Positions 1 through 64,000 of a stretch of DNA of 64,000 nucleotides are shown one piece after another. The stretch's first letter is position 1, and every line of letters starts with the position of its first letter. Location of the stretch: positions 671,501-735,500 of the forward strand of contig NZ_CP048878.1 in assembly GCF_011009015.1 (NCBI RefSeq), written 5' to 3'. The notes under the pieces were generated by a model. The model did not search any database. It was not told where the DNA came from and was given only the letters and a program-made list of their open reading frames with translations. The translations under genes were made by a program, and so were the position numbers. This stretch comes from Spartinivicinus ruber. Its GTDB lineage: Bacteria; Pseudomonadota; Gammaproteobacteria; Pseudomonadales; Zooshikellaceae.

Positions 1-889
1 TGAGCTCGGCTAGTTTTTTGGCAATAAGCCGTTGTTTCTCTGTTTCTAGAAGGTTAGGATATTGTTGATCTATAGCGGCTAATAAAATAAGTTCTTGTTG
101 TTGATATTCCTTGTGAAGCTTTTGTTGTTGACTGTTTTGTACAGAGCTGTTGCTAGCATAATATTTCGCTTGAATTGCTTTTGCTTGTTTAAATAGTTCT
201 TGTTCATCTTTATTAGCAGATTGCTCTAGTAGTTTTAGCTCTGCAGCTAAGGACTCTTGTTTAGATAAAGATTCATCTAACAAGCTTTCTATTTTTGTTA
301 AGGTCTGTTGATATTGCTCACTTTCCAATGATTGATCTTCTAAGTGTCGAAACAGTGATGTTAACTGACTGCTTGTTTGTGGTGCTTGAAAAGACTGGGT
401 TAACTCATCACCTAAAATTTCTTCCAGGCTATTAGCAATGAGCGGTTTTTTTTTTGGAGATTGGTCTGCGTTTAGTAACTGGTCAGCGAGATAGAATCGA
501 TAAAGGTTAACCAATAAGTTTTTTAGCTCTGATGGATGTTTTTTGGGTATCAAATTGCTGAATAACTTAATACAGGCTTGTACTTGGGTGCTTGGGCACT
601 GTTTCATGATTAATGCAAAGCTTGCTGTTAATTGTGGTTGAGCCTCAACAGCTGCTTGTAATAAAGAGCTTTTATCATAAGACAGTAATCTCTGGATTGT
701 ATGATGACTGACAGTTATTTTTTTTATGATATTGGGTTGTGATGATAATTGGTTTGACAGGCTGGCTTCATTATTGACTACAGTTTCTACTAGTTTAGTA
801 TGGGTTCTGTTGTTCAGTAGTAAAGTGAAAAAATAGCCAATTAAAATTCCGGTTGCTATAGCAATAACAGCTAGTTTATATTTGGTCAT
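1..889 (-). CDS. Membrane-anchored coiled-coil protein, C-terminus beyond window
   Basis: An open frame of 296 codons begins with ATG at 889 and runs off the left edge, so the C-terminus is missing. Residues 5-25 form one hydrophobic segment (LAVIAIATGILIGYFF), consistent with an inner-membrane anchor or uncleaved signal. The rest is soluble, rich in Gln, Leu, Lys and Glu, and reads as helical coiled coil, with Gln runs late in the visible part. I do not recognise the family. A periplasmic chaperone or scaffold would fit the architecture, but nothing catalytic is visible. Confidence 0.65.
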   Translation of the reverse strand, partial: MTKYKLAVIAIATGILIGYFFTLLLNNRTHTKLVETVVNNEASLSNQLSSQPNIIKKITVSHHTIQRLLSYDKSSLLQAAVEAQPQLTASFALIMKQCPSTQVQACIKLFSNLIPKKHPSELKNLLVNLYRFYLADQLLNADQSPKKKPLIANSLEEILGDELTQSFQAPQTSSQLTSLFRHLEDQSLESEQYQQTLTKIESLLDESLSKQESLAAELKLLEQSANKDEQELFKQAKAIQAKYYASNSSVQNSQQQKLHKEYQQQELILLAAIDQQYPNLLETEKQRLIAKKLAEL

Positions 890-989
890 GCTATCCTTGG
901 TGGTTGTGATTAATCACACCTATAACCACTAATCGTTATTTTTATCTTCTGGTATAGGTGAGAATGGTTGATAATAGTGTGAGTAATTA

Positions 990-1505
990 TTAATTCATAT
1001 TAATTTCAACTATTAACTCGTTTGCTAATGACTCTAAATCTTGTGCTAGTTTTTCTTTATTTATATTCATAGGGACTTGCAGGATAGCCTCTGCTTTAAA
1101 TAACATATCGTTGGACATGGGGGCAGGGCTGCATTCAGAATGTAAGTCTATAACATTAATATGACGTTGAGCTAACGCTGCCGAAATTTCTTTAATAATG
1201 CCAGGATGGTCATTGCCGACGAGATGTAATGTTATTTGGTAGGTTGTTTCTGGCTTAGAGGATTGGTTGCTGATTTCAAAGTGGATATGACAGTTGTCTG
1301 AATTACTGCGTTTTAGCTGTTTAACCAATAGATCAACGTTTTGTTCGGGTACTTCAATTCGAACGATGCCTGCAAATTTACCTGCCATTTGGCTCATTCT
1401 GCTTTCTAACCAGTTGCCTTGGTGTTGACTAATGATATTCGATAGGTTTCCTACTAGACCAGGTTTGTCGTCGGCAATAATCGATAATATAAGACTTGTT
1501 TGCAT
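990..1505 (-). CDS. ACT-domain regulator of the GcvR family
   Basis: A 171-residue protein with two ACT-type domains: residues 1-85 begin MQTSLILSIIADDKPGLVG, and the second contains LVGNDHPGIIKEISAALAQ. Family members such as GcvR bind small ligands or partner regulators to repress glycine-cleavage genes. The ATG at 1505 is preceded by AGAGGAA seven bases upstream. The frame stays open to 1616, but those 37 extra residues fall outside the ACT fold, so I used the internal start. Which amino acid it senses cannot be read from the sequence. Confidence 0.8.
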   Translation of the reverse strand: MQTSLILSIIADDKPGLVGNLSNIISQHQGNWLESRMSQMAGKFAGIVRIEVPEQNVDLLVKQLKRSNSDNCHIHFEISNQSSKPETTYQITLHLVGNDHPGIIKEISAALAQRHINVIDLHSECSPAPMSNDMLFKAEAILQVPMNINKEKLAQDLESLANELIVEINMN

Positions 1506-1732
1506 CAATAATTCCTCTGAGGTACTGTCGTTTATTTTGTTTCTGCGGTTTTTTAGGGTATAAGTTGGTATTGCCAGCGTGATGGGTATATTTAATGACA
1601 TTACACAGTAATCCAATTATGGCAAATTGAAAAGTAGTTAGCTTTAACGATAGGCCTGAATATTTTGTTAGTTTGGGGAAATATTTAGATCAGTCTCTGG
1701 CTGATAAGGATGAATATGATATATAAGGACTC

Positions 1733-1858
1733 TATACCCAATGCGAAGGATTTTTAGTTAAGGCCATCAAGTGACGAAGCCTCATGAGCCTATATAAATA
1801 GGTGATTAGGGTGAGGAGCGATGATAACAAAACCTAGAAATGATTCATGACGGGTATA
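1733..1858. repeat. 126-bp inverted-repeat element, copy A
   Basis: The element begins TATACCC and ends GGGTATA. The next bases at both ends converge on an imperfect inverted repeat with GAAGG near the left end. It closely matches copies at 38616-38742 and 39019-39144. All share an internal imperfect hairpin around CCTAT...ATAGG. It has no coding capacity and looks like a miniature inverted-repeat element. Confidence 0.75.
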
Positions 1859-1941
1859 CTAAGCAAAGCCAAAGTATGGCAGTATGTAACCAGAAACGAT
1901 TGTATTACCGTTAACTAGCCAAACTTTAAAGGAGCATTGGT

Positions 1942-1988
1942 TATACCTTTTGAGCGAAATCGCAATCAATATTGAAGCTTTGGGTATA
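1942..1988. repeat. 47-bp miniature derivative of the TATACC-ended element
   Basis: The left end TATACCTTTTGAGCGAA resembles the left end of copy C (39019), and the right end is GCTTTGGGTATA. The internal part of the 126-bp element is missing, so this looks like an internally deleted copy. It lies just upstream of rlmI and could affect its expression. Confidence 0.5.
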
Positions 1989-2057
1989 TTTATCCTTTAA
2001 TTTATTCGGCGGTGTAACTTGCAAGTTAAGCCAATTTTGTGTGGATAGAATGGTGCT

Positions 2058-3251
2058 ATGTCACTTCCAACTATACGATTAAAAGCAAAAGCAGATCGCA
2101 GGCTCCGGGCGGGGCACTTGTGGATTTTTAGTAATGAGGTAGATGTTAAAATCACCCCATTTAGTAACTTTGAGCCTGGCACTCAAGCCATTGTTGAAAG
2201 CTCTACAGGAAAGCCGTTGGGTGTAGCAACAATAAACCCTAATACTTTAATATGCGGTCGTTTGATTAGCAGAGATATTCAATACAGCTTAACCAAGTCA
2301 TTTATTATTCATAAAATAAATATTGCACTGTCTTTGCGTGAGCAGGTTTTTAATAAACCTTTTTATCGCTTGATTTATGGTGATAGTGATGGATTACCTG
2401 GACTGGTGGTTGACCGCTATGGTGAATATCTGGTGGTACAATTAAGCACTGCTGGGATGGAATTAGCCAAAGGTGAAATCATAGCAGCTTTGGAACAAGC
2501 GCTGCAGCCCAAAGGGATTTTATTTAAAAACAACGGTCAATCCAGAGCTTTGGAAGGGTTGCCTGAATATGTAGAAGTGGTTTCTGGTGAAGTGCCTGAT
2601 AACCTTCAACTGGAAGAAAATGATGTATTCTTCCTAGCCCCAGCAAAACATGGTCAAAAAACAGGCTGGTTTTATGATCACCGAATGAGCAGGGCACGAC
2701 TACAAAACTATGCTAAAGGCAAGCGGGTGTTAGATGTCTTTAGTTATGTGGGGGGCTGGGGAATTCAAGCAGCTAAAGCGGGGGCATCAGAAGTCATCTG
2801 TGTTGATAGTTCTAAAACAGCCTTAGAATTTGTGACTGCCAATGCAGAATTAAATGGCGTTAAAAATACGGTAGAAGCCTTATGTGGCGATGCTTTTGAG
2901 GCACTAAAACAGCTTAAGGAAAATGGTGAGCGGTTTGATATTGTAGTAGTAGATCCACCTGCTTTTATTAAGCGTCGTAAAGACTTATCAAATGGTGAGT
3001 TAGCCTACCGGCGAATTAATGAGCTGGCTATTCGGCTATTGGAAAAAGACGGTATTTTATTGTCAGCTTCCTGTTCTATGCATTTAAAACGGGATGTGTT
3101 GGTGGATATTCTGCGTCAGGCAAGTCGTCATCTAGACCGCAATTTACAAATTATTGAACAGGGTTACCAAGGTCCAGATCATCCTGTGTTGCCGGCAATT
3201 CCTGAGACGGAATATTTAAAAGCCTTATTTTGTAGGGTTACATTGATTTAA
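2058..3251 (+). CDS. rlmI: 23S rRNA (cytosine-1962-C5) methyltransferase RlmI
   Basis: The 397 residues match RlmI length (396 in E. coli). An N-terminal PUA-type RNA-binding domain spans roughly residues 1-75. A class I SAM-dependent methyltransferase follows, with SAM loop VLDVFSYVGGWGIQAAKAGA, the catalytic-site motif VVVDPPAFIKRRKD and the conserved SASCSMHL segment near the C-terminus. It methylates large-subunit rRNA in the cytoplasm. It is a single gene, convergent with the HAD phosphatase and separated from it by a bidirectional hairpin. Confidence 0.93.
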   Translation: MSLPTIRLKAKADRRLRAGHLWIFSNEVDVKITPFSNFEPGTQAIVESSTGKPLGVATINPNTLICGRLISRDIQYSLTKSFIIHKINIALSLREQVFNKPFYRLIYGDSDGLPGLVVDRYGEYLVVQLSTAGMELAKGEIIAALEQALQPKGILFKNNGQSRALEGLPEYVEVVSGEVPDNLQLEENDVFFLAPAKHGQKTGWFYDHRMSRARLQNYAKGKRVLDVFSYVGGWGIQAAKAGASEVICVDSSKTALEFVTANAELNGVKNTVEALCGDAFEALKQLKENGERFDIVVVDPPAFIKRRKDLSNGELAYRRINELAIRLLEKDGILLSASCSMHLKRDVLVDILRQASRHLDRNLQIIEQGYQGPDHPVLPAIPETEYLKALFCRVTLI

Positions 3252-3264
3252 ACTGCTATTTTAG

Positions 3265-3288
3265 TACCCTCTCCTCTTGGAGAGGGTA
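3265..3288. terminator. Bidirectional stem-loop between rlmI and HAD gene
   Basis: A perfect 10-bp inverted repeat, TACCCTCTCC and GGAGAGGGTA, has a 4-base loop and lies between two convergent genes. AT-rich sequence flanks it on both sides. It can serve either strand, although no strong T-run follows. Confidence 0.7.
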
Positions 3289-3299
3289 TATTTACTCTA

Positions 3300-3953
3300 C
3301 TACCTCAGGCTAATAATTGGCCAACCGTTGGTTTGGGCTACTTCCCGCAAAGTGTCATCTGGATCAACAGCAACTGGGTTATCCACTTCTTCTAATAGCG
3401 GCAAGTCGTTGTGTGAGTCACTATAAAAGAAACTGCCTGCTAAACTATGGCTGGTTGCTGTCAGCCAATTATGGAGTCGCTTGACTTTACCTCCCTGGAA
3501 ACAGGGGGTGCCTGACACTTGTCCGGTATAGCGGCCATTGAGAAATTCTGGCGTGGTGGCTAAAAGATGATCCACGCCTAGTCGCTCAGCAATAGGGGAG
3601 GTGACAAAAGCGTTGGTCGCAGTGATTATTAAGAGATAATCACCCTGGTCGCGATGATCGTTTAATAGTTTGGTGGCTTTCTCCAGCATCAATGGTTCTA
3701 TTTTTTCTGACATAAACTGCTGGTGCCACTGAGTAAGCTGCTTGGTACTGTGTTGGCTAAGTGGCTTTAAAGAAAACTGTAAAAATTCATTAATATTTAG
3801 CGTGCCATTCAAGTAGGCTTGGTAATAGTAATCGTTGGCCTGTTTATAGGCTTCAGCATCAACAATGCCTTGTTCCACTAAGAACTCTCCCCAGGCATGG
3901 TCACTATCACCACCAAGTAATGTGTTATCAAGATCAAATATTGCTAGTGCCAC
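3300..3953 (-). CDS. HAD-superfamily IB phosphatase (SerB-like)
   Basis: A 217-residue HAD hydrolase. Motif I is FDLDNTLLGGDSDHAW, motif II is IITATNAF, and motif IV is FYSDSHNDLPLLE. The helical cap lies between motifs I and II. A phosphoserine- or histidinol-phosphate-type substrate is typical of the family but not proven. The GTG at 3953 has GGAG eight bases upstream, and a longer TTG form (3989) lacks such a site. The neighbours rppH and ptsP are divergent, an order also seen in Pseudomonas. Confidence 0.85.
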   Translation of the reverse strand: MALAIFDLDNTLLGGDSDHAWGEFLVEQGIVDAEAYKQANDYYYQAYLNGTLNINEFLQFSLKPLSQHSTKQLTQWHQQFMSEKIEPLMLEKATKLLNDHRDQGDYLLIITATNAFVTSPIAERLGVDHLLATTPEFLNGRYTGQVSGTPCFQGGKVKRLHNWLTATSHSLAGSFFYSDSHNDLPLLEEVDNPVAVDPDDTLREVAQTNGWPIISLR

Positions 3954-4399
3954 TTTCTTAACTCCTAACTTAACTCCTAAAACTTTCAATTAACTCTAAG
4001 CTTCTCTGCTTACCAAACAAACCCTTTGCCCCTTTTCCCTTTTGTTGACTTAAAAAGCTCGCGCTTTTATAGAGCAACGACTAGTATGGTTTGGATTTAT
4101 ATAGCGTGTGCTTCTAAAACCATTACCAAGATAAGTGAATATAGCTTTAATAGCCGACAGCTATGTTATTCGTAAGCTATATTACTAAGAGGTTTGAAAA
4201 TACGGATACCTCTTATTTACAGGATGCATCACCAGATGTAAATCATTTTGATGGGGGGTGAAGTTACACTTATGTATCTTCAGGTAGCCCCTAAGTTTAA
4301 CCATTTTTTGCAGATAGCTTTTAAAGCACGTTGCTGAAACTTGCTGATTTGTGGAACAATGCAGTTAATGTTTACAGATTTCTGATAACGATGCACGCT
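3954..4399. other. Intergenic region with two inverted repeats
   Basis: This gap between divergent HAD and rppH contains a perfect 10-bp inverted repeat, AATATAGCTT at 4138-4147 and AAGCTATATT at 4174-4183. A second 7-bp one is AAGAGGT at 4187-4193 with ACCTCTT at 4208-4214. They may be operators or hairpins in an rppH leader. I see no convincing coding sequence. Confidence 0.45.
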
Positions 4400-4933
4400 A
4401 TGAGTGATAGTCATCGTGAGATACAACAGTCGACTGGAATAATTGATGCGGACGGATTTAGGCCTAATGTAGGTATAATCCTTGCCAATCAGCACTCCCA
4501 GGTGTTGTGGGCAAGACGAATTGGTCAAGATGCATGGCAATTTCCACAAGGAGGGATTCATTCTGGTGAGTCTCCAGAGGAAGCTATGTATCGTGAGCTT
4601 CATGAAGAGGTGGGATTACAGCCTCAAGATGTCAGTGTCTTAGCCTGTACTCGGGGTTGGCTAAGGTATCGTTTACCTAAACGACTCGTTCGCCATCATT
4701 GCCATCCGATTTGTGTAGGACAAAAACAAAAATGGTTCTTGCTGGAGTTATTAACGGCCGATGATCAAGTCTGCGTTAGTCATACAAATTCGCCTGAATT
4801 TGACGGCTGGCGCTGGGTCAGCTATTGGTACCCCTTAGGCCAGGTGATTTCGTTCAAACGTGAAGTATACCGTCGGGCACTGAAAGAGTTAGCGCCACGA
4901 ATGAGCCGACTGAACAATATTAATAACCGTTAG
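4400..4933 (+). CDS. rppH: RNA pyrophosphohydrolase RppH
   Basis: A Nudix hydrolase that removes pyrophosphate from 5' ends of mRNA and starts RNase E-dependent decay. The conserved start region [13 protein letters not shown] and the Nudix box beginning [20 protein letters not shown] are clear. It precedes ptsP by 46 bp. Orthologues usually begin at M-I-D-x-D-G, but here that position is ATA-ATT, so translation probably starts upstream at ATG 4400 or 4391, giving about 177 residues. Neither has a strong ribosome-binding site. Confidence 0.9.
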
Positions 4934-4979
4934 TCCAACCCAGCTATCCTAATGGTATAAGGTTGCGGATAAGGTAAGT

Positions 4980-7298
4980 ATGCTTAATACATTAAGGAGG
5001 ATTGTCCAAGAGGTGAATGCCGCTCACGACTTGGAGACGGCATTGGATATTATTGTCAAGCAAGTTCGCCAGGCTATGCATACCGAGGTATGCTCTGTAT
5101 ATCTTTTTGACCATGAAACCAACCATTATACACTGATGGCGACTGAGGGGCTTAACCGCTCTGCTATTGGTATTACTATTGGCCGTTCAGAAGGTTTGGT
5201 TGGCCAGGTTGGCTTACGTGAAGAACCGATCAACCTTGAAGATGCTCCTACCCACCCGAAGTTTCTTTACCTCGAAGAAACGGGTGAAGAATGCTTTCAT
5301 GCCTTTTTAGGTGTCCCTATTATCCACCATCGGCAAATTCTGGGTGTGCTCATTGTACAGCAGCGAGAACGCCGCCGCTTTAGAGAAAGTGAAGAGTCAT
5401 TTTTAGTTACTATGTCTGCTCAGTTGGCTGGGGTAATTGCCCATGCTGAAGCAACTGGTTCTATTAAAAAGGCCAACCTCAAAAGTGGTGAGCCTCATGA
5501 GGCTAAGTTTAATGGGGTTGCAGGAGCGCCAGGCGTAGCAATTGGTGAGGTAGTGGTTGTTTTACCACCGGCATTTTTAAATGCTGTACCTGACAAAGAA
5601 AGTGAAGATGCTGAGCTTGAGTTGCGCTCCTTTCAACAGGCACTGGAAGCTGTGCGTGAGGACATGCGGCGTACATCTAGCAAGCTTGCAGACAGGATTC
5701 GCCCAGAAGAGCAGGCGTTATTCGATGTCTATTTACGCATGCTTGATGACAACGCCATTGGTGCAGAAGTCAGTGCCTTGATTCGCCAAGGGCAGTGGGC
5801 GCAAGGTGCGTTAAGGCAAGTGATTGAAGAGCATGTTCGCGCCTTCGAAATGATGGAAGACCCTTATTTAAGAGAGCGGGCTGTTGATGTCAAAGACTTG
5901 GGTCGTCGAGTACTAGCTTACCTCCAGGAAGATAATAAGATTAATGTTACTTACCCCGATAACACCATTTTGGTAAGCGAAGAAGTAACACCCACTATGT
6001 TGGGGGAGGTTCCTAAAGAAAAATTAGTGGGGTTAGTGTCAGTACTGGGCTCGGTTAATTCTCATGTGGCGATATTAGCTAGAGCTATGGGAATTCCCAC
6101 AGTGATGGGGGCTGTAGATCTGCCGTATAACCAGCTCAGTGGCAAAAGCGTCATTGTGGATGGTAACTTGGGCCGGGTTTATTTATCCCCATCCGCTGAA
6201 TTATGTCGTCAATATCAAGATGTTGTTGATGAAGAAAAACAATTTATTGCTGGTTTGGAAGGTTTAAAAGGCCGCCCCTGTGTTACACGCGACAACTTTC
6301 GTATACCTTTGTGGGTGAATACGGGGTTAATGACAGATGTTATGCGTTCACTGGATCGTGGGGCTGAAGGTGTTGGCTTATATCGTACTGAAGTGCCTTT
6401 TATGATACGTGAGCGCTTTCCAAGTGAGAATGAGCAGCAAGAAATTTACCGTGCCCAGTTACAAGCTTTTGCGCCTAGTCCTGTTACTATGCGTACCTTG
6501 GATATTGGGGGCGATAAATCACTATCTTATTTTCCGATTGAAGAAGATAACCCATTTCTGGGATGGCGTGGTATACGGGTGACGCTTGATCACCCAGAAA
6601 TTTTTCTGGTACAAATCCGTGCGATGTTAAAAGCCAGTGCGGGGCTAAATAATTTACGTATTATGTTGCCAATGATTTCCAGCGTGGCGGAAGTCGATGA
6701 TGCTTTACACTTAATTCATCGTGCTTATGGTGAAGTGGTCAGCGAAGGAGTTAATGTGCAATTCCCCCCTGTAGGGGTAATGATTGAAGTGCCAGGAGCC
6801 GTATATCAGGTCTCTGAGTTTGTTAAGCGCGTTGACTTTTTATCCATTGGTAGTAATGACCTTACCCAATATATTTTGGCAGTGGATAGAAATAATCCAC
6901 GTGTGGCTGATCTATATCACTCATTTCATCCAGCAGTGTTATATGCTTTAAAATCGGTGGTTAAAGATGCACATGCAGCAGGCAAGCCTGTTAGTATCTG
7001 CGGAGAAATGGCTGGTGAACCATCAGCTGTCGTATTATTAGTAGCGATGGGGTTTGATGTGTTATCGATGAATGCAACCAATTTACCTAAAGTAAAGTGG
7101 GTGCTCAGTAATATCAGCGTTAGTTGGGCTAGAGAAGTGCTGGGCAAGGTCATGGAATTAGACGATGCTAAAATAATTCACAGTACTTTGGAGTTAGAGC
7201 TAAGAAAGGCAGGTTTGGGAAAAATTTTGACACCTGCCAAAGAGCTCAACCCAACAGAAGTTACTACTTCACCAAATACGTGTGGGGCCGGTATCTAA
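4980..7298 (+). CDS. ptsP: PEP-protein phosphotransferase PtsP (Enzyme I-Ntr)
   Basis: 772 residues. An N-terminal GAF domain (about 1-150) is followed by the Enzyme I N-terminal region, the phosphohistidine domain with SHVAILARAMGIPTVMGA (His362) and a C-terminal PEP-binding TIM barrel with SICGEMAG. It phosphorylates NPr of the nitrogen PTS. The GAF domain separates PtsP from sugar Enzyme I and is thought to sense nitrogen metabolites such as glutamine. The HAD-rppH-ptsP neighbourhood matches Pseudomonas. The last 30 bp overlap the convergent peptidase gene. Confidence 0.95.
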   Translation: MLNTLRRIVQEVNAAHDLETALDIIVKQVRQAMHTEVCSVYLFDHETNHYTLMATEGLNRSAIGITIGRSEGLVGQVGLREEPINLEDAPTHPKFLYLEETGEECFHAFLGVPIIHHRQILGVLIVQQRERRRFRESEESFLVTMSAQLAGVIAHAEATGSIKKANLKSGEPHEAKFNGVAGAPGVAIGEVVVVLPPAFLNAVPDKESEDAELELRSFQQALEAVREDMRRTSSKLADRIRPEEQALFDVYLRMLDDNAIGAEVSALIRQGQWAQGALRQVIEEHVRAFEMMEDPYLRERAVDVKDLGRRVLAYLQEDNKINVTYPDNTILVSEEVTPTMLGEVPKEKLVGLVSVLGSVNSHVAILARAMGIPTVMGAVDLPYNQLSGKSVIVDGNLGRVYLSPSAELCRQYQDVVDEEKQFIAGLEGLKGRPCVTRDNFRIPLWVNTGLMTDVMRSLDRGAEGVGLYRTEVPFMIRERFPSENEQQEIYRAQLQAFAPSPVTMRTLDIGGDKSLSYFPIEEDNPFLGWRGIRVTLDHPEIFLVQIRAMLKASAGLNNLRIMLPMISSVAEVDDALHLIHRAYGEVVSEGVNVQFPPVGVMIEVPGAVYQVSEFVKRVDFLSIGSNDLTQYILAVDRNNPRVADLYHSFHPAVLYALKSVVKDAHAAGKPVSICGEMAGEPSAVVLLVAMGFDVLSMNATNLPKVKWVLSNISVSWAREVLGKVMELDDAKIIHSTLELELRKAGLGKILTPAKELNPTEVTTSPNTCGAGI

Positions 7299-7847
7299 GT
7301 GGATAAAGCCGCTGCCTGGATAATAGCCTACCCCGCCACCTTTTAGACTAAGTGCAGCACTTCTCACATCTTTTAAACTTCGACCTGGAATAGCAATATC
7401 AATGGCTCTGCCTTTCATATGGAAACTGTTTTTCGCTACATTACGGCCTTTACGGCGTAACATGGCGTTGGTTTTCGGTGAGCGGTAGCCTGATATAACA
7501 TTAAAAGGTGTGTTATCTGGAACATCCAGTTGATATTTTAGCCAAAATAGTAGGTCCATTAATTCTGGATCCATGTCACATACTTCGCCAGAACGGTGAT
7601 CGCGAAGCACTCGATTAATTTCAGACATGGCGTCCTGTACGACTTTACCTTTTTCCCAAAAAGTAACAGACGTTTTTTCCCCCGTGTGAGTATTATTTAG
7701 CACGAGAGACTTATAGGCAGGTTGAGCAAAGTCTGAAAAAATAGATGCTTGGCTGTAACTTGAAAGTGCTGCAGTGGTTAAGGTAGCAGCAGAACACATC
7801 AGAAACTGACGACGAGATAGTTTCTGTTCCATGCTTCGGTTGCGCAC
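7269..7847 (-). CDS. Tat-exported M15-type peptidase (DUF882/YcbK family)
   Basis: 192 residues. A twin-arginine signal SRRQFLMCSAATLTTAAL exports it folded. The C-terminal half carries the D-alanyl-D-alanine carboxypeptidase-like zinc fold: ISGYRSPKTNAMLRR, SFHMKGRAIDI and FIHLDTGPTRIW supply the His/Asp/His ligands. A murein peptidase role in the periplasm is inferred. The GTG start at 7847 has AAAGG upstream, and ATG at 7832 is the alternative. The 3' end overlaps ptsP tail-to-tail. Confidence 0.85.
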   Translation of the reverse strand: MRNRSMEQKLSRRQFLMCSAATLTTAALSSYSQASIFSDFAQPAYKSLVLNNTHTGEKTSVTFWEKGKVVQDAMSEINRVLRDHRSGEVCDMDPELMDLLFWLKYQLDVPDNTPFNVISGYRSPKTNAMLRRKGRNVAKNSFHMKGRAIDIAIPGRSLKDVRSAALSLKGGGVGYYPGSGFIHLDTGPTRIW

Positions 7848-8062
7848 AATTAATACCTTTCAAAATTAAATTTTTGATCTGTAAACCAGATACTAAAAAT
7901 CAAAGTGTTTAAATTTTGAACGATTTCGGGTTTTTATTAGTATTTTGGAACGCTCATTCATGTGAATAATTATGCATATGTAAGACCCGTTGTATACCTG
8001 TGGGTTCAATGTATGAAAAAATATTCTGAAAACACGTTTATCTATACCTGGCAGATAATTTC

Positions 8063-8851
8063 ATGAGCTTGTTTTTGTCTTATATTTTAGTGGGAATGGT
8101 GGCGGGAACCCTTGCTGGACTATTTGGTGTTGGTGGTGGGTTAATTATTGTACCAGTGTTGATTGCAAGTTTTGAATTACAACAGTTTGCTCCTGATATA
8201 TTGACTCACTTAGCAATTGGAACGTCGCTAGCGACAATTGTGATTACTTCCATAAGTTCCGTAAAAGCTCACCATAATAAGCAAGCCGTTAACTGGCTGC
8301 TGGTAAAGTGGTTGAGTTTAGGGATTATTGTTGGCTCAACGTTTGGGGTGTTTTTTGCTGCCTCGTTGTCGGGTGAGAAGTTGCAGCTAGTGTTTGGTAT
8401 TTTTGCATTTTTGGTAGGGATAAAAATGGCTATTAATTGGGCGCCTGGCCAACAGCTAGATAAAACTAATAAGCCTCTACTGAGTGGTGGTGGTGTAGTG
8501 ATAGGGTTTTTATCTGCCATTTTTGGTATTGGCGGAGGTACCATGACTGTACCTTTTTTGACTTGGCAAGGGGTGCCGGTTAAGCAGTCAATTGGTACTT
8601 CAGCAGCTTGTGGCCTGCCTATCGCTATTGTTGGTACTGCTACTTATATTGTGGTGGGTTGGGGTAATCCAGCACTACCCGAGCTAGCAATTGGTTATGT
8701 ATACTTGCCGGCTCTGTTAGGAATTATTTTAGCAAGTGTGATATTTGCCAAGCTGGGAGCATGGTTGGCACACAAGCTACCTTCAGACTATGTACACAAG
8801 CTGTTTGCTTTATTGCTTTGCGCAGTAGGGATATATATGGTGGCTTTTTAA
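8063..8851 (+). CDS. TauE/SafE-family membrane exporter
   Basis: 262 residues with about eight hydrophobic segments and the two characteristic repeats GLFGVGGGLIIVPVL near residue 20 and AIFGIGGGTMTVPFL near residue 155. Family members move sulfite, sulfoacetate or related anions across the inner membrane. The substrate here cannot be assigned. It stands alone, 100 bp before lgt and in the same direction. Confidence 0.88.
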   Translation: MSLFLSYILVGMVAGTLAGLFGVGGGLIIVPVLIASFELQQFAPDILTHLAIGTSLATIVITSISSVKAHHNKQAVNWLLVKWLSLGIIVGSTFGVFFAASLSGEKLQLVFGIFAFLVGIKMAINWAPGQQLDKTNKPLLSGGGVVIGFLSAIFGIGGGTMTVPFLTWQGVPVKQSIGTSAACGLPIAIVGTATYIVVGWGNPALPELAIGYVYLPALLGIILASVIFAKLGAWLAHKLPSDYVHKLFALLLCAVGIYMVAF

Positions 8852-8951
8852 ACAAGCTGCGCATTACTGAGTTGTGCAAAATTCAATCTTTTTGTTGAAG
8901 GGTTTTACGGCAGTTGATAACCCATTTCAAGTTATTCAATGAGACGAAATA

Positions 8952-9803
8952 ATGGTATACACCCATAACATAGATAAGGTTGCCCTGGATTTAGGGGTAG
9001 TCCAGATACACTGGTATGGTCTTATGTATTTGGTCGGCTTTGCCCTGGCTTGGTGGCTGGCGAACAGCCGGGCAGCAAAGTCGCAAGGGTTGTGGAGTAA
9101 AGACCAGGTATCCGATTTAATTTTCTATGGTGCTTTGGGTGTAGTGATTGGTGGCCGTGTGGGCTCCATGCTGTTTTACTATTTTGATGACTTTATTGCT
9201 AAGCCATGGATGTTGCTTAAAGTATGGGAAGGCGGCATGTCTTTTCATGGTGGATTGTTGGGTGTACTAGTTGCCATGCTTCTTTATGGCAGAAAAATTA
9301 ATAAATCCTTCTTTCAGATGACAGATTTTATTGCACCATTAGTACCGCTGGGTTTAGGTGCGGGACGTATTGGTAATTTTATTAATGGTGAACTATATGG
9401 CAAACCCACAGATGGTAGCTGGGGGGTTATCTTCCCTAATGCTGGTGTTGAACCTAGGCATCCATCCCAACTATATGAGTTTGCTTTAGAAGGTGTCGTA
9501 TTGTTTTTGATTTTGTACTGGTTTTCTCAAAAACCACGTCCAAGAATGGCAGTCTCTGGAGTATTTTTACTTGGGTATGGCCTGTTTAGGTCGCTAGTTG
9601 AGTTTGTGCGTTTACCCGATGCGCATCTTCAATATATAGCTTTCGACTGGCTGACCATGGGACAAGTATTGTCACTGCCAATGATTATCTTGGGGGTTGT
9701 CTTTATTATTCTCGCTTACCAGCGCTATCCTTTAATTAATGGGATGAATGCTGATGACAAGGCATTTTTAGATAAATACCCAGCAGAAGCATCTTCTAAG
9801 TAA
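8952..9803 (+). CDS. lgt: Prolipoprotein diacylglyceryl transferase
   Basis: 283 residues and seven predicted membrane segments. The Lgt signature [15 protein letters not shown] lies near residue 140, with [16 protein letters not shown] at the N-terminus and HPSQLYE after the signature. It transfers diacylglycerol from phosphatidylglycerol to the lipobox cysteine, so it serves the lipoproteins encoded nearby (11 kb, 14 kb, 15 kb, 36.7 kb). It lies 32 bp before thyA, the usual lgt-thyA order. Confidence 0.95.
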
Positions 9804-9835
9804 CTTTCACCACTATTGAATATTCGTAAATTAGC

Positions 9836-10669
9836 ATGAAGCAGTATTTAGACCTGATGCACCATGTAAAAGAACATGGTGTTTATAAAGCAGACCGAAC
9901 AGGTACAGGCACTTATAGTGTGTTTGGTTACCAAATGCGTTTTGACTTGGCAGCTGGCTTTCCTTTAGTGACAACGAAAAAGTGTCATTTGAAATCGATT
10001 ATTTATGAATTGCTTTGGTTTCTTCGTGGTGACACTAATATTAAATACTTGCAAGAACATGGTGTTTCAATTTGGGATGAGTGGGCTACGCCTGAAGGTG
10101 AACTGGGCCCTGTTTATGGTAAGCAGTGGCGTTCATGGGAAGGAAGTAACGGGGAAGCCGTTGATCAGATTGCAGAGTTGATTGAAACCATCAAACATGA
10201 CCCTGACTCTCGCCGCTTGCTCGTCAGTGCTTGGAACCCGGCAGTGTTGCCAGACACTGGATTGAAGCCCGATGAAAATGCTGCCAAGGGCAAGCAAGCA
10301 CTTCCTCCGTGTCATTGTTTGTTTCAGTTTTATGTAGCAAATGGCAAATTATCTTGTCAGCTATATCAGCGCAGTGCAGATATTTTTCTGGGTGTCCCCT
10401 TTAATATTGCTTCTTATAGCTTGTTAGCCATGATGATTGCACAAGTCTGTGGTTTGGAGTACGGCGAGTTTGTCCATACGCTAGGAGATGCACATCTTTA
10501 TAGTAATCATTTACAACAAGCAGAAGAGCAGCTATCAAGAAAACCTTTCCCATTACCAAAAATGAACATTAATCCAGATGTAACTGATATATTTTCATTT
10601 AATTATGAAGATTTTGAATTAGTTGATTACCAAGCGCACCCGCATATAAAAGCTGCTGTTGCAGTTTAG
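9836..10669 (+). CDS. thyA: Thymidylate synthase ThyA
   Basis: 277 residues. It converts dUMP to dTMP using methylene-tetrahydrofolate. Visible landmarks are [10 protein letters not shown], the phosphate-binding [11 protein letters not shown], the catalytic cysteine in [29 protein letters not shown] and HLYSNH. A segment of about a dozen residues before the active-site cysteine ([16 protein letters not shown]) makes it slightly longer than the 264-residue E. coli enzyme. Such insertions occur in other ThyA proteins. Confidence 0.96.
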
Positions 10670-10728
10670 TTAGGTGTTAATGGTATTTTATTCAAGGCAA
10701 GAAGTTGTTACTGGCAGGAAGATCTAAT

Positions 10729-10781
10729 AATCAGAGTAGTAGTGCTGTTAGGGGACGCGCACTACTACAGCGATTCTGATT
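10729..10781. terminator. Long two-step hairpin after thyA
   Basis: Two nested perfect arms are present. The inner arms are GTAGTAGTGC (10736-10745) and GCACTACTAC (10759-10768). The outer arms are AATCAGA (10729-10735) and TCTGATT (10775-10781). It lies between convergent genes and probably ends transcription from both sides, though no T-run follows directly. Confidence 0.6.
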
Positions 10782-10798
10782 ATGCTTGATAACAAGTA

Positions 10799-11038
10799 TC
10801 ATAAATAGGCAGGCTCATCACTTTCGCCTATTAAGTAGGAAACACATTCATTAACGTATTTATTAACTGATTGTGAAGGAACTTTATCTTCTGCTGCCCA
10901 TTCAGTACAAGTAGAAGCGGCTTCTTTAGTCACAATGTTAGAAATGTACTGAGATTCATATCCATCATTGACTGTATTGTTTGAACAGCCAGCGAGAGTT
11001 AAGCCAGCAAATAAAACAAAAAGGGTTACTTTTTTCAT
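10799..11038 (-). CDS. Small lipoprotein, unknown function
   Basis: 79 residues starting MKKVTLFVLFAGLTLAGCSN. The lipobox LAGC gives a mature protein of about 60 residues with two further cysteines (STCTEW and NECVSY) that could form a disulfide. Serine after the lipid cysteine predicts outer-membrane sorting. The start at 11038 has GGACA eight bases upstream. The family is not recognised. Confidence 0.75.
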   Translation of the reverse strand: MKKVTLFVLFAGLTLAGCSNNTVNDGYESQYISNIVTKEAASTCTEWAAEDKVPSQSVNKYVNECVSYLIGESDEPAYL

Positions 11039-11493
11039 GGAGTTGTCCTTTAAATGTTTGCATCCTTTTTCACATTGAGTAGTGAATAACGGGCGGTAAA
11101 ACATAGTCTCAAGCAGAGATAAACTCAAACCTTAAAGTCACAGTTTTTGATTGCTAGCTACTAACCAGTTACCTTCAATTGCAAATCCGTGAATTAGTCT
11201 TGACTAAGGTGGCGATGAGTTGCAATCAGGAGCTTGTTATAACTAGCCATCCGCAAGCAATGTATAACGTTGGCTATTTTAAAGTTTCAAAATCTGTGAA
11301 AATTTGTAACGTGTATTTTGAATCATTTTGTTGGAAAATAAATAAGCGAATGTGCTTATGGCGATCGTGATACCACCTACGCTGGTAGGAATATTTACAG
11401 TGTGCTTGCCTACATAGAGGGCTTAGTACTTGATTATTAAAGGGTTTTATCTGTTCGGAGAAGCCAGTTGTATTTGCTTATTCCTATTGCTAA
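11039..11493. other. Intergenic stretch, no supported gene
   Basis: About 455 bp between two minus-strand genes. The short frames here lack ribosome-binding sites and have poor composition. I see no strong hairpin or repeat. Confidence 0.5.
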
Positions 11494-12093
11494 TTAGCTT
11501 ACTTCAATACAGCCCATACTTAGCTTGGATTTAAGTGAGTCGTTTTCTTTTTCAAGTGTATAGATACAACTCATTAGCTCCTTTGTTTCTATAATAAACC
11601 TTTGAATAATAGAGCGAAGGTTTTCTTCAGAGCCAGAGATCAAGTCGTGTTTGCTTGATAACGCTTGTAGTTCGCTATTTTTTAAGTTTGCACTTTCGAG
11701 TTCTTGTTGAAGTCTATTTATAGTCTCTTCATGCTGTTTGATGACTTCACTCTGCTGTTGAATGAGTTCTTGTGAGTCACCATCTTCATCATCGGGAGAT
11801 TCATGGTAGCTCAGTTTCTCCAGTTGTAGTTTCATTATACTAATAACTTTTTCTTGCTCAGTGCAAACAGACTTAAGCTGATGTATTTTTGCTGTTGGCG
11901 AATGGTTTTTAAAATATTTTAAAGTTTCAATGAATGGTGGGTGCTTATTTGGTTGATAGTTATATAGCTCTTGCAAGATGTTATAGTGCAGCTTTTTTGC
12001 TTTAAATAGTAGGAAGCTAAGCAGAAAACAACAAAGAGCCAGCACAGCAATAACTTCGATGCCAGCATAAAAGAAAAAAGGGGAAATTTCCAT
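11494..12093 (-). CDS. Membrane-anchored coiled-coil protein, unknown
   Basis: 199 residues. One N-terminal membrane segment (about 9-30, IEVIAVLALCCFLLSFLLF) is followed by a cytoplasmic region. Residues about 75-150 form a coiled coil rich in Gln and Glu, with an acidic stretch SPDDEDGDSQE. The ATG at 12093 follows GGGGT, and an upstream TTG at 12114 is less likely. The layout resembles scaffolding or polarity proteins, but no named family is recognised. Confidence 0.65.
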   Translation of the reverse strand: MEISPFFFYAGIEVIAVLALCCFLLSFLLFKAKKLHYNILQELYNYQPNKHPPFIETLKYFKNHSPTAKIHQLKSVCTEQEKVISIMKLQLEKLSYHESPDDEDGDSQELIQQQSEVIKQHEETINRLQQELESANLKNSELQALSSKHDLISGSEENLRSIIQRFIIETKELMSCIYTLEKENDSLKSKLSMGCIEVS

Positions 12094-12365
12094 TTTGCTA
12101 CCCCGTGTCTGCAAAGTACCTTGTTATATTATTCTAATACAGTTTGGTTGGTACTTCAGATTAAATTTATAATTTAAGCGAATTTTAAATTTTAACTATA
12201 GTCAAACTAGACAGATTGTAGTGGTGTAATAGCGTAGTTATGATGAGTATGCAAAAGCAATGCTGTTGAAAGTACAGGTATACTGAAATGTATATTTTAA
12301 TATAATTGAAGTCATATTATAATTTCGCTTATTTGATAGAAAGGCTGTTTGAAAGCAAAGCTAGC

Positions 12366-13145
12366 ATGTTAAAACTTCATTATAAAGAATTTGGTGATGG
12401 TGAGCCGTTGGTACTGGTACATGGCTTATTTGGTTCGCTGGAAAATCTAGGAGGCATAGCCAAAATATTGGCTAAGCAATTTACTGTATATTCACTTGAT
12501 ATGCGTAATCATGGTCGTTCACCTCACTCGGATAGAATGGATCACCAGTTGATGACCAGTGATCTTGTATATTTTTTACAAGACAAAGGTATCAATAAAG
12601 CTCGTTTTCTGGGGCATTCCATGGGGGGGAAGGTGGTGATGCAGCTAGCCTTATCTTACCCACAGTATGTGAAAAAATTGATAGTAGCCGATATTGCTCC
12701 CGTGAAATACAGTGCTAGACACAATGATGTATTTGCAGGCTTGTTGGCTATTAATCCAAAAACTATAAAATCAAGAATAGAAGCAGATAAAATCTTACAG
12801 CAATATATTTCAGAGATGCCAGTGAGAAGTTTCTTATTAAAAAATTTGGTTAAAAATACAGAGTCAGGTTTTGCTTGGCGTATGAATTTAACTGCCTTGC
12901 ATAGTCAGTACCATAATATTATTGATGGGCAAACTTTTGATCAGCCCTATCAAGGGGAGGTATTGTTTGTTAAAGGTGGTAACTCTGATTACTTGCAGCC
13001 AAGCCATCGTAGTGAAATTTTAGCAATGTTTCCTAATGCACAAGTAAGGGAAATACCGAATACGGGACACTGGCTGCACGCAGAAAAACCCGAGCTATTT
13101 TGCCGGGTTGTTGAAAGGTTTTTAGGAAGTAAAGTAGATTATTAG
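12366..13145 (+). CDS. Alpha/beta-hydrolase esterase, YbfF-like
   Basis: 259 residues, close to the 254 of E. coli YbfF. Oxyanion motif HGLFGSLENL, DMRNHGRSP, nucleophile elbow GHSMGGKV (Ser near residue 93) and the final catalytic His in TGHWLHAEKPE are present. YbfF hydrolyses short acyl esters and acyl-CoA in the cytoplasm. The real substrate is unknown. The start at 12366 matches the family N-terminus. Its end overlaps the convergent DUF6482 gene by four bases. Confidence 0.87.
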   Translation: MLKLHYKEFGDGEPLVLVHGLFGSLENLGGIAKILAKQFTVYSLDMRNHGRSPHSDRMDHQLMTSDLVYFLQDKGINKARFLGHSMGGKVVMQLALSYPQYVKKLIVADIAPVKYSARHNDVFAGLLAINPKTIKSRIEADKILQQYISEMPVRSFLLKNLVKNTESGFAWRMNLTALHSQYHNIIDGQTFDQPYQGEVLFVKGGNSDYLQPSHRSEILAMFPNAQVREIPNTGHWLHAEKPELFCRVVERFLGSKVDY

Positions 13146-13435
13146 GCCACATTTGAGTGCATAATGGTTTTCCCAGCACATTCGGCATCATTCCCTATCA
13201 TTTCATCGTAAGGGGTATAGTGGATAAGATTCATGTAGCCAATATTGATGCCGTGAAAGCTTTCTTTAACACTGTTAACACTATGGAAAATAACCGGTTG
13301 GTCTGTTATTTCATCTCGAATAACACTGACATGATCATGGATACGGACTTCTGCTATGTATATATCACCTTCATGGGAAATAATGTTGAGCTCATGGACG
13401 GGTAAATGGTGTGATTTTATTTTCCTGAGATACAT
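13142..13435 (-). CDS. DUF6482-like small protein
   Basis: 97 residues. The core ELNIISHEGDIYIAEVRI and the ending LIHYTPYDEMIGND resemble the DUF6482 proteins of Pseudomonas and relatives, whose function is unknown. GGAG lies about ten bases before the ATG at 13435. An 82-codon frame on the opposite strand is an antisense shadow. Confidence 0.7.
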   Translation of the reverse strand: MYLRKIKSHHLPVHELNIISHEGDIYIAEVRIHDHVSVIRDEITDQPVIFHSVNSVKESFHGINIGYMNLIHYTPYDEMIGNDAECAGKTIMHSNVA

Positions 13436-13686
13436 ACTCTGAGGCTCCTTTCCTATACAACAGCCGACTAGTCAATCCTAGCTCAATCCTATTAACTTAG
13501 CCTACAAATTTAATAAAACAATTTATCATTAGTTATTCGCGATTCACTATAATTTAGGTATTATCACTATAAGTGTTGGTGCATTATTAGAACTTTGAAT
13601 AACAAAGTGCTTTGTGCGTTAGTTGGCTTAAAAATAGCTTAAGCAATTAAAAGAAAATACTGCCACTATGCTTGATGATAATGTAC

Positions 13687-14376
13687 TTAAATCGGTATAA
13701 AAGTTCCGGTTGCCACGCCCCTAACAATAAAATTAATAGTTCGGTTGGTCTTATCAGCAATTATCATCGCCATCATATCTTGTAGCGCAATCATTTTGCC
13801 AAATAAACGTTCAAAGCTGAGGTTTGGGGATTTCGTGTTAGTTGCATTAGTAAGTAAAAAAGGTTTTCCTTGCTGGTTACGCCGATGATTAAGTCTCCAG
13901 GCCAATACTTCAATATTTCTTGCGCTATTATATAGCTTTTGCTGGTCTAATTCGTTTAATACAAAAAACTCGTTGCGATAATTATAAGACTGTTTGATCA
14001 TATCGGTTAAGCCAGCCATTAAGGCAAATACCCTATCACCGTTAAAATGGTTGTCAAATGCGAGCAGCATAGCGTCTATAGACTGTTTACCAGACAACTC
14101 AGGAAAACGCATGAGACCTGGTTTGTTAAACAGTTGCTTGGTGCGTGTCTCGATAGTATGGTGTGGATTTTTAGCGAGTTCTGCAGGGTTACGTTTATAC
14201 AGTTTTACTAATAAGCGTTTTAGTTGTTTATCCATATTTTGCCGAACGGAATCGGTAACTAGATCAGTATCGGTTTTGGCTAGGTTTTCTACACGAAAAG
14301 ATTGATTAGTACAGCTTGTTAAAGCAAAAAAGCAAACAAATAAAATAACAAAGGGTGATTGGTGATATTGCTTCAT
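13687..14376 (-). CDS. Predicted lipoprotein, unknown function
   Basis: 229 residues. Signal peptide with lipobox LTSC (Cys about 22), then an all-helical-looking protein with KLYKRNPAELAKN, YRNEFFVLNELDQQKLYNSARN and a C-terminal hydrophobic stretch after MIADKTNR. Related hypothetical lipoproteins occur in marine gammaproteobacteria. No catalytic motif is visible. It is divergent from the DUF502 gene. Confidence 0.75.
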   Translation of the reverse strand: MKQYHQSPFVILFVCFFALTSCTNQSFRVENLAKTDTDLVTDSVRQNMDKQLKRLLVKLYKRNPAELAKNPHHTIETRTKQLFNKPGLMRFPELSGKQSIDAMLLAFDNHFNGDRVFALMAGLTDMIKQSYNYRNEFFVLNELDQQKLYNSARNIEVLAWRLNHRRNQQGKPFLLTNATNTKSPNLSFERLFGKMIALQDMMAMIIADKTNRTINFIVRGVATGTFIPI

Positions 14377-14569
14377 TCGATTTGAGCACTACTTTTAGAT
14401 TAAGGTTACTGACTATTTGATTAGGTAATATTTAAAAGATTATGTCATTTAGTACAAAGTTCAATATAAATAAACAGCAACAGAGGTATAAAGTTGCCGA
14501 TTGAAAACCAGTATACTGAGAATATAGACCAAACAAAGTGTATGTTAAATCAATATTGGGAGCATTTGA

Positions 14570-15148
14570 ATGCTAGATAAAAGTCCTACACAGCGATTAA
14601 TTGGTAGTTTTCTAAAAGGAGCTGCGATTGTTTTACCTATAGTGTTGTCTTTCTACTTGATTATTGCTGCCAGCCGCTGGATAGATGGTTTGGTTGGGCT
14701 CCAAACCCCTGGCTTAGGTTTATTAGTGGTAGTGGTTGGAATGACTTTGGTGGGGGCATTCACCTCCCATCGGCTTGGCCACAAAATTGTTTCCTGGTTT
14801 CAAGAATTATTAAATCGTATTCCCATATTAAAAATGCTTCATGGAGCAATTAGTGATGTTTTTGCAGCAGTAGTGGGTAACAAGACAAATTTTAATCAGC
14901 CAGTATTAGTTTCTTTGGGTATAGATAAGTCTGTCAAGCTATTGGGGTTTATGAGTGAAATGGCTGTTGGGCTAGAGGATATGGAGGAGCATGTCAGTGT
15001 TTATTTGCCTCAGTCATTCAATATTGCGGGTAATTTATTACTGGTGCCAAAGTCGCAGGTGACACTAGTGGATATGGATCCTGGCAAGTTTATGACCTTG
15101 ATATTGTCAGGTGGCATTGTCAGGAATAGCGAAGATAATCAACAATAG
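14570..15148 (+). CDS. DUF502-family integral membrane protein
   Basis: 192 residues with two N-terminal membrane segments (about 13-35 and 47-68), then RIPILKMLHGAISDVF and a soluble domain with VSVYLPQSFNIAGNLLLVPKSQVTLVDMD. These match the DUF502 pattern. The function is unknown. It is followed at 80 bp by a lipoprotein gene in the same direction. Confidence 0.85.
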   Translation: MLDKSPTQRLIGSFLKGAAIVLPIVLSFYLIIAASRWIDGLVGLQTPGLGLLVVVVGMTLVGAFTSHRLGHKIVSWFQELLNRIPILKMLHGAISDVFAAVVGNKTNFNQPVLVSLGIDKSVKLLGFMSEMAVGLEDMEEHVSVYLPQSFNIAGNLLLVPKSQVTLVDMDPGKFMTLILSGGIVRNSEDNQQ

Positions 15149-15227
15149 CTCGATATTCAGGGAAAACACAGGAGCAGTGACAAGCTGTATAATGAAACAA
15201 GTAGCTGAGTAAGCAGGGGTTCACACA

Positions 15228-15758
15228 ATGCTGTCCAGAACTATAACAGGAGATCAGTTTAGACACTGGTGGTTAGTGAGCCTCACAATACTTGGTCTGA
15301 CAGGTTGTGCCACTTTAACTCGAGAAGAGTGTTTAGTGGCTAATTGGCGAACGATCGGATACGAAGACGGAGCGAAAGGCCGCTTACCCAGTTTTGTTGC
15401 TGAACACCGTAAGGCCTGTGCTGAGCATGGTGTTGTACCAGAGTTGAGTACTTATCAACAGGGTCGAGAGGAGGGGGTTCGCCACTATTGTCGGCCAGCT
15501 AATGGGTATTATTTGGGTCGTCATGGCTATAGCTATACTGGTGTTTGCTCTGCAGAAGAAGAGCCAGAATTTTTACGGGCTTTACGGCAAGGGCAGCATG
15601 TGTACGAAACTGAGCAGAGGATACGGGAATTAGAGCAAGAGATTTGGCGGTTGCGTGAACGAATAGATAAATCTAATCAAAAGCAAAACTCGCAAGTTCC
15701 ACCGTCGTCGTGTAGTTTGGTGAAACCCTTTGCATTAGGTATAGTTATACCTTCGTGA
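15228..15758 (+). CDS. DUF2799-type lipoprotein
   Basis: 176 residues. Lipobox LTGC (Cys about 27), then ECLVANWRTIGYEDGAKGR and YQQGREEGVRHYC, the conserved DUF2799 pattern. A coiled-coil tail (RIRELEQEIWRLRERID) is followed by a low-complexity end. AGGGG lies eight bases before the ATG. The protein is likely tethered to the outer membrane, with unknown role. Confidence 0.75.
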   Translation: MLSRTITGDQFRHWWLVSLTILGLTGCATLTREECLVANWRTIGYEDGAKGRLPSFVAEHRKACAEHGVVPELSTYQQGREEGVRHYCRPANGYYLGRHGYSYTGVCSAEEEPEFLRALRQGQHVYETEQRIRELEQEIWRLRERIDKSNQKQNSQVPPSSCSLVKPFALGIVIPS

Positions 15759-15870
15759 ATGCCTGATGTGAATAGTTGGTATAGCAGGTGATGAGGGTGT
15801 TGCAAAAAGTTGTGAGCGCAGTTAATTGTTGTACGACACCCTCTGACGTTAGGGGGCAATAAAACACCGC

Positions 15871-16644
15871 ATGTATAATGAAAAAAAAATCTTAGTTGTC
15901 GATGATGATAATGAACTTCGACAGTTGCTCCATGATTATCTAGCAAAGAATGGTTTTCAAGTCCTTCAGGCCAGTGATGGAGTTGAGCTTTTTCGTTTAT
16001 TTCCTCAGCAGTCAGTTGATTTAATTTTGTTGGATATAATGTTGCCTGGAGAAGATGGATTTTTACTTTGCCAAAGAATTCGTCAGTTGTCGGATGTGCC
16101 TATCATCATGCTAACAGCCAGTTCCGAAGAAACTGACAGCATTGTAGGCTTGGAAATGGGGGCTGATGATTATATGGCCAAGCCTTTTAATCCTCGTGAA
16201 TTATTGGCAAGGGTTAAAGCTATTTTACGAAGAACTGGGCAAACTGACAGACAACCAGAACCCATTGAGACTAAAAGGTTTTTTTGTTTCTCCAATTGGA
16301 TCTTAGACTCGACAGCCAGAAAGCTTATTGATGCCCGAACACTAAATGATAAGAATGTTGGTACTGAAAAACACTCGAATGAAGTCACTTTATCTGGTGC
16401 TGACTTTGCTCTGTTAATGCTCTTTTTAGAGCGTCCACAAACCATTCTAAAACGCGACGAAATTTCTGACCTAACCCGTGGGCGAGAAGCCAGTCCATTT
16501 GATCGTTCAATTGATGTGCATATTAGCCGTTTACGCCATCGCTTAGGTGATGATGGCAAGAACCCTCAGATTATTAAAACGGTGAGGGGGGTTGGTTACG
16601 TTTTAGCTGTACCTGTAACCCAGCAAGATGAAGTGGATATCTGA
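15871..16644 (+). CDS. OmpR-family response regulator, GltR-like
   Basis: 257 residues. The receiver domain (1-120) has DDD at 11-13, phospho-acceptor Asp55 in LILLDIMLPGEDGF and the conserved Lys in MAKPFNPRELL. A winged-helix DNA-binding domain ends SIDVHISRLRHRLGDD...VRGVGYVLA. A linker of about 50 residues lies between them. It overlaps the kinase gene by 17 bp. Because a glucose-type ABC transporter follows, a GltR role (glucose uptake control) is the best inference. RstA- or OmpR-type alternatives remain possible. Confidence 0.85.
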   Translation: MYNEKKILVVDDDNELRQLLHDYLAKNGFQVLQASDGVELFRLFPQQSVDLILLDIMLPGEDGFLLCQRIRQLSDVPIIMLTASSEETDSIVGLEMGADDYMAKPFNPRELLARVKAILRRTGQTDRQPEPIETKRFFCFSNWILDSTARKLIDARTLNDKNVGTEKHSNEVTLSGADFALLMLFLERPQTILKRDEISDLTRGREASPFDRSIDVHISRLRHRLGDDGKNPQIIKTVRGVGYVLAVPVTQQDEVDI

Positions 16645-18091
16645 ACTCTGGCAACAAAAGCTTTGGCCTGGCTCGTTACGTTGGCGGCTAGTGGCTGTTT
16701 TATTATTAGGGGTATTGCTGGCTCAGCTCATCAGTAGTGCTATTTGGATAACTCAGGCACGCCGGGCAGAGGAAGCCAGTGTCACTAACATGGCTAATCA
16801 TATGGCTTATGGGGTTGCATCTACTGTAAAGTTTTTCCAGTCTTTACCTCTTCAGTATCGTCATATTGTGCTTGATCAATTACGTAACATGGGAGGAACT
16901 CGTTTTTTTGTTAGCGTGAATCAAGAGCAAATTATGGTCGATGATCTGCCTGAGAGTTATCTGCATGACATCGTGGTTGATCAATTTTATACAATTTTGC
17001 GTAAGGAATTAGGCAGCAAACCAAAAATTATTGTGCAATTTGCTGAAGCAGATAAACTCAAAGTTTTTAATAATAATACTTATCTGACAGATTTACCGCC
17101 TCGTTGGGCGCACCATAGCTTACTGATTAAGCCTTTATCTCCTCCTATTTTAGTCACCCAAATAAAACTGGAAGAACAGGAGTGGTTGTATGTTGCTGCA
17201 CTAATACCACACCCGACGTTTTTAGCTAAAACAGAGTTTATTTCATTTGAACGAGTTTTATTTTTAGGCTTGACCATTCTTTGTGTACTACTTATTTCAT
17301 TTTTTGCAGTACGCTGGCTGACTGAGCCTTTAGCTAAGTTATCTAAAGCCGCGGATGATTTAGGAAGAGATTTGGATCATCCACCTATTGCAGAAGAAGG
17401 CAGTAAAGAAATGATCGCCACAGCGCGTACGTTTAATGCTATGCAACAACGGCTAAAACGTTATATTGACGATCGCGCTAGGTTGTTTGCTGCTATTTCT
17501 CATGATTTGAAGACACCGATTACCAGGCTACGGCTCAGAGCAGAGATGTTAGATCAGGATGAAATACGGGGAAAATTTGTCACTGATCTGGAAGAATTGG
17601 AAGTTATGGTTAAAGGTGCTTTGCAGTGTGCCAAGGATACGGAGTTGGATGAGCCGCAGTCACCGACTAATTTAATGGATATTATTTATAAACTAAAACG
17701 AGACGTGGAAGAAGCTGGTCACTTGATTAATATTAATGGGAAAATAAATAAACCCTATATGGGGAAACCACTGGCCCTTAAACGTTGTTTAACCAACTTG
17801 ATCGATAATGCTATTTTTTATGGCGAGCGAGCAGAGGTTAATTTAATAGATGGTACTGAGGAAGTTAAAATCATTATCCGTGATTATGGGCCTGGCATTT
17901 CACTCGAAGAGCGTAAACATGTTTTTGAGCCTTATTATCGTATCGAAAAATCCCGCAATCGAAATACTGGTGGCACGGGTTTAGGTTTAGGAATAGCTAG
18001 AAGTATTGTGAAAGCCCATGGCGGTGAACTTATTCTTGATAACCACCCAGAATGTGGATTGGTTGTTGTTGTTAGCCTGCCAAGGCATTAG
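16628..18091 (+). CDS. Sensor histidine kinase, GtrS-like partner of the regulator
   Basis: 487 residues. Two membrane segments (about 19-40 and 205-228) enclose a periplasmic sensor region of about 165 residues. HAMP follows (WLTEPLAKLSKAADDL), then HisKA with FAAISHDLKTPITRLRLR and HATPase_c with DNAIFYGE, DYGPGIS and GGTGLGLGIARSI. The EnvZ-like order and the following sugar transporter suggest GtrS, which in Pseudomonas senses 2-ketogluconate or 6-phosphogluconate. The ligand is not proven by sequence. Confidence 0.85.
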   Translation: MKWISELWQQKLWPGSLRWRLVAVLLLGVLLAQLISSAIWITQARRAEEASVTNMANHMAYGVASTVKFFQSLPLQYRHIVLDQLRNMGGTRFFVSVNQEQIMVDDLPESYLHDIVVDQFYTILRKELGSKPKIIVQFAEADKLKVFNNNTYLTDLPPRWAHHSLLIKPLSPPILVTQIKLEEQEWLYVAALIPHPTFLAKTEFISFERVLFLGLTILCVLLISFFAVRWLTEPLAKLSKAADDLGRDLDHPPIAEEGSKEMIATARTFNAMQQRLKRYIDDRARLFAAISHDLKTPITRLRLRAEMLDQDEIRGKFVTDLEELEVMVKGALQCAKDTELDEPQSPTNLMDIIYKLKRDVEEAGHLININGKINKPYMGKPLALKRCLTNLIDNAIFYGERAEVNLIDGTEEVKIIIRDYGPGISLEERKHVFEPYYRIEKSRNRNTGGTGLGLGIARSIVKAHGGELILDNHPECGLVVVVSLPRH

Positions 18092-18918
18092 CACTCTGGA
18101 AGAGGTATATTCAGGCCTTCTTTAATAGAGTTTTGTAACAACTGTTGATATTTTTTGCTACGCTTTAGTCGGCGAACACTGTTACTGAGAGTGTTTTCTA
18201 TGGGGCCATGACGCTTATGTAAGTAAATGTATAAATTTACATTTAACTCTGAATAAACTTTTATATTTAGTGATCTAAAACAATTTTGTTGTTTATAAAA
18301 GTATGCAATTGCTACTGGTATTATAGCAATATCTACTCGATTTCGTTTTAATAATGTTGTTATCTGAATAAGATCTTTTGCTTGAAAAATATGTTCATGC
18401 GCTGAAAGAGTATGAGGTAATGACATGCCCCTTATAGTAGTTACTCTGTAGTTTGATATTTCCTGGGTCGACTCAGGTAGTTTACCAAACCCAGCGAAAG
18501 CTAAGAAGTAATTAAAATAGCTTGGTTGGATTTTTATTAAATTAGAGTATTCCTGTATATCTAATTCATTAGAAAATAAAAAAATTCCATCTAATTTTCC
18601 ATTGTTCGTATTGTTTAATGCACGCATGGCGGGAAGAGTAATAATATTAACTTTGCAACCAATGTCAGCAAAAATTAACTTCACAAACTGATCAATAAAA
18701 CCTTGTTGACTATCTGTATGATATGGAGGAGATAGAGGGGCTGCAAAAGTTAAAGAAGTATTATGGCATGTAGTGATAGGGGGAGGAGTTGCATTTAAAT
18801 GCTGAACATAACCTGCTGTAAATGCTAGGTTTAGACAGAGTAAAAAATTGATACAAGAAAGCGATAGGGTGTTGTTGATAAACAATAATTGACACCAAGT
18901 CTTTAGCTTATTGTACAA
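18088..18918 (-). CDS. Family-3 solute-binding-like periplasmic protein
   Basis: About 276 residues. A hydrophobic N-terminus (LSCINFLLCLNLAFTAGY) is followed by a bilobal binding-protein fold similar to SBP_bac_3: PPYHTDSQQGFIDQFVKLIF, GKLDGIFLFSNE, and YKQQNCF near the second hinge. No transporter genes accompany it. There is no ATG near the 5' end: the frame opens with CTG, ATT or TTG and no clear ribosome-binding site, so the start is uncertain and the gene may be poorly expressed. It overlaps the kinase end by four bases. Confidence 0.6.
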   Translation of the reverse strand: MYNKLKTWCQLLFINNTLSLSCINFLLCLNLAFTAGYVQHLNATPPPITTCHNTSLTFAAPLSPPYHTDSQQGFIDQFVKLIFADIGCKVNIITLPAMRALNNTNNGKLDGIFLFSNELDIQEYSNLIKIQPSYFNYFLAFAGFGKLPESTQEISNYRVTTIRGMSLPHTLSAHEHIFQAKDLIQITTLLKRNRVDIAIIPVAIAYFYKQQNCFRSLNIKVYSELNVNLYIYLHKRHGPIENTLSNSVRRLKRSKKYQQLLQNSIKEGLNIPLPEC

Positions 18919-19052
18919 AATCAGTTTGCAACATCTATATTAACTAAGTGGTATGTGTGTGGAAACGAAAGCGTCTGCTGACAGTATAGAAAGGTAGTTG
19001 AATTACAGCAAATAAAGTATATAGCCAAAATGAATGAGGATAAGGTTGGTAT

Positions 19053-20306
19053 ATGAAATTTAAACAGAGAATTTACCTTTTTCTTAGTTTGTTAGTTTGG
19101 GCATATAGTCAGATATTAGTTGCTGGGGAAGTAGAAGTATTACACTGGTGGACCTCTGGTGGAGAAGCACGTTCATTGGATGTACTCAAGCAAAAAATGG
19201 TAGAGCAAGGTCATAGTTGGAAGGATTTTGCTGTAGTTGGTGGGAGTGGTGACAAAGCAATGGCTGTATTAAAGTCCAGAGCATTATCTGGGTTCCCACC
19301 CACAGCTACGCAAATTAAAGGTAAACATATTCAGGAGTGGGGTAAGCTAGGTTTACTCACTAATTTGGATAAAATAGCAGCCGAACAAAATTGGATAGAA
19401 ATATTACATGACTTTGTAAATGACACAATGAAGTATGATGGTCATTATGTTGCTGTACCAGTTAATATTCATCGTGCGAATTGGTTGTGGGTAAATCCGG
19501 AGCTGTTTAAACAAGCGGGTGTAAGTATACCTACAACGTTAAAAGAGTTTTGGCTTGCAGCGGATAAATTAAAAAAAGTAGGAATTATTCCTATTGCCCA
19601 TGGAGATCAGGCATGGCAAAACTCGACTGTGTTTGAAATGTTATTGTTGGGAATGACTAGTGTGGAATTTTATAAAAAAGCATTTGTGGAGTTGGATAAA
19701 GAGAGTTTAAGTAGTGAGAAAATTATTGATGTTTTTGTGGCTTTTAGAAAACTAAAAAATTATATGGATGAAAATATTGCTGATCGAGATTGGAATACAG
19801 CTACAAGTATGGTGATAAATGGGAAGGCTGCTATGCAGATTATGGGTGACTGGGCTAAAGGTGAATTTATTGCTGAAGAAAAACAGCTAGGGAAGGACTT
19901 CCTATGTATACCTATGCCATCTACTTCTAAAACTTTTTCTTATGTGATTGATAGTTTTATTATGTTTGAGATATCAGATACTGATAATAAAAAAGCTCAA
20001 GCATCGTTAGTAAAAAATATCCTGGATAAGCAGTTTCAGAAAACATTTAACATGAATAAAGGTTCTATACCTGTTCGTAAAGATATTGATGTTGATACCT
20101 TTGATTTATGTGCAAAAGCAAGCAGGAGCACCCTTGTAGCAGACAGTTATGCTAATGTATTGCCTAGTTTTTCTTATGGTATGGCTACCTCAATATATAC
20201 TCAAGATGCGATCTTTGATATAGTAACAGATTTTTTCCGTAATGAAAAAATCACCCCAAAACAGGCTGCTGAGAAACTGACAAGGGCTATAGAGGATAGC
20301 TTTTAA
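19053..20306 (+). CDS. Sugar ABC transporter binding protein, paralogue 1
   Basis: 417 residues with signal peptide (cleavage near LVAG|EVEV). The mature start [20 protein letters not shown] is typical of glucose/mannose-binding proteins of the GltB type. It is an equal-length, clearly diverged duplicate of the gene at 20707. The sugar-stacking HWWTSGGE and [28 protein letters not shown] are kept. It lacks its own permeases, so it may share them or act as a receptor. GGATAAGG lies upstream of the ATG. Confidence 0.85.
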   Translation: MKFKQRIYLFLSLLVWAYSQILVAGEVEVLHWWTSGGEARSLDVLKQKMVEQGHSWKDFAVVGGSGDKAMAVLKSRALSGFPPTATQIKGKHIQEWGKLGLLTNLDKIAAEQNWIEILHDFVNDTMKYDGHYVAVPVNIHRANWLWVNPELFKQAGVSIPTTLKEFWLAADKLKKVGIIPIAHGDQAWQNSTVFEMLLLGMTSVEFYKKAFVELDKESLSSEKIIDVFVAFRKLKNYMDENIADRDWNTATSMVINGKAAMQIMGDWAKGEFIAEEKQLGKDFLCIPMPSTSKTFSYVIDSFIMFEISDTDNKKAQASLVKNILDKQFQKTFNMNKGSIPVRKDIDVDTFDLCAKASRSTLVADSYANVLPSFSYGMATSIYTQDAIFDIVTDFFRNEKITPKQAAEKLTRAIEDSF

Positions 20307-20706
20307 TCAGCTTCTGCTGGCTTTAATGTTTTTGACATTAAAACTTCATTGTTGTCATTTAGTCATTTTGTTTAGTCAGAACTGATAGTTGATCACCGTT
20401 TTGTAACAAATTAGAGTGTGACGTTTGTAGCAAACTGCTTAGATGCTAGATATAACTTTTTTCAGCCCTTCGACTTTTTTGTAACCAAATCTTAACAGGG
20501 TTGATTGAAAAGCAACCAATTCACCCGCCTCTTAAAGATTAAGTGCCACACTTGTAAGACTTTGTTACATTAGCTTGCGTTATCTTACGTTACATCCTCT
20601 AGCGCTCTTAATACACTCCAGGTAGTCGCTATAGTGCAGGAGTGCACTCTTTAGGGGCATTTGTCAGAGACAGACGACGATAATAATTATTTACAGGGTC
20701 TGATTT
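20307..20706 (+). promoter_or_regulatory. Long leader/regulatory region before main sugar-binding protein
   Basis: 400 bp without a gene. It contains three TTTGTAAC- or GTTACAA-like boxes (near 20399, 20479 and 20564), a GAGTGCACTC palindrome near 20640-20649 and T-rich stretches. The size and palindromes suit a strongly regulated promoter for the transporter operon, possibly bound by the neighbouring response regulator. No specific site is proven. Confidence 0.4.
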
Positions 20707-21960
20707 ATGAAAAAATTTAAAAAGTCATTACTTGCCATTGCTGCTTCCAGTGTTATGAGCTTAAGTGCCTATGCTGGAGAAGTTGAGGTATTGCATTGGT
20801 GGACATCTGGTGGTGAGGCCAAGTCTGTCGCAGTACTGAAACAACTGCTTGAAAAACAAGGTCACACCTGGAAAGACTTCGCTGTCGCCGGGGGTGGTGG
20901 TGAAAGTGCGATGACTGTATTGAAGTCTCGTGCAGTTTCCGGAAATCCTCCTTCTGCTGCCCAGATTAAGGGGCTGGACATTCAAGAGTGGGGAGAACTG
21001 GGCTTTCTTACTGACTTAGATAAAGTGGCAGAAGAAAACAAGTGGTCTTCTTTAATGCCTGAAATCGTCAGTAAAGTAATGAAATATGATGATCAGTATG
21101 TAGCTGTGCCAGTCAACGTGCACAGAGTAAACTGGTTATGGGTTAACCCCGAAATCTTCAAAAAAGCCGGTGCTAAAGTACCTACCACTTGGGCTGAATT
21201 TAAAGAAGCGGCTGAAAAAATCAAAAAAGCTGGTTTTGTACCTCTAGCTCATGGTGGCCAGGCTTGGCAGGATGCAACTGTATTTGAATCAGTTGCGTTA
21301 GGTCTTGGTGGTCCAGAGTTTTTCCGCAAAGCCTTTGTTGAGCATGACATGAAAACCTTGCAAAGCGACAAAATGGTTGAAGTGTTTGAAATGTTCAAAA
21401 GCTTGAAGCCTTATATGGATAAAGATGCTCCTGGCCGTGACTGGAACATTGCGACCTCTATGGTGATTAAAGGTGAAGCAGCGATGCAGTTAATGGGAGA
21501 CTGGGCTAAAGGTGAATTTGCTGCAGCGGGCAAAAAGCCAGGTGAAGATTACCTCTGTGTTCCAGCACCGGGTACGCAAAACAGCTTTACTTTTAACATA
21601 GATAGTTTTGCTATGTTTAATGTGAAAGACCCAGAGAACAAAAAGGCCCAGGCTGCCTTGGCAAAAACCATTCTTGAGCCTGAATTCCAAGAAGTATTCA
21701 ACCTGAACAAAGGTTCTATACCTGTGCGTTTAGGAATGAATATGGATAAGTTTGATAGTTGTGCCAAAGACTCCATGAACAGCTTTGTTTCCACTAGTAA
21801 GTCGGGTGGCTTAGTGCCAAGTATGGCTCATGGAATGTCTACAACCTCTTATATACAAGGTGCAATTTTTGATGTGGTCTCTAACTTCTTTAATAGTGAC
21901 AAAATGTCTGCTAAAGAAGCCACTCAGAAATTAGCCAAAGCTGTTAAAGCCAGTATGTAA
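20707..21960 (+). CDS. Glucose/mannose-type ABC transporter substrate-binding protein
   Basis: 417 residues. Signal peptide [20 protein letters not shown] with cleavage after AYA, then [21 protein letters not shown]. It is the first gene of the transporter operon: permease, permease and ATPase follow in order. Homologues called GltB bind glucose in Pseudomonas periplasm. A strong hairpin follows the stop codon, which would let this protein be made in excess over the membrane parts. Confidence 0.9.
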
Positions 21961-21966
21961 GTGGTC

Positions 21967-22000
21967 AATGCTAGCTGTGGCTACAACTGCAGCTAGCATT
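21967..22000 (+). terminator. Attenuating hairpin between binding protein and permeases
   Basis: An 11-bp perfect stem, AATGCTAGCTG and CAGCTAGCATT, has a 12-base loop and is followed by TTTCGACTATTTT. It lies just after the binding-protein stop codon. Partial termination or 3'-end protection at this place is common in ABC operons and explains excess binding protein. Confidence 0.75.
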
Positions 22001-22107
22001 TTCGACTATTTTATAGCCTGTTTTAAATTACTGAAAAATATTAGCCTGGTTTTTTTGTCTGGCTGGTTAGGGCTCTATAAGCAGATTAAACAAAGAGAGC
22101 TTGTACT

Positions 22108-23040
22108 ATGAGTGTGCATGCAGAAGAGATGCAAGTAGTGACTGCAAAAGTAAAAAAGAAGCCGCTGCTTGACTTAGTTGCGGATCAGATACCTAAGTTG
22201 GTGCTTTCGCCAACCATTTTAATGACCGTAGTATTTATTTATGGATATGTAATCTGGACGGGTGTGTTGTCTTTCACCAAATCCAGTTTTTTACCCAATT
22301 ATAAATTTGCGGGTACTTTGCAATACGAAAAATTATTCGAAAATGACCGCTGGGGTGTCGCTGTAGATAACTTATTTGTGTTTGGCGGTTTGTTTATTTT
22401 AATTTGTCTGGCATTGGGCATTTTTATTGCTATTTTGCTTGACCAACGCATTCGTGCGGAAGGGGCCATCAGAACCGTATTTCTTTATCCAATGGCGCTT
22501 TCTTTTATTGTAACGGGTACAGCTTGGAAATGGATTTTAAATCCTAGTCTAGGTCTTGAGCGTTTAGTTAAAGACATGGGGTTTGAAAACTTTACTTTTG
22601 ACTGGCTAGTTAACACTGATATGGCTATTTATACTCTGGTTATAGCTGCGGTATGGCAGTCTTCCGGATTTGTCATGGCGTTATTTTTGGCTGGTTTGCG
22701 CTCAATAGATAGTTCAATAATTAAAGCAGCACAAATCGATGGTGCGAGCTTACCAAAAATCTACTTGCGGATTATTCTACCTAGTTTACGTCCAGTATTT
22801 TTCAGTGCTTTTATTATCCTGTGTCATATCGCAATCAAGAGTTTTGACTTGGTAAAAGCCTTAACTAATGGTGGTCCAGGTTATTCTACAGACTTACCTG
22901 CGACGTTTATGTATGCCTTCTCATTTACTCGTGGCCAAATTGGTTTAGGTTCTGCTAGTGCTATGATGATGCTAGCTGGTGTATTAGCGATTCTGATTCC
23001 TTACTTATATTCAGAGCTGAGAGGTACCCGCAATGCATGA
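22108..23040 (+). CDS. Sugar ABC transporter permease, MalF-type
   Basis: 310 residues with six predicted membrane segments. The EAA loop, which docks the ATPase, reads IKAAQIDGASLPKIYLRIILP (residues about 210-230). Together with the next gene it forms the membrane channel (GltF-like by position). The stop overlaps the start of the next permease by eight bases, showing translational coupling. Confidence 0.9.
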   Translation: MSVHAEEMQVVTAKVKKKPLLDLVADQIPKLVLSPTILMTVVFIYGYVIWTGVLSFTKSSFLPNYKFAGTLQYEKLFENDRWGVAVDNLFVFGGLFILICLALGIFIAILLDQRIRAEGAIRTVFLYPMALSFIVTGTAWKWILNPSLGLERLVKDMGFENFTFDWLVNTDMAIYTLVIAAVWQSSGFVMALFLAGLRSIDSSIIKAAQIDGASLPKIYLRIILPSLRPVFFSAFIILCHIAIKSFDLVKALTNGGPGYSTDLPATFMYAFSFTRGQIGLGSASAMMMLAGVLAILIPYLYSELRGTRNA

Positions 23041-23917
23041 TAATACTGTATTAGGGCCGCAGACCTCTTCTGCAAAACTAGGGCGGGTATTTATTTACGC
23101 AATTTTGGCATTTTTAGTTTTATTTTACTTAATGCCATTGGTGGTAATGCTTTTAACATCAGTTAAAAGTATGGCTGATATTCGTACGGGTACCTTAATT
23201 TCCTGGCCAAAAGAGTTTGTGTTTGATGCTTGGGGCAAGGCTTGGTCAAGCGCCTGTACTGGTGTCGCTTGTGAAGGTGTTTCTGGTTACTTTTTCAACT
23301 CTATTAAAATCGTTTTGCCTGCAGTACTTATTTCCACTTTTCTGGGGGCATTGAATGGTTATGTATTAACAAAATGGAAATTCAAAGGTAGTGACTTATT
23401 TTTTGGTTTGTTGCTATTTGGTTGTTTTATTCCATTTCAGGTAGTGCTGTTACCCATGGCTCAAACCCTCGGGTGGTTAGGTTTGGCTAATACCACGGCA
23501 GGTTTAGTGCTAGTTCATGTTGTTTATGGTATGGCATTTACTACTTTGTTTTTCCGCAATTTCTATGTTTCTGTGCCTTCAGAGCTGGTGAGTGCAGCAA
23601 AAATTGATGGTGCAGGCTTCTTTACAATTTTCTGGCGAATTTTATTACCTGTTTCAACACCAATTATTGTAGTTTGTGTTATCTGGCAGTTTACCCAAAT
23701 CTGGAATGACTTCCTGTTTGGGGTCGTTTATGCGGCAGGTGATACACAACCAATAACCGTTGCGCTGAATAATCTGGTAAATACCAGTACTGGCGTGAAA
23801 GAATATAATGTCGAAATGTCTGCCGCCATCATTGCTGCGTTGCCTACCTTACTGGTTTATGTTTTGGCGGGTAAGTACTTCGTGCGTGGTTTAACTGCTG
23901 GGTCTGTTAAGGGGTAA
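23033..23917 (+). CDS. Sugar ABC transporter permease, MalG-type
   Basis: 294 residues with six membrane segments. EAA loop VSAAKIDGAGFFTIFWRILLP near residue 190. It forms a heterodimer with the preceding MalF-type permease (GltG-like by position). Fifteen bases separate it from the ATPase gene, with GGAGG just before that start. Confidence 0.9.
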   Translation: MHDNTVLGPQTSSAKLGRVFIYAILAFLVLFYLMPLVVMLLTSVKSMADIRTGTLISWPKEFVFDAWGKAWSSACTGVACEGVSGYFFNSIKIVLPAVLISTFLGALNGYVLTKWKFKGSDLFFGLLLFGCFIPFQVVLLPMAQTLGWLGLANTTAGLVLVHVVYGMAFTTLFFRNFYVSVPSELVSAAKIDGAGFFTIFWRILLPVSTPIIVVCVIWQFTQIWNDFLFGVVYAAGDTQPITVALNNLVNTSTGVKEYNVEMSAAIIAALPTLLVYVLAGKYFVRGLTAGSVKG

Positions 23918-23931
23918 TGGAGGGATAAATA

Positions 23932-25050
23932 ATGGCTGCTTTAACTATTGATAATGTAAAAAAACGCTATGGTGACCACGAAGTATTAAAAGGTATTAAT
24001 ATAGCCATAGATCGTGGAGAGTTTTTGATTTTAGTAGGGCCATCTGGATGTGGTAAATCCACTCTGATGAACTCAATTGCTGGTCTCGATAATATTTCCG
24101 ATGGTCGGATTATGATTGATGGCAATGATGTTACCAACAGTGCACCAAAAGACAGGGATATAGCCATGGTATTCCAGTCTTATGCTTTATACCCCAATAT
24201 GAAGGTTCGGGATAATATTGCATTTGGTTTGGAAATGCGGGGTGTGTCTAAGCAAGAACGTGCTCAAGAAGTTGAGCGGGTTGCAAAAATGCTACAGATT
24301 GAGCATTTACTTGATCGCAAACCAGCCCATTTGTCTGGTGGTCAGCGTCAACGGGTAGCAATGGGACGAGCCTTAGCGAGGAAACCGCAAATCTATTTAT
24401 TTGATGAGCCATTAAGTAATCTGGATGCTAAGCTGCGGGTAGAAATGCGCACAGAAATTAAAAAGCTACACAAACGCTTAGGAACCACTATTGTCTATGT
24501 GACCCATGATCAAATTGAAGCATTAACCCTGGCTGACCGTATTGCAGTAATGAAGGATGGTGAGTTACAGCAGTTAGGTACACCAAAAGAGATTTATGAT
24601 GACCCAGCGAACCGTTTTGTAGCGGGCTTTATGGGGTCTCCGGGAATGAACTTTATTCCTGCACAAATTGTAGAGTCTGATAAAGGCTTGCAAATTGAAG
24701 TAAGCTATAAAGGTGGTCAACCACAGTTATTACCAGTTCCCGAGCGCTGCGAAGGGCTATCAAGTTGGGTTGGCAAGCAAGTAGTTTTAGGTATTCGTCC
24801 AGAGCAAATTACTGAGCCTTTACCTCATTTAGTTTCAAGACCATTGAATCGCACAATTGCTTGTCCGGTGCATGTTACTGAGCCAATGGGATCTGATACG
24901 TTAGTTATGTCTGAGCTAAATGGTGTGGAAATTTCTGCAAGGGTTTCCCCTGACTGTGATGCTCGGCTAGATGCAGTATTGGATTTAAGCTTTGATATGA
25001 GCAAAGCGGTATTTTTTGATCCTAATACTGACGAGCGTATTGATCGCTAA
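23932..25050 (+). CDS. Sugar ABC transporter ATPase (GltK/UgpC/MalK type)
   Basis: 372 residues. Walker A GPSGCGKST, Q-loop FQSYALYP, signature LSGGQRQRVAMGRAL, Walker B IYLFDEPLSNLDA and H-loop VTHDQ. The C-terminal third (from about residue 240) is a TOBE/OB regulatory domain typical of carbohydrate importers. It powers the two permeases encoded directly upstream. No outer-membrane porin gene such as oprB follows. Confidence 0.92.
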   Translation: MAALTIDNVKKRYGDHEVLKGINIAIDRGEFLILVGPSGCGKSTLMNSIAGLDNISDGRIMIDGNDVTNSAPKDRDIAMVFQSYALYPNMKVRDNIAFGLEMRGVSKQERAQEVERVAKMLQIEHLLDRKPAHLSGGQRQRVAMGRALARKPQIYLFDEPLSNLDAKLRVEMRTEIKKLHKRLGTTIVYVTHDQIEALTLADRIAVMKDGELQQLGTPKEIYDDPANRFVAGFMGSPGMNFIPAQIVESDKGLQIEVSYKGGQPQLLPVPERCEGLSSWVGKQVVLGIRPEQITEPLPHLVSRPLNRTIACPVHVTEPMGSDTLVMSELNGVEISARVSPDCDARLDAVLDLSFDMSKAVFFDPNTDERIDR

Positions 25051-25077
25051 TTACTTTCTAAGTATCTGAATAACACA

Positions 25078-25336
25078 GCCTTCGTGAATAATCCTTAGGC
25101 TTTGTTATCTTCGCTAATCACTAAGGATGGTGACTACATGGATGTCATGTATTAGGGCAATGCAGGAGCAATTGCCGAGGAGCATTTATTTGCCTTCACC
25201 CCAGTTATTTAGTTGATCTAAACTCCTGGGGGCAAGTCTGCTACTGTAAGACTTGCGGTAGCTACTTTAGTTTATATAAAACGCTACTTGAACTCATGAC
25301 TCGATGGCCTTGCCTAAAGAATCCTTCACTTTGAGT
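25078..25336. repeat. Split, degenerate copy D of the 126-bp element
   Basis: TTCGTGAATAATCC followed by GCTTTGTTATCTTCG (25081-25115) matches one half of the family. GACTCGATGGCC followed by CTAAAGAATCCTTCACTTTG (25298-25333) matches the other half. About 170 bp separates them and includes a perfect GCAAGTCT/AGACTTGC hairpin at 25232-25256. This looks like an old copy interrupted by other DNA. Confidence 0.5.
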
Positions 25337-25464
25337 AAATGGGTTATTGATTCTTTTCGTGAATGACCCGCCTGCTTGGCTGGCTATCCTGCCTTCTTTT
25401 CTTAAACATCTTTCAATCCCTAAAGTACAGGCTTAAAGTTAATATGCTATTTTTAGTAAATAGT

Positions 25465-26247
25465 ATGAAGCTAGCCGTAACTATGTCTGTTCTGCCTACC
25501 CTGAAAAGAGTGTTGTTTTTTTGTATTTTGACTGTGAGTACAGTGGTGGCAGAGGTTAAACGTGATTATTTGTTAGCCACTGAGCCTTGGCCGCCTCATT
25601 TTGGCCCTAAGCTACCTGATGAGGGATATTTTGCCGATATTATCTATCAAGCTTTTCAGCAAGTGGGGAAAACGGCAGGTATTTTATATACATCATGGAA
25701 TCGAGCTTTTGAGCTAGGCAAGAAGGGTAAATACGATGGGTTGGTGGGAGCTTTTTATGCAAAAGAACGAGAGAAACTGTTTAGCTATTCTGAACCTATT
25801 TCAATCAGCCACTTGGTGTTTTTTAAAAAAAAGAGCAGGCAAATCAGTTATAAATCCTTAACAGATTTATCTCCGTATCGAATTGGTGTTGTAAGAGGCT
25901 ACTACTATACCAATGAATTTAATAAGGCTGACTATTTACAAAAACTGGAACAAGTCCATACCGAAAGAAATATTAATTTGTTGTTAATTGGGCGAATAGA
26001 TCTGATTGTTGCAGAAAAAAAGGTAACTCAGTATTTATTAAAAACAAAATTTAAAGGCCACGATGTTGAAATAGATATATTGGATAAACCGCTAGTCTCT
26101 CACAAGTTGTTTTTAATGGTTCCTAAAAGATCATTAAAGCATGATAGCGTGCTAAAAAATTTTAATAAAGGATTTAATTTATTAAAACAACAGGGAAAGA
26201 TTCAAGAAATAATGAAAAAACATGGTTGGGATGGTGATGATATTTAA
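25465..26247 (+). CDS. Family-3 solute-binding-like periplasmic protein
   Basis: About 260 residues. A hydrophobic leader ends near VSTVVA, then KRDYLLATEPWPPHFGPKLPDEGYFADIIYQAF gives the typical opening of SBP_bac_3 proteins. SWNRAFELGKKGKYDGLVGAF and IGVVRGYYY follow. Starts at 25444, 25465 and 25483 are all possible and none has a strong ribosome-binding site. No permease or ATPase for polar amino acids is adjacent, so import, sensing or another role is undecided. Confidence 0.7.
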   Translation: MKLAVTMSVLPTLKRVLFFCILTVSTVVAEVKRDYLLATEPWPPHFGPKLPDEGYFADIIYQAFQQVGKTAGILYTSWNRAFELGKKGKYDGLVGAFYAKEREKLFSYSEPISISHLVFFKKKSRQISYKSLTDLSPYRIGVVRGYYYTNEFNKADYLQKLEQVHTERNINLLLIGRIDLIVAEKKVTQYLLKTKFKGHDVEIDILDKPLVSHKLFLMVPKRSLKHDSVLKNFNKGFNLLKQQGKIQEIMKKHGWDGDDI

Positions 26248-26343
26248 CAATAGCTGATTGTTGTTGGCTAAACAGCAACAGTTGTTTTGGCTACTGATCC
26301 TTGGGCACCACATTAATCATTCGATTATAAAAAAGCAAAAAAA

Positions 26344-26363
26344 AGGGTACTAAATAGTACCCT
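26344..26363 (-). terminator. Rho-independent terminator of gap-pyk
   Basis: A perfect 9-bp stem, AGGGTACTA and TAGTACCCT, is separated by two bases. On the minus strand it is followed by eight or nine T residues. It lies about 100 bp after the pyk stop. Confidence 0.85.
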
Positions 26364-26464
26364 CTAAAAAGTCCACAGGACTGAAAACAGCCTTGCACTT
26401 GGGAGCTTAAGTAATTTCCCATGATTCCCTAAACCAGAAAAAGTCATAAATAACTTTTACTGAT

Positions 26465-27913
26465 CTAAAGAATTTTGTTACCCACTTTAACCACTTTCAT
26501 GGTGTTAGTGCCACCTTGGGCATTGGCATAGTCGCCCTTAGTGATAATAACCAGGTCGCCGTCTTCAACAACTTCTAGTGCTTTCAGTCTATCAATAGAG
26601 CATTGATTAACTGCGGCGTTGTCAATTTTTTCAGTATCAAAGGGAACAGTACAAACCCCGCGATAAAGAGCGACTCGGTTTTGGGTGTCTTTTCTACGTG
26701 AAAAAGCAAAAATAGGTAAATGAGACCGAATTCGTGACATGATTAAGGGGGTTGCCCCTGTTTCTGTCATGGCAATAATTGCTTTTACACCTTGTAAATG
26801 ATTGGCAGTATACATGGCTGCCAATGCAATTGATTCATCAGTACGTTTAAATGGCTCGTCAATTCGATGTTTTGATCGAGAAGCGAGAGGGTGTTTTTCT
26901 GCTCCAATACAAACATTATGTACAGCTTCAATGGTTTGTATTGGATATTGCCCCGCTGCAGTTTCGGCTGAAAGCATAACGGCGTCGGTGCCATCTAATA
27001 CAGCGTTGGCTACGTCAGATACCTCAGCCCTTGTTGGCATTGGGTTATTAATCATCGACTCCATCATTTGAGTCGCGGTGATCGCAATTTTATTTAAGGT
27101 TCGGGCGCGTTCGATAATATGTTTTTGCACTGCAACCAATTGTGCATTACCAATTTCTACGCCTAAGTCACCACGGGCCACCATGACCCCTTCGGACGAT
27201 TTAATAATGCCATCTAAAATATCGTCATCATTTACTGCTTCAGCACGCTCTATTTTGGCAATTAAACCTGCACTTGAGCCTGCTTCTTTTAAAAGCTGCC
27301 GAGCTTCTTCCATATCTTCTGCAGAACGGGGGAAAGATACCGCCACATAATCAACGCCAATTTTTGCAGCTGTTTTAATGTCTTGCTTATCTTTATCAGT
27401 AAGTGCCTTTGCTGATAACCCGCCGCCTTGACGATTAATCCCTTTGTTATTAGATAACGGACCGCCAATAATAACTTTGGTAATGACTTCATGCTCAGTT
27501 ACATTAGTCACTTCTAGTTCAATACGGCCGTCGTCTAATAATAAAATGTCGCCAGGCTTTGAATCGACGACTAATGCTTTATATTCAATTCCGACCCGTT
27601 CTTCTGTGCCAGCTTCTTTATCCAGCTTGGCATCTAAGATAAAAGTATCACCATTATTTAGTTGAATTTGCTTATTTTGAAAGCGCGAAATACGAATTTT
27701 AGGTCCTTGCAAGTCGCCTAAAATTGCTACAAAGGCTTGCTGACGGGCTGCAGCTTCACGAACTAACTGTGCTCGGTTGATATGATCCTGGGCTTCGCCG
27801 TGGGAAAAATTCAGGCGAACAACGTTTACCCCTGCGGCGATCATACTTTCTATCGTATCAATATCGCTAGAGGCAGGGCCCAGGGTTGCAACAATTTTAG
27901 TTCTGCGAATCAT
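26465..27913 (-). CDS. pyk: Pyruvate kinase
   Basis: 482 residues. N-terminal [15 protein letters not shown], active-site segment [50 protein letters not shown], and a C-terminal allosteric domain. It makes pyruvate and ATP from PEP, the last step of the Entner-Doudoroff route encoded around it. It lies 18 bp downstream of gap on the same strand, forming a gap-pyk operon. It resembles the PykA type, but isozyme assignment would need a tree. Confidence 0.94.
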
Positions 27914-27931
27914 CAGACAATCTTCAGTTAC

Positions 27932-28936
27932 TTATGCAGGTGCATTAATTAAAGCTAGCGTGTTATCGAGCATTCTGTTTGAGAAAGCCCATTCGTTATC
28001 GTACCAAGCCATTACTTTCACCAGCTGACCATTTACTCGTGTTTGAGATGCATCAAAGGTGGAAGAAGCAACGCTGTGGTTAAAGTCAATAGACACTAGC
28101 TTAATATCGTTATAATCCAGGATAGAAGAAGCTTCACTGGCTGCTTTCATAATGCTGTTGATTTCATCAACGGAGGTAGCGCGCTTGGCAACAAAGTTTA
28201 AGTCGACCAATGAGACGTTTATGGTTGGTACGCGAACCGCTTGTCCATCTAGTTTGCCGTTAAGCTCTGGCAGCACCAAGCCAACTGCTGCAGCTGCACC
28301 AGTTTTAGTTGGAATCATGGATTGAGTAGCTGAACGAGCCCGATACATGTCTGGGTGATAAACATCTGATAAATTTTGGTCATTAGTGTAGGCATGAATA
28401 GTCGTCATCAAGCCAGACTCGATGCCAATCGTATCATTCAGCGCTTTAGCGATGGGGGCTAAACAGTTGGTAGTACAAGAAGCATTGGAGATAATTTGGT
28501 GTGACTGACGAAGCACATCATGGTTAACACCATACACTACGGTGGCATCTACTTCTTTACCTGGCGCTGAAATAATCACTTTCTTTGCGCCGGCTTGTAA
28601 ATGAGCAGCGGCTTTTTCTCTGCTGGTGAAAAGGCCAGTACACTCGTAAACCACATCAATATTGAGTGATCCCCAGTCCAGTTTGGCTGGATCGCGCTCT
28701 GAGCTGATACGAATAACATCGCCATTGACCAATAAGTTATTGCCTTCGGTTTTTACTTCTCCAGCAAAACGTCCGTGGACACTGTCGAAACGTGTTAGGT
28801 GGGCATTAATTTCAGCATCGCCCAAGTCATTAATAGCAACGACTTGGATTTGATCTCGATAACCGTTTTCGTACAACGCACGCAAAATGTTGCGACCGAT
28901 ACGACCATAACCATTAATGGCAACCCGAATGGTCAT
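27932..28936 (-). CDS. gap: Glyceraldehyde-3-phosphate dehydrogenase, type I
   Basis: 334 residues. NAD-binding start [17 protein letters not shown], catalytic cysteine in [15 protein letters not shown] (about Cys154), and the closing [17 protein letters not shown]. It oxidises glyceraldehyde-3-phosphate produced by Eda. GGAGG precedes the ATG. It is divergent from edd across 260 bp, an arrangement known from HexR-regulated Pseudomonas gap-1/edd. Confidence 0.95.
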
Positions 28937-29196
28937 TAGAACCTCCTAACAAGCTGATACAGGCTATATAAGCATGCATATAGAGTAAGTGTTCACATTA
29001 CAGGCGACTCTTGCCAGTTTGTGAGAAAATAAAATGAAGACTCTTATTCTGTTTGTTTGGTAATATTACAAATAAAAAATCCAGTTAACAAGCTGGCATA
29101 CTGAAATAAATTTAAAAAGTTATGTAATATTACAATATTTTCAGGAACCTGAGCCCATACCTGACGTTTTAGGTAGATCAAAAACGAGGAGACCCT
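28937..29196. promoter_or_regulatory. Divergent gap/edd control region with twin palindromes
   Basis: Two related palindromes share the core GTAATATTACA: TTTGGTAATATTACAAA at 29056-29072 and the perfect TGTAATATTACA at 29123-29134. HexR operators in gammaproteobacteria contain TGTA...TACA arms, so these are candidate HexR sites for both directions. The spacing inside the palindrome is shorter than the published Shewanella-type site, so the assignment is tentative. GAGGAG lies upstream of the edd ATG. Confidence 0.5.
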
Positions 29197-31026
29197 ATGC
29201 ATCCAATAGTAGAACAAGTAACCCAACGGGTGATCGAGAGAAGCCGAAGCTCTCGACAAGCTTACCTGCAAGCGATGCAGCATGCAGAGCAAAAGGGTCC
29301 TCATCGTGGCGTACTATCCTGTGGCAACCTGGCCCATGGCTTTGCAGCTTGCTCTGGTGGAGACAAGCAGGCACTGAAAATGATGAACCAAGCTAACATT
29401 GGTATTATTTCGTCATATAACGACATGTTATCTGCTCACCAACCCTTGGAAGCATTTCCTGAACTCATTAAACAAGCTGCTCATGAAATTGGCTCTGTGG
29501 CCCAGTTTGCAGGTGGTGTACCCGCAATGTGTGATGGGGTTACCCAAGGTCAACCAGGTATGGAGCTTAGCTTGTTTAGTCGTGATGTGATTGCTATGGC
29601 TACAGCAGTAGCGCTTTCCCACAATATGTTTGATTCAGCGTTGTGTTTAGGCGTGTGCGATAAAATTGTGCCTGGGTTATTCATTGGGGCTCTGCGCTTT
29701 GGTCACTTACCCATAATTTTTGTGCCAGCAGGTCCAATGCCATCAGGTTTACCAAATAAGGAAAAGGCTAGGATTCGTCAGTTGTTTGCAGAAGGTAAGG
29801 TGGGCAGAGAGGAGTTACTGGAAGCGGAGTCTGAGTCTTACCATGGCCCAGGTACTTGTACTTTTTACGGCACAGCGAACAGTAATCAGTTGTTGGTTGA
29901 AGTGATGGGGTTACACTTACCAGGGGCTTCCTTTATTAATCCCAACACTCCATTACGTGATGAGCTGACCAAAGAAGCAACTCGACAAGCGGCTCGAATC
30001 ACTGCATTAGGTAGTGATTTTACGCCAATGTATCAAGTGATATCTGAAAAGACGATTGTTAACGCCGTAATTGCATTGTTGGCGACTGGTGGTTCTACTA
30101 ACCACACCATGCATTTGGTGGCGATGGCTGCAGCAGCAGGAATAAAAATTACCTGGGATGACTTTTCTGAGCTTTCTGCGGTGGTGCCTTTATTAACCAA
30201 AATCTATCCTAACGGGCAGGCAGATATTAATCACTTTCAAGCTGCGGGTGGTATGGCCTTTTTAATTCGTGAGCTACTGGATAATGGTTTGCTTCATGAT
30301 GATGTCACAACTGTTGTTGGTGAAGGACTTCGCCAATATACGCAAGAGCCTTTTTTAGATGGAGATAAATTAGTGTGGCGAGATGGGGTTAAGAAAACCC
30401 ATAATGCTGATGTATTGCGACCTGTTGCTGAGCCGTTTAGTCCAGAAGGAGGCTTAAAAGTATTAAATGGTAATTTAGGTCGTGGTGTTATCAAAGTATC
30501 TGCAGTAGCTAAAGAAAATCAAATCGTCGAAGCACCTGCCGTTATTTTTCATGATCAAAATGATCTGGCTGAAGCGTTTAAACGTGGGGAACTGGAAAAA
30601 GATTTTATTGCGGTGGTTCGATTCCAAGGGCCTCAGGCGATTGGTATGCCAGAATTACATAAACTGACGCCTTATTTGGGGGTGTTACAAGATAAAGGTT
30701 TTAAAGTGGCTTTAGTTACTGATGGCCGAATGTCAGGTGCTTCTGGTAAAGTGCCTGCCGCTATTCATGTGTATCCTGAAGCCGCCCAGAATGGTCCTAT
30801 AGCCAAGCTGCAAGATGGCGATGTCGTGCGGTTAAATGCACAAACAGGTGAGTTGACTGCATTAGTCGATGAAAAAGACTGGCAGCAGCGTACAGCAGTT
30901 GAAGTGGACTTGGCTCACTCGCATCAAGGAATGGGTAGAGAACTGTTTGGGCAAATGCGTGCTTTTGCTAGTGGTGCAGAGCAGGGGGCTTCAGTGTTTG
31001 GTTTTGCGAATGAGGAAATTGAATGA
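29197..31026 (+). CDS. edd: 6-phosphogluconate dehydratase
   Basis: 609 residues, the usual Edd length. It converts 6-phosphogluconate to KDPG with a 4Fe-4S cluster. IlvD/Edd hallmarks: [16 protein letters not shown] near residue 45, [28 protein letters not shown], and [22 protein letters not shown] near residue 510. Its stop overlaps the glk start by four bases (ATGA), indicating coupled translation. Confidence 0.96.
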
Positions 31027-31985
31027 ACCAGCCCGTTGTCGTTGGGGATATTGGGGGTACTAACGCCCGGTTTGCTATGGTATTGGACGGGGGAGTACAG
31101 CCTGAATTAATTAAAGTGCTCCCCTGTGCAGATTATAAAAATATGCCAGATGCTTTAGCTGATTATTTATCATCAGTAGGAAACCCTGATATCAAACAAG
31201 CTTGCTTGTCGTTTGCTTGTCCTATTCATCAAGACCAAATCAAAATGACCAATAACCATTGGGATTTTTCCCGGTCAGCGGTACAACAGCAGTTTGGTTT
31301 TGATTCATTCAAAGTGATTAATGACTTTACAGCACTTGCTTTGTCTGTCCCCTATTTAACTGATGATGAATTAATGAAAATAGGTGGTGGAGAAGTCGTT
31401 GCCAATAAAACCAAATTAGTCATTGGCCCTGGAACCGGGTTAGGTATGGCCGGTTTGGCTGCTACCAGTAGTGGCTGGTTAGCTTTGTCTGGTGAGGGTG
31501 GCCATGTAGATTTTGCGCCTCGTAATAAGTTTGAAATGGGGGTGCTGGAAGTTTTTTTAAAAAAATATCCAAGGGTCTCTGTAGAAAGGTTGCTGTGTGG
31601 AGCAGGTTTGGTTGATTTATATGAAGCCCATTGTCAGTTAAATGGCCAGCCCATAAAACAGCAAACGGCAGCAGATATTTCGTCTAAAGCTTTAGGTGAC
31701 GAAAATTCAATAGAGCATCAGGTGCTAGCCCATTTCTGTGATTTATTAGGAGCGGCTGCAGGTAATGCGGCGCTGACTTTAGGTGCCGAAGGTGGGGTAT
31801 ATATAATGGGTGGTATCATTCCTCGCATTAAGGATTTTTTTGCAGAAAGTCAGTTTAGACAGTCTTTTGAAAATAAAGGGCGTTTACAAAACTACGCAGA
31901 AAAAATACCTACCTATTTAGTATTGAGTGAATATCCTGGGTTGATTGGTGCAGCCGCTGCACTTGATAATAATTATATTAATTAA
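31023..31985 (+). CDS. glk: Glucokinase
   Basis: 320 residues, matching E. coli Glk length. ATP-phosphate motif [14 protein letters not shown] at residues 6-19, catalytic Asp in [22 protein letters not shown] and [13 protein letters not shown]. It phosphorylates imported glucose, feeding Zwf. It is translationally coupled to edd, as in the edd-glk operons of Pseudomonas. Confidence 0.95.
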
Positions 31986-32005
31986 GTTCTTATTGCAAGA
32001 AAATA

Positions 32006-32027
32006 GTGGTGCATATGCATGCACCAC
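32006..32027. terminator. GTGGTGC-type stem-loop after glk
   Basis: A 9-bp perfect stem, GTGGTGCAT and ATGCACCAC, with loop ATGC lies 21 bp after the glk stop. It is nearly identical to the hairpin at 37007-37028. Probable terminator, although no long T-run follows. Confidence 0.65.
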
Positions 32028-32322
32028 AAGCATACTATCCTTCTAATTAATCCTTCTGGTCTTATCTACAGTAATAAAGAGATATTCTGAAATAATTATT
32101 AGTATTACTAGTTACCCTAATTTTTATTTTGCCTGTTCGCTAAACCATAAAATTAAAGTTATCTTTATTCCTAATCACGTATTTTTTGAGGCTGTCGTTA
32201 CCTGATGGCTGCACCTAAAAGTCATTCGTGTTGGGTATAAAATGACATAGGCATGACATTTCATGATACGTTGTTATGGTATTAAACACATTTAGCTAAA
32301 GTAGATAAGTTAATACCTAATT
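32028..32322. other. Intergenic, AT-rich, nothing recognised
   Basis: About 300 bp between the glk hairpin and the glycoside hydrolase gene. No coding or structured signal stands out. It presumably contains the promoter of the next gene. Confidence 0.4.
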
Positions 32323-33498
32323 ATGAATCACTTTTACATATATGTAATTAGTTGTTTAGTTAATTTTTTAGCTGCAACAGAGTTAAATGCTATTGAGCTT
32401 GTTAATGGTCGTTTTAAGGTTGATTTTAACCCTGAAACCATGGCATTAGTCTGGCAGACCTCATCGGGTGAGTTTGCTGCTAGTGCTGCAAAGACCAAAA
32501 AAATAACGACAAATTTAGAGCAGGTGTCTGCTAGTAGTGTACGATGGCTGTGGTCTAAATTGGGAGTTCAAGGAAAAGCTACTCTTAACAATAATGACCT
32601 ATTCATTAGCTTTGAAAAAATTCGAGAAAGTGAGAAAACTAAACATCTATCCAAACACAAAACTAACCAGTCACACTTTATCCCACAACAAACATTGACA
32701 TGGTTTTCACTCCCGGCAAAAACCACTAATGAGCTATTATTGCCATTAGCTGAAGGCTTTCGTGTACCTGTAAAACACCAAGGTTGGCAACAGTATTTAG
32801 CAAAGGAGTTTGACCAAATAGATACCACTTGGGATTTAAAATTACCCTTTTGGAGTCAAACCACCAGCCAAGGAAAAACTGTTAGTTGGATTTTACTCAA
32901 TCCTTACAATAATAAACTGCATTTTCAGCAAGCAAATGGTCAGTTAAAAATGACTGCTAGTCATACGTTTAATCAGTTAAACTCGGTAGAGCAATTTTCA
33001 GTACTGGTACATTTAGGCAATGACTTATTATCAGGTGCGCGGCGTTATCGACTGTACTTACAACAACAAAATCAACTGCCTTTATTATCTGAAAAACTAG
33101 CCAAGTTAAACGATGGAGAGAAAATTATTGGTGCAACCCACATTTACTTATTTGGCGAACACTTATTGAGTAGGCAAGATGTGAAGAATTGGCGAGGTTT
33201 GATTGAGTACTTAACATCACTCAAATCAAAATGGTTAAGTCAATACTTTTCTAAAGAGCAAAAACAAGTGCTTAAAGAAATTAATCCAAATGCACAATGG
33301 GTTAGCCAGTATCATCAACGCAGTGTGATTGACATGCTTAAGCAAGCACTCACAAAAGTAGTACCAGTTTCTTCTAATCCCAATAAAAGAAATTTTATTG
33401 ATCAACAGTATCAGGCAGCACAAGAACGCAAAAAATTAGCGAAAGAAAAACTGATAGCTTTTCTTAAACCAGCAGTTAACTGGGGGCAGGGATTATCT
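32323..33498 (+). pseudogene. Secreted glycoside hydrolase, 5' part, split by IS
   Basis: 392 codons up to the insertion point. The signal peptide ends near ELNA. The visible part is a beta-rich N-terminal domain (LVNGRFKVDFNPETMALVWQ, WILLNPYNNKLHFQ), followed by the start of the catalytic region. The frame runs six bases into the insertion sequence, adding two foreign residues before its stop. Joined to the 3' part it would give a 764-residue enzyme resembling GH101/GH129-related hydrolases. The family call is moderate. The truncated product lacks the catalytic barrel and is probably inactive. Confidence 0.75.
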
Positions 33499-35332
33499 AG
33501 TGCCTGACCGAAAACTCCTTAATCCCTTCATTGACAAGGCTTACCATACGTAAACACCACCTGAAGTTTACAGCCTTATGTTTGGAGAATGCTTAAAATC
33601 AGCCATTTTTCAGTTAAAATAGGCAAAACTTCGGTGGATACAACAGTATGCGGCACGTACACAACCCTCAACTTCAGTTTGGTCAAACAGACATCTCAAC
33701 GATTCATTTTGACCCTAAATCCCGAGATGATATTCCCCAAGCGCTGAGAGGCTTGCAACACCTGTATTGTACTGATGAGCTTCGAAACCAGGTGTTTAGC
33801 ATTATTGAAGAGGAGATGGCCAGCCGGGCCAACCCAATGCTAGGGCGCCCTGGGATGGATTGGTGGAAAATACTGGTGATGGGGATACTCCGGCTGAATT
33901 TAAATTGTGATTTTGACCGTTTGCATGAACTGGTGAATCAACATCGAACCATCAGGGCCATGTTGGGTCATGGAGAGCATTGGGAAGATTTAACGCCCTA
34001 CCATATCCAAACACTCAAAGATAATGTCCCGCTGCTAACCCCGGAGATGCTAGATAAAATTAATACCCTCGTGGTTGAGTCAGGTCATGCCCTGTTAAAA
34101 AAAACACTGAAGAAAGCTTGCGGGGCCGCTGTGACTCATTTGTAGTTAAAACGACGGTCCATTACCCTACCGATATTCATTTATTATGGGATGCTTTACG
34201 AAAAGTGATATTGCTGATCAGTCGGCTATGTGAATGCTACGGGCTGAGTGATTGGCGACAATATCGGTATAATTTAAAGGCACTTAAAAGATGTTTCAGA
34301 CAAGCGCAGAAAAGCAATCAAGCGAAAGGTAAAAAATCAGCGGCAGCCAAGCAGGCTGCCTATCGGCACTATGTCACCCACGCCAAAGGGCTTATGCAAA
34401 AGGCCCAATACACCTTAGCCAAATTATCAGCATTGTCTGCGCCGGTCTGGGAGTTACGAAACATTCATCATTACCTGAGCCATGGGCAACGCCAAGCCTC
34501 TCAATGCTGGCGACGGGTGATTGAAGGAGAAGTCATCCCCCAAGATGAAAAAGTGTATTCAATTTTTCAACCACATACAGAGTGGATAAGTAAAGGTAAG
34601 GCTGGCGTGCCTGTTGAATTAGGCATCAAAGTCTGTGTACTAGAGAGCCAAGCAGGTTTTATTCTGTACCATCGCGTGATGGAAAATGAGCAAGATGTCG
34701 ACGTAGCAGTAGACATGGTGAAAGCCACAAAGGCTAAATTTCCTTTACTCCGTCAGTGTAGCTTTGATAAAGGCTTTTATTCATCGAAAAACCAATTGAA
34801 ATTGGAGAAAGAATTAGATCAGGTTGTGCTACCTAAAAAAGGGCGTTTAACAGTTAAAGAAAAAGCAGATGAAAATGAAGACCAGTTTAAAAAAGCAAGA
34901 AAACAACATTCAGCTGTAGAGTCTGCCATTAATGCCCTAGAAGTCCATGGACTTGATCGATGCCCTGACCATAGCATTCGTGGGTTTAAGCGCTATGTGT
35001 CACTGGCCGTGTTGGGACGGAATATCCAAAAGTTAGGGGTTATTCTTTACCAACAAGAAAAAGAAAAACGCTATCGCCAAGCAAAAAGTTCACGTCGAAA
35101 AGCCGCGTAATAAATATTTTGCCAATAAACAAAGCATTATCATCTAGTCATAAAGTCACTCTAGAGGGGGCAGCCTGCTTAAAATTAAGCAACTCCACCC
35201 TTTCTTGTGGATAAAAAACCCTATTTTTACTGGAAAGCTATTTTTGCTAGCAAAAATAGCTATTGTTAATAAGCATATTGTTAAACAATTTATAATCCTA
35301 AGAGCAATTTACGGCTTTTTCTGTCAGGCACT
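33499..35332 (+). mobile_element. ISNCY-type insertion sequence, 1834 bp
   Basis: The ends are AGTGCCTGACCGAAAA on the left and the inverted AGTGCCTGACAGAAAA on the right, 15 of 16 identical. A 4-bp direct repeat ATCT flanks it (33495-33498 and 35333-35336). It contains a two-frame transposase. Intact ends and a matching duplication indicate a fairly recent insertion. Confidence 0.9.
33648..35110 (+). CDS. ISNCY-type transposase in two frames
   Basis: Frame 1 (33648-34145, 165 codons) holds the N-terminal domain (GRPGMDWWKILVMGILRLNLNCDF). Frame 2, in -1 register, continues with LRGRCDSFVVKTTVHYPTDIHLLWDA and the catalytic region CSFDKGFYSSKNQ to 35110. Homologues have these joined. The junction is eight A residues at 34097-34104, in phase as A-AAA-AAA, a classical -1 slippery heptamer. 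Either programmed frameshifting makes the full protein or a one-base indel has killed it. Confidence 0.8.
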
Positions 35333-35336
35333 ATCT

Positions 35337-36455
35337 AAACCTGTCATAGAGGCTTTGCAAACAGCCAAATTGAATAAATTGTTATTGCTGACCCCCAGTT
35401 GGACTCCGGCTTTTTATCATCCAGAAGCTGTCACAGCAGCAAAACAGGCTGGCTATTTAATAGGTACCTATGACTCGTATAATACAGCAATACCGATGGG
35501 TGTAAATGATAATTGGCTGACTGCACAGATACCAAGTCAGTTACGGGAAAACTGTGCCATTGTTAAAAAAGATGGCCATAAAAAAATGGGCTTTCAAGGA
35601 AAAGGGGTGTATACCAATCCAAAGTGTATGCAAGCTTATTTCCAGCAGCGTTCCACGAAAATAATGCGCTATGGCGGTTTTAATAGTTTATTTTTGGATG
35701 CTGATGCCACTGGAATGCTTTATGAGGACTACCAGCCCAAACGTTTACACTCCCAGTCGACAATGGCAAAAGGATTTAATTATCGCTTGCAGTGGTTCGT
35801 GGATCGATATCAAGTACCGTTAGGCTCTGAAGATGGTAACGCAATTAATACGTCATCAATATTGTTTGCTCATGGCATTCAAACCATGGGATTTGGCTGG
35901 CTCGACCCAGACATGCGTAAAAATAAGCAATCACCATACTATCTTGGTGCCTGGTGGCCAGATGATGAGCCGCAGGTTTTCTTTAAGCCTGTTCAAGTCA
36001 AAGCACCTTATAAAGATTTGTTGTTCGCGCCTGAGTATAAGCTACCGTTATATCAAGCAGTCTTTCATGATGCTGTTATTAATGGCTTCCATTGGGGAGC
36101 AGACAGCTTAAAGTTTACCGATGTGAAAGTGGTACGTGATTTAACCGCCATGTTATATAACACACCGCCAATGTTGCATATTAGTCGTAATAGCCTAAAA
36201 AAACGGTTGCCTGTTTTAAAGCACTACGCGAAAGGATTTCAATTAACCCATGAAAAACTTTGGGATAAGACTTTAGTTAAATTTGTTGATTTAACAAAAA
36301 ACCGTCAAGTGCAGCAAACCATGTTTAGTGATGGTTCCACGATTACAGCAAATTTTAGCAGTAAAGATTATCTGCTAAACAAGCAAGTGGTGAAGCCCAA
36401 TATGGTAGTGATGCATTTCAGTGATGGTTCGGTATTCAATTGGAAAAGTAATTAA
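35337..36455 (+). pseudogene. Glycoside hydrolase, 3' catalytic part after IS
   Basis: 372 codons in frame with the 5' part once the element and one ATCT are removed: the joint reads NWGQGLS|KPVIEALQ. Barrel motifs include LLLLTPSWTPAFYHPE, AGYLIGTYDSYNTAIP, FLDADATGMLYEDY and GSEDGNAIN, whose Asp and Glu are plausible catalytic acids of a GH101/GH129-like enzyme. The frame stays open upstream to 35205 only through IS sequence. Confidence 0.75.
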
Positions 36456-36699
36456 TATATTGGATATCAATAGCTCTTCTGGTGTTAGAGCTTCTAAAAG
36501 TATTTACCTTTATCAAGGAAGCGGTAAGTTCATATATAATTAGAGAAAGTAGTATATAAATTAAGTCCTATAAGTATTTATACGTGACAGCATGTAGGTT
36601 TGTTGAATTTAAAGTTACATTCATGTAACGTTTGATTTGAATTTTGTAAATCATTGGTAGCTTTTTTCTCTAGGTATTTACATAGTTGGATGATTTATT

Positions 36700-36984
36700 G
36701 TGAAAGAAAAATTGATATTGTTTTTTATTGGTTCAGTTTTGCTCAGTGGTTGTAGTGGGCAATGGATAAGGAATGCAGTTGGTGGCTTGCCAAAGGGAAC
36801 ATACACATTTTATGCTTATAAAGAAGGTCGAGTTATTGCATCTGAAGAACACCATATTGAAGATAAATTTAATCTTGGCAGTAGAATTACAAAAATGTGT
36901 GATAATTATCCAACAGCTGATATTGCTAAAGCCAAAAATCCTGATGGGCTATTTGTCAGTAGATATTCTTGTAATTCTCGTTAG
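36700..36984 (+). CDS. Small lipoprotein, unknown function
   Basis: 94 residues from a GTG start. Lipobox LSGC (Cys about 19), mature part about 76 residues with two further cysteines (KMCDNY and RYSCNSR). FYAYKEGRVIASEEHHIED is the best-conserved-looking segment. Ser-Gly after the lipid cysteine predicts the outer membrane. The family is not recognised. Confidence 0.7.
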   Translation: MKEKLILFFIGSVLLSGCSGQWIRNAVGGLPKGTYTFYAYKEGRVIASEEHHIEDKFNLGSRITKMCDNYPTADIAKAKNPDGLFVSRYSCNSR

Positions 36985-37006
36985 ATTAAAGCTTTGATAA
37001 AAAACA

Positions 37007-37028
37007 GTGGTGCATATGTATGCACCAC
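37007..37028. terminator. GTGGTGC-type stem-loop after the slipin gene
   Basis: A 22-base hairpin has arms GTGGTGCAT and ATGCACCAC (loop ATGT). On the minus strand it is followed by TGTTTTTTATC, a good intrinsic terminator for the slipin gene, and it also ends the convergent lipoprotein gene. It differs by one base from the hairpin after glk. Confidence 0.85.
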
Positions 37029-37033
37029 AGAAT

Positions 37034-38572
37034 TTATTTTAGTTTCACTAATCCATTCATTAATTGTTCCAATCCTCCATATACATTCAGTTGATCAATT
37101 CTTTCAGCTACTTTTTCCAGCGACTCCAGCTCTTTCAGGCGCAGCAACGTTGGGTTGCCTTCCATTACTTTAGCGGTGTTTTGCAAGCTACGGGTAGCAG
37201 CCGTTTCTTCGCGACGTTTGATGCTGTTAGCTTCTGCAGATTTCTGGGCATTAACCACTTGGTTGAGAATTTCCTTCATCTCACCAGGCAAGATAATGTC
37301 CTTTATTCCCAGCTGACCAAGCTCTATCCCGATAGATGATAAGTGCTGTGCAGATTGCTTTAGCAATAGCTGGTTAACCAGCTCTTTATCCATCAACAAG
37401 TCGTCCAGGTTTCGTGTGCCTATGGCTTCTCTCAAAGCTAGTTGTAAAGTACGGTAAATAAACTCATTAACATTGTTAACGTTTTCAAAAGCCATTACCG
37501 CATCTAAAATACGATAGTTGGCGTTTAGGTTAACCCGCACACTAACGCGATCTTTGGTTAATATTTCTTGCCCGCTAATTTCAGCAGTTTGCCAGCGTAG
37601 ATCAAACTGTTTTATTTCCAATTGACGACCAAATGGCCAAAAAGCATGCAAGCCTGTACTCAGGGTATTAACTAATTGACCATCTTGTAGCAGCAGACCA
37701 ATGTGCTGTTGAGCAATTGAGGTCATTAGCCATTGGCCACTTAATATCTGGCGTAAACTATCCAGTAATGACTTAGTTACACGAAAGTTGCTACTGATAT
37801 CAACCAGGTCAAGCTCCCATACTTTATTTTGCTGCCAAACAGCTACTTCGATATTAGGTGCCAACAATTGATTAAAGCGACGTTGACCATGTTGTACTTC
37901 ATACAAAAGTCCAACTTGCTGAGCTTCAGTTTTAAATAGTGCAATTTGCTCGGCTACCGCAGGAATTTCTAACCAGTTTTCCTGCAGTATATAATCAAGC
38001 TTTAACCCTTTACGGGTATCTATCATGACTACATCAATTTTACGTTGATATTGCCAAACACCAAATTCACCTTCACCTTGCAAGTCGATAAGTTGGCTAT
38101 CAACATAAATTAATGCAACAAATCCTGCGCTAACTTTATGGGTGGTTACGTTGTTGGTATTGGCATTAATAACAGTTTGCTCTTTGTTTGTTAACTGCCA
38201 CAGCAAGCTATCTTCAATGTAAAAACTATTTTCTATGTTAATGGTACGTACTTCAACATCATCTAAATCTTTCCACAAATAGTGGGTAGTAGCTGGGTTT
38301 AATAATTGCCATAGTTGACCGTGTTTATAAACTAACCCAACTTCAAAACGGCCTAATTCCAGTTTATCGAAACTTTGCAAAAATGCTGGTTCTTTCAGCC
38401 ATTGCTCTATATTACTGTCAGCAAAACATATTGATTCTGTACTAATAAGCGCTACTTCATCATATTGCCAAGCTGGCAGATAATGTACACCTGTCGGTAG
38501 AACTTTGTTTAACCTTTTATCTTTAACAATAATTAGCCGTTCATTAAGGCCAACAACCATTTTCTTAAACAC
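37034..38572 (-). CDS. Slipin-family (SPFH/band 7) protein
   Basis: 512 residues. The C-terminal half is the SPFH domain: VVGLNERLIIVKDKRL-type strands are repeated, then ILTKDRVSVRVNLNANYRI, LQLALREAIGTRNLDDLL, GIELGQLGIKDIILPGEMKEILNQV and a helical tail AQKSAEANSIKRREETAATR. An extra N-terminal region of about 270 residues holds repeated strand-rich modules, and no membrane segment is obvious. Start GTG 38572 has GGAG seven bases upstream. It is the first protein gene downstream of the tRNA-like region on the same strand, opposite rtcR. Confidence 0.85.
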   Translation of the reverse strand: MFKKMVVGLNERLIIVKDKRLNKVLPTGVHYLPAWQYDEVALISTESICFADSNIEQWLKEPAFLQSFDKLELGRFEVGLVYKHGQLWQLLNPATTHYLWKDLDDVEVRTINIENSFYIEDSLLWQLTNKEQTVINANTNNVTTHKVSAGFVALIYVDSQLIDLQGEGEFGVWQYQRKIDVVMIDTRKGLKLDYILQENWLEIPAVAEQIALFKTEAQQVGLLYEVQHGQRRFNQLLAPNIEVAVWQQNKVWELDLVDISSNFRVTKSLLDSLRQILSGQWLMTSIAQQHIGLLLQDGQLVNTLSTGLHAFWPFGRQLEIKQFDLRWQTAEISGQEILTKDRVSVRVNLNANYRILDAVMAFENVNNVNEFIYRTLQLALREAIGTRNLDDLLMDKELVNQLLLKQSAQHLSSIGIELGQLGIKDIILPGEMKEILNQVVNAQKSAEANSIKRREETAATRSLQNTAKVMEGNPTLLRLKELESLEKVAERIDQLNVYGGLEQLMNGLVKLK

Positions 38573-38615
38573 AATACATCTCCATTAAATCTAAATACCC
38601 TAAAATGCAGGGCTT

Positions 38616-38742
38616 ATTAGTCAAAGTGAAGGGGTTTTAGAGGAGGCCGTCGAGCGATGAAGCCCCATAAGCCTATAGATAATAGGTGATTGGGGTGAAG
38701 AACGACGACAACAAACTCTAAAACTCATTCACGAAGACAAAA
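38616..38742 (+). repeat. 126-bp inverted-repeat element, copy B
   Basis: Same orientation as copy A and strongly similar inside: GAAGGGGTTTTAGAGGAGGC, then CCTATAGATAATAGGTGA. Its termini have drifted from TATACC. With copy C it forms a large inverted repeat separated by about 275 bp, lying between the tRNA-like region and the slipin gene. Confidence 0.75.
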
Positions 38743-38993
38743 GAAGTTAGGGGCGGTTACTTGAGTAGTGGTGGTTAAAGAATGGTTCTCATGCATTAGT
38801 ACTTCTCGTGTGTTTTATCCACAGAATGTAACCCTGCAAGGAATGATTCAAAAACAACCTAAATAATTAAATAACATGTAACTGTTAATACAGCTTAAGT
38901 CACCTTACTAAAATTACCTTCTTTTAAGTATTTGCTTCCTGCATTCACTTTCAGTTTTGGCAAGTTTAATTTTGTTATTTAATTAAGCTAAAC

Positions 38994-39009
38994 AGCGGTA
39001 ACAACCGCT
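38994..39009. other. Short perfect hairpin
   Basis: AGCGGT and ACCGCT arms with loop AACA, immediately before copy C of the repeat. It would be transcribed as a compact hairpin in the leader of the slipin transcript. Role unknown. Confidence 0.4.
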
Positions 39010-39018
39010 AACCTTTTT

Positions 39019-39144
39019 TATACCTTTTGCGAATCGCTTTTAGGTTTTGTTATCATCGTGACTCACCCCAATCACCTATTATCTATAGGCTCATGGGACT
39101 CATCACTTGATGGCCTCCTCTAAAAACCCTTCGCTTTAGGTATA
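39019..39144 (-). repeat. 126-bp inverted-repeat element, copy C
   Basis: Exactly the length of copy A. The ends are TATACCTTTTGCGAA and the inverted TATACCTAAAGCGAA, which gives the clearest terminal repeat of the family. Its orientation is opposite to copies A and B. Confidence 0.8.
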
Positions 39145-39152
39145 TTTTACGG

Positions 39153-39172
39153 AAGACTACTTTCGTAGTCTT
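39153..39172 (-). terminator. GAAA-tetraloop hairpin downstream of the tRNA-like gene
   Basis: The stem is AAGACTAC and GTAGTCTT. Read on the minus strand the loop is GAAA, a stable GNRA tetraloop. It begins 12 bases after the tRNA-like gene and could be its 3' end or a processing barrier. No T-run follows on the minus strand, whereas on the plus strand TTTTACATTT follows. Confidence 0.55.
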
Positions 39173-39183
39173 TTACATTTATA

Positions 39184-39256
39184 TAGCTTGAGAAGGATTT
39201 GAACCTTCTACCCATTGCTCCCTAAGCAACTGCTCTACCAAATGAGCTATCAAGCA
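39184..39256 (-). tRNA. tRNA-like gene, anticodon AGG (Pro-type), no CCA
   Basis: The 73-nt sequence folds as a full cloverleaf. D stem GCTC/GAGC, loop ATTTGGTA, anticodon stem GTTGC/GCAAT with loop TTAGGGA, T stem GAAGG/CCTTC with loop TTCAAAT, and acceptor 6 of 7 pairs (first pair T-T mismatched). U33 and G37 are kept. Anticodon AGG would read CCU. A34 is very rare in bacterial proline tRNAs, CCA is not encoded and the 1-72 pair is broken, so a decoy, sensor or decayed tRNA is as likely as a translating one. Confidence 0.6.
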
Positions 39257-39277
39257 CTGGTTTTAAGCCAGTATTAA

Positions 39278-39328
39278 TGGTGGTTTTTTGGGACTCGAAC
39301 CCGGTTGTATGCCATATCATAAAAAACC
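39278..39328 (-). ncRNA. 51-nt mini-tRNA-like module
   Basis: The 5' strand GGTTTTTT pairs with AAAAAACC, followed by ACCA. Before it lies a T-arm-like CCGGGTTCGAGTCCC, matching the T arm of tRNA-Asp-type genes. Normal D and anticodon arms are absent, with only 16 bases between acceptor and T arm. The lower T stem has two C-A mismatches. It is either a deleted tRNA or a deliberate acceptor/T-arm mimic as in Y RNAs. Confidence 0.5.
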
Positions 39329-39348
39329 AATAAGATTCTTACGAATCT

Positions 39349-39365
39349 ATGCCGTGACAGGGCAC
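39349..39365 (-). other. Anticodon-arm-like hairpin, GUC loop
   Basis: GTGCC-CTGTCAC-GGCAT makes a five-pair stem with a seven-base loop. The loop CTGTCAC is identical to that of E. coli tRNA-Asp (anticodon GUC). It lies directly next to an AGATTC/GAATCT hairpin (39333-39348). No complete tRNA surrounds it. Confidence 0.5.
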
Positions 39366-39480
39366 TGTGTCTTGGATGCTTTGGTACAACTTACTTGAAA
39401 CAAGAGTTGCCAGGCTGGCTTTGGTGTTAAGCAAACAACCAGGCCTGCTAAAGCATTCCGTTTTGCACAGTATTCATATA

Positions 39481-39496
39481 GCGATTAGTGTGCCAA
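39481..39496 (-). promoter_or_regulatory. Sigma-54 (-24/-12) promoter facing the tRNA-like region
   Basis: On the minus strand TTGGCACACTAATCGC matches TTGGCAC-N5-TTGC with one mismatch (C for T). GG and GC have the required 10-base spacing. Transcription would start near 39469 and enter the tRNA-like region. RtcR, encoded divergently at 40993, is a sigma-54 activator, making it the obvious candidate regulator. Confidence 0.65.
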
Positions 39497-39949
39497 CTTT
39501 TTTAGTTTCTACTTTAATATGGCTGTAGGTCTTGATAGGTAAGGGTTACACAAGGTTTGTAGAGGTTGGTGGGCTATAGATTTATTAAATGAACTTTTTA
39601 AATTTATTATCAATATAAATAATATATTATCAATATAGATAGAAATAAAATTTTCTTGCACTTGGCTTAGGCTAAACTAATGTAAGGTAGTTGTAAGAAA
39701 GTTTTGGTGGATTAGAGCTTTCACAGGTTCTCTATTGGTGTAACCTTTAGAATAATATTGACATGGTTGTTATCTGATGATGAAGGAAAATTGGAGTTTA
39801 GTTGGTTCTCAAGAGATAACTACTATTGAAATTGTGAAGGGTTTAGGTGAGAGGAGCCTGACTGATATTTGAAACGTATAATGGGGTGCATTATCAGCAA
39901 ATATAGAAACTGCAGAGCAGTTTAATACAGTTGAAATTTAGGTTTTTTG
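39497..39949. other. AT-rich intergenic region upstream of promoter and binding protein
   Basis: About 450 bp. It would contain the upstream activator sites for the sigma-54 promoter on one strand and the promoter of the solute-binding-like gene on the other. Repeats of ATTATCAATATA occur near 39608-39641. No credible gene: the longest frame has about 31 codons. Confidence 0.4.
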
Positions 39950-40732
39950 ATGAAAAAACTGGCTATATATGGTTTAAATTTATTACTTAGCTTAAGCTTT
40001 TCTATCAACTGCATGGCAGTAGAGTCGATCAACTTAGCTAATGGAGAGTGGCCCCCTTACCATTCCAAGAAACTAAAATATTATGGGTTTGTTTCACGCA
40101 TTATAACTGAAGCTTTTGCTTTAAAGAGTATTAAGGTTAACTATAAGTTTCTTCCTTGGAAACGAGGTATGATATTAGCACAACGGGGCGATTTGGATGG
40201 GACTGCTGTGTGGCGTTATAAAGACAAATTTGCAAAGGACTTTTATTACAGTGATTCAGTTTTAGGAACTAATACGGTTTTTTTTCACTTGAAAAATTTC
40301 CCTTTTAAATGGAATAGTTTTGATGATCTTAAAGGTATGAGAATAGGGGGAACAATTGGTTATGGGTATAATGAAGAGTACGATAAGGCAGAGCAAAGCC
40401 AAGAGTTCATTATTCATCGGGTTCCTAGAGATGAACAAAATTTTGCTAAATTATTAGCTGGGCGAATTGATATTTTTCCCATTACTACTGAAGTTGGTTA
40501 TTATATTTTACAAACAAAATTCAGACTGAAAGATCAGCAACTAATTACCCATCATACTCAAAGTCTCACCCCGTCTAAGGAGAGAAACCTGCACCTCTTA
40601 TTATCGAAGAAAATCGAGAAAAATAAACAAGTGTTGATATTATTCAACCTAGGGTTGGAACAGTTGAAACAAAGTGGGAAATTGAGGCAATACCATGAAG
40701 AACTCTACCAAGGTAAGTATCAGAACAATTAA
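39950..40732 (+). CDS. Family-3 solute-binding-like periplasmic protein
   Basis: 260 residues. Signal peptide MKKLAIYGLNLLLSLSFSI with cleavage near CMA. The mature part starts SINLANGEWPPYHSKKLKYYGFVSRIITEAF, continues LPWKRGMILAQRGDLDGTAV and has the hinge MRIGGTIGYGYNEEY. It is a clear paralogue of the protein at 62468 (shared NGEW-P, PWKR, GTIGY-like motifs). TTTAGG lies before the ATG. No transport genes are adjacent, and it sits between rtcR and its presumed target. Confidence 0.75.
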   Translation: MKKLAIYGLNLLLSLSFSINCMAVESINLANGEWPPYHSKKLKYYGFVSRIITEAFALKSIKVNYKFLPWKRGMILAQRGDLDGTAVWRYKDKFAKDFYYSDSVLGTNTVFFHLKNFPFKWNSFDDLKGMRIGGTIGYGYNEEYDKAEQSQEFIIHRVPRDEQNFAKLLAGRIDIFPITTEVGYYILQTKFRLKDQQLITHHTQSLTPSKERNLHLLLSKKIEKNKQVLILFNLGLEQLKQSGKLRQYHEELYQGKYQNN

Positions 40733-40992
40733 TAAGTTGTTAAGGACAATATTGAACCAAAAGGTTTGAGTTTTTCAAAATAAAATTTGTTGTCTTTTAT
40801 TGGTGTTGTCTGCCGGTCAAGTTCAGTCTGGGTTTTCTTGTAGCTTCAAAGTTTGAAAAAATGCTTGGGTTGGTTTGCTGATATAGCAGAAATTGCCATT
40901 GCTTTTTGGAAAAGTGGGGGATATACATTATTGATCTAAATGGATTACTATGAATCTATATAGATTTTATATGGCAATGCTGGAGATGGTGA

Positions 40993-42600
40993 ATGGAAAA
41001 GACCAAGGTTGTGATTGGTTTGTTGGGTACATCGAAAGATCGTCGTGGTAAAGGAGCGAAGCGCTGGAATAGTTGGCGGCCAACGGTGAGTATTTTTCAG
41101 CAAAAGGATTTTGAGCTGGATCGTTTAGAGTTGCTGCATCAGCCAAGGGATAAGAACTTGGCTACCAAGGTATGTGAGGATGTGCAGGAGGTGTCTAGCC
41201 ATACGGCCTATAATTTATACCCTGTCCGTTTTATTGACCCTTGGGATTTTGAAGAAGTTTACAGTGTGCTGTTAGAGTTTTGTCAGTCTTATCCATTTAA
41301 GCCAGAAAAGGAAGACTACTATCTGCATATTACTACCGGCACCCATGTGGCGCAGATTTGCTGGTTTTTACTGTGTGAGGCAAACTATATACCGGCTCGT
41401 TTGCTACAGTCGTCACCAGGTGTAAGAGACGAAGAAGGCAATGCCATTGGTACTTATTCTGTTATTGATTTGGATTTATCCAAGTATGATGCTTTAGCTC
41501 AGCGTTTTCAAAAAGAAGCCTTAGATGACCAGTCTTTTCTAAAAAGCGGTATTCAAACTAAAAATAAAGCCTTTAACCAAATGATCGAACAGATCGAAAA
41601 AGTAGCGGTTCGCAGTACGGCACCTATGCTCATTACTGGGCCGACCGGCGCAGGTAAATCGATGCTGGCGAAACGGATTTATCAGCTTAAACAGCAAAAA
41701 GGTCTAGTTGCTGGTGCCTTTATTGCGGTTAATTGTGCGACCTTAAAAGGTGATAATGCTATGTCTGCCTTATTTGGTCATATTAAAGGGGCTTTTACCG
41801 GGGCGCAAAGTAAGCGAGATGGTTTATTGTTGGCGGCAAATCAGGGGTTGTTATTCCTTGATGAAATTGGTGAGCTAGGGGTAGATGAGCAAGCTATGTT
41901 ATTACACGCCATAGAAGAAAAAACGTTTTATCCTTTGGGCAGTGATAAACCAGTGCAAAGTGACTTTCAGTTAATCGCCGGTACTAATAAAGACTTATAT
42001 CAGGCAGTTGAACAAGGTTTATTTCGTGATGACTTATTAGCACGCATTAATTTATGGACCTATCAACTACCAGGACTGGCTCAGCGTAAAGAAGATATTG
42101 AGCCTAACCTGAATTACGAATTACAAGAGTATGAAAGAAAAACAGCCCATAAAGCTAGTTTTAATCAGCCAGCCAAACAGAAATATTTATCTTTCGCAAC
42201 TTCTCCGCAAGCCAGTTGGCGTGGTAATTTTCGTGATTTAAATGCCAGTGTTGAACGGATGCTGACTTTGGCGGAAGGGGGAAGGATTAATGAAGAAATT
42301 GTTTGTCATGAAATTGAGCGGCTTTCACACCATTGGCAAATCAACCAATCTGCTACTAAAAATGCAAGGGCTGATTTAACTAAATACTTTGATGAAGATC
42401 AATTAGAAGTCATGGATTTATTTGATCAACTGCAATTGCAGCAAGTAATTGCTATTTGCCAGCAACAGTCGTCAATATCAGCTGCAGGACGCGAGCTGTT
42501 TAACTATTCTCGGACACAAAAAGCATCGAGTAATGACAGTCATCGCTTGCGAGTGTATTTATCAAAATTTGGTTTAAGCTTTAATCAGTTCAAATCATAG
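40993..42600 (+). CDS. rtcR: RtcR, sigma-54 activator of RNA repair
   Basis: 535 residues, against about 532 in E. coli. Residues 1-180 are the RtcR CARF-like sensor (VVIGLLGTSKDRRGKG, YYLHITTGTHVAQICWFLL). The AAA+ domain has Walker A GPTGAGKS, the sigma-54 contact loop GAFTGAQ, Walker B LLFLDEIGEL and the C-terminal helices. RtcR normally senses RNA ends and activates rtcBA from a divergent sigma-54 promoter. Here the divergent target appears to be the tRNA-like region plus slipin. GGAG precedes the ATG. Confidence 0.93.
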   Translation: MEKTKVVIGLLGTSKDRRGKGAKRWNSWRPTVSIFQQKDFELDRLELLHQPRDKNLATKVCEDVQEVSSHTAYNLYPVRFIDPWDFEEVYSVLLEFCQSYPFKPEKEDYYLHITTGTHVAQICWFLLCEANYIPARLLQSSPGVRDEEGNAIGTYSVIDLDLSKYDALAQRFQKEALDDQSFLKSGIQTKNKAFNQMIEQIEKVAVRSTAPMLITGPTGAGKSMLAKRIYQLKQQKGLVAGAFIAVNCATLKGDNAMSALFGHIKGAFTGAQSKRDGLLLAANQGLLFLDEIGELGVDEQAMLLHAIEEKTFYPLGSDKPVQSDFQLIAGTNKDLYQAVEQGLFRDDLLARINLWTYQLPGLAQRKEDIEPNLNYELQEYERKTAHKASFNQPAKQKYLSFATSPQASWRGNFRDLNASVERMLTLAEGGRINEEIVCHEIERLSHHWQINQSATKNARADLTKYFDEDQLEVMDLFDQLQLQQVIAICQQQSSISAAGRELFNYSRTQKASSNDSHRLRVYLSKFGLSFNQFKS

Positions 42601-42657
42601 TTATATATTATATAGATGCTGGTTTAGTATGCATCTATGCTTATTCTAACATGATGA

Positions 42658-42695
42658 TTAGGAGGCTAATTTGCTATTGCAAAGTTAGGCCTCTA
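42658..42695 (+). terminator. Terminator after rtcR
   Basis: A hairpin from TAGGAGGCTAA to TTAGGCCTCTA, with an inner TTTGC/GCAAA helix and one bulge, is followed by AAAAAC. It lies between convergent rtcR and a small minus-strand gene and can act in both directions. Confidence 0.6.
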
Positions 42696-42722
42696 AAAAC
42701 TACAAGCTTTGACTATATCTGC

Positions 42723-42974
42723 TTACCATTCTTTTATTGAGTCGAACTGTTCTACTTTTTCTATTGCTCTAATGAGTTGAGCATGTTCTTTTGCGCTGTT
42801 ACCTGAATGTAAATACAGTTTAGCTGCTTTATAGACGGTATCTAATGTTTTTACTAGTTGATTGTGATAAAGTAATGACTTTGCTAAATAGTCACGATCA
42901 TCACCTTTTTCCCACATTTCAGTTGCCTTGATTAAGGCTCTATTTAGTTCTGGTTTGGTTAGAGATATATGCAT
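42723..42974 (-). CDS. Small soluble protein, unknown
   Basis: 83 residues starting MHISLTKPELNRALIKATEMW. It looks all-helical and charged, with no signal peptide or membrane segment. It begins 37 bp after the stop of the ATPase gene on the same strand, so the two are probably co-transcribed. GGAA precedes the chosen ATG by nine bases. Not recognised. Confidence 0.6.
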   Translation of the reverse strand: MHISLTKPELNRALIKATEMWEKGDDRDYLAKSLLYHNQLVKTLDTVYKAAKLYLHSGNSAKEHAQLIRAIEKVEQFDSIKEW

Positions 42975-43011
42975 AATAAATAATTCCATTGTGAACAAGC
43001 TTCAATTTTTG

Positions 43012-44781
43012 TTAGTCTAAAATAGTTCGATATACTTCTTCTAAAGAGGTTGTTTTATCACGAGCTAGTCTGAGTGCTTGCTGGGTAAGTGGTGTCATGC
43101 CTGCTGTTACTGCCGCTGATTTAATCGTTTCGGCACTACCGCTGTTATTAATTATTTTTCGGATATCATTGTTCATAACCAACAGTTCATAAACGGCATG
43201 GCGTCCTACATACCCTGTATTTCGGCAATGATCACAGCCTTTACCGTGATAAAACAATTCATCATTTTTAAGGCCTAAGCTTGAGTGGACTCCAGCCCTT
43301 ACTTTTTCTTCTACCAAACAATGTTGGCAATTACACCGCACTAAGCGTTGAGCTAACACTCCTAACAATGAAGTGTTAACTAAGTAAGGATCAATCCCAA
43401 TTTCCAATAACCGTGCTATGGTTGTAGCCGCGCTATTGGTATGTAGCGTAGAAAGCACTATATGGCCTGTTAGGCTGCACTCAATTGCCATTTGCGCTGT
43501 TTCTAAATCTCTAATTTCACCTACCATAAGCACGTCAGGATCATGTCTTAGGATGTGTCTTAATGCTCGAGAAAAAGTGTAGCCTATTGAATGATTAACT
43601 TGTATTTGTATAATGCCATCAATGTGATACTCAACGGGATCTTCTACTGTAATAATATTGACATTACGACTCTTTATTTCTTGTAACGCTGCATACAAGG
43701 TTGTCGATTTGCCTGATCCTGTTGGCCCTGTAACAAGAATGATACCATTTGATCGATGCAGCAAATTGGTAAATAAAGTTAGATCATTTCCAGAGAAACC
43801 TATGCCAGATAAATTCTTCATGCCATATTTTGCATCAAGAATTCTTATAACAGCACTTTCTCCATATGTTGAGGGTATTATTGAAAAACGTAAATCAATT
43901 TTTCGTTCATTTTTCTTTAGATAGGCTTGTCCATCTTGTGGTAAATTGTGAATAGCTAAGTCCATTCCAGACATGACTTTCAAGCGGCTTATAATAGGGG
44001 CTAGTAGACCTTTAGTAAAAGTTCGAATTTTTATTAAACTACCATCAATTCTGAATAGTAAGTCTACATCTTTTTCCCCCGGCCTTAAGTGAATGTCTGA
44101 AGCTTTACTACCAATAGCATCAAGAATCATATTATGAACAAGTTTTACAATGGGTTTTTTCTGGCCAAGTAGAAGGTTCTCTTTGCTGGTTAGTTTGTTT
44201 TTCTCATGATAATGATCTTGAAACTCTTCCATGGCTTCAAGTTCGCTATTTTTACCATACAACCTAGCTATTGCGAACTCAATATCTTTTCTTTCTGCAA
44301 CCACAGGTTCTATAACACAATTAGTTAAAAAACCTAAATATTTTATTGTTTGGCTTTGTATTGGTAATTCCAATGCAATAACTAATTTTTCACCAAGATC
44401 TAATATTGGGATTACTGTATGGTTTCTAGCAACTTCCTCAGGTAACAGATTAATGATGTTTGAATCAAACTCTATGTCTATAAGGGAGACAAAAGGCATA
44501 CCTAGCTTATAGGCTAAAACACGCTGAAACTCCCTTTCTGTAATTAGCTTTTTATCTATTAAATAATGACCTATATCGGAGTCAGTATTCAGCTTATTTA
44601 AAATATCAATATTTTTTTGTCTTTTTTCTTGTGATAGAAAGCCAAATACAATGAGTAAAACATCAAGGCGATAGGATAATGGATTACTTCCCACTTCAAT
44701 TTTGTTATGCAGCGCTCTAGTAGATTTTATAGGCTCAGGAAGAGGTTCAACCGTTAAGTGAGAACTAGTGTTATTAGCCAT
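43012..44781 (-). CDS. GspE/PilB-type secretion or pilus ATPase
   Basis: 589 residues. An N-terminal MshE/GspE-N domain (about 70-190) precedes the AAA+ core. Walker A GPTGSGKST, Asp box VNIITVEDPVEYHIDG, Walker B DPDVLMVGEIRD, His box LSTLHTNSAATTIARL and a zinc module with CNCQHC and CDHCRNTGY. Such enzymes power type II secretion or type IV pili. No other gsp, pil or msh genes lie nearby, so its partner machine is elsewhere or the ATPase is a stand-alone paralogue. Confidence 0.88.
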   Translation of the reverse strand: MANNTSSHLTVEPLPEPIKSTRALHNKIEVGSNPLSYRLDVLLIVFGFLSQEKRQKNIDILNKLNTDSDIGHYLIDKKLITEREFQRVLAYKLGMPFVSLIDIEFDSNIINLLPEEVARNHTVIPILDLGEKLVIALELPIQSQTIKYLGFLTNCVIEPVVAERKDIEFAIARLYGKNSELEAMEEFQDHYHEKNKLTSKENLLLGQKKPIVKLVHNMILDAIGSKASDIHLRPGEKDVDLLFRIDGSLIKIRTFTKGLLAPIISRLKVMSGMDLAIHNLPQDGQAYLKKNERKIDLRFSIIPSTYGESAVIRILDAKYGMKNLSGIGFSGNDLTLFTNLLHRSNGIILVTGPTGSGKSTTLYAALQEIKSRNVNIITVEDPVEYHIDGIIQIQVNHSIGYTFSRALRHILRHDPDVLMVGEIRDLETAQMAIECSLTGHIVLSTLHTNSAATTIARLLEIGIDPYLVNTSLLGVLAQRLVRCNCQHCLVEEKVRAGVHSSLGLKNDELFYHGKGCDHCRNTGYVGRHAVYELLVMNNDIRKIINNSGSAETIKSAAVTAGMTPLTQQALRLARDKTTSLEEVYRTILD

Positions 44782-45211
44782 TATATTAACCAAAGAGCCG
44801 TAGTTAAATTAAGCTAGGTAAATTGTTAAGTATCAGTGAAAGAAAATTTTCAACTGTGTTAATTTATTCTAGCAAACTAAAAGCTTGTAGATGTTAAAAT
44901 ATATTATATGACTACTAATTCTATCAATTAACTATTCTATTACTAATGTAAATATTGTTGTTGGTATAAAAAATACAGTTATGTGAAATATGATTTGGCT
45001 AATTATATATAAAAGAAAAGGGGTGCTTTTATATGGTTTTGGAGTATGCACTTACTAATAGTCTATTAACATAAATAAAACAATTATTAATAATAATGTT
45101 GTTGCTTTGAATTAAATTGCATCATATGTTTGTTCTGCATTATAAGATATTTATATAGAATGGTTTTGCCTTGTATTTTTGATGTTTATTCATGAATTTC
45201 TTGAGGGAGTT
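44782..45211. other. AT-rich intergenic region
   Basis: About 430 bp between divergent genes, very AT-rich. It presumably carries promoters for both neighbours. No repeat or coding signal seen. Confidence 0.4.
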
Positions 45212-46273
45212 ATGTTGAGGATAATTGTACTAATATTAGCGATTTTGCCTGCTTTGTTATTAGCAAATCAACAGGAAAGAATTAGTCGGATTATTGCCTT
45301 TGGTGACAGTTTATCTGATGCAGGTAATAAGCATTTAATTACCTTGCAGATGAATCAGGCTGCTAAAGGGGTTATTGGTGTTAGGGGAATGCCACCTAAT
45401 GTAAGTGCCCGTTTTAGTAATGGATTTAGTTGGGTAGACCAATTAAATATTAGTTTGTGGCGACAACCTTCTACTCCTGCAATGGCTGGTATAGACTCTA
45501 TTTTAGAAATTAATAATGGTACTGAGCATTTTTCATTTCCTTTATCTATCCAACCTTTGAAGGGTAATAACTGGGCTGTGGGTGGTGCGATGACAGGTAG
45601 TGGATATTTTGTTGATATTGATTTAAAAGATGGAGCTACTTTAACTTCAGGTGGTACTATTATGCCAAATATTGGTCAGCAGATTAATGATTTTGCTGCT
45701 CAACATGGTCGCTTCTTGTCATCTGATCTGGTTATTTTGCAAGGAGGAGCTAACAATCTGTGGTTTACTCTGTTTGGTGATTTGAATGATACTGGGCATC
45801 GAGCTGCTTTAAAACTGATACAGCAAATTAGTCAGTTAAAAGGATTGGGTGCTAAACACATTTTAGTTATGAACTTGCCGTCATTTCAATATGGGGCTGT
45901 ATTAAACCCTTATGCAGAGAAAACCAAAGTGTTTATTGAAGAGTTTAATAAAACTTTAAGTGATAAATTAGCTCAGCTTGATATTCAGCAGTATGAGCAA
46001 CCAACTATTTACTTGTTTGATGTGCATAAGCTGTTCACTAAAGTGATAGATCGCATTGAGTCAACGGGGCAATTCAAGCATGAAAAAACCAATACTCTTA
46101 TAAAGCATGTTCTTGAGCCGGCTTGGAACTGGTCTAATAATAAAATAGCAGATGACCCCAATGAGTATTTATTCTGGGATGGGTTGCATCCGTCAGCATC
46201 CACACACCGCTTACTTGCCTATAAAGCTAAAAAACTATTATTAAAAAATGGTGTGTATTTTAGACATAACTAG
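45212..46273 (+). CDS. Secreted SGNH/GDSL esterase-lipase
   Basis: 353 residues. Signal peptide MLRIIVLILAILPALLLA. Block I is IAFGDSLSDAGNK (nucleophile Ser), block II has WAVGGAMTGSG, block III is LQGGANNLW and block V is WDGLHPSASTHRLLA (Asp and His). This is the GDSL lipase/acyltransferase layout of secreted phospholipase-type enzymes. Start 45212 is chosen because GAGGGAG lies just upstream and gives a clean signal peptide. The lipid substrate is not known. Confidence 0.87.
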   Translation: MLRIIVLILAILPALLLANQQERISRIIAFGDSLSDAGNKHLITLQMNQAAKGVIGVRGMPPNVSARFSNGFSWVDQLNISLWRQPSTPAMAGIDSILEINNGTEHFSFPLSIQPLKGNNWAVGGAMTGSGYFVDIDLKDGATLTSGGTIMPNIGQQINDFAAQHGRFLSSDLVILQGGANNLWFTLFGDLNDTGHRAALKLIQQISQLKGLGAKHILVMNLPSFQYGAVLNPYAEKTKVFIEEFNKTLSDKLAQLDIQQYEQPTIYLFDVHKLFTKVIDRIESTGQFKHEKTNTLIKHVLEPAWNWSNNKIADDPNEYLFWDGLHPSASTHRLLAYKAKKLLLKNGVYFRHN

Positions 46274-46309
46274 TGATAGTGCTTAAAAGTAAAAATGTTA
46301 CCCTAATTA

Positions 46310-46384
46310 ATACCCAAAGCATAGAATTTTTATGGTGCTAACTGACTACTTTTTAGCACCATAAAAATTATTTGTGAAGGGTAT
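46310..46384. repeat. 75-bp palindromic element with TACCC ends and 17-bp stem
   Basis: The ends are ATACCCAAAGC and the inverted ATACCCTTCAC. Inside is a perfect 17-bp stem: AATTTTTATGGTGCTAA at 46325-46341 and its complement at 46353-46369, with an 11-base loop. It shares end sequence with the 126-bp family and core GGTGC with the terminator hairpins. It lies after the GDSL gene stop and probably also terminates transcription. Confidence 0.65.
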
Positions 46385-46415
46385 GTTAACAGTCAGTTTT
46401 TTATTTGATTGCACT

Positions 46416-46547
46416 TTATTCCTTATCTAATAGGTTGTAAGTTTGCTCGCTGGATTGAGTGTAAGTGCTTATACTAGCTGCCTGAGCATTAATTGCTATG
46501 ATAGTTAAAGCCCATATAATAATAGCAAGTCCCATGCGAGCGAACAT
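46416..46547 (-). CDS. Small secreted peptide, 43-residue precursor
   Basis: The 43-codon frame starts ATG at 46547 with a textbook AAGGAG seven bases upstream. Residues 1-23 (MFARMGLAIIIWALTI and on, ending NAQA) form a signal peptide. The predicted mature part is about 20 residues, ASISTYTQSSEQTYNLLDKE, rich in Ser, Thr and Gln. No homologue is recognised. Strong initiation signals and clear signal-peptide architecture support a real gene. A single-span membrane microprotein is the alternative. Confidence 0.6.
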   Translation of the reverse strand: MFARMGLAIIIWALTIIAINAQAASISTYTQSSEQTYNLLDKE

Positions 46548-46728
46548 GATTTACTCCTTCATTAAATTATTGATTATGAGAGCATTATTTTAGTGGCCTG
46601 TATGATTAAATAAAGCTAATAAAATAGTATTGTTATAGGAATATAAGCATCGGTTGATGTAAGTCAAAAAGGCTTTATGAAAGGGGTAAATACTTTTGAT
46701 TCGTTTCAATTATCTTGAAGGGGTTGAA

Positions 46729-46749
46729 ATGGTGCTATTAATGCACCAT
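46729..46749 (-). terminator. GGTGC stem-loop after eda
   Basis: ATGGTGC and GCACCAT arms with loop TATTAAT lie 14 bases beyond the eda stop on the minus strand, followed by TTTC. Same GGTGC core as other hairpins in the window. Confidence 0.55.
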
Positions 46750-46762
46750 TCCGTTTGATGGG

Positions 46763-47419
46763 TTAACTTAACTCTTGAATACTTTCTTTAGTGATAGTGG
46801 TGATTTTCTTCCAGTCTCCATTCTCTACGGCATCTTTCGGTACTACCCAGCTGCCGCCTATACACATAACATTTTTCAAGGCTAAGTATTCTGCTGCGTT
46901 CTCTAAATTGATGCCACCAGTTGGGCAGAATTTTACTTGGCTAAATGGGCCTGAAAATGCCTTTAATGCTGCTGTGCCACCATTTATTGAGGCTGGGAAA
47001 AATTTAAACCGTTGATAGCCTTTTTCAAGTCCCATCATTAATTCTGAGCCTGTAGCAATGCCTGGTAATAGTGGAATATTAGCGGTAACACCAGCTGTCA
47101 GTAAGTCATTAGTGCTGCCAGGGGTTACAATAAATTGTGCACCAGCTTCTTGGGCTTGTTTTAATAGCTCTCGGTTAGTTACTGTTCCAGCACCAATCCA
47201 AGCTTCTGGCAATTTTTTTCTCAGCGCTGCAATAGCTGTCAGGCCATGTTCAGAGCGCAGGGTTATTTCTAATACATTTATGCCACCAGCTAATAATGCT
47301 TCTGCTAAAGGCTGTGCTTGTTCAGCTGAGTTAATCGTAATCACTGGCATTATCAGTGATTGACTACAAATATGGTCAATCTGGTTTGTAATAGACGTTG
47401 GCAGTTGTATAGTTGTCAT
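46763..47419 (-). CDS. eda: KDPG aldolase
   Basis: 218 residues. It cleaves KDPG to pyruvate and glyceraldehyde-3-phosphate. Catalytic elements: Glu in VLEITLRSEHGL, TVTNRELLKQAQEAGAQFIVTPG, and the Schiff-base lysine in FKFFPAS, followed by FCPTGGI. Last gene of the zwf-pgl-eda operon, 21 bp after pgl. Confidence 0.95.
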   Translation of the reverse strand: MTTIQLPTSITNQIDHICSQSLIMPVITINSAEQAQPLAEALLAGGINVLEITLRSEHGLTAIAALRKKLPEAWIGAGTVTNRELLKQAQEAGAQFIVTPGSTNDLLTAGVTANIPLLPGIATGSELMMGLEKGYQRFKFFPASINGGTAALKAFSGPFSQVKFCPTGGINLENAAEYLALKNVMCIGGSWVVPKDAVENGDWKKITTITKESIQELS

Positions 47420-47440
47420 GATGTTTAAAACCTTTATTCC

Positions 47441-48169
47441 CTATGGGCTCCAATAAATTGTCAACGGCAGATGGCTGCGCAAAAATGCCCTGATTGGCAT
47501 ATCTTCTATGGGCCCATCCTCACAGGCTGTTTGTAAGGTGTTTAGTTTTTCTGTACCGCAAAGGTGTAAAATAAGTTGTTTGGCCTGTTTCAACGAAGCA
47601 AAGGTTAAGCTCATTCGTTCATGAGGGGCATGCATTGGGGTGATAGCAAGGCAGTGATTGGGGTTGTTTGGATCCAACCCTTCTGCTAAACGAGATGACT
47701 CTGGAAATAATGAAGCTGTATGCCCGTCATTACCCATCCCTAATACCACAACATCAAATGGATAGGGCAATTTCCCCAATAGGTTGTTGCACTCAGTTTC
47801 ACCGGCGGTGGCTAAGTCATGATGTGTTTTTAAACCAGTAAAGTTGGCATTAGCTGCATGGTTTTGTAATAAGTATTGGTGAATTAAACGTTCGTTGCTA
47901 GATTCGTCGCTGGGACTTACCCAGCGCTCGTCGGCTAGAGTAATGTAAACTTTATCCCATGCTATGTTTGCATTGGCTAACTGCTTAAATAGGGGTATTG
48001 GGGTACGCCCACCTGATAATACCAGGGTTGCTTTGCCTTTATCTGCAATAGCTTCTGTTAATTGCTTGGTAATATGCTCAGCTAAAGCAGTGGTTAGCTG
48101 GTCAGCGTTATCAAAATTAACAAGCTTATTATTCAATAGCGCTTCTATTTGATTAAGCTGAGTCTTCAT
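47441..48169 (-). CDS. pgl: 6-phosphogluconolactonase, DevB type
   Basis: 242 residues. It hydrolyses 6-phosphogluconolactone made by Zwf. [13 protein letters not shown] near the N-terminus, [10 protein letters not shown], and [16 protein letters not shown] with active-site His. Start 48169 has GGAG eight bases upstream and overlaps the zwf end by 17 bp. A 5-residue longer form from 48184 is possible. Confidence 0.93.
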
Positions 48170-49631
48170 ACCAGGATCTCCCATCTCGAGTAATCATTGC
48201 AATTGAAGAAACCGGCCCCCAGGAGCCTGCAGGATATTTTTGTGGGCGGGTGTTTTGGTCTTCCCAGCCCTGAATAATTCGGTCGCACCAACGCCAGGCA
48301 TATTCCACTTCATCGCGTCGTACAAACAGATACTGGTTGCCTTTCATTAGCTCTAACAATAAACGCTCATATGCATCGGGTATACGGTCAGTGTGGAATG
48401 TATCAGAAAAGCTCAGTTGTAAAGGACCTGCTCGTAACCGCATGCCTTTATCCAGGCCCTGGTCTTTAGTCATTACCTGTAGAGAAATTCCTTCATCAGG
48501 CTGCAGTCGGATAATTAATTTATTGCTAGCAATGCTTCGCTGTTCAGGGGCAAAAATATAATGCGGTTGCTGCTTAAAGTGGATAATGATTTGAGATAGT
48601 TTTTCTGGCATCCGTTTACCGGTTCTTAGGTAAAACGGCACATTGGCCCAGCGCCAGTTGTTGATCATTACTTTCAGTGAAACAAAGGACTCAGTACTGC
48701 TACTAGGTTTGGCATTTTCCTCTTCCAGGTAGCCTGGTACTGGTTTGCCATCAATAGTGCCAGCACTATACTGACCACGTACTACATGTGTCGTTAGTAA
48801 TTCTGGCGTAATAGGCTGTAGCGCTTTGAGCACTTTTACTTTTTCATCGCGAATACTGTCAGCAGACAAATCACTGGGCGGATCCATGGCAATTAAACAA
48901 AGTAATTGCAATAGATGGTTTTGCACCATATCGCGTAGTTGACCTGCTTTGTCAAAATAACCCCAACGGCCTTCGATGCCTACTTTTTCCGCTACTGTTA
49001 TTTCTATATGGTCAATATGCTTTAAGTCCCATTGAGAACCAAATAAATTGTTGGCAAACCTCAAAGCAATGAGGTTCTGAACAGTCTCTTTACCTAAATA
49101 ATGGTCAATACGATAAATTTGGCACTCGTGGAAATACTTAGCTACCTGGTCGTTGATTTTACAGGAGGACTCTAGATCATAGCCAATGGGTTTTTCTAAC
49201 ACCACACGTGTTTCGTTGTCTATTAGCTGGTGTTTAGACAGGTTTTCACAGATAGGGCCATAAACAGAAGCTGGAGTAGCAAAATAGCATATTAAACGGT
49301 GATCAACCTCTGCGCGGCTGGCAACCAGTTGGTCGTAACCTTCCTCGGTGGCAAAGTCCAGTTTGATATACTGAAGGCGGTTACTGAACCGTTGCAGTGT
49401 TTCGTTATCCAGCTCATCAGCAGCAATATACTTTTTCAGGTGCTCTACAACGCTGGCTTTAAAGCCAGGCTGGTCAATGTTGTCACGGGCTAAACCTATA
49501 ACTCGAGTTTCTGGTGCCAGCAAACCGGCTTTATCCAACTGAAATAAAGAAGGAAAGAGCTTACGGAGCGCCAGATCCCCTTGGGCACCAAATATGGCTA
49601 AGTCACACACTTTGTCTTGTTTGGAGTTCAT
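48153..49631 (-). CDS. zwf: Glucose-6-phosphate 1-dehydrogenase
   Basis: 492 residues. NADP-binding start [16 protein letters not shown], active-site signature [13 protein letters not shown] near residue 175, and C-terminal ending YPAGSWGP. It oxidises glucose-6-phosphate as first gene of zwf-pgl-eda. It is divergent from hexR across about 350 bp, as in Pseudomonas. Confidence 0.95.
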
Positions 49632-49983
49632 ACTGATAACCAGCTTTCATACAAATGATCTATTTGTAGTTATCTAATTACTTTTTTAGCCTGATGATAG
49701 GGGTAAAACCTTGATATTGCAATTTAGTTTGTTAAATTTACTACATATCGCTAGAGTAAGTAGTATGCTGCTATAAGTTTTGATCATTTAAATACTGGTA
49801 GGGTCAGGTAAGCCAAGTTATGATAAGCCGCATTTTTAAGTTCAAGTATAGCCAGCAAAGTGCTTGCAACCTAAGTCACTGCATACTTTTAGGTGCTTGC
49901 AGGCGGGATAATAGCAATACTTGGCAAAATACTATTGGCTACAATATGCCCCTTCGTCACTTAACCGGTCATCTGATTGCTTT
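49632..49983. promoter_or_regulatory. Divergent zwf/hexR control region
   Basis: It contains TGTTAAATTTACTACA (near 49730-49745), whose complement TGTAGTAAATTTAACA is close to the TGTA...TACA form of HexR operators. A TTGTAGTTATCTAATTAC segment lies nearer zwf (near 49664-49681). Autoregulation by HexR here is expected from Pseudomonas. The exact sites are inference. Confidence 0.45.
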
Positions 49984-50844
49984 ATGACTCGATCTATAAA
50001 TTTAATCGAGCGTATTAAAACCAGTTTAGATACGCTAAACCGCTCAGAACGCAAAGTAGCGGATGTCATTTTAAAAGACCCACAATCCGCTACGCGTTAC
50101 AGTATTGCTGCATTGGCTCAGGAGGCAGGAGTTAGTGAGCCGACAGTTAATCGCTTTTGCCGTAGCTTTGATGCTAAGGGCTACCCTGACTTTAAGCTGC
50201 AACTGGCTCAAAGTTTGGCTAGTGGTACCCCTTACGTTAGTCGTAATGTGGAGCAAGATGACTCTGCTCAGGAATACACTGATAAAATCTTTTCTTTTAG
50301 TATTGCCAGCTTAGATTCTGCCAGGCAAAGCATTGATGCTAACGAAATTACCAAAGCAGTTGACTACCTAATCCAGGCAAAACAAATTAGCTTTTTTGGA
50401 GTAGGGGCATCAGGCCCAGTGGCAATGGATGCTCAACACAAGTTTTTCCGATTTAATATTCCCGTAATGGCTTATGATGACTTTTTAATGCAAAGAATGG
50501 TCGCTTCTGTAGCCCGAACAGGCGATGTTATTGTCATTATTTCCTACACTGGCCGCACCCGGGAATTAGTGGAAGTTGCCAAAATGGGGCGTGAAGCTGG
50601 CGCCACGGTTATTGGTATTACTGCACCTAATTCTTATTTAGCAGATGAATGCACTTTAACAATTGGTGTAACGACACAGGAAGATACTGACGTTTATATG
50701 CCGATGGCTTCGCGCATGGTGCACTTAACAGTGTTAGATGTCTTGGCAACAGGAGTCACTTTGAAAAGAGGGGTTGATTTTCAAAAGCACTTGAAAGCAA
50801 TAAAAGATAGTCTGAAAGCGAGCAGAATGCCGATAAAGGAATAA
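49984..50844 (+). CDS. hexR: HexR, RpiR-family regulator of glucose metabolism
   Basis: 286 residues. N-terminal RpiR helix-turn-helix (residues 1-77; [23 protein letters not shown]) and SIS sugar-phosphate-binding domain (about 120-255; [35 protein letters not shown]). HexR represses zwf, edd and gap operons and releases DNA when KDPG binds. The start at 49984 fits known HexR N-termini. A TTG start 63 bp earlier would add unrelated residues. Confidence 0.94.
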
Positions 50845-50880
50845 TTGAGTTGTGTGGCTCAAAACTCAACTTTATTTTTC
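50845..50880 (+). terminator. Intrinsic terminator of hexR
   Basis: TTGAGTT and AACTCAA arms (50845-50851 and 50863-50869) are followed by CTTTATTTTTC. They lie right after the hexR stop codon. Confidence 0.8.
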
Positions 50881-51086
50881 ATCTTCTACACAAAGAACGC
50901 CTACCTGAAAAACGATTTTGCTTTTAGTTTTACTATTAAAGCAGCCGATAGATGGAGTTTATCGGTTGCTTTCAAAACACACAGTTTAACTGAGTGAACT
51001 ACACTGCTGTTAATCAGATAATCAATAAGTCGCCTCAAAAGGATTGGGCTGCAAGCATGATGCTGTTCGCTATAAGAGGTAACTAA

Positions 51087-52535
51087 ATGGCAGAACCTTT
51101 GAACTGTAAGTACCATGCTAATGAGCCTGCTGTATGGCGGTGTGGTAAATGTAAGCGTTTATATTGTGGTGATTGCGTACCAATTCCTCCTGAACACTAT
51201 CCTATGACGAAATGCTATATATGCAGCTCTTCATTAGATTATTTAGGTGGCACCAAGAGCACTGATCCTTTTTGGATGAAAGTGCCTTACTTTCTAAAAT
51301 ATGGCCTTGATTGGAACATTATCATTTTTATTGTTGTGATGGCCTTGATTTCAGCAATGATCAGTAGTGTCCAGTCAGTAGTTATATCATTTGTTCTCAG
51401 AGTAATTTGGTTTTCAGTATATTTTAAATACACTTTTCAGGTTATTTCTGAAATCAGTGAAGGTAACTTGGAGCCACCACCACTCGAAGACGTATTTAGT
51501 GGTCGAGGTTTTTTGTTATTCCTTAGAATGCTGGGTGTTGCTTTAGTTTTTATCGGTATAGGTTTTTTTATTTTACTTACTTTAAAGTATTTTGTGTTGC
51601 TATATGCTTTTATTGTCGCACTGGCTTGGCCAGCCATTATTATGATAATGGCAAAAGAGCATAATGTAGGTGAGGCTATTAGCCCTGGTAGAATATTTGA
51701 GATGATTAAAACGCTAGGTGGGGACTATATAAATTTGCTAATATTTTTTGCAGTGCTGAATGTGCTACCTATTATGGCATCTGTTTATTTAGGTGGAGAA
51801 AGTGAAGGGGCTAGCTCTACAATTTTATTAACAATTATAGGATTATTATTTTTTGCACTTATTTCTGAATATACTGTATTTGTTTTCCATGCCATGATGG
51901 GTTACTGCCTCTATCGTCACCAGGAAGATCTTGGCTATGATGCTAACTACGATGACGACTACTATGCTGATGAGGCAACCTATATAAGAATTGCTTCGAT
52001 GGCGGAATGTACGGTTTTAGAAAAAGAAAAGCGCTATGAAGAAGCTGTTAGCCGCCTTCGCTCGGTGTTAGAAAAGAATCCTGAAGTATTGGATTTAAAC
52101 CTCAAATATCATAACTTATTGCTTTTAACTAAAGAGCAGGACCGGTTAGTCAGACATGGCCAACATTTGATCCAGTTATTAATAAATGCTAAGAATCAAC
52201 GTCAAGCTGCCCAAGTATATTGCAATGTCATTAATCAGGCCTCAGATTTTACCCTGCCAACAGCTGAGTTAAGAAACAGCGTTGCTCAAGGGCTTTATAG
52301 TATAGGAAAACACAAAGAAACAGTGCAACTTGTAAAAGATATGCACAAGCAGTTTCCAGGGTCTTATGAAATACCTCAAGCCTATTTATTGGCTGCAAAA
52401 GCATTGTGTGAAGGCCTATCCCAGGATCAGTTAGCTTTGAAATATCTGGATTTTATAGAAGGAAAGTTCCCTAATTCGCCAGTTGTTAAAGAAGCTAAAG
52501 AATATAGAGAAGTTATAAGTAGAATGAAACATTAG
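51087..52535 (+). CDS. Zinc-finger / membrane / TPR-repeat protein
   Basis: 482 residues with three parts. Residues 5-46 contain a B-box-like zinc finger (CKYH, CGKCKRLYCGDC, CYIC). Residues about 75-285 hold five or six membrane segments of the Yip1/DUF4013 kind. An acidic linker (DANYDDDYYAD) leads to TPR-like helices from 300 to the end (EKRYEEAVSRLRSVLEKNP). Proteins of this build occur in Pseudomonas-like bacteria without known role. It stands alone. Confidence 0.75.
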   Translation: MAEPLNCKYHANEPAVWRCGKCKRLYCGDCVPIPPEHYPMTKCYICSSSLDYLGGTKSTDPFWMKVPYFLKYGLDWNIIIFIVVMALISAMISSVQSVVISFVLRVIWFSVYFKYTFQVISEISEGNLEPPPLEDVFSGRGFLLFLRMLGVALVFIGIGFFILLTLKYFVLLYAFIVALAWPAIIMIMAKEHNVGEAISPGRIFEMIKTLGGDYINLLIFFAVLNVLPIMASVYLGGESEGASSTILLTIIGLLFFALISEYTVFVFHAMMGYCLYRHQEDLGYDANYDDDYYADEATYIRIASMAECTVLEKEKRYEEAVSRLRSVLEKNPEVLDLNLKYHNLLLLTKEQDRLVRHGQHLIQLLINAKNQRQAAQVYCNVINQASDFTLPTAELRNSVAQGLYSIGKHKETVQLVKDMHKQFPGSYEIPQAYLLAAKALCEGLSQDQLALKYLDFIEGKFPNSPVVKEAKEYREVISRMKH

Positions 52536-52594
52536 TAGTATTTCACCTACTAGAAGTCTTGATATAACAGTTCTAAGAAATTTCGAATTATATT

Positions 52595-53053
52595 TTATTG
52601 TGAATTATCTATAGAGCAAATAAGGTGAATTTCATCTCGTAGTTGGCTTTCGGTAAACTCTTTATAACCATCCATGTGCCAGGGCTTTACATAATATGCT
52701 TTAGCACCATAAGAAAAACACTTCTCTTTGTCTGCAGGGTTTTCGGAACCTGACAGAATAATTATATTGACAACCGTGTTTTTTTTATTTTTCTGCAGAT
52801 TTTCAAGAATCTCTTGTCCTGTCATTTTTGGTAGGTTTAAATCCAATATAACTAAATTATTTGTAAGTAATCTGTCATCAACTATTTCCGAGTCTAGAAA
52901 TTCATAGGCTGACATACCATCATCAAAGTGAACAATTTCTTCCACGTTGAGTTTAGCGTTACGGATAAAGTACTTTAAAATCAGTGCATCTTCCTCACAG
53001 TCTTCTATAAGGATTATCCTGCACTTTTTATTGGTTTGGCCACGGGTATTCAT
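52595..53053 (-). CDS. Stand-alone response-regulator receiver protein
   Basis: 152 residues, a receiver domain only. CRIILIEDCEEDALILKYFI, phospho-acceptor in LVILDLNLPKMTGQEIL and Lys in YYVKPWHMDGYKEF match the Rcp1-like type that pairs with phytochrome/GAF kinases. ATG at 53053 overlaps the kinase stop (ATGA) and has AAGGAA upstream. The kinase before it is disrupted, so its phosphate source is uncertain. Confidence 0.85.
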   Translation of the reverse strand: MNTRGQTNKKCRIILIEDCEEDALILKYFIRNAKLNVEEIVHFDDGMSAYEFLDSEIVDDRLLTNNLVILDLNLPKMTGQEILENLQKNKKNTVVNIIILSGSENPADKEKCFSYGAKAYYVKPWHMDGYKEFTESQLRDEIHLICSIDNSQ

Positions 53054-54319
53054 GTGACATTCCTTGGTAAGGTAAAGTAAATGCAACTGCCTTTATCTGG
53101 TTGTGATTTGATCCATATAGAACCGCCTATTGATTCAATAGATTTTTTACAAAATGCTAAACCAACACCACTACCTACATAGTCTGCACGTGTATTAAGC
53201 TTATTGAAAAATTCAAATACCTTATTATAGTGCTGGGAATCAATACCTATACCATTATCACAAATAGTAATTTGCCAAAATGCACCTTCTAAACTTGCTT
53301 TAATCTCTATTCTAGGATTACTATCATCTTTATGAAATTTTATTGCATTAGAAATGATGTTTTGGAAAACTCGATATAATAAAACAGGGTCAGACCAAAC
53401 AGTAGGTAGCTGATCGTAATACACTTTGGTGTTTTTTTCTGCAATGGTTTGCTCATATATCTTAAGCGTGTCTTGTACTAAATTAGTTAAATCGACAGCT
53501 CGCAATGAAGGGATATGATTTTCTACTAATGAAATTTCTAGCAAATCAGCTACCAATTGGTAGGCTTGCTTGGCTGAGTCTTTAATTTTTTCTATATATA
53601 CTTTGAGAGGTAGCTCTTGTATTGAATTTTTTTGAAGGGTAAGAGAACCTTGTGTCTCACCTATCAGTAACTAACCTTCTAATAGTGAAGATAACATACT
53701 GATTCCACGGAGGGGCTCTTTAAGATCATGAGATGCCATCCAGGTAAGCCGGCTTAATTGATGATTTGCTGATTCTAACTCTGTCAAGCGATTTTCTAGC
53801 TGCTAAATCATTTATGACTATTGATGTGGCATCAGCGACGGCCTGTAAAGCATCCAATTCTTTAGCTGTTGGCGTATAACTTTTGGCCCAGTAAGTACCG
53901 ATTGCTCCTATAGGATCTTTTTTACGAATTGGAGTCATTGCTAAGCTATGTATGAAGGTCGGTTTATACACATCATGGGGAATACGACTATCTTTGTATA
54001 TATCTGAAATACATAACTGTTCCTTATGCAGCATGCTCCAGCCACTAATACATGCCCTTAAAGGGAATCGCATTCCTTTCCATAGTGGGCTGATAGCATC
54101 TTCATCGGCATAATAACATTGCTCATTCTCTCGAAGTACAAAAGTTGCTCCATCTGCATTTACTAATTTTCTTGCAACTGTTCTAACTATTTTCATGACA
54201 TCTTCTAGGCTGTGGGCCAAAGACAGTTGTTGAACAACTTGAACTAATGTAGATGATGTAGAATCAAGGCTGGGGTAAATAGAAGGAATTTGGCTTTCTT
54301 GCTCTCTTAAGCTTTCCAT
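53050..54319 (-). pseudogene. GAF sensor histidine kinase, frameshifted with stop
   Basis: The first part (54319 to about 53803) encodes a GAF domain (residues about 30-175). A one-base frame change at GCAGCTAGAAAA then moves reading into the frame giving LENRLTELESANHQLSRL and WMASHDLKEPLRGIS, the HisKA box. An in-frame TAG at 53671-53673 interrupts again. After it the frame continues to the HATPase domain (NAIKFHKDD, DNGIGID, GSGVGLAFCKK) ending at 53050. Two independent lesions make it a pseudogene, unless the C-terminal part restarts at 53556. Confidence 0.8.
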
Positions 54320-54451
54320 GCTTTATTCTCATTTATACTTTATATATCTATTGGCTGGAGTATATCTTAAGCATGTTAAATAAGATAACAAAAAACTGTC
54401 TTATTAATTACAGTTTGGCTTATTATAAAACTCACTCAGGTTATTTTAATA

Positions 54452-55861
54452 CTGAAGTTTCACCATTCCAGTAACAAAAAAGCCCCTTTTTTGATATGTT
54501 AGTTTTCGCCAAAAAACAACACCCAAAAAAGAGGCTTCAGTGCAAAGTTTAATCGATCTTCTTAAGGAATTGCAAACTCAAATTAAGCAAAATGGAGAAA
54601 GAAAGGCACTATTTGTTTATACTTTGATCGCCATTATGCTACCAGTAATAGGTTCCAGAGCTTCACATATCTACCGAGCAATAACAAAGCTCTTTAAATA
54701 TAACGTCACCCTCCGTCGATTCTATGGATTTATGGCTTCTCCTAAGTTAGCTTGGGATAAATTATGGCCAATTGTCTGGCAAAAAATATTACCCTTAAAT
54801 CAGACAGAAGGACCTATTCTGCTTGCCACAGATGATTCTATGTTGCCTAAAACTGGAAGAAACATATTTGCTTGTGGCAAACACTTTGATCATGCAGCTA
54901 AACAAAATCAGTCGCGTTATATCTGGGGGCAAAATATTGTCAAACTGAGCTGCTTAAAAAATATTCACGGTCGTTGGGCTAGTTTACCTCTAAACTTTCG
55001 TTTTTATCAGCTGAATAAAGATGTCGCTAAAAAAGACTTTCAAACACGGATTGATCAAGCAATTACCATGATATTACGTGTAGTTAAAGTATGTGGCCAT
55101 CGCTCAGTATTGTTAGTCTGTGATAACTGGTTTGGTAACGGGTCATTATATTTGCCTTTGAAAAAAGCACTTGGCGAACAGTTTCATCTCCTCTCTCGAT
55201 TGCGTTCGAATAGTGTCTTATATGATCAGCCTACTCAACCCAAGAAAAGAAAAAGAGGAGCGCCTAGAAAGTACGGCAAGCGTCGTGGCAATGTAGCAAC
55301 TCTGGCAAGGCGACATAAAAGAAATGCAACAACGTATCAGGTTAAGCTCTACGGTAAGACCCGCGCGGTACAGGCTTATACTGAGCTAGTGATGAGTCAA
55401 TCGTTAAAAACACAGATTAGAGTCGTGTGGATTTATTCCGGACGAGCTTCTTGGGTTGCTCTCTACTCAACAGATACCTCTTTAACGGTGACTCAAATAA
55501 TTGAATGGTACGGTGCACGCTGGAAGATTGAAGCTGGGTTTAAAGAGTTAAAACAGGAATTAGGGAGCTTATCTTGTCAGGCTAGAACAGAGCATGCCGT
55601 GACGAACCATCTCCATTTTTGTATGATGGCCATGTCATTGCTTTGGTTTTATGTGGCACAACAGTCTAGTAAACCTACTCGTCGCCACTCTGTTGCAAAC
55701 CGGAGCTCTTTCGCTTTTTCTGATATCCGCCGTCTCTTTGCGGAAGAAACTGAACAGGAAAAATTCAGCAAGGGTTTGGGGATATTTACCAAAACCCATA
55801 ATAATAATTTAATTAGTACTATGCTTCAGTTAGTGGCTTAAATGTTTTGGTGAAACTTTAG
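54452..55861 (+). mobile_element. IS4-type insertion sequence, 1410 bp
   Basis: Terminal repeats are CTGAAGTTTCACCA and CTAAAGTTTCACCA (inverted at the right). A perfect 8-bp duplication TTTTAATA flanks it (54444-54451 and 55862-55869). One transposase gene spans it. The intact ends indicate a complete and recent copy. Confidence 0.9.
54540..55841 (+). CDS. IS4-superfamily DDE transposase
   Basis: 433 residues. First Asp in LLATDDSMLPKTGRN, second in VLLVCDNWFGNGS, and the Glu-containing IIEWYGARWKIEAGFKELKQELG, the YREK-like box of this superfamily. A basic linker (PKKRKRGAPRKYGKRRG) lies in the middle. The full-length reading frame fits within the terminal repeats. The subfamily is uncertain. 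Confidence 0.88.
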   Translation: MQSLIDLLKELQTQIKQNGERKALFVYTLIAIMLPVIGSRASHIYRAITKLFKYNVTLRRFYGFMASPKLAWDKLWPIVWQKILPLNQTEGPILLATDDSMLPKTGRNIFACGKHFDHAAKQNQSRYIWGQNIVKLSCLKNIHGRWASLPLNFRFYQLNKDVAKKDFQTRIDQAITMILRVVKVCGHRSVLLVCDNWFGNGSLYLPLKKALGEQFHLLSRLRSNSVLYDQPTQPKKRKRGAPRKYGKRRGNVATLARRHKRNATTYQVKLYGKTRAVQAYTELVMSQSLKTQIRVVWIYSGRASWVALYSTDTSLTVTQIIEWYGARWKIEAGFKELKQELGSLSCQARTEHAVTNHLHFCMMAMSLLWFYVAQQSSKPTRRHSVANRSSFAFSDIRRLFAEETEQEKFSKGLGIFTKTHNNNLISTMLQLVA

Positions 55862-55981
55862 TTTTAATATATTTGTAAGTGTAGCAGAATTAATAAGTTG
55901 AAGGTATGTTGAATTTTAAACACTAAATAAAAACGCTTATTACTATTAATTATTTTAGTTTTTCTTTCTTTTGACTGTCAC

Positions 55982-57018
55982 AAAAGCCTTCCTAATTATC
56001 ACTATACCTAAGCCATTAACTGCTGTATATTTGAACAGCATGGAAACTTAATTGAGAAGGTATAAATAATGGCTATCAACAAAGTTCAATTTCAAAAAGG
56101 CCTGAGTTTAAACGAGTTTCTCAAACAATATGGTACAGAAGAACAATGCTTTAATACCTTATACAAATTGCGATGGCCAGAAGGTTTTCAGTGCCCCAAT
56201 TGTGGATACGACAAATGCTGTCAACTCACTACTAGAAAGCTTCAGCAGTGCTATAAATGTCACCAGCAAACATCTGTAACTGCAGGTACTATCTTTGAAT
56301 CAACCAAATTACCATTAAAGACTTGGTTCCAAGGGATGTATTTGATCTCCCAAGACAAAAAAGGTATATCAGCCATAGAATTACATCGCCATTTAGGTAT
56401 TTCCTATCAAGCTGCCTGGAGAATGAAACATAAGCTCATGAAAGTGATGCAAGAAAGAGAAGGCACCAAGCAATTGTCGGGTTTTATTGAAATTGATGAT
56501 GCCTATCTTGGTGGCGAGCGTACAGGTTGCAAAAGAGGTAGGGGAGCAGATGGGAAAATACCTTTTGTAGCAGCCGTAGAAACAACAAAACAAGGTCAAC
56601 CGACACGAATTAAACTGAGCATTTTAAAAGGGTTTAATAAAGAAGAGATAACGGCTTGGAGTAGGCAGAATTTGGCCAAGGGCAGTACCGTAATCTCCGA
56701 TGGACTGGCCTGTTTTAATGGTGTCATAGAAGCAGGTTGTCTTCATGATAAAATTGTATGCGGTGGTGGTCGTGCATCAGTAGAGGAACCTGAATTTTAT
56801 TGGGTTAACACCATCCTTGGAAACTTAAAAAGTGCTTTACGTAGTACTTATCATGCTATTCGGGCTAAATATGCACAACGTTATCTTGCTGAATTTCAGT
56901 ATCGATTTAATCGAAGATTTAGCTTAGTAGAATTTATTCCTAGGCTAGCATTTGTAGCACTGAGAACACCTCCACTACCAGGTCTTAGGTATGATGATAA
57001 TTAGGAAAGCCTTTGGGG
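55982..57018 (+). mobile_element. IS1595-type insertion sequence, boundaries approximate
   Basis: TTCCTAATTATCA (55989-56001) is repeated inverted at 56995-57007, with partial match extending outward (AAAAGCC against AAAGGCT). The right repeat covers the transposase stop codon. I could not find a convincing target duplication, so the outer limits are estimates. Confidence 0.65.
56069..57004 (+). CDS. IS1595-family (ISXO2-like) transposase
   Basis: 311 residues. An N-terminal zinc ribbon CPNCGYDKCC...CYKCHQQ is followed by a helix-turn-helix (KGISAIELHRHLGISYQAAWRMKHKL) and the ISXO2-like domain: EIDDAYLGGERTGCKRGRG, VISDGLACFNG and EFQYRFNRRF. The full-length frame suggests it could be active. 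It sits only about 110 bp after the previous IS. Confidence 0.9.
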   Translation: MAINKVQFQKGLSLNEFLKQYGTEEQCFNTLYKLRWPEGFQCPNCGYDKCCQLTTRKLQQCYKCHQQTSVTAGTIFESTKLPLKTWFQGMYLISQDKKGISAIELHRHLGISYQAAWRMKHKLMKVMQEREGTKQLSGFIEIDDAYLGGERTGCKRGRGADGKIPFVAAVETTKQGQPTRIKLSILKGFNKEEITAWSRQNLAKGSTVISDGLACFNGVIEAGCLHDKIVCGGGRASVEEPEFYWVNTILGNLKSALRSTYHAIRAKYAQRYLAEFQYRFNRRFSLVEFIPRLAFVALRTPPLPGLRYDDN

Positions 57019-57038
57019 TAGTGGTGCAAGCACCACTA
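57019..57038. terminator. GTGGTGC-type hairpin beyond IS1595
   Basis: TAGTGGTGC and GCACCACTA, a perfect 9-bp stem with a two-base loop, lies between the transposase and the convergent VOC gene. Same core as hairpins at 32006 and 37007. It may be the original terminator of the VOC gene. Confidence 0.55.
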
Positions 57039-57046
57039 TATGTTAA

Positions 57047-57460
57047 CTATTTCTCATAAACTTGCTTAAAGTCTTGAAAACCTTTGAATTCGATAGGGTT
57101 TCCTGCTGGATCAGAAAAAAACATTGTATATTGTTCTCCGGGTTTACCTTCAAAACGAATAGTAGGTGGAATAATAAAATCTATATTTGCTTGAGTTAAG
57201 CGGTTTGCAACTTTCTGCCATTCATTTAGCTCTAAAATCATTCCTATGTGAGGCATAGGAACTTGATGTTCACCTACAAAACCTGTCAGTGTGGTAGTGA
57301 ATGGGACGCCAAGATGCAATGATATTTGATGGTTAAAGAAGTTAAAATCAATCCAAGTTTCAGTGCTTCGGCCTTCTTTACAGCCTAATGTATTACCGTA
57401 AAAATCTCTAGCTTCAGATAAATCATTAACATGATAAGCAAAGTGAAAAATAGATTGCAT
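57047..57460 (-). CDS. VOC-family (glyoxalase/dioxygenase fold) protein
   Basis: 137 residues. FHFAYHVNDLSEARDFYGNTLGC and FFSDPAGNPIEFKGFQD are the paired beta-alpha-beta modules with His and Glu metal ligands. Homologues are often annotated as glyoxalase or bleomycin-resistance-like. It is divergent from a LysR regulator and may be its target. Confidence 0.85.
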   Translation of the reverse strand: MQSIFHFAYHVNDLSEARDFYGNTLGCKEGRSTETWIDFNFFNHQISLHLGVPFTTTLTGFVGEHQVPMPHIGMILELNEWQKVANRLTQANIDFIIPPTIRFEGKPGEQYTMFFSDPAGNPIEFKGFQDFKQVYEK

Positions 57461-57568
57461 AATTGTATTTCCTGAGTTTTTTACTATAAAATTAATCCTA
57501 ACTTATTCAGCAATAGTAGGAAACCATTTGTTAATGAAAGTTACTGTTGCTAATCGCTAGGAAAACTT

Positions 57569-58435
57569 ATGGATGTACGTTTTTTAAAAAGCTTACTCGC
57601 TGTAATAGATAAAGGCTCAATAGCTGATGCAGCTAGACTTGAAAACTTAACCTCATCAGCGGTTAGCCAACGTATTCAGGCTTTAGAAAGAGAACTGGGA
57701 GTCACACTGTTTTCTCGTATTGGGAATACGGCTAAACCAACAGAAAGTTGTATGAGGTTGGTCCCTCGGGCGAGAAAAATTGTGCAAGAGATACAAGCAT
57801 TAAGAACTGATTTAGACCCATTAGGGTTAACGGGTGAACTGCGTATTGGTGCTATTTCAACAGCACTAACAGGTTTAATACCACAATTACTGAAAAAACT
57901 AATGACTCAAGCGCCAGATGTTAAATTGAGTATAGTACCAGGTACATCAGCCTCATTGTATGAGAGGCTAATGGCTGAAGAGTTGGACGCTGTTATAGTG
58001 GTTAATCCACCTTTTGATACACCAAAAATGATGAAAAAAATAACACTCTATGCAGAGCCCCTGGTTTTTATAAAACCTAAGTCTTTATCCTTGCCGATTA
58101 AACAAGCTATACAAGCTGGGCCGTATATTCAGTATGACCCAAACTCCTGGGGTGGCCGATTAGCGATAGAGTATTTACATGATCAGCACATAGCAGTAGA
58201 ACCATTGTGTGATTTAGATGGTTTGGAGGCAATTGCCGTATTGGTATCAGAAGATGTAGGTGTAAGTTTAATCCCTTATTGGAAAGGGCTTGAAAAAATT
58301 GCAAATAATATTGCTATTAACCATGTGGATATTAGAAAGTACCAAAGAGAAGTTGTGCTGTTATACCCAGTACAAACGGTTAATACTAGTTTAATAAATT
58401 TTTTAGTTAATTTGCTTCAAAGTGAGTCAGGTTAA
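57569..58435 (+). CDS. LysR-family transcriptional regulator
   Basis: 288 residues. N-terminal winged helix (DVRFLKSLLAVIDKGSIADAARLENLTSSAVSQRIQALEREL), then a two-lobed effector domain beginning GELRIGAISTALTGLIP. It is divergent from the VOC gene (about 110 bp), the classic LysR arrangement. It is convergent with the isochorismatase-type gene, overlapping by four bases. Confidence 0.9.
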   Translation: MDVRFLKSLLAVIDKGSIADAARLENLTSSAVSQRIQALERELGVTLFSRIGNTAKPTESCMRLVPRARKIVQEIQALRTDLDPLGLTGELRIGAISTALTGLIPQLLKKLMTQAPDVKLSIVPGTSASLYERLMAEELDAVIVVNPPFDTPKMMKKITLYAEPLVFIKPKSLSLPIKQAIQAGPYIQYDPNSWGGRLAIEYLHDQHIAVEPLCDLDGLEAIAVLVSEDVGVSLIPYWKGLEKIANNIAINHVDIRKYQREVVLLYPVQTVNTSLINFLVNLLQSESG

Positions 58436-59046
58436 TCAGTTGCTTTGCTATCTTGCCATAGAATATTCGAGTTAATAACTTTAATATGATAACCGTCGTA
58501 GATATTAAGTACCGCGTCATGGTGTGCTCTATCTCTATCAGCACAACAATCTTCTAGAACGTATACTTCATAGCCTTTACAAAAGGCTGAGCTAGCAGAA
58601 AACATAACACATGCTTTAGTTAGTACACCACACATATATAGTCGCTTTATATTATTGTCTTTTAAATAAGCTTCAAACTCGTCACCAATACTATGAAATA
58701 AGTCATAGGTCCACTTGATAAATACTTTTTCATTATTCAACTCTTTTGCATAGGGCTCTGGAGATCCTTCACCTAAAGCAACATTTCCTGGAGGGTGTAA
58801 TTTATTCCACCAAGAAATCCATGTGCTTTTTTGACTATTATCTTTCTCTCGAATATGAATAATGGGTACTTTATTGTTTCTGGCATTTTTCAACAGTAAA
58901 CAAATTTTATCGGGGAATTCAGGAAACTGATCAAGGAGGCTAGTTTTCTGCTGTTCTAGTAAAGTAGTTGTATTACTTATATAATCAGTCTGTACATCGA
59001 TAATAACAACAGCGCTATTGGATAAATCAGGGTTGTTTTTGATCAT
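58432..59046 (-). CDS. Isochorismatase-family cysteine hydrolase
   Basis: 204 residues. Catalytic Asp in AVVIIDVQTDYIS, the Lys region VFIKWTYDLF, and catalytic Cys in LYMCGVLTKACVMFSASSAF. Relatives hydrolyse amides such as nicotinamide, N-carbamoyl compounds or isochorismate. The substrate is not readable. The start lies 20 bp after the SDR stop, so the two likely form an operon. Longer forms would overlap the SDR gene. Confidence 0.85.
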   Translation of the reverse strand: MIKNNPDLSNSAVVIIDVQTDYISNTTTLLEQQKTSLLDQFPEFPDKICLLLKNARNNKVPIIHIREKDNSQKSTWISWWNKLHPPGNVALGEGSPEPYAKELNNEKVFIKWTYDLFHSIGDEFEAYLKDNNIKRLYMCGVLTKACVMFSASSAFCKGYEVYVLEDCCADRDRAHHDAVLNIYDGYHIKVINSNILWQDSKATD

Positions 59047-59065
59047 TGTATATATTTTTCTGCAA

Positions 59066-59824
59066 TTAGTGGAAGTAGGATGCGCCATTGATATCAATGG
59101 TTGCACCAGTCGCATGATTTGATAGGCCAGATAGTAAAAATGCAATTATATTGGCAACCTCTTCTGGTGGTGCTGGTTTGCCTGTGGGGACTTCATTAAG
59201 TAATGTTTCATTACCTGGTTTAGCTAGTTTTTTCTGGATACGATCTGTATTGACCCAGCCGGGAGCAATATTAAATGCATAAATACTGTCTTTTGCATAA
59301 GCTTTAGCGATTGAGCGAGTTAGTGAAACAATAGCACCTTTTGAAGCTGCATAATGCATCATATCAGGTAAATCACCTCGAAATGCAGCCCTACTGGCTA
59401 AATTGATAATCACACCACCAGTCTGTTGTTGATAGTGTTTGATGGCATAACGGCATAAATCTGCTACTGCGATAACATTTATATCTAAGGTTGATTTCCA
59501 TAAGTCCCGCCATTTTGATGTGGCATCATCAATAGCTACGGGTGACTCAAAAGCTGCATTATTGACTAATCCGTCGATAGTGCCTTGCCATGCAAGGGCA
59601 TTTTGCCATAATTGATCAACTTGTTCAGGTTTTGCTAAGTTAGCTTGAATTGGCTGACAGCGGTTAGCGCCATATTCATTTTGTAGCAAATTAATGCTTT
59701 CTGCAGAACTATTGTAGTGCAGAATTAATTTTGCACCTGCTCTTAATAGGCATTTAGCTGTTGCTAAGCCAATTCCACCTGAGGCACCCGTTAGTAAAAT
59801 AGTTTTATTTTTGAGAGAGATCAT
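59066..59824 (-). CDS. Short-chain dehydrogenase/reductase
   Basis: 252 residues. Rossmann motif TGASGGIGLATAK, NNAAFE, catalytic Ser in INLASRAAF and YAASKGAIVSLTRSIAKA (Tyr and Lys), then APGWVNTD. It is a classical NAD(P)-dependent SDR. The pairing with the isochorismatase-type hydrolase suggests a small catabolic or biosynthetic operon of unknown substrate. Confidence 0.9.
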   Translation of the reverse strand: MISLKNKTILLTGASGGIGLATAKCLLRAGAKLILHYNSSAESINLLQNEYGANRCQPIQANLAKPEQVDQLWQNALAWQGTIDGLVNNAAFESPVAIDDATSKWRDLWKSTLDINVIAVADLCRYAIKHYQQQTGGVIINLASRAAFRGDLPDMMHYAASKGAIVSLTRSIAKAYAKDSIYAFNIAPGWVNTDRIQKKLAKPGNETLLNEVPTGKPAPPEEVANIIAFLLSGLSNHATGATIDINGASYFH

Positions 59825-60022
59825 TGATATCGCTCCAAGATTAAGAACATGCTAGAAGTATAGAACTGTAACTTAAGTGCTATGGTTGTTGTAGCAGGAA
59901 AAACTGATGCTACACATAAGAATTACTGTTGGGTGAGGATAAAGTGGGAGAGAGGCAGGATATAGTCTTGTCAGAAGCTGCCTAACAAGACTAAATATCA
60001 AAGTTTGTGCTATTGAGGGGCA

Positions 60023-60889
60023 CTAGCCGCCGTGAAAAATAGATAGGGCCATTCTGCGAATATGGGCAGATAGTTCTGTGTTGTAGTTAGTCCAATCTCT
60101 ATATTTTGGCAATTGTAGTGTTTGTGGCCACTTGTTTAGTCCATCAAATACTTTTCCAACACCCTCGGATTCAATCGTTTCATTAATTTTGTTATTGATC
60201 AGGTTGTAAAGGTCTGTAACAAACTCAACATTTTCATTGAGTGGTTGTACTGAAGTTGATGTAGCATGGCTATTCACAGCATGTGTTAACTTCCAGGACT
60301 GCATTTGTTTAAGCGCATTTAAAACACCAAGGTAGTTATCGTTTTCCATCCACATACCTGGAATTAAATAGCGATCTGAATATAAGTCTGCGCTAAAGGC
60401 AATAGCATCTTCGGGTAAGTGAAGTACGGTGCTGCTAAACCCATCGGCAGGTCCAAAATGATGTAGACTCACAGGAGTATTACCAATTTTAAAAGTAAGT
60501 TCTTTATCAAATGTAAAATGTACTTTTTTAGGTGCGATATTTCTATTATCTAATTGAAATACTTTTTCACAGCTATTATGACAAATAACTTGAGCACTAC
60601 TAAATACTTCAGTTCCTCCGACATGATCATAGTGCTCATGTGATAAGACTATTTTTGTTACTGGTTTTTTGGTTAGTTTTTTAATTTGTTGTTGTAGTTT
60701 TTTTGCTCTTGAAGTATTAGCTGGATCAGTAATTAATACTCCATTATTTGATAAAATAACCAAACTAGTGAATCCATCTTCTTCTATAGCATAAATATTT
60801 TGTTTTAACTTGATAACTTCTGTTGCAGTAGTAACTGGCGTAACAATGCAACCAATAGATAGTAATAGGGAACTAAAAAGCTTATTCAA
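60023..60889 (-). CDS. Secreted metallo-beta-lactamase-fold hydrolase
   Basis: 288 residues from a TTG start with AAGGAG seven bases upstream, which yields a clean signal peptide (NKLFSSLLLSIGCIVTPVTTA). A start at 60955 would hide the signal behind 22 residues. Zinc motif LSHEHYDHVGG, then FGPADGFSSTVLHLP, AFSADLY and VNSHAT. It is similar in layout to periplasmic lactamase-fold or quinoprotein-relay-type hydrolases. The substrate is unknown. Confidence 0.85.
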   Translation of the reverse strand: MNKLFSSLLLSIGCIVTPVTTATEVIKLKQNIYAIEEDGFTSLVILSNNGVLITDPANTSRAKKLQQQIKKLTKKPVTKIVLSHEHYDHVGGTEVFSSAQVICHNSCEKVFQLDNRNIAPKKVHFTFDKELTFKIGNTPVSLHHFGPADGFSSTVLHLPEDAIAFSADLYSDRYLIPGMWMENDNYLGVLNALKQMQSWKLTHAVNSHATSTSVQPLNENVEFVTDLYNLINNKINETIESEGVGKVFDGLNKWPQTLQLPKYRDWTNYNTELSAHIRRMALSIFHGG

Positions 60890-61014
60890 TTGAATACTCC
60901 TTACATCATAGGTAATATACGTCACCTTAGTATCAACTGTAGAGTTTATTAACAACTGAATTTACGCTTTTTACATTATTGGGGAGTGTGATTGTTATAA
61001 TATGATATTAGCTT

Positions 61015-61908
61015 TTATTTGTTGTTAATACTTATGTTATCAATAAGTAAGTTGATATATGTACGTACTTTTAATGGTACTTGTTGGCTATAGGGGTGAA
61101 GACAGTTTATATCCCGTGGCTCTGATACAATATGGGGGAAAACCTGTATTAATTTACCTTGCTCGATTAATTCTTTAGCGTAAATATCAGGTAATAGTGT
61201 TATACCTAAGCCTTTTTCTGCTAAATTTGTGGCTGAAGGTAATGTATTCACTCGAAATCGATGGTTTAGCTCTAGTTTAACTTTTTTACCATTCCATAAA
61301 AGAGTCTGTTTTTTTCGTCTTTCCTGCCAGCTGGTTGCTATATGGGGAAGTGCTGCCAATTGCTCTAGCTGGTTTATCTCGCCTAATTGATGGAGTTTGT
61401 CTGGAGCAGCACAGAATATTTCAGTGAGCTCACCAAGTTTCCTTACTTTATAGTTGCTGTCCGGTAATGAACCTACGCTAATTGCTATATCGATATTATG
61501 GGTGAGTAAATCTAAGCGTTGGTCGTTAATAATCAGTTTAGGCTCAATTTTAGGAAATAATTTACAAAGCTCTGTGAGTGTTGGCAATACCAACTGGTTT
61601 TCAAATGCATGAGGTGCTGTAATAACCAGAGGGCCTTCGGGGCTACTGGCTTGTGATTGTATTTCGTCGAATGCAATATTGACTAACTCTTTAATCGATT
61701 GGCAGCGGCGGGCAAAGACTCTACCTTCTTCAGTTAAGCTGAGCCGCCTAGTAGAGCGGTTCATTAGTCTTACCTCTAACTCTTCTTCTAACAGGCTAAT
61801 ATGCTGGCTTATTGCTGATCGGGTATGCCCTAGACTTTCTGCTGCTCGGGTAAAGGAACCGGTGTGTACAACTTCTGCGAACACCAACATTCGATAAATG
61901 TTCTTCAT
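61015..61908 (-). CDS. LysR-family transcriptional regulator
   Basis: 297 residues. DNA-binding part MKNIYRMLVFAEVVHTGSFTRAAESLGHTRSAISQHISLLEEEL, followed by VRLMNRSTRRLSLTEEG, which is typical of the CrgA/AaeR-like branch. It is divergent from an NTF2-like gene across about 120 bp, the likely target. Confidence 0.9.
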   Translation of the reverse strand: MKNIYRMLVFAEVVHTGSFTRAAESLGHTRSAISQHISLLEEELEVRLMNRSTRRLSLTEEGRVFARRCQSIKELVNIAFDEIQSQASSPEGPLVITAPHAFENQLVLPTLTELCKLFPKIEPKLIINDQRLDLLTHNIDIAISVGSLPDSNYKVRKLGELTEIFCAAPDKLHQLGEINQLEQLAALPHIATSWQERRKKQTLLWNGKKVKLELNHRFRVNTLPSATNLAEKGLGITLLPDIYAKELIEQGKLIQVFPHIVSEPRDINCLHPYSQQVPLKVRTYINLLIDNISINNK

Positions 61909-62029
61909 TGGCTTCCAACTTTGACTATTGTTCAGTATTACTAATCAGTAATTTCAATAAAACCATAATTATTAAAAAAATCAGTACAAATATAATAGCA
62001 TTTAAGTTAACAAGCTATAATGGAGAAAA

Positions 62030-62413
62030 ATGATGAATGATGTTAAAGCAGTTAAAAAACAAGTATTAGCCACTAGCAAGCAGTGGATAGCAAGTTTCAA
62101 CAATGGGGATATCAACGGATGTGCTGATGCCTACAGGCCAAATGCTGTAATGGATGCAAGACCTGTTGGGCAATTTATAGGGCGTAAAGCAATTTTGGAT
62201 TTTTGGCAACAATTTGTTCAGTCCACTGGGGCGACGGATTTGGTGTATAAAGATGTCAGCATTGAAGTACTCGATGAGCATAATGCTGTTTTATCAGCTA
62301 ACTGGCAAATGAACGTTGGTCGAGGCTACATTAGTAGGGAGCTATGGCAGCGACAGGAGAGTGGTCAATGGTTGTTGGGTGAGGATGACTTTACTGTGGT
62401 TGAGCAATTCTGA
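62030..62413 (+). CDS. NTF2-like / SnoaL-fold protein
   Basis: 127 residues with the cone-fold pattern WIASFNNGDINGCADAYRPNAVMDARPVGQFIGRKAILDFWQQF and closing WLLGEDDFTVVEQF. GGAG lies before the ATG pair at 62030/62033. Family members are small isomerases, hydrolases or binding proteins. It is likely controlled by the divergent LysR. Confidence 0.8.
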   Translation: MMNDVKAVKKQVLATSKQWIASFNNGDINGCADAYRPNAVMDARPVGQFIGRKAILDFWQQFVQSTGATDLVYKDVSIEVLDEHNAVLSANWQMNVGRGYISRELWQRQESGQWLLGEDDFTVVEQF

Positions 62414-62467
62414 CGGTGTCTACGGCTATACTGTAAGTTAGCACGTAGTTTGTATAGGACTGCCGAT

Positions 62468-63217
62468 ATGCAGCTGTTTTTCTATTTGTTAATTAGTTTT
62501 TTATCTATTAACTTGGTACATGCAGCCAGTCAACAAACTGTCCGTTTGACCAATGGGGAATGGCTGCCTTTTCAATCAAAAAATCTTAAACATTACGGTG
62601 TTGCATCACATATGGTGACAGAGGCATTTGCTAGTGAAAATATTAAAGTAGAATATGTTTTTATGCCATGGAAAAGGGCCTATATTGAAGCGAAAGAAGG
62701 GCGATTTGATGGCTCTCTTATTTGGAGCCCTGATCCTGAGCGTGAAAAGGATTTTTTATTTAGCGATATACTCATTCATGGAAAATCAGTTTTATTTCAT
62801 TTGAAGTCAACACCTTTCGACTGGAAGGATTACTCTGATTTTGTCAAGCTGAAAGTAGGCGGTGTAATTGGCTATAAATACCAATTTGAATCAAATAAAG
62901 ATATTAAAGTGGAAAGAGCCTATTCTGAAATTGCTATTTTTAAAATGTTAATAAATAAAAGAGTCGACATTTTACCTTCTGATTTGGATGCAGGTTATGC
63001 AATTTTGTATGATAACTTTTCTGAGGAAGAAATAAGTAAAGTTACTCATCATGCGCGGCCATATAATACAACAACATACCACTTGATTTTAAGTAAAAAA
63101 ATAAAAGGCAGTGGTCATCTGATGCAGTTATTTAATACAGGTCTTAAGAAACTAAAGAATAGTGGTAAATATGATAACTATTTAGAAAATTCACGGAGAG
63201 GATTATACAGAAAATAA
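62468..63217 (+). CDS. Family-3 solute-binding-like periplasmic protein
   Basis: 249 residues. Signal peptide MQLFFYLLISFLSINLVHA, then RLTNGEWLPFQSKNLKHYGVASHMVTEAF, MPWKRAYIEAKEGRFDGSLIW and LKVGGVIGYKYQFE. It is a close paralogue of the protein at 39950. The start at 62468 has AGGA upstream and begins directly with the signal peptide. Again no transporter genes are adjacent. Confidence 0.78.
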   Translation: MQLFFYLLISFLSINLVHAASQQTVRLTNGEWLPFQSKNLKHYGVASHMVTEAFASENIKVEYVFMPWKRAYIEAKEGRFDGSLIWSPDPEREKDFLFSDILIHGKSVLFHLKSTPFDWKDYSDFVKLKVGGVIGYKYQFESNKDIKVERAYSEIAIFKMLINKRVDILPSDLDAGYAILYDNFSEEEISKVTHHARPYNTTTYHLILSKKIKGSGHLMQLFNTGLKKLKNSGKYDNYLENSRRGLYRK

Positions 63218-63343
63218 GTGTTCTGATTTAATGATATATTAAACTACAAGAGAATTATATATAGTCTATTATAAACACACTTTACCAATCCAAGGAGATT
63301 GATTACTATTTTTGCTGGTTTAACTATAACTGGGAGTATAGCA

Positions 63344-64000
63344 TTGACAAAGGTAGTTATTATTACTGGAGCAAGTCGGGGTATTGGCGCTGCTACAGCG
63401 TTATTAGCTGCAAAGCAAGGTTATGCCATTTGCGTTAATTACCAAAAAGATAAAGCGTCTGCTAATAAAATAGTCAATACTATTCAGGCAACAGGTAGTA
63501 AGGCAATTGCTGTTGCTGCTGATGTCAGTAAAGAGATAGATGTAAAGCATTTATTTAAAATTACAGAAAATGACTTAGGACCTATTTCGGGTCTGGTCAA
63601 TAATGCAGGAGTGCTTGATCAACAAACTAAATTTGAAAATATGTCAGTCGAGCGCTGGCAACGTATTTTTAATATTAATGTTATTGGCAGTATGCTTTGT
63701 GCACGGGAAGCGATTATACGAATGTCTACTCAGCATGGAGGACAGGGAGGCGCAATAGTCAATGTATCCTCTGCAGCCTCATTTATTGGAGGGGCTAATG
63801 AATATGTTGATTATGCAGCTTCTAAAGGAGCTATTGATAGTTTGACGATAGGATTAGCTAAAGAGGTAGCTGCTGAGGGGATAAGAGTAAATGCTGTTAG
63901 GCCTGGGTTAATTAATACTGATATCCATGCCAGTGGTGGTGAACCTGGTCGTGTCGATCGATTAAAAGAGGCAATTCCTATAAAACGGGGTGGTACAACT
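63344..64000 (+). CDS. SDR oxidoreductase, YgfF-like, runs off window
   Basis: 219 codons are visible, and the C-terminus lies beyond the window. VVIITGASRGIGAATALLAAK, NNAGVLDQQT, NVSSAASFIGG and EYVDYAASKGAIDSLT contain the cofactor and Ser/Tyr/Lys motifs. INTDIHASGGEPGRVDRLKE is strikingly like E. coli YgfF. The start is TTG at 63344 with GGGAG seven bases before. An AAGGAG at 63292 hints at a non-ATG alternative. Confidence 0.82.
   Translation, partial: MTKVVIITGASRGIGAATALLAAKQGYAICVNYQKDKASANKIVNTIQATGSKAIAVAADVSKEIDVKHLFKITENDLGPISGLVNNAGVLDQQTKFENMSVERWQRIFNINVIGSMLCAREAIIRMSTQHGGQGGAIVNVSSAASFIGGANEYVDYAASKGAIDSLTIGLAKEVAAEGIRVNAVRPGLINTDIHASGGEPGRVDRLKEAIPIKRGGTT

What the first reader, a model, noticed from the sequence alone, without database searches (positions are those of the whole stretch)
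37034..42600. Candidate RtcR/sigma-54 locus: tRNA-like RNA plus slipin instead of rtcBA
Seen: rtcR on the plus strand; opposite it a near-consensus sigma-54 promoter (39481-39496, minus) pointing into about 300 bp of tRNA-like structures and then a slipin gene on the same strand, ending at a strong terminator. Known: RtcR is a sigma-54 activator that normally drives divergent rtcBA and responds to damaged RNA ends, and in Salmonella the rtc operon includes tRNA-mimicking Y RNAs. Inference: here RtcR controls a tRNA-like RNA and a membrane-scaffold protein, an RNA-damage response module without its ligase beside it.
Basis: partly seen in the sequence, partly recalled or inferred. Interest (0 to 1): 0.9.

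Follow-up and report, generated by a model that had tools for sequence, protein, structure and literature searches.

The report
tRNA-mimic RNA paired with slipin
Next to a bacterial sensor of broken tRNAs lies a stretch for a structured RNA that imitates a tRNA and travels with a slipin protein gene in many bacteria, which suggests an unstudied RNA-protein partner of the RNA repair response.

Summary
rtcR (40993-42600 +) faces a sigma-54-like site (39480-39496 -) that points into about 300 nt of structured RNA, then slipin (37034-38572 -) and a terminator. One unit scores as a tRNA in Rfam; the first "tRNA-like" stretch is a different conserved domain (39369-39461).

It is not local. Of 80 relatives of this slipin (proteobacteria, cyanobacteria), 73 have a tRNA-like unit just upstream on the same strand, 64 a divergent rtcR, 66 rtcB; 0 of 19 ordinary Band_7 loci have a tRNA. 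The pairing survives both operon orders and absence of rtcR, so the RNA belongs with slipin. The units look non-decoding: odd anticodons in 38 of 79 versus 0 of 58 other tRNAs of the same loci.

Corrections: rtcB lies elsewhere (two copies), rtcA and Ro60 are absent, and the slipin shows no membrane hairpin.

Best reading: a damage-induced tRNA-mimic RNA acting with a soluble slipin, working like Ro60-Y RNA. Transcription, binding and the decoy role are inferred. In the window and ten relatives Rfam 15 finds only tRNA; the papers seen do not describe it, but Burroughs and Aravind 2016 could not be read.

The parts
40993..42600 (+). rtcR: RtcR (CARF-like) domain plus sigma-54 activator AAA+ domain
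   Evidence: Pfam PF06956 E 4e-78, PF00158 E 5.8e-50; GAFTGA visible in the translation
39480..39496 (-). sigma-54 promoter-like site TTGGCACACTAATCGCT
   Evidence: 1 mismatch to consensus; core kept in G001 and G002; sites scoring 10-11 of 11 in 34 of 64 relatives on the expected strand versus 0 of 64 on the other strand
39369..39461 (-). conserved 5' RNA domain (outer helix, AGCAGG, hairpin, CCTGGC..GTACC helix)
   Evidence: covariance model R2, built without this sequence, finds it at 41.2 bits, E 2.7e-11 in 1.43 Mb; covariation of the family
39276..39328 (-). T-arm plus acceptor-like minihelix stretch (CCGGGTTCGAGTCCC between GGTTTTTT and AAAAAACC)
   Evidence: sequence; 94-96% identical in two congeners; folding not better than shuffles
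39184..39256 (-). tRNA-like cloverleaf, anticodon AGG, first acceptor pair T.T, no encoded CCA
   Evidence: ARAGORN, Rfam tRNA 60.2 bits, R1 73 bits (this sequence was in R1's training set)
38573..39183 (-). rest of the leader up to slipin, interrupted by two dispersed repeats
   Evidence: 82-83% identity to two congeners outside indels
37034..38572 (-). slipin: N-terminal beta repeats, SPFH domain, C-terminal helices; no hydrophobic segment
   Evidence: Band_7 E 2.4e-31; AlphaFold2 mean pLDDT 84; hydropathy
37007..37028 (-). intrinsic terminator-like hairpin with T tract
38617..38741 (+). dispersed repeat copy 1 (not part of the module)
   Evidence: inverted repeat; 43 matches in the genome; absent from G001 and G002 at this place
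39026..39137 (-). dispersed repeat copy 2 (not part of the module)
   Evidence: present in G001, absent from G002 at this place
39947..40732 (+). solute-binding-protein-like ORF between rtcR and the promoter, in this genome but not in the two congeners
   Evidence: PF00497 E 3e-4, below its cut-off; absent from G001 and G002

Best explanation
The locus is a stress-inducible RNA-plus-protein unit. Broken tRNA ends activate RtcR, which opens the divergent sigma-54 promoter (inferred from published RtcR biology). The transcript carries a conserved structured non-coding RNA (a 5' domain followed by a tRNA mimic, in a number of relatives extended by a further domain) and then slipin. The RNA is the partner of slipin rather than of the regulator: it imitates the arms of a tRNA but is free in its anticodon, and most likely works as a decoy or docking scaffold for tRNA-cutting or tRNA-repair proteins, held by an oligomer of the soluble slipin, much as Y RNA serves Ro60 in the Salmonella version of the operon. 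Shown here: the parts, their conservation and linkage, the RNA folds, the non-decoding features of the family. Inferred: transcription, RtcR control, RNA-slipin binding, the decoy or scaffold role.
For: 73 of 80 slipin relatives have a tRNA-like unit on the same strand upstream (59 by ARAGORN, none on the opposite strand in the same interval; 14 more by model R1); 0 of 19 ordinary Band_7 loci have a tRNA. Divergent rtcR in 64 of 80, rtcB in 66 of 80; in 145 related genomes rtcR is in 12, this slipin in 11, both in 8 (Fisher p 2e-8). Pairing kept in 20 of 20 loci with rtcB first and 16 of 16 without a divergent rtcR in the locus held. A second RNA domain upstream of the tRNA unit covaries (0.73 versus 0.23 in shuffles) and a model of it finds the window. 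The RNA block is 92% identical in two congeners versus 67-68% at slipin third codon positions. Non-decoding features: odd anticodons 38 of 79 versus 0 of 58 other tRNAs, U33 in 27 of 46 seven-base loops, 22 of 68 aligned loops not seven bases, CCA in 16 of 68, first acceptor pair unpaired in 27 of 68; Gilliamella orthologues largely keep the body and change the anticodon loop. RtcR binds 5' tRNA halves ending in cyclic phosphate (PMC7790460, passages). In Anabaena a slipin gene, rtcB and a tRNA operon are repressed by TrcR (PMC10272220, passages).
Against: No expression, binding or mutant data. Seven of 80 loci have no tRNA-like unit by either search, and 25 of 80 no 5' domain at E up to 0.01, Gilliamella and the E. 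coli locus among those without. In the window the unit has U33 and a seven-base loop, so it is less deviant than many. rtcR occurs without this slipin in 4 of 12 genomes and slipin without rtcR in 3 of 11. Some relatives carry sets of ordinary-looking tRNAs in the same locus, which points to tRNA supply. A cis-acting leader would also sit directly upstream of slipin. ARAGORN selects cloverleaves, so covariation in the tRNA unit is partly by construction. Loci are related, so counts are not independent events.
Confidence: 0.55

Rival explanations
1. The tRNA unit is a cis-acting part of the slipin messenger: a processing site (RNase P/RNase Z) or a structured leader that couples slipin translation to tRNA damage; there is no free RNA partner.
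For: Same strand and directly upstream of slipin in either operon order; in several relatives the 3' arm of a long-range helix ends not far before the slipin start (examples picked by eye), e.g. GAGGCCCAT/GTGGGCCTC in L085, GAGGCTCAT/GTGAGCCTC in L113, GAGGTTCAT/GTGAACCTC in L123.
Against: A processing signal alone would not need a second conserved domain or tandem tRNA units of different anticodon; CCA and the first acceptor pair are often not kept.
Confidence: 0.25
2. Spare functional tRNAs that replace those cut by anticodon nucleases, as with inducible tRNA operons.
For: Relatives such as L073, L075, L076 and L113 carry many ordinary-looking tRNA genes in the locus; the Anabaena trn operon is induced by translation stress and shares its repressor with rtcB and a slipin gene.
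Against: The slipin-proximal units have odd anticodons in 38 of 79 (0 of 58 in other tRNAs of the loci), aligned loops of other than seven bases in 22 of 68, U33 in only 27 of 46, and Leu/Ser calls under 80 nt in 13 of 14 (but also 4 of 7 among the other tRNAs).
Confidence: 0.12
3. A bacterial Y RNA of the Salmonella kind.
For: A tRNA-mimicking RNA in an RtcR-controlled operon (PMC7790460, passages).
Against: No TROVE protein found in this genome and in only 1 of the 35 slipin genomes tested; no Rfam family but tRNA reaches its gathering score in the window or ten related loci.
Confidence: 0.05
4. A decayed tRNA or integration remnant with no function.
For: The leader contains dispersed repeats and the locus an inserted ORF.
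Against: 92% identity of the RNA block against 67-68% at third codon positions and 42-48% upstream; detection across phyla.
Confidence: 0.02

Closest known systems
Salmonella rsr-yrlBA-rtcBA RNA repair operon (Ro60 homologue, Y RNAs, RtcB, RtcA under RtcR and sigma-54)
   Same: RtcR with a divergent sigma-54 promoter; a tRNA-mimicking RNA beside an RNA-binding or ring-forming protein (that Ro60 is a ring and SPFH proteins form rings or domes is partly recalled, partly from the abstract of PMC12624060); rtcB in the locus of 66 of 80 relatives
   Different: slipin instead of Ro60; no TROVE protein found in the genome; the RNA precedes the protein gene, has a full cloverleaf and a different 5' domain; in the window rtcB is elsewhere and rtcA was not found
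Classical rtcR-rtcBA (E. coli K-12 type)
   Same: RtcR family, sigma-54 promoter
   Different: the divergent unit here starts with RNA and slipin; no rtcBA beside rtcR
Anabaena TrcR regulon (trn tRNA operon, rtcB, alr0739-alr0740 with a slipin)
   Same: slipin, rtcB and tRNA genes under one regulator linked to translation stress (PMC10272220, passages)
   Different: RHH repressor instead of RtcR; the passages read describe an operon of 26 tRNA genes and do not mention a tRNA-like unit upstream of slipin
RtcR-linked CoCoNuT restriction systems
   Same: RtcR homologues placed with defence genes (PMC11090510, passages)
   Different: no slipin, Band-7 or SPFH is mentioned in the main text searched
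Stomatin/slipin (SPFH) proteins
   Same: SPFH domain, E 7e-29 to archaeal stomatin by profile
   Different: no N-terminal hydrophobic hairpin in the window protein; tandem N-terminal beta repeats

Membership tests
RtcR regulators | RtcR (CARF-like) N-terminal domain | tested here: met
   PF06956 E 4e-78, positions 1-183 of 183
RtcR regulators | sigma-54 activator AAA+ domain | tested here: met
   PF00158 E 5.8e-50
Classical rtc RNA repair operon | rtcB (and rtcA) divergent from rtcR | tested here: not met
   slipin is divergent; rtcB at two other places; no rtcA match in the genome or in four close relatives
Ro60-Y RNA operon (rsr-yrlBA type) | TROVE/Ro60 protein encoded | tested here: not met
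   no PF05731 match in the genome
Ro60-Y RNA operon (rsr-yrlBA type) | RNA with a tRNA-like domain downstream of the sigma-54 promoter | tested here: met
   by sequence; transcription itself not testable here
Functional tRNA | cloverleaf with T-loop and D-loop consensus | tested here: met
Functional tRNA | decoding features (anticodon repertoire, seven-base loop, U33) across the family | tested here: not met
   the window's own unit has U33 and seven bases, but anticodon AGG and a T.T first pair
Functional tRNA | aminoacylation | not testable with these tools
   needs biochemistry
Slipin/stomatin | SPFH domain | tested here: met
Slipin/stomatin | N-terminal membrane hairpin | tested here: not met
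   best 19-residue hydropathy 1.16 in the window protein; 4 of 80 relatives exceed 1.6
Major vault protein | SPFH-like shoulder | tested here: inconclusive
   whole model matches MVP at E 6e-12 over 608 columns but TM 0.39; Pfam MVP_shoulder only E 0.023, below cut-off, in one relative of the eight proteins scanned
Major vault protein | N-terminal MVP repeats | tested here: not met
   N-terminal part (285 aa) modelled alone: MVP E 0.31, probability 0.09

The most novel reading that the evidence does not exclude
The soluble slipin forms a closed SPFH cage around or upon the tRNA-mimic RNA: a bacterial, vault-like ribonucleoprotein induced by tRNA damage, in which the RNA's freely varying anticodon loops bait anticodon nucleases and the cage delivers the fragments to RtcB. 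Vault and Ro60-Y RNA particles would then be two solutions to the same RNA-repair need.
Probability: 0.1. Interest if true: 0.93.

Novelty: new variant of a known kind. Interest (0 to 1): 0.72.

Why it matters
RtcR responds to broken tRNAs, yet what its operons do beyond ligation is open. A conserved tRNA-mimic RNA that travels with a slipin through proteobacteria and cyanobacteria, with no match to an Rfam family of its own in the loci searched, gives a concrete RNA-protein pair to test and a Ro60-independent counterpart to Y RNA. It also raises the question how RtcR is activated in genomes without rtcA, where RtcA is reported to be needed in Salmonella. The upstream region of an E. coli slipin of this family, with a sigma-54-like site and a T-arm-like stretch, is in 1624 of 5426 complete E. 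coli genomes, so the question can be taken to a common laboratory species.

Tried and rejected
Folding energy of the whole leader looked extreme but goes with two inverted dispersed repeats; dropped as evidence. A first promoter script had the wrong spacing and was redone. A regex for the 5' domain found 14 of 80 loci and was replaced by the covariance model. For that model 47 of 73 loci had the GTACC-like motif; I used 31 and left out 16 by hand as short, truncated or unlike the rest, and drew the structure from these same rows, choosing the better of two pairings for one helix. Model R2 in 145 genomes gave 7 genomes; 5 are at slipin loci, 2 (L161, L162) lie inside long ORFs and are taken as false; of the 11 slipin genomes that search missed six, five of which (this genus, G011, G086) have R2 matches when their loci are searched directly and one (G123) has none. 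The duplex test between leader ends favoured own pairs (-48.3 versus -39.5 kcal/mol; 0 of 10,000 permutations) but base composition was not controlled and the own partner ranked first in only 6 of 62, so it is only suggestive. The vault idea was tested with the N-terminal part alone and not supported. R2 found nothing in six Gilliamella loci or the E. coli locus. In one search the row L132 was mis-set (contig end) and ignored. Regions L163 and L164 were fetched but not analysed. No slipin match in the phage collection; nine plasmid records have one at E up to 1e-30, of which only the one was opened. A weak leader match in one plasmid record was not followed up.
Full report
1. What is in the window. 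The rtcR gene is at 40993-42600 on the plus strand and has both the RtcR domain (E 4e-78) and the sigma-54 activator domain (E 5.8e-50). On the minus strand a sigma-54-like site, TTGGCACACTAATCGCT, lies at 39496-39480; with one mismatch it is the best such site listed in the 64 kb, although sites with up to two mismatches are not commoner than chance (33 found, 42 expected). Downstream come a unit that ARAGORN calls tRNA-Pro(AGG) and Rfam scores at 60 bits (39256-39184), then slipin (38572-37034, Band_7 E 2.4e-31) and a terminator-like hairpin (37028-37007).

2. Congeners. Two genomes of the same genus (G001, G002) carry the same order. The aligned block from promoter to the end of the tRNA unit is 92% identical to each, against 67-68% at slipin third codon positions and 42-48% just upstream of the promoter. 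The ORF between rtcR and the promoter (39947-40732) is absent from both, and the two long inverted repeats of the leader are copies of a dispersed repeat with 43 matches in the genome, so neither is taken as part of the module.

3. Elsewhere in the genome. rtcB occurs twice, away from rtcR; one copy is followed by a gene that looks like prfH (translation; the name is recalled). No rtcA match was found in this genome or in the four nearest relatives tested and no TROVE protein in this genome. Published work says RtcA is required for operon expression in Salmonella (PMC7790460, passages) and RtcAB for RtcR-dependent activation in E. coli (PMC9650030, start of abstract), so RtcR must be activated differently here; this is inference.

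4. Relatives. ARAGORN found a tRNA on the slipin strand within 1 kb upstream in 59 of 80 and none on the other strand of that interval. A covariance model, R1, built from 68 tRNA-like units found units in 14 of the other 21, so 73 of 80; 62 of the 73 are non-redundant at the cut used. The seven without are L054, L060, L061, L063, L065, L074 and L109; L063 does have the 5' domain described below. Nineteen ordinary Band_7 loci (2.4-3.7 kb each) gave no tRNA. A divergent rtcR is in 64 of 80, rtcB in 66, rtcA in 33. Counts are of loci, not independent events, and contig ends cut some loci.

5. The RNA goes with slipin. Where slipin comes first after rtcR, 37 of 44 loci have the unit; where rtcB comes first, 20 of 20; where no divergent rtcR is in the locus held, 16 of 16, including three cyanobacteria (L070, L107, L112; titles). 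In 145 related genomes RtcR occurs in 12 and this slipin in 11, with 8 in common, 4 RtcR genomes without it and 3 slipin genomes without RtcR (Fisher p 2e-8).

6. The tRNA unit is probably not for decoding. Of 79 slipin-proximal units 38 have an odd anticodon (a stop anticodon, A34 other than ACG, or not three bases) against 0 of 58 other tRNAs in the same loci. In the alignment of 68 units (67 from relatives plus the window), 22 anticodon loops are not seven bases long as aligned, U33 is present in 27 of 46 seven-base loops, CCA is encoded in 16 of 68; Leu/Ser calls are under 80 nt in 13 of 14, though also in 4 of 7 of the other tRNAs. The first acceptor pair is unpaired in 27 of 68. That these features matter for decoding is recalled textbook knowledge. 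In Gilliamella, seven distinct orthologues largely keep the body and change the anticodon loop, down to five bases; the module is in 7 of 35 genomes of that genus. L073, L075, L076 and L113 also hold arrays of ordinary-looking tRNAs, which keeps a supply role open for those arrays.

7. A larger RNA. Upstream of the tRNA unit lies a second conserved domain with four helices (A5, 31 sequences: 91% of cells paired, covariation 0.73 against 0.23 in shuffles and at most 0.13 with slid partners). Rows for A5 were picked by a short GTACC-like motif found in 47 of 73 loci; 16 of the 47 were left out by hand, and the structure was drawn from the rows themselves, so the controls flatter it. The model R2 then found the window, which was not in its training set, at 39461-39369 (E 2.7e-11), 9 of 10 loci of the related genomes (none in training; L041 missed) and 55 of 80 of the species set at E up to 0.01 (31 of them in training). 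Further downstream some relatives have a second T-arm hairpin and a long-range helix whose arms change together, for example GAGGCCCAT/GTGGGCCTC, GAGGCTCAT/GTGAGCCTC, GAGGTTCAT/GTGAACCTC and GGAGCCCAT/GTGGGCTCC in L085, L113, L123 and L102 (picked by eye); this was not shown for the window. Rfam 15 at gathering scores gives only tRNA for the window and ten related loci; at E up to 5, L113 and the window add four hits below their gathering scores (the best an antisense-strand match over the tRNA unit, E 0.0045). The other loci of the species set were not run against Rfam.

8. Promoter in relatives. Between rtcR and the first divergent gene, 34 of 64 loci have a sigma-54 site with 10 or 11 of 11 consensus positions on the expected strand, against 0 of 64 on the other strand; 19 of 64 score 8 or less, so it is not universal by this consensus.

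9. The protein. The window slipin has no hydrophobic stretch (best 19-residue mean 1.16; 4 of 80 relatives exceed 1.6). AlphaFold2 gives N-terminal beta repeats, an SPFH domain and helices (mean pLDDT 84). Foldseek finds stomatin (E 8.7e-15) and, over 608 columns, major vault protein (E 6e-12, TM 0.39). The N-terminal part alone does not find vault protein convincingly (E 0.31), so the vault likeness rests on the SPFH domain and a general layout.

10. E. coli. A slipin of this family sits between rluF and lysC, with TGGCACGCTTCTCGCA and a T-arm-like stretch upstream, read by eye. The upstream region is in 1624 of 5426 complete genomes; in K-12 MG1655 no gene is annotated between yjbD and lysC. 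R1 sees only a T-arm fragment there (E 0.067) and R2 nothing.

11. Literature. Full-text searches combining RtcR, RtcB, slipin, Band-7, tRNA-like, RNA repair, vault and tRNA gene terms turned up two papers that link slipin with rtcB and tRNA genes, both by expression in Anabaena: PMC10272220 (passages) and PMC9938897 (one passage; its authors warn that an antibiotic may explain the effect). Passages of six papers in all were read (also PMC7790460, PMC9879122, PMC11090510, PMC9650030); the other listed papers were seen as listings only. None of the passages describes a tRNA-mimic RNA upstream of slipin. Burroughs and Aravind 2016 is not held, so a prior note there cannot be excluded.

12. Mechanism. 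I commit to a damage-induced tRNA mimic that works with slipin as a decoy or scaffold (0.55 for the composite), with a cis-acting leader as the main rival (0.25) and spare tRNAs as the next (0.12). Shown: parts, linkage, conservation, folds. Inferred: transcription, RtcR dependence, binding and function.

Noticed in passing
window 38617-38741 and 39026-39137: Two inverted copies of a dispersed, self-complementary repeat (MITE or REP-like) with 43 matches in the genome; insertion state differs among congeners.
   Followed up: partly
window 39947-40732: A solute-binding-protein-like ORF lies between rtcR and its presumed promoter here but not in two congeners, so that the promoter is about 1.5 kb from rtcR.
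   Followed up: partly
L073, L075, L076, L113, L038, L042: Arrays of ordinary-looking tRNA genes inside the rtcB/slipin locus, in some of many different amino acids; Leu/Ser members outside the proximal unit are under 80 nt in 4 of 7.
   Followed up: partly
L004 7406-9177: A second, divergent rtcB followed by a release-factor-like gene resembling prfH, far from rtcR.
   Followed up: no
L165 6259-6572: In E. coli a slipin plus nucleotidyltransferase pair sits near lysC behind a near-consensus sigma-54 site and a T-arm-like stretch; the upstream region is in 1624 of 5426 complete genomes.
   Followed up: partly
L046-L125: A nucleotidyltransferase-like gene is found in 34 of 80 slipin loci, often downstream of rtcA, rtcB or slipin.
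   Followed up: no
G000 to G004: RtcR is present in five related genomes with no detectable rtcA, although RtcA is reported to be needed for operon expression in Salmonella.
   Followed up: partly
window 33648-35110: Two overlapping ORFs that look by eye like a split insertion-sequence transposase; the second had no Pfam match.
   Followed up: no
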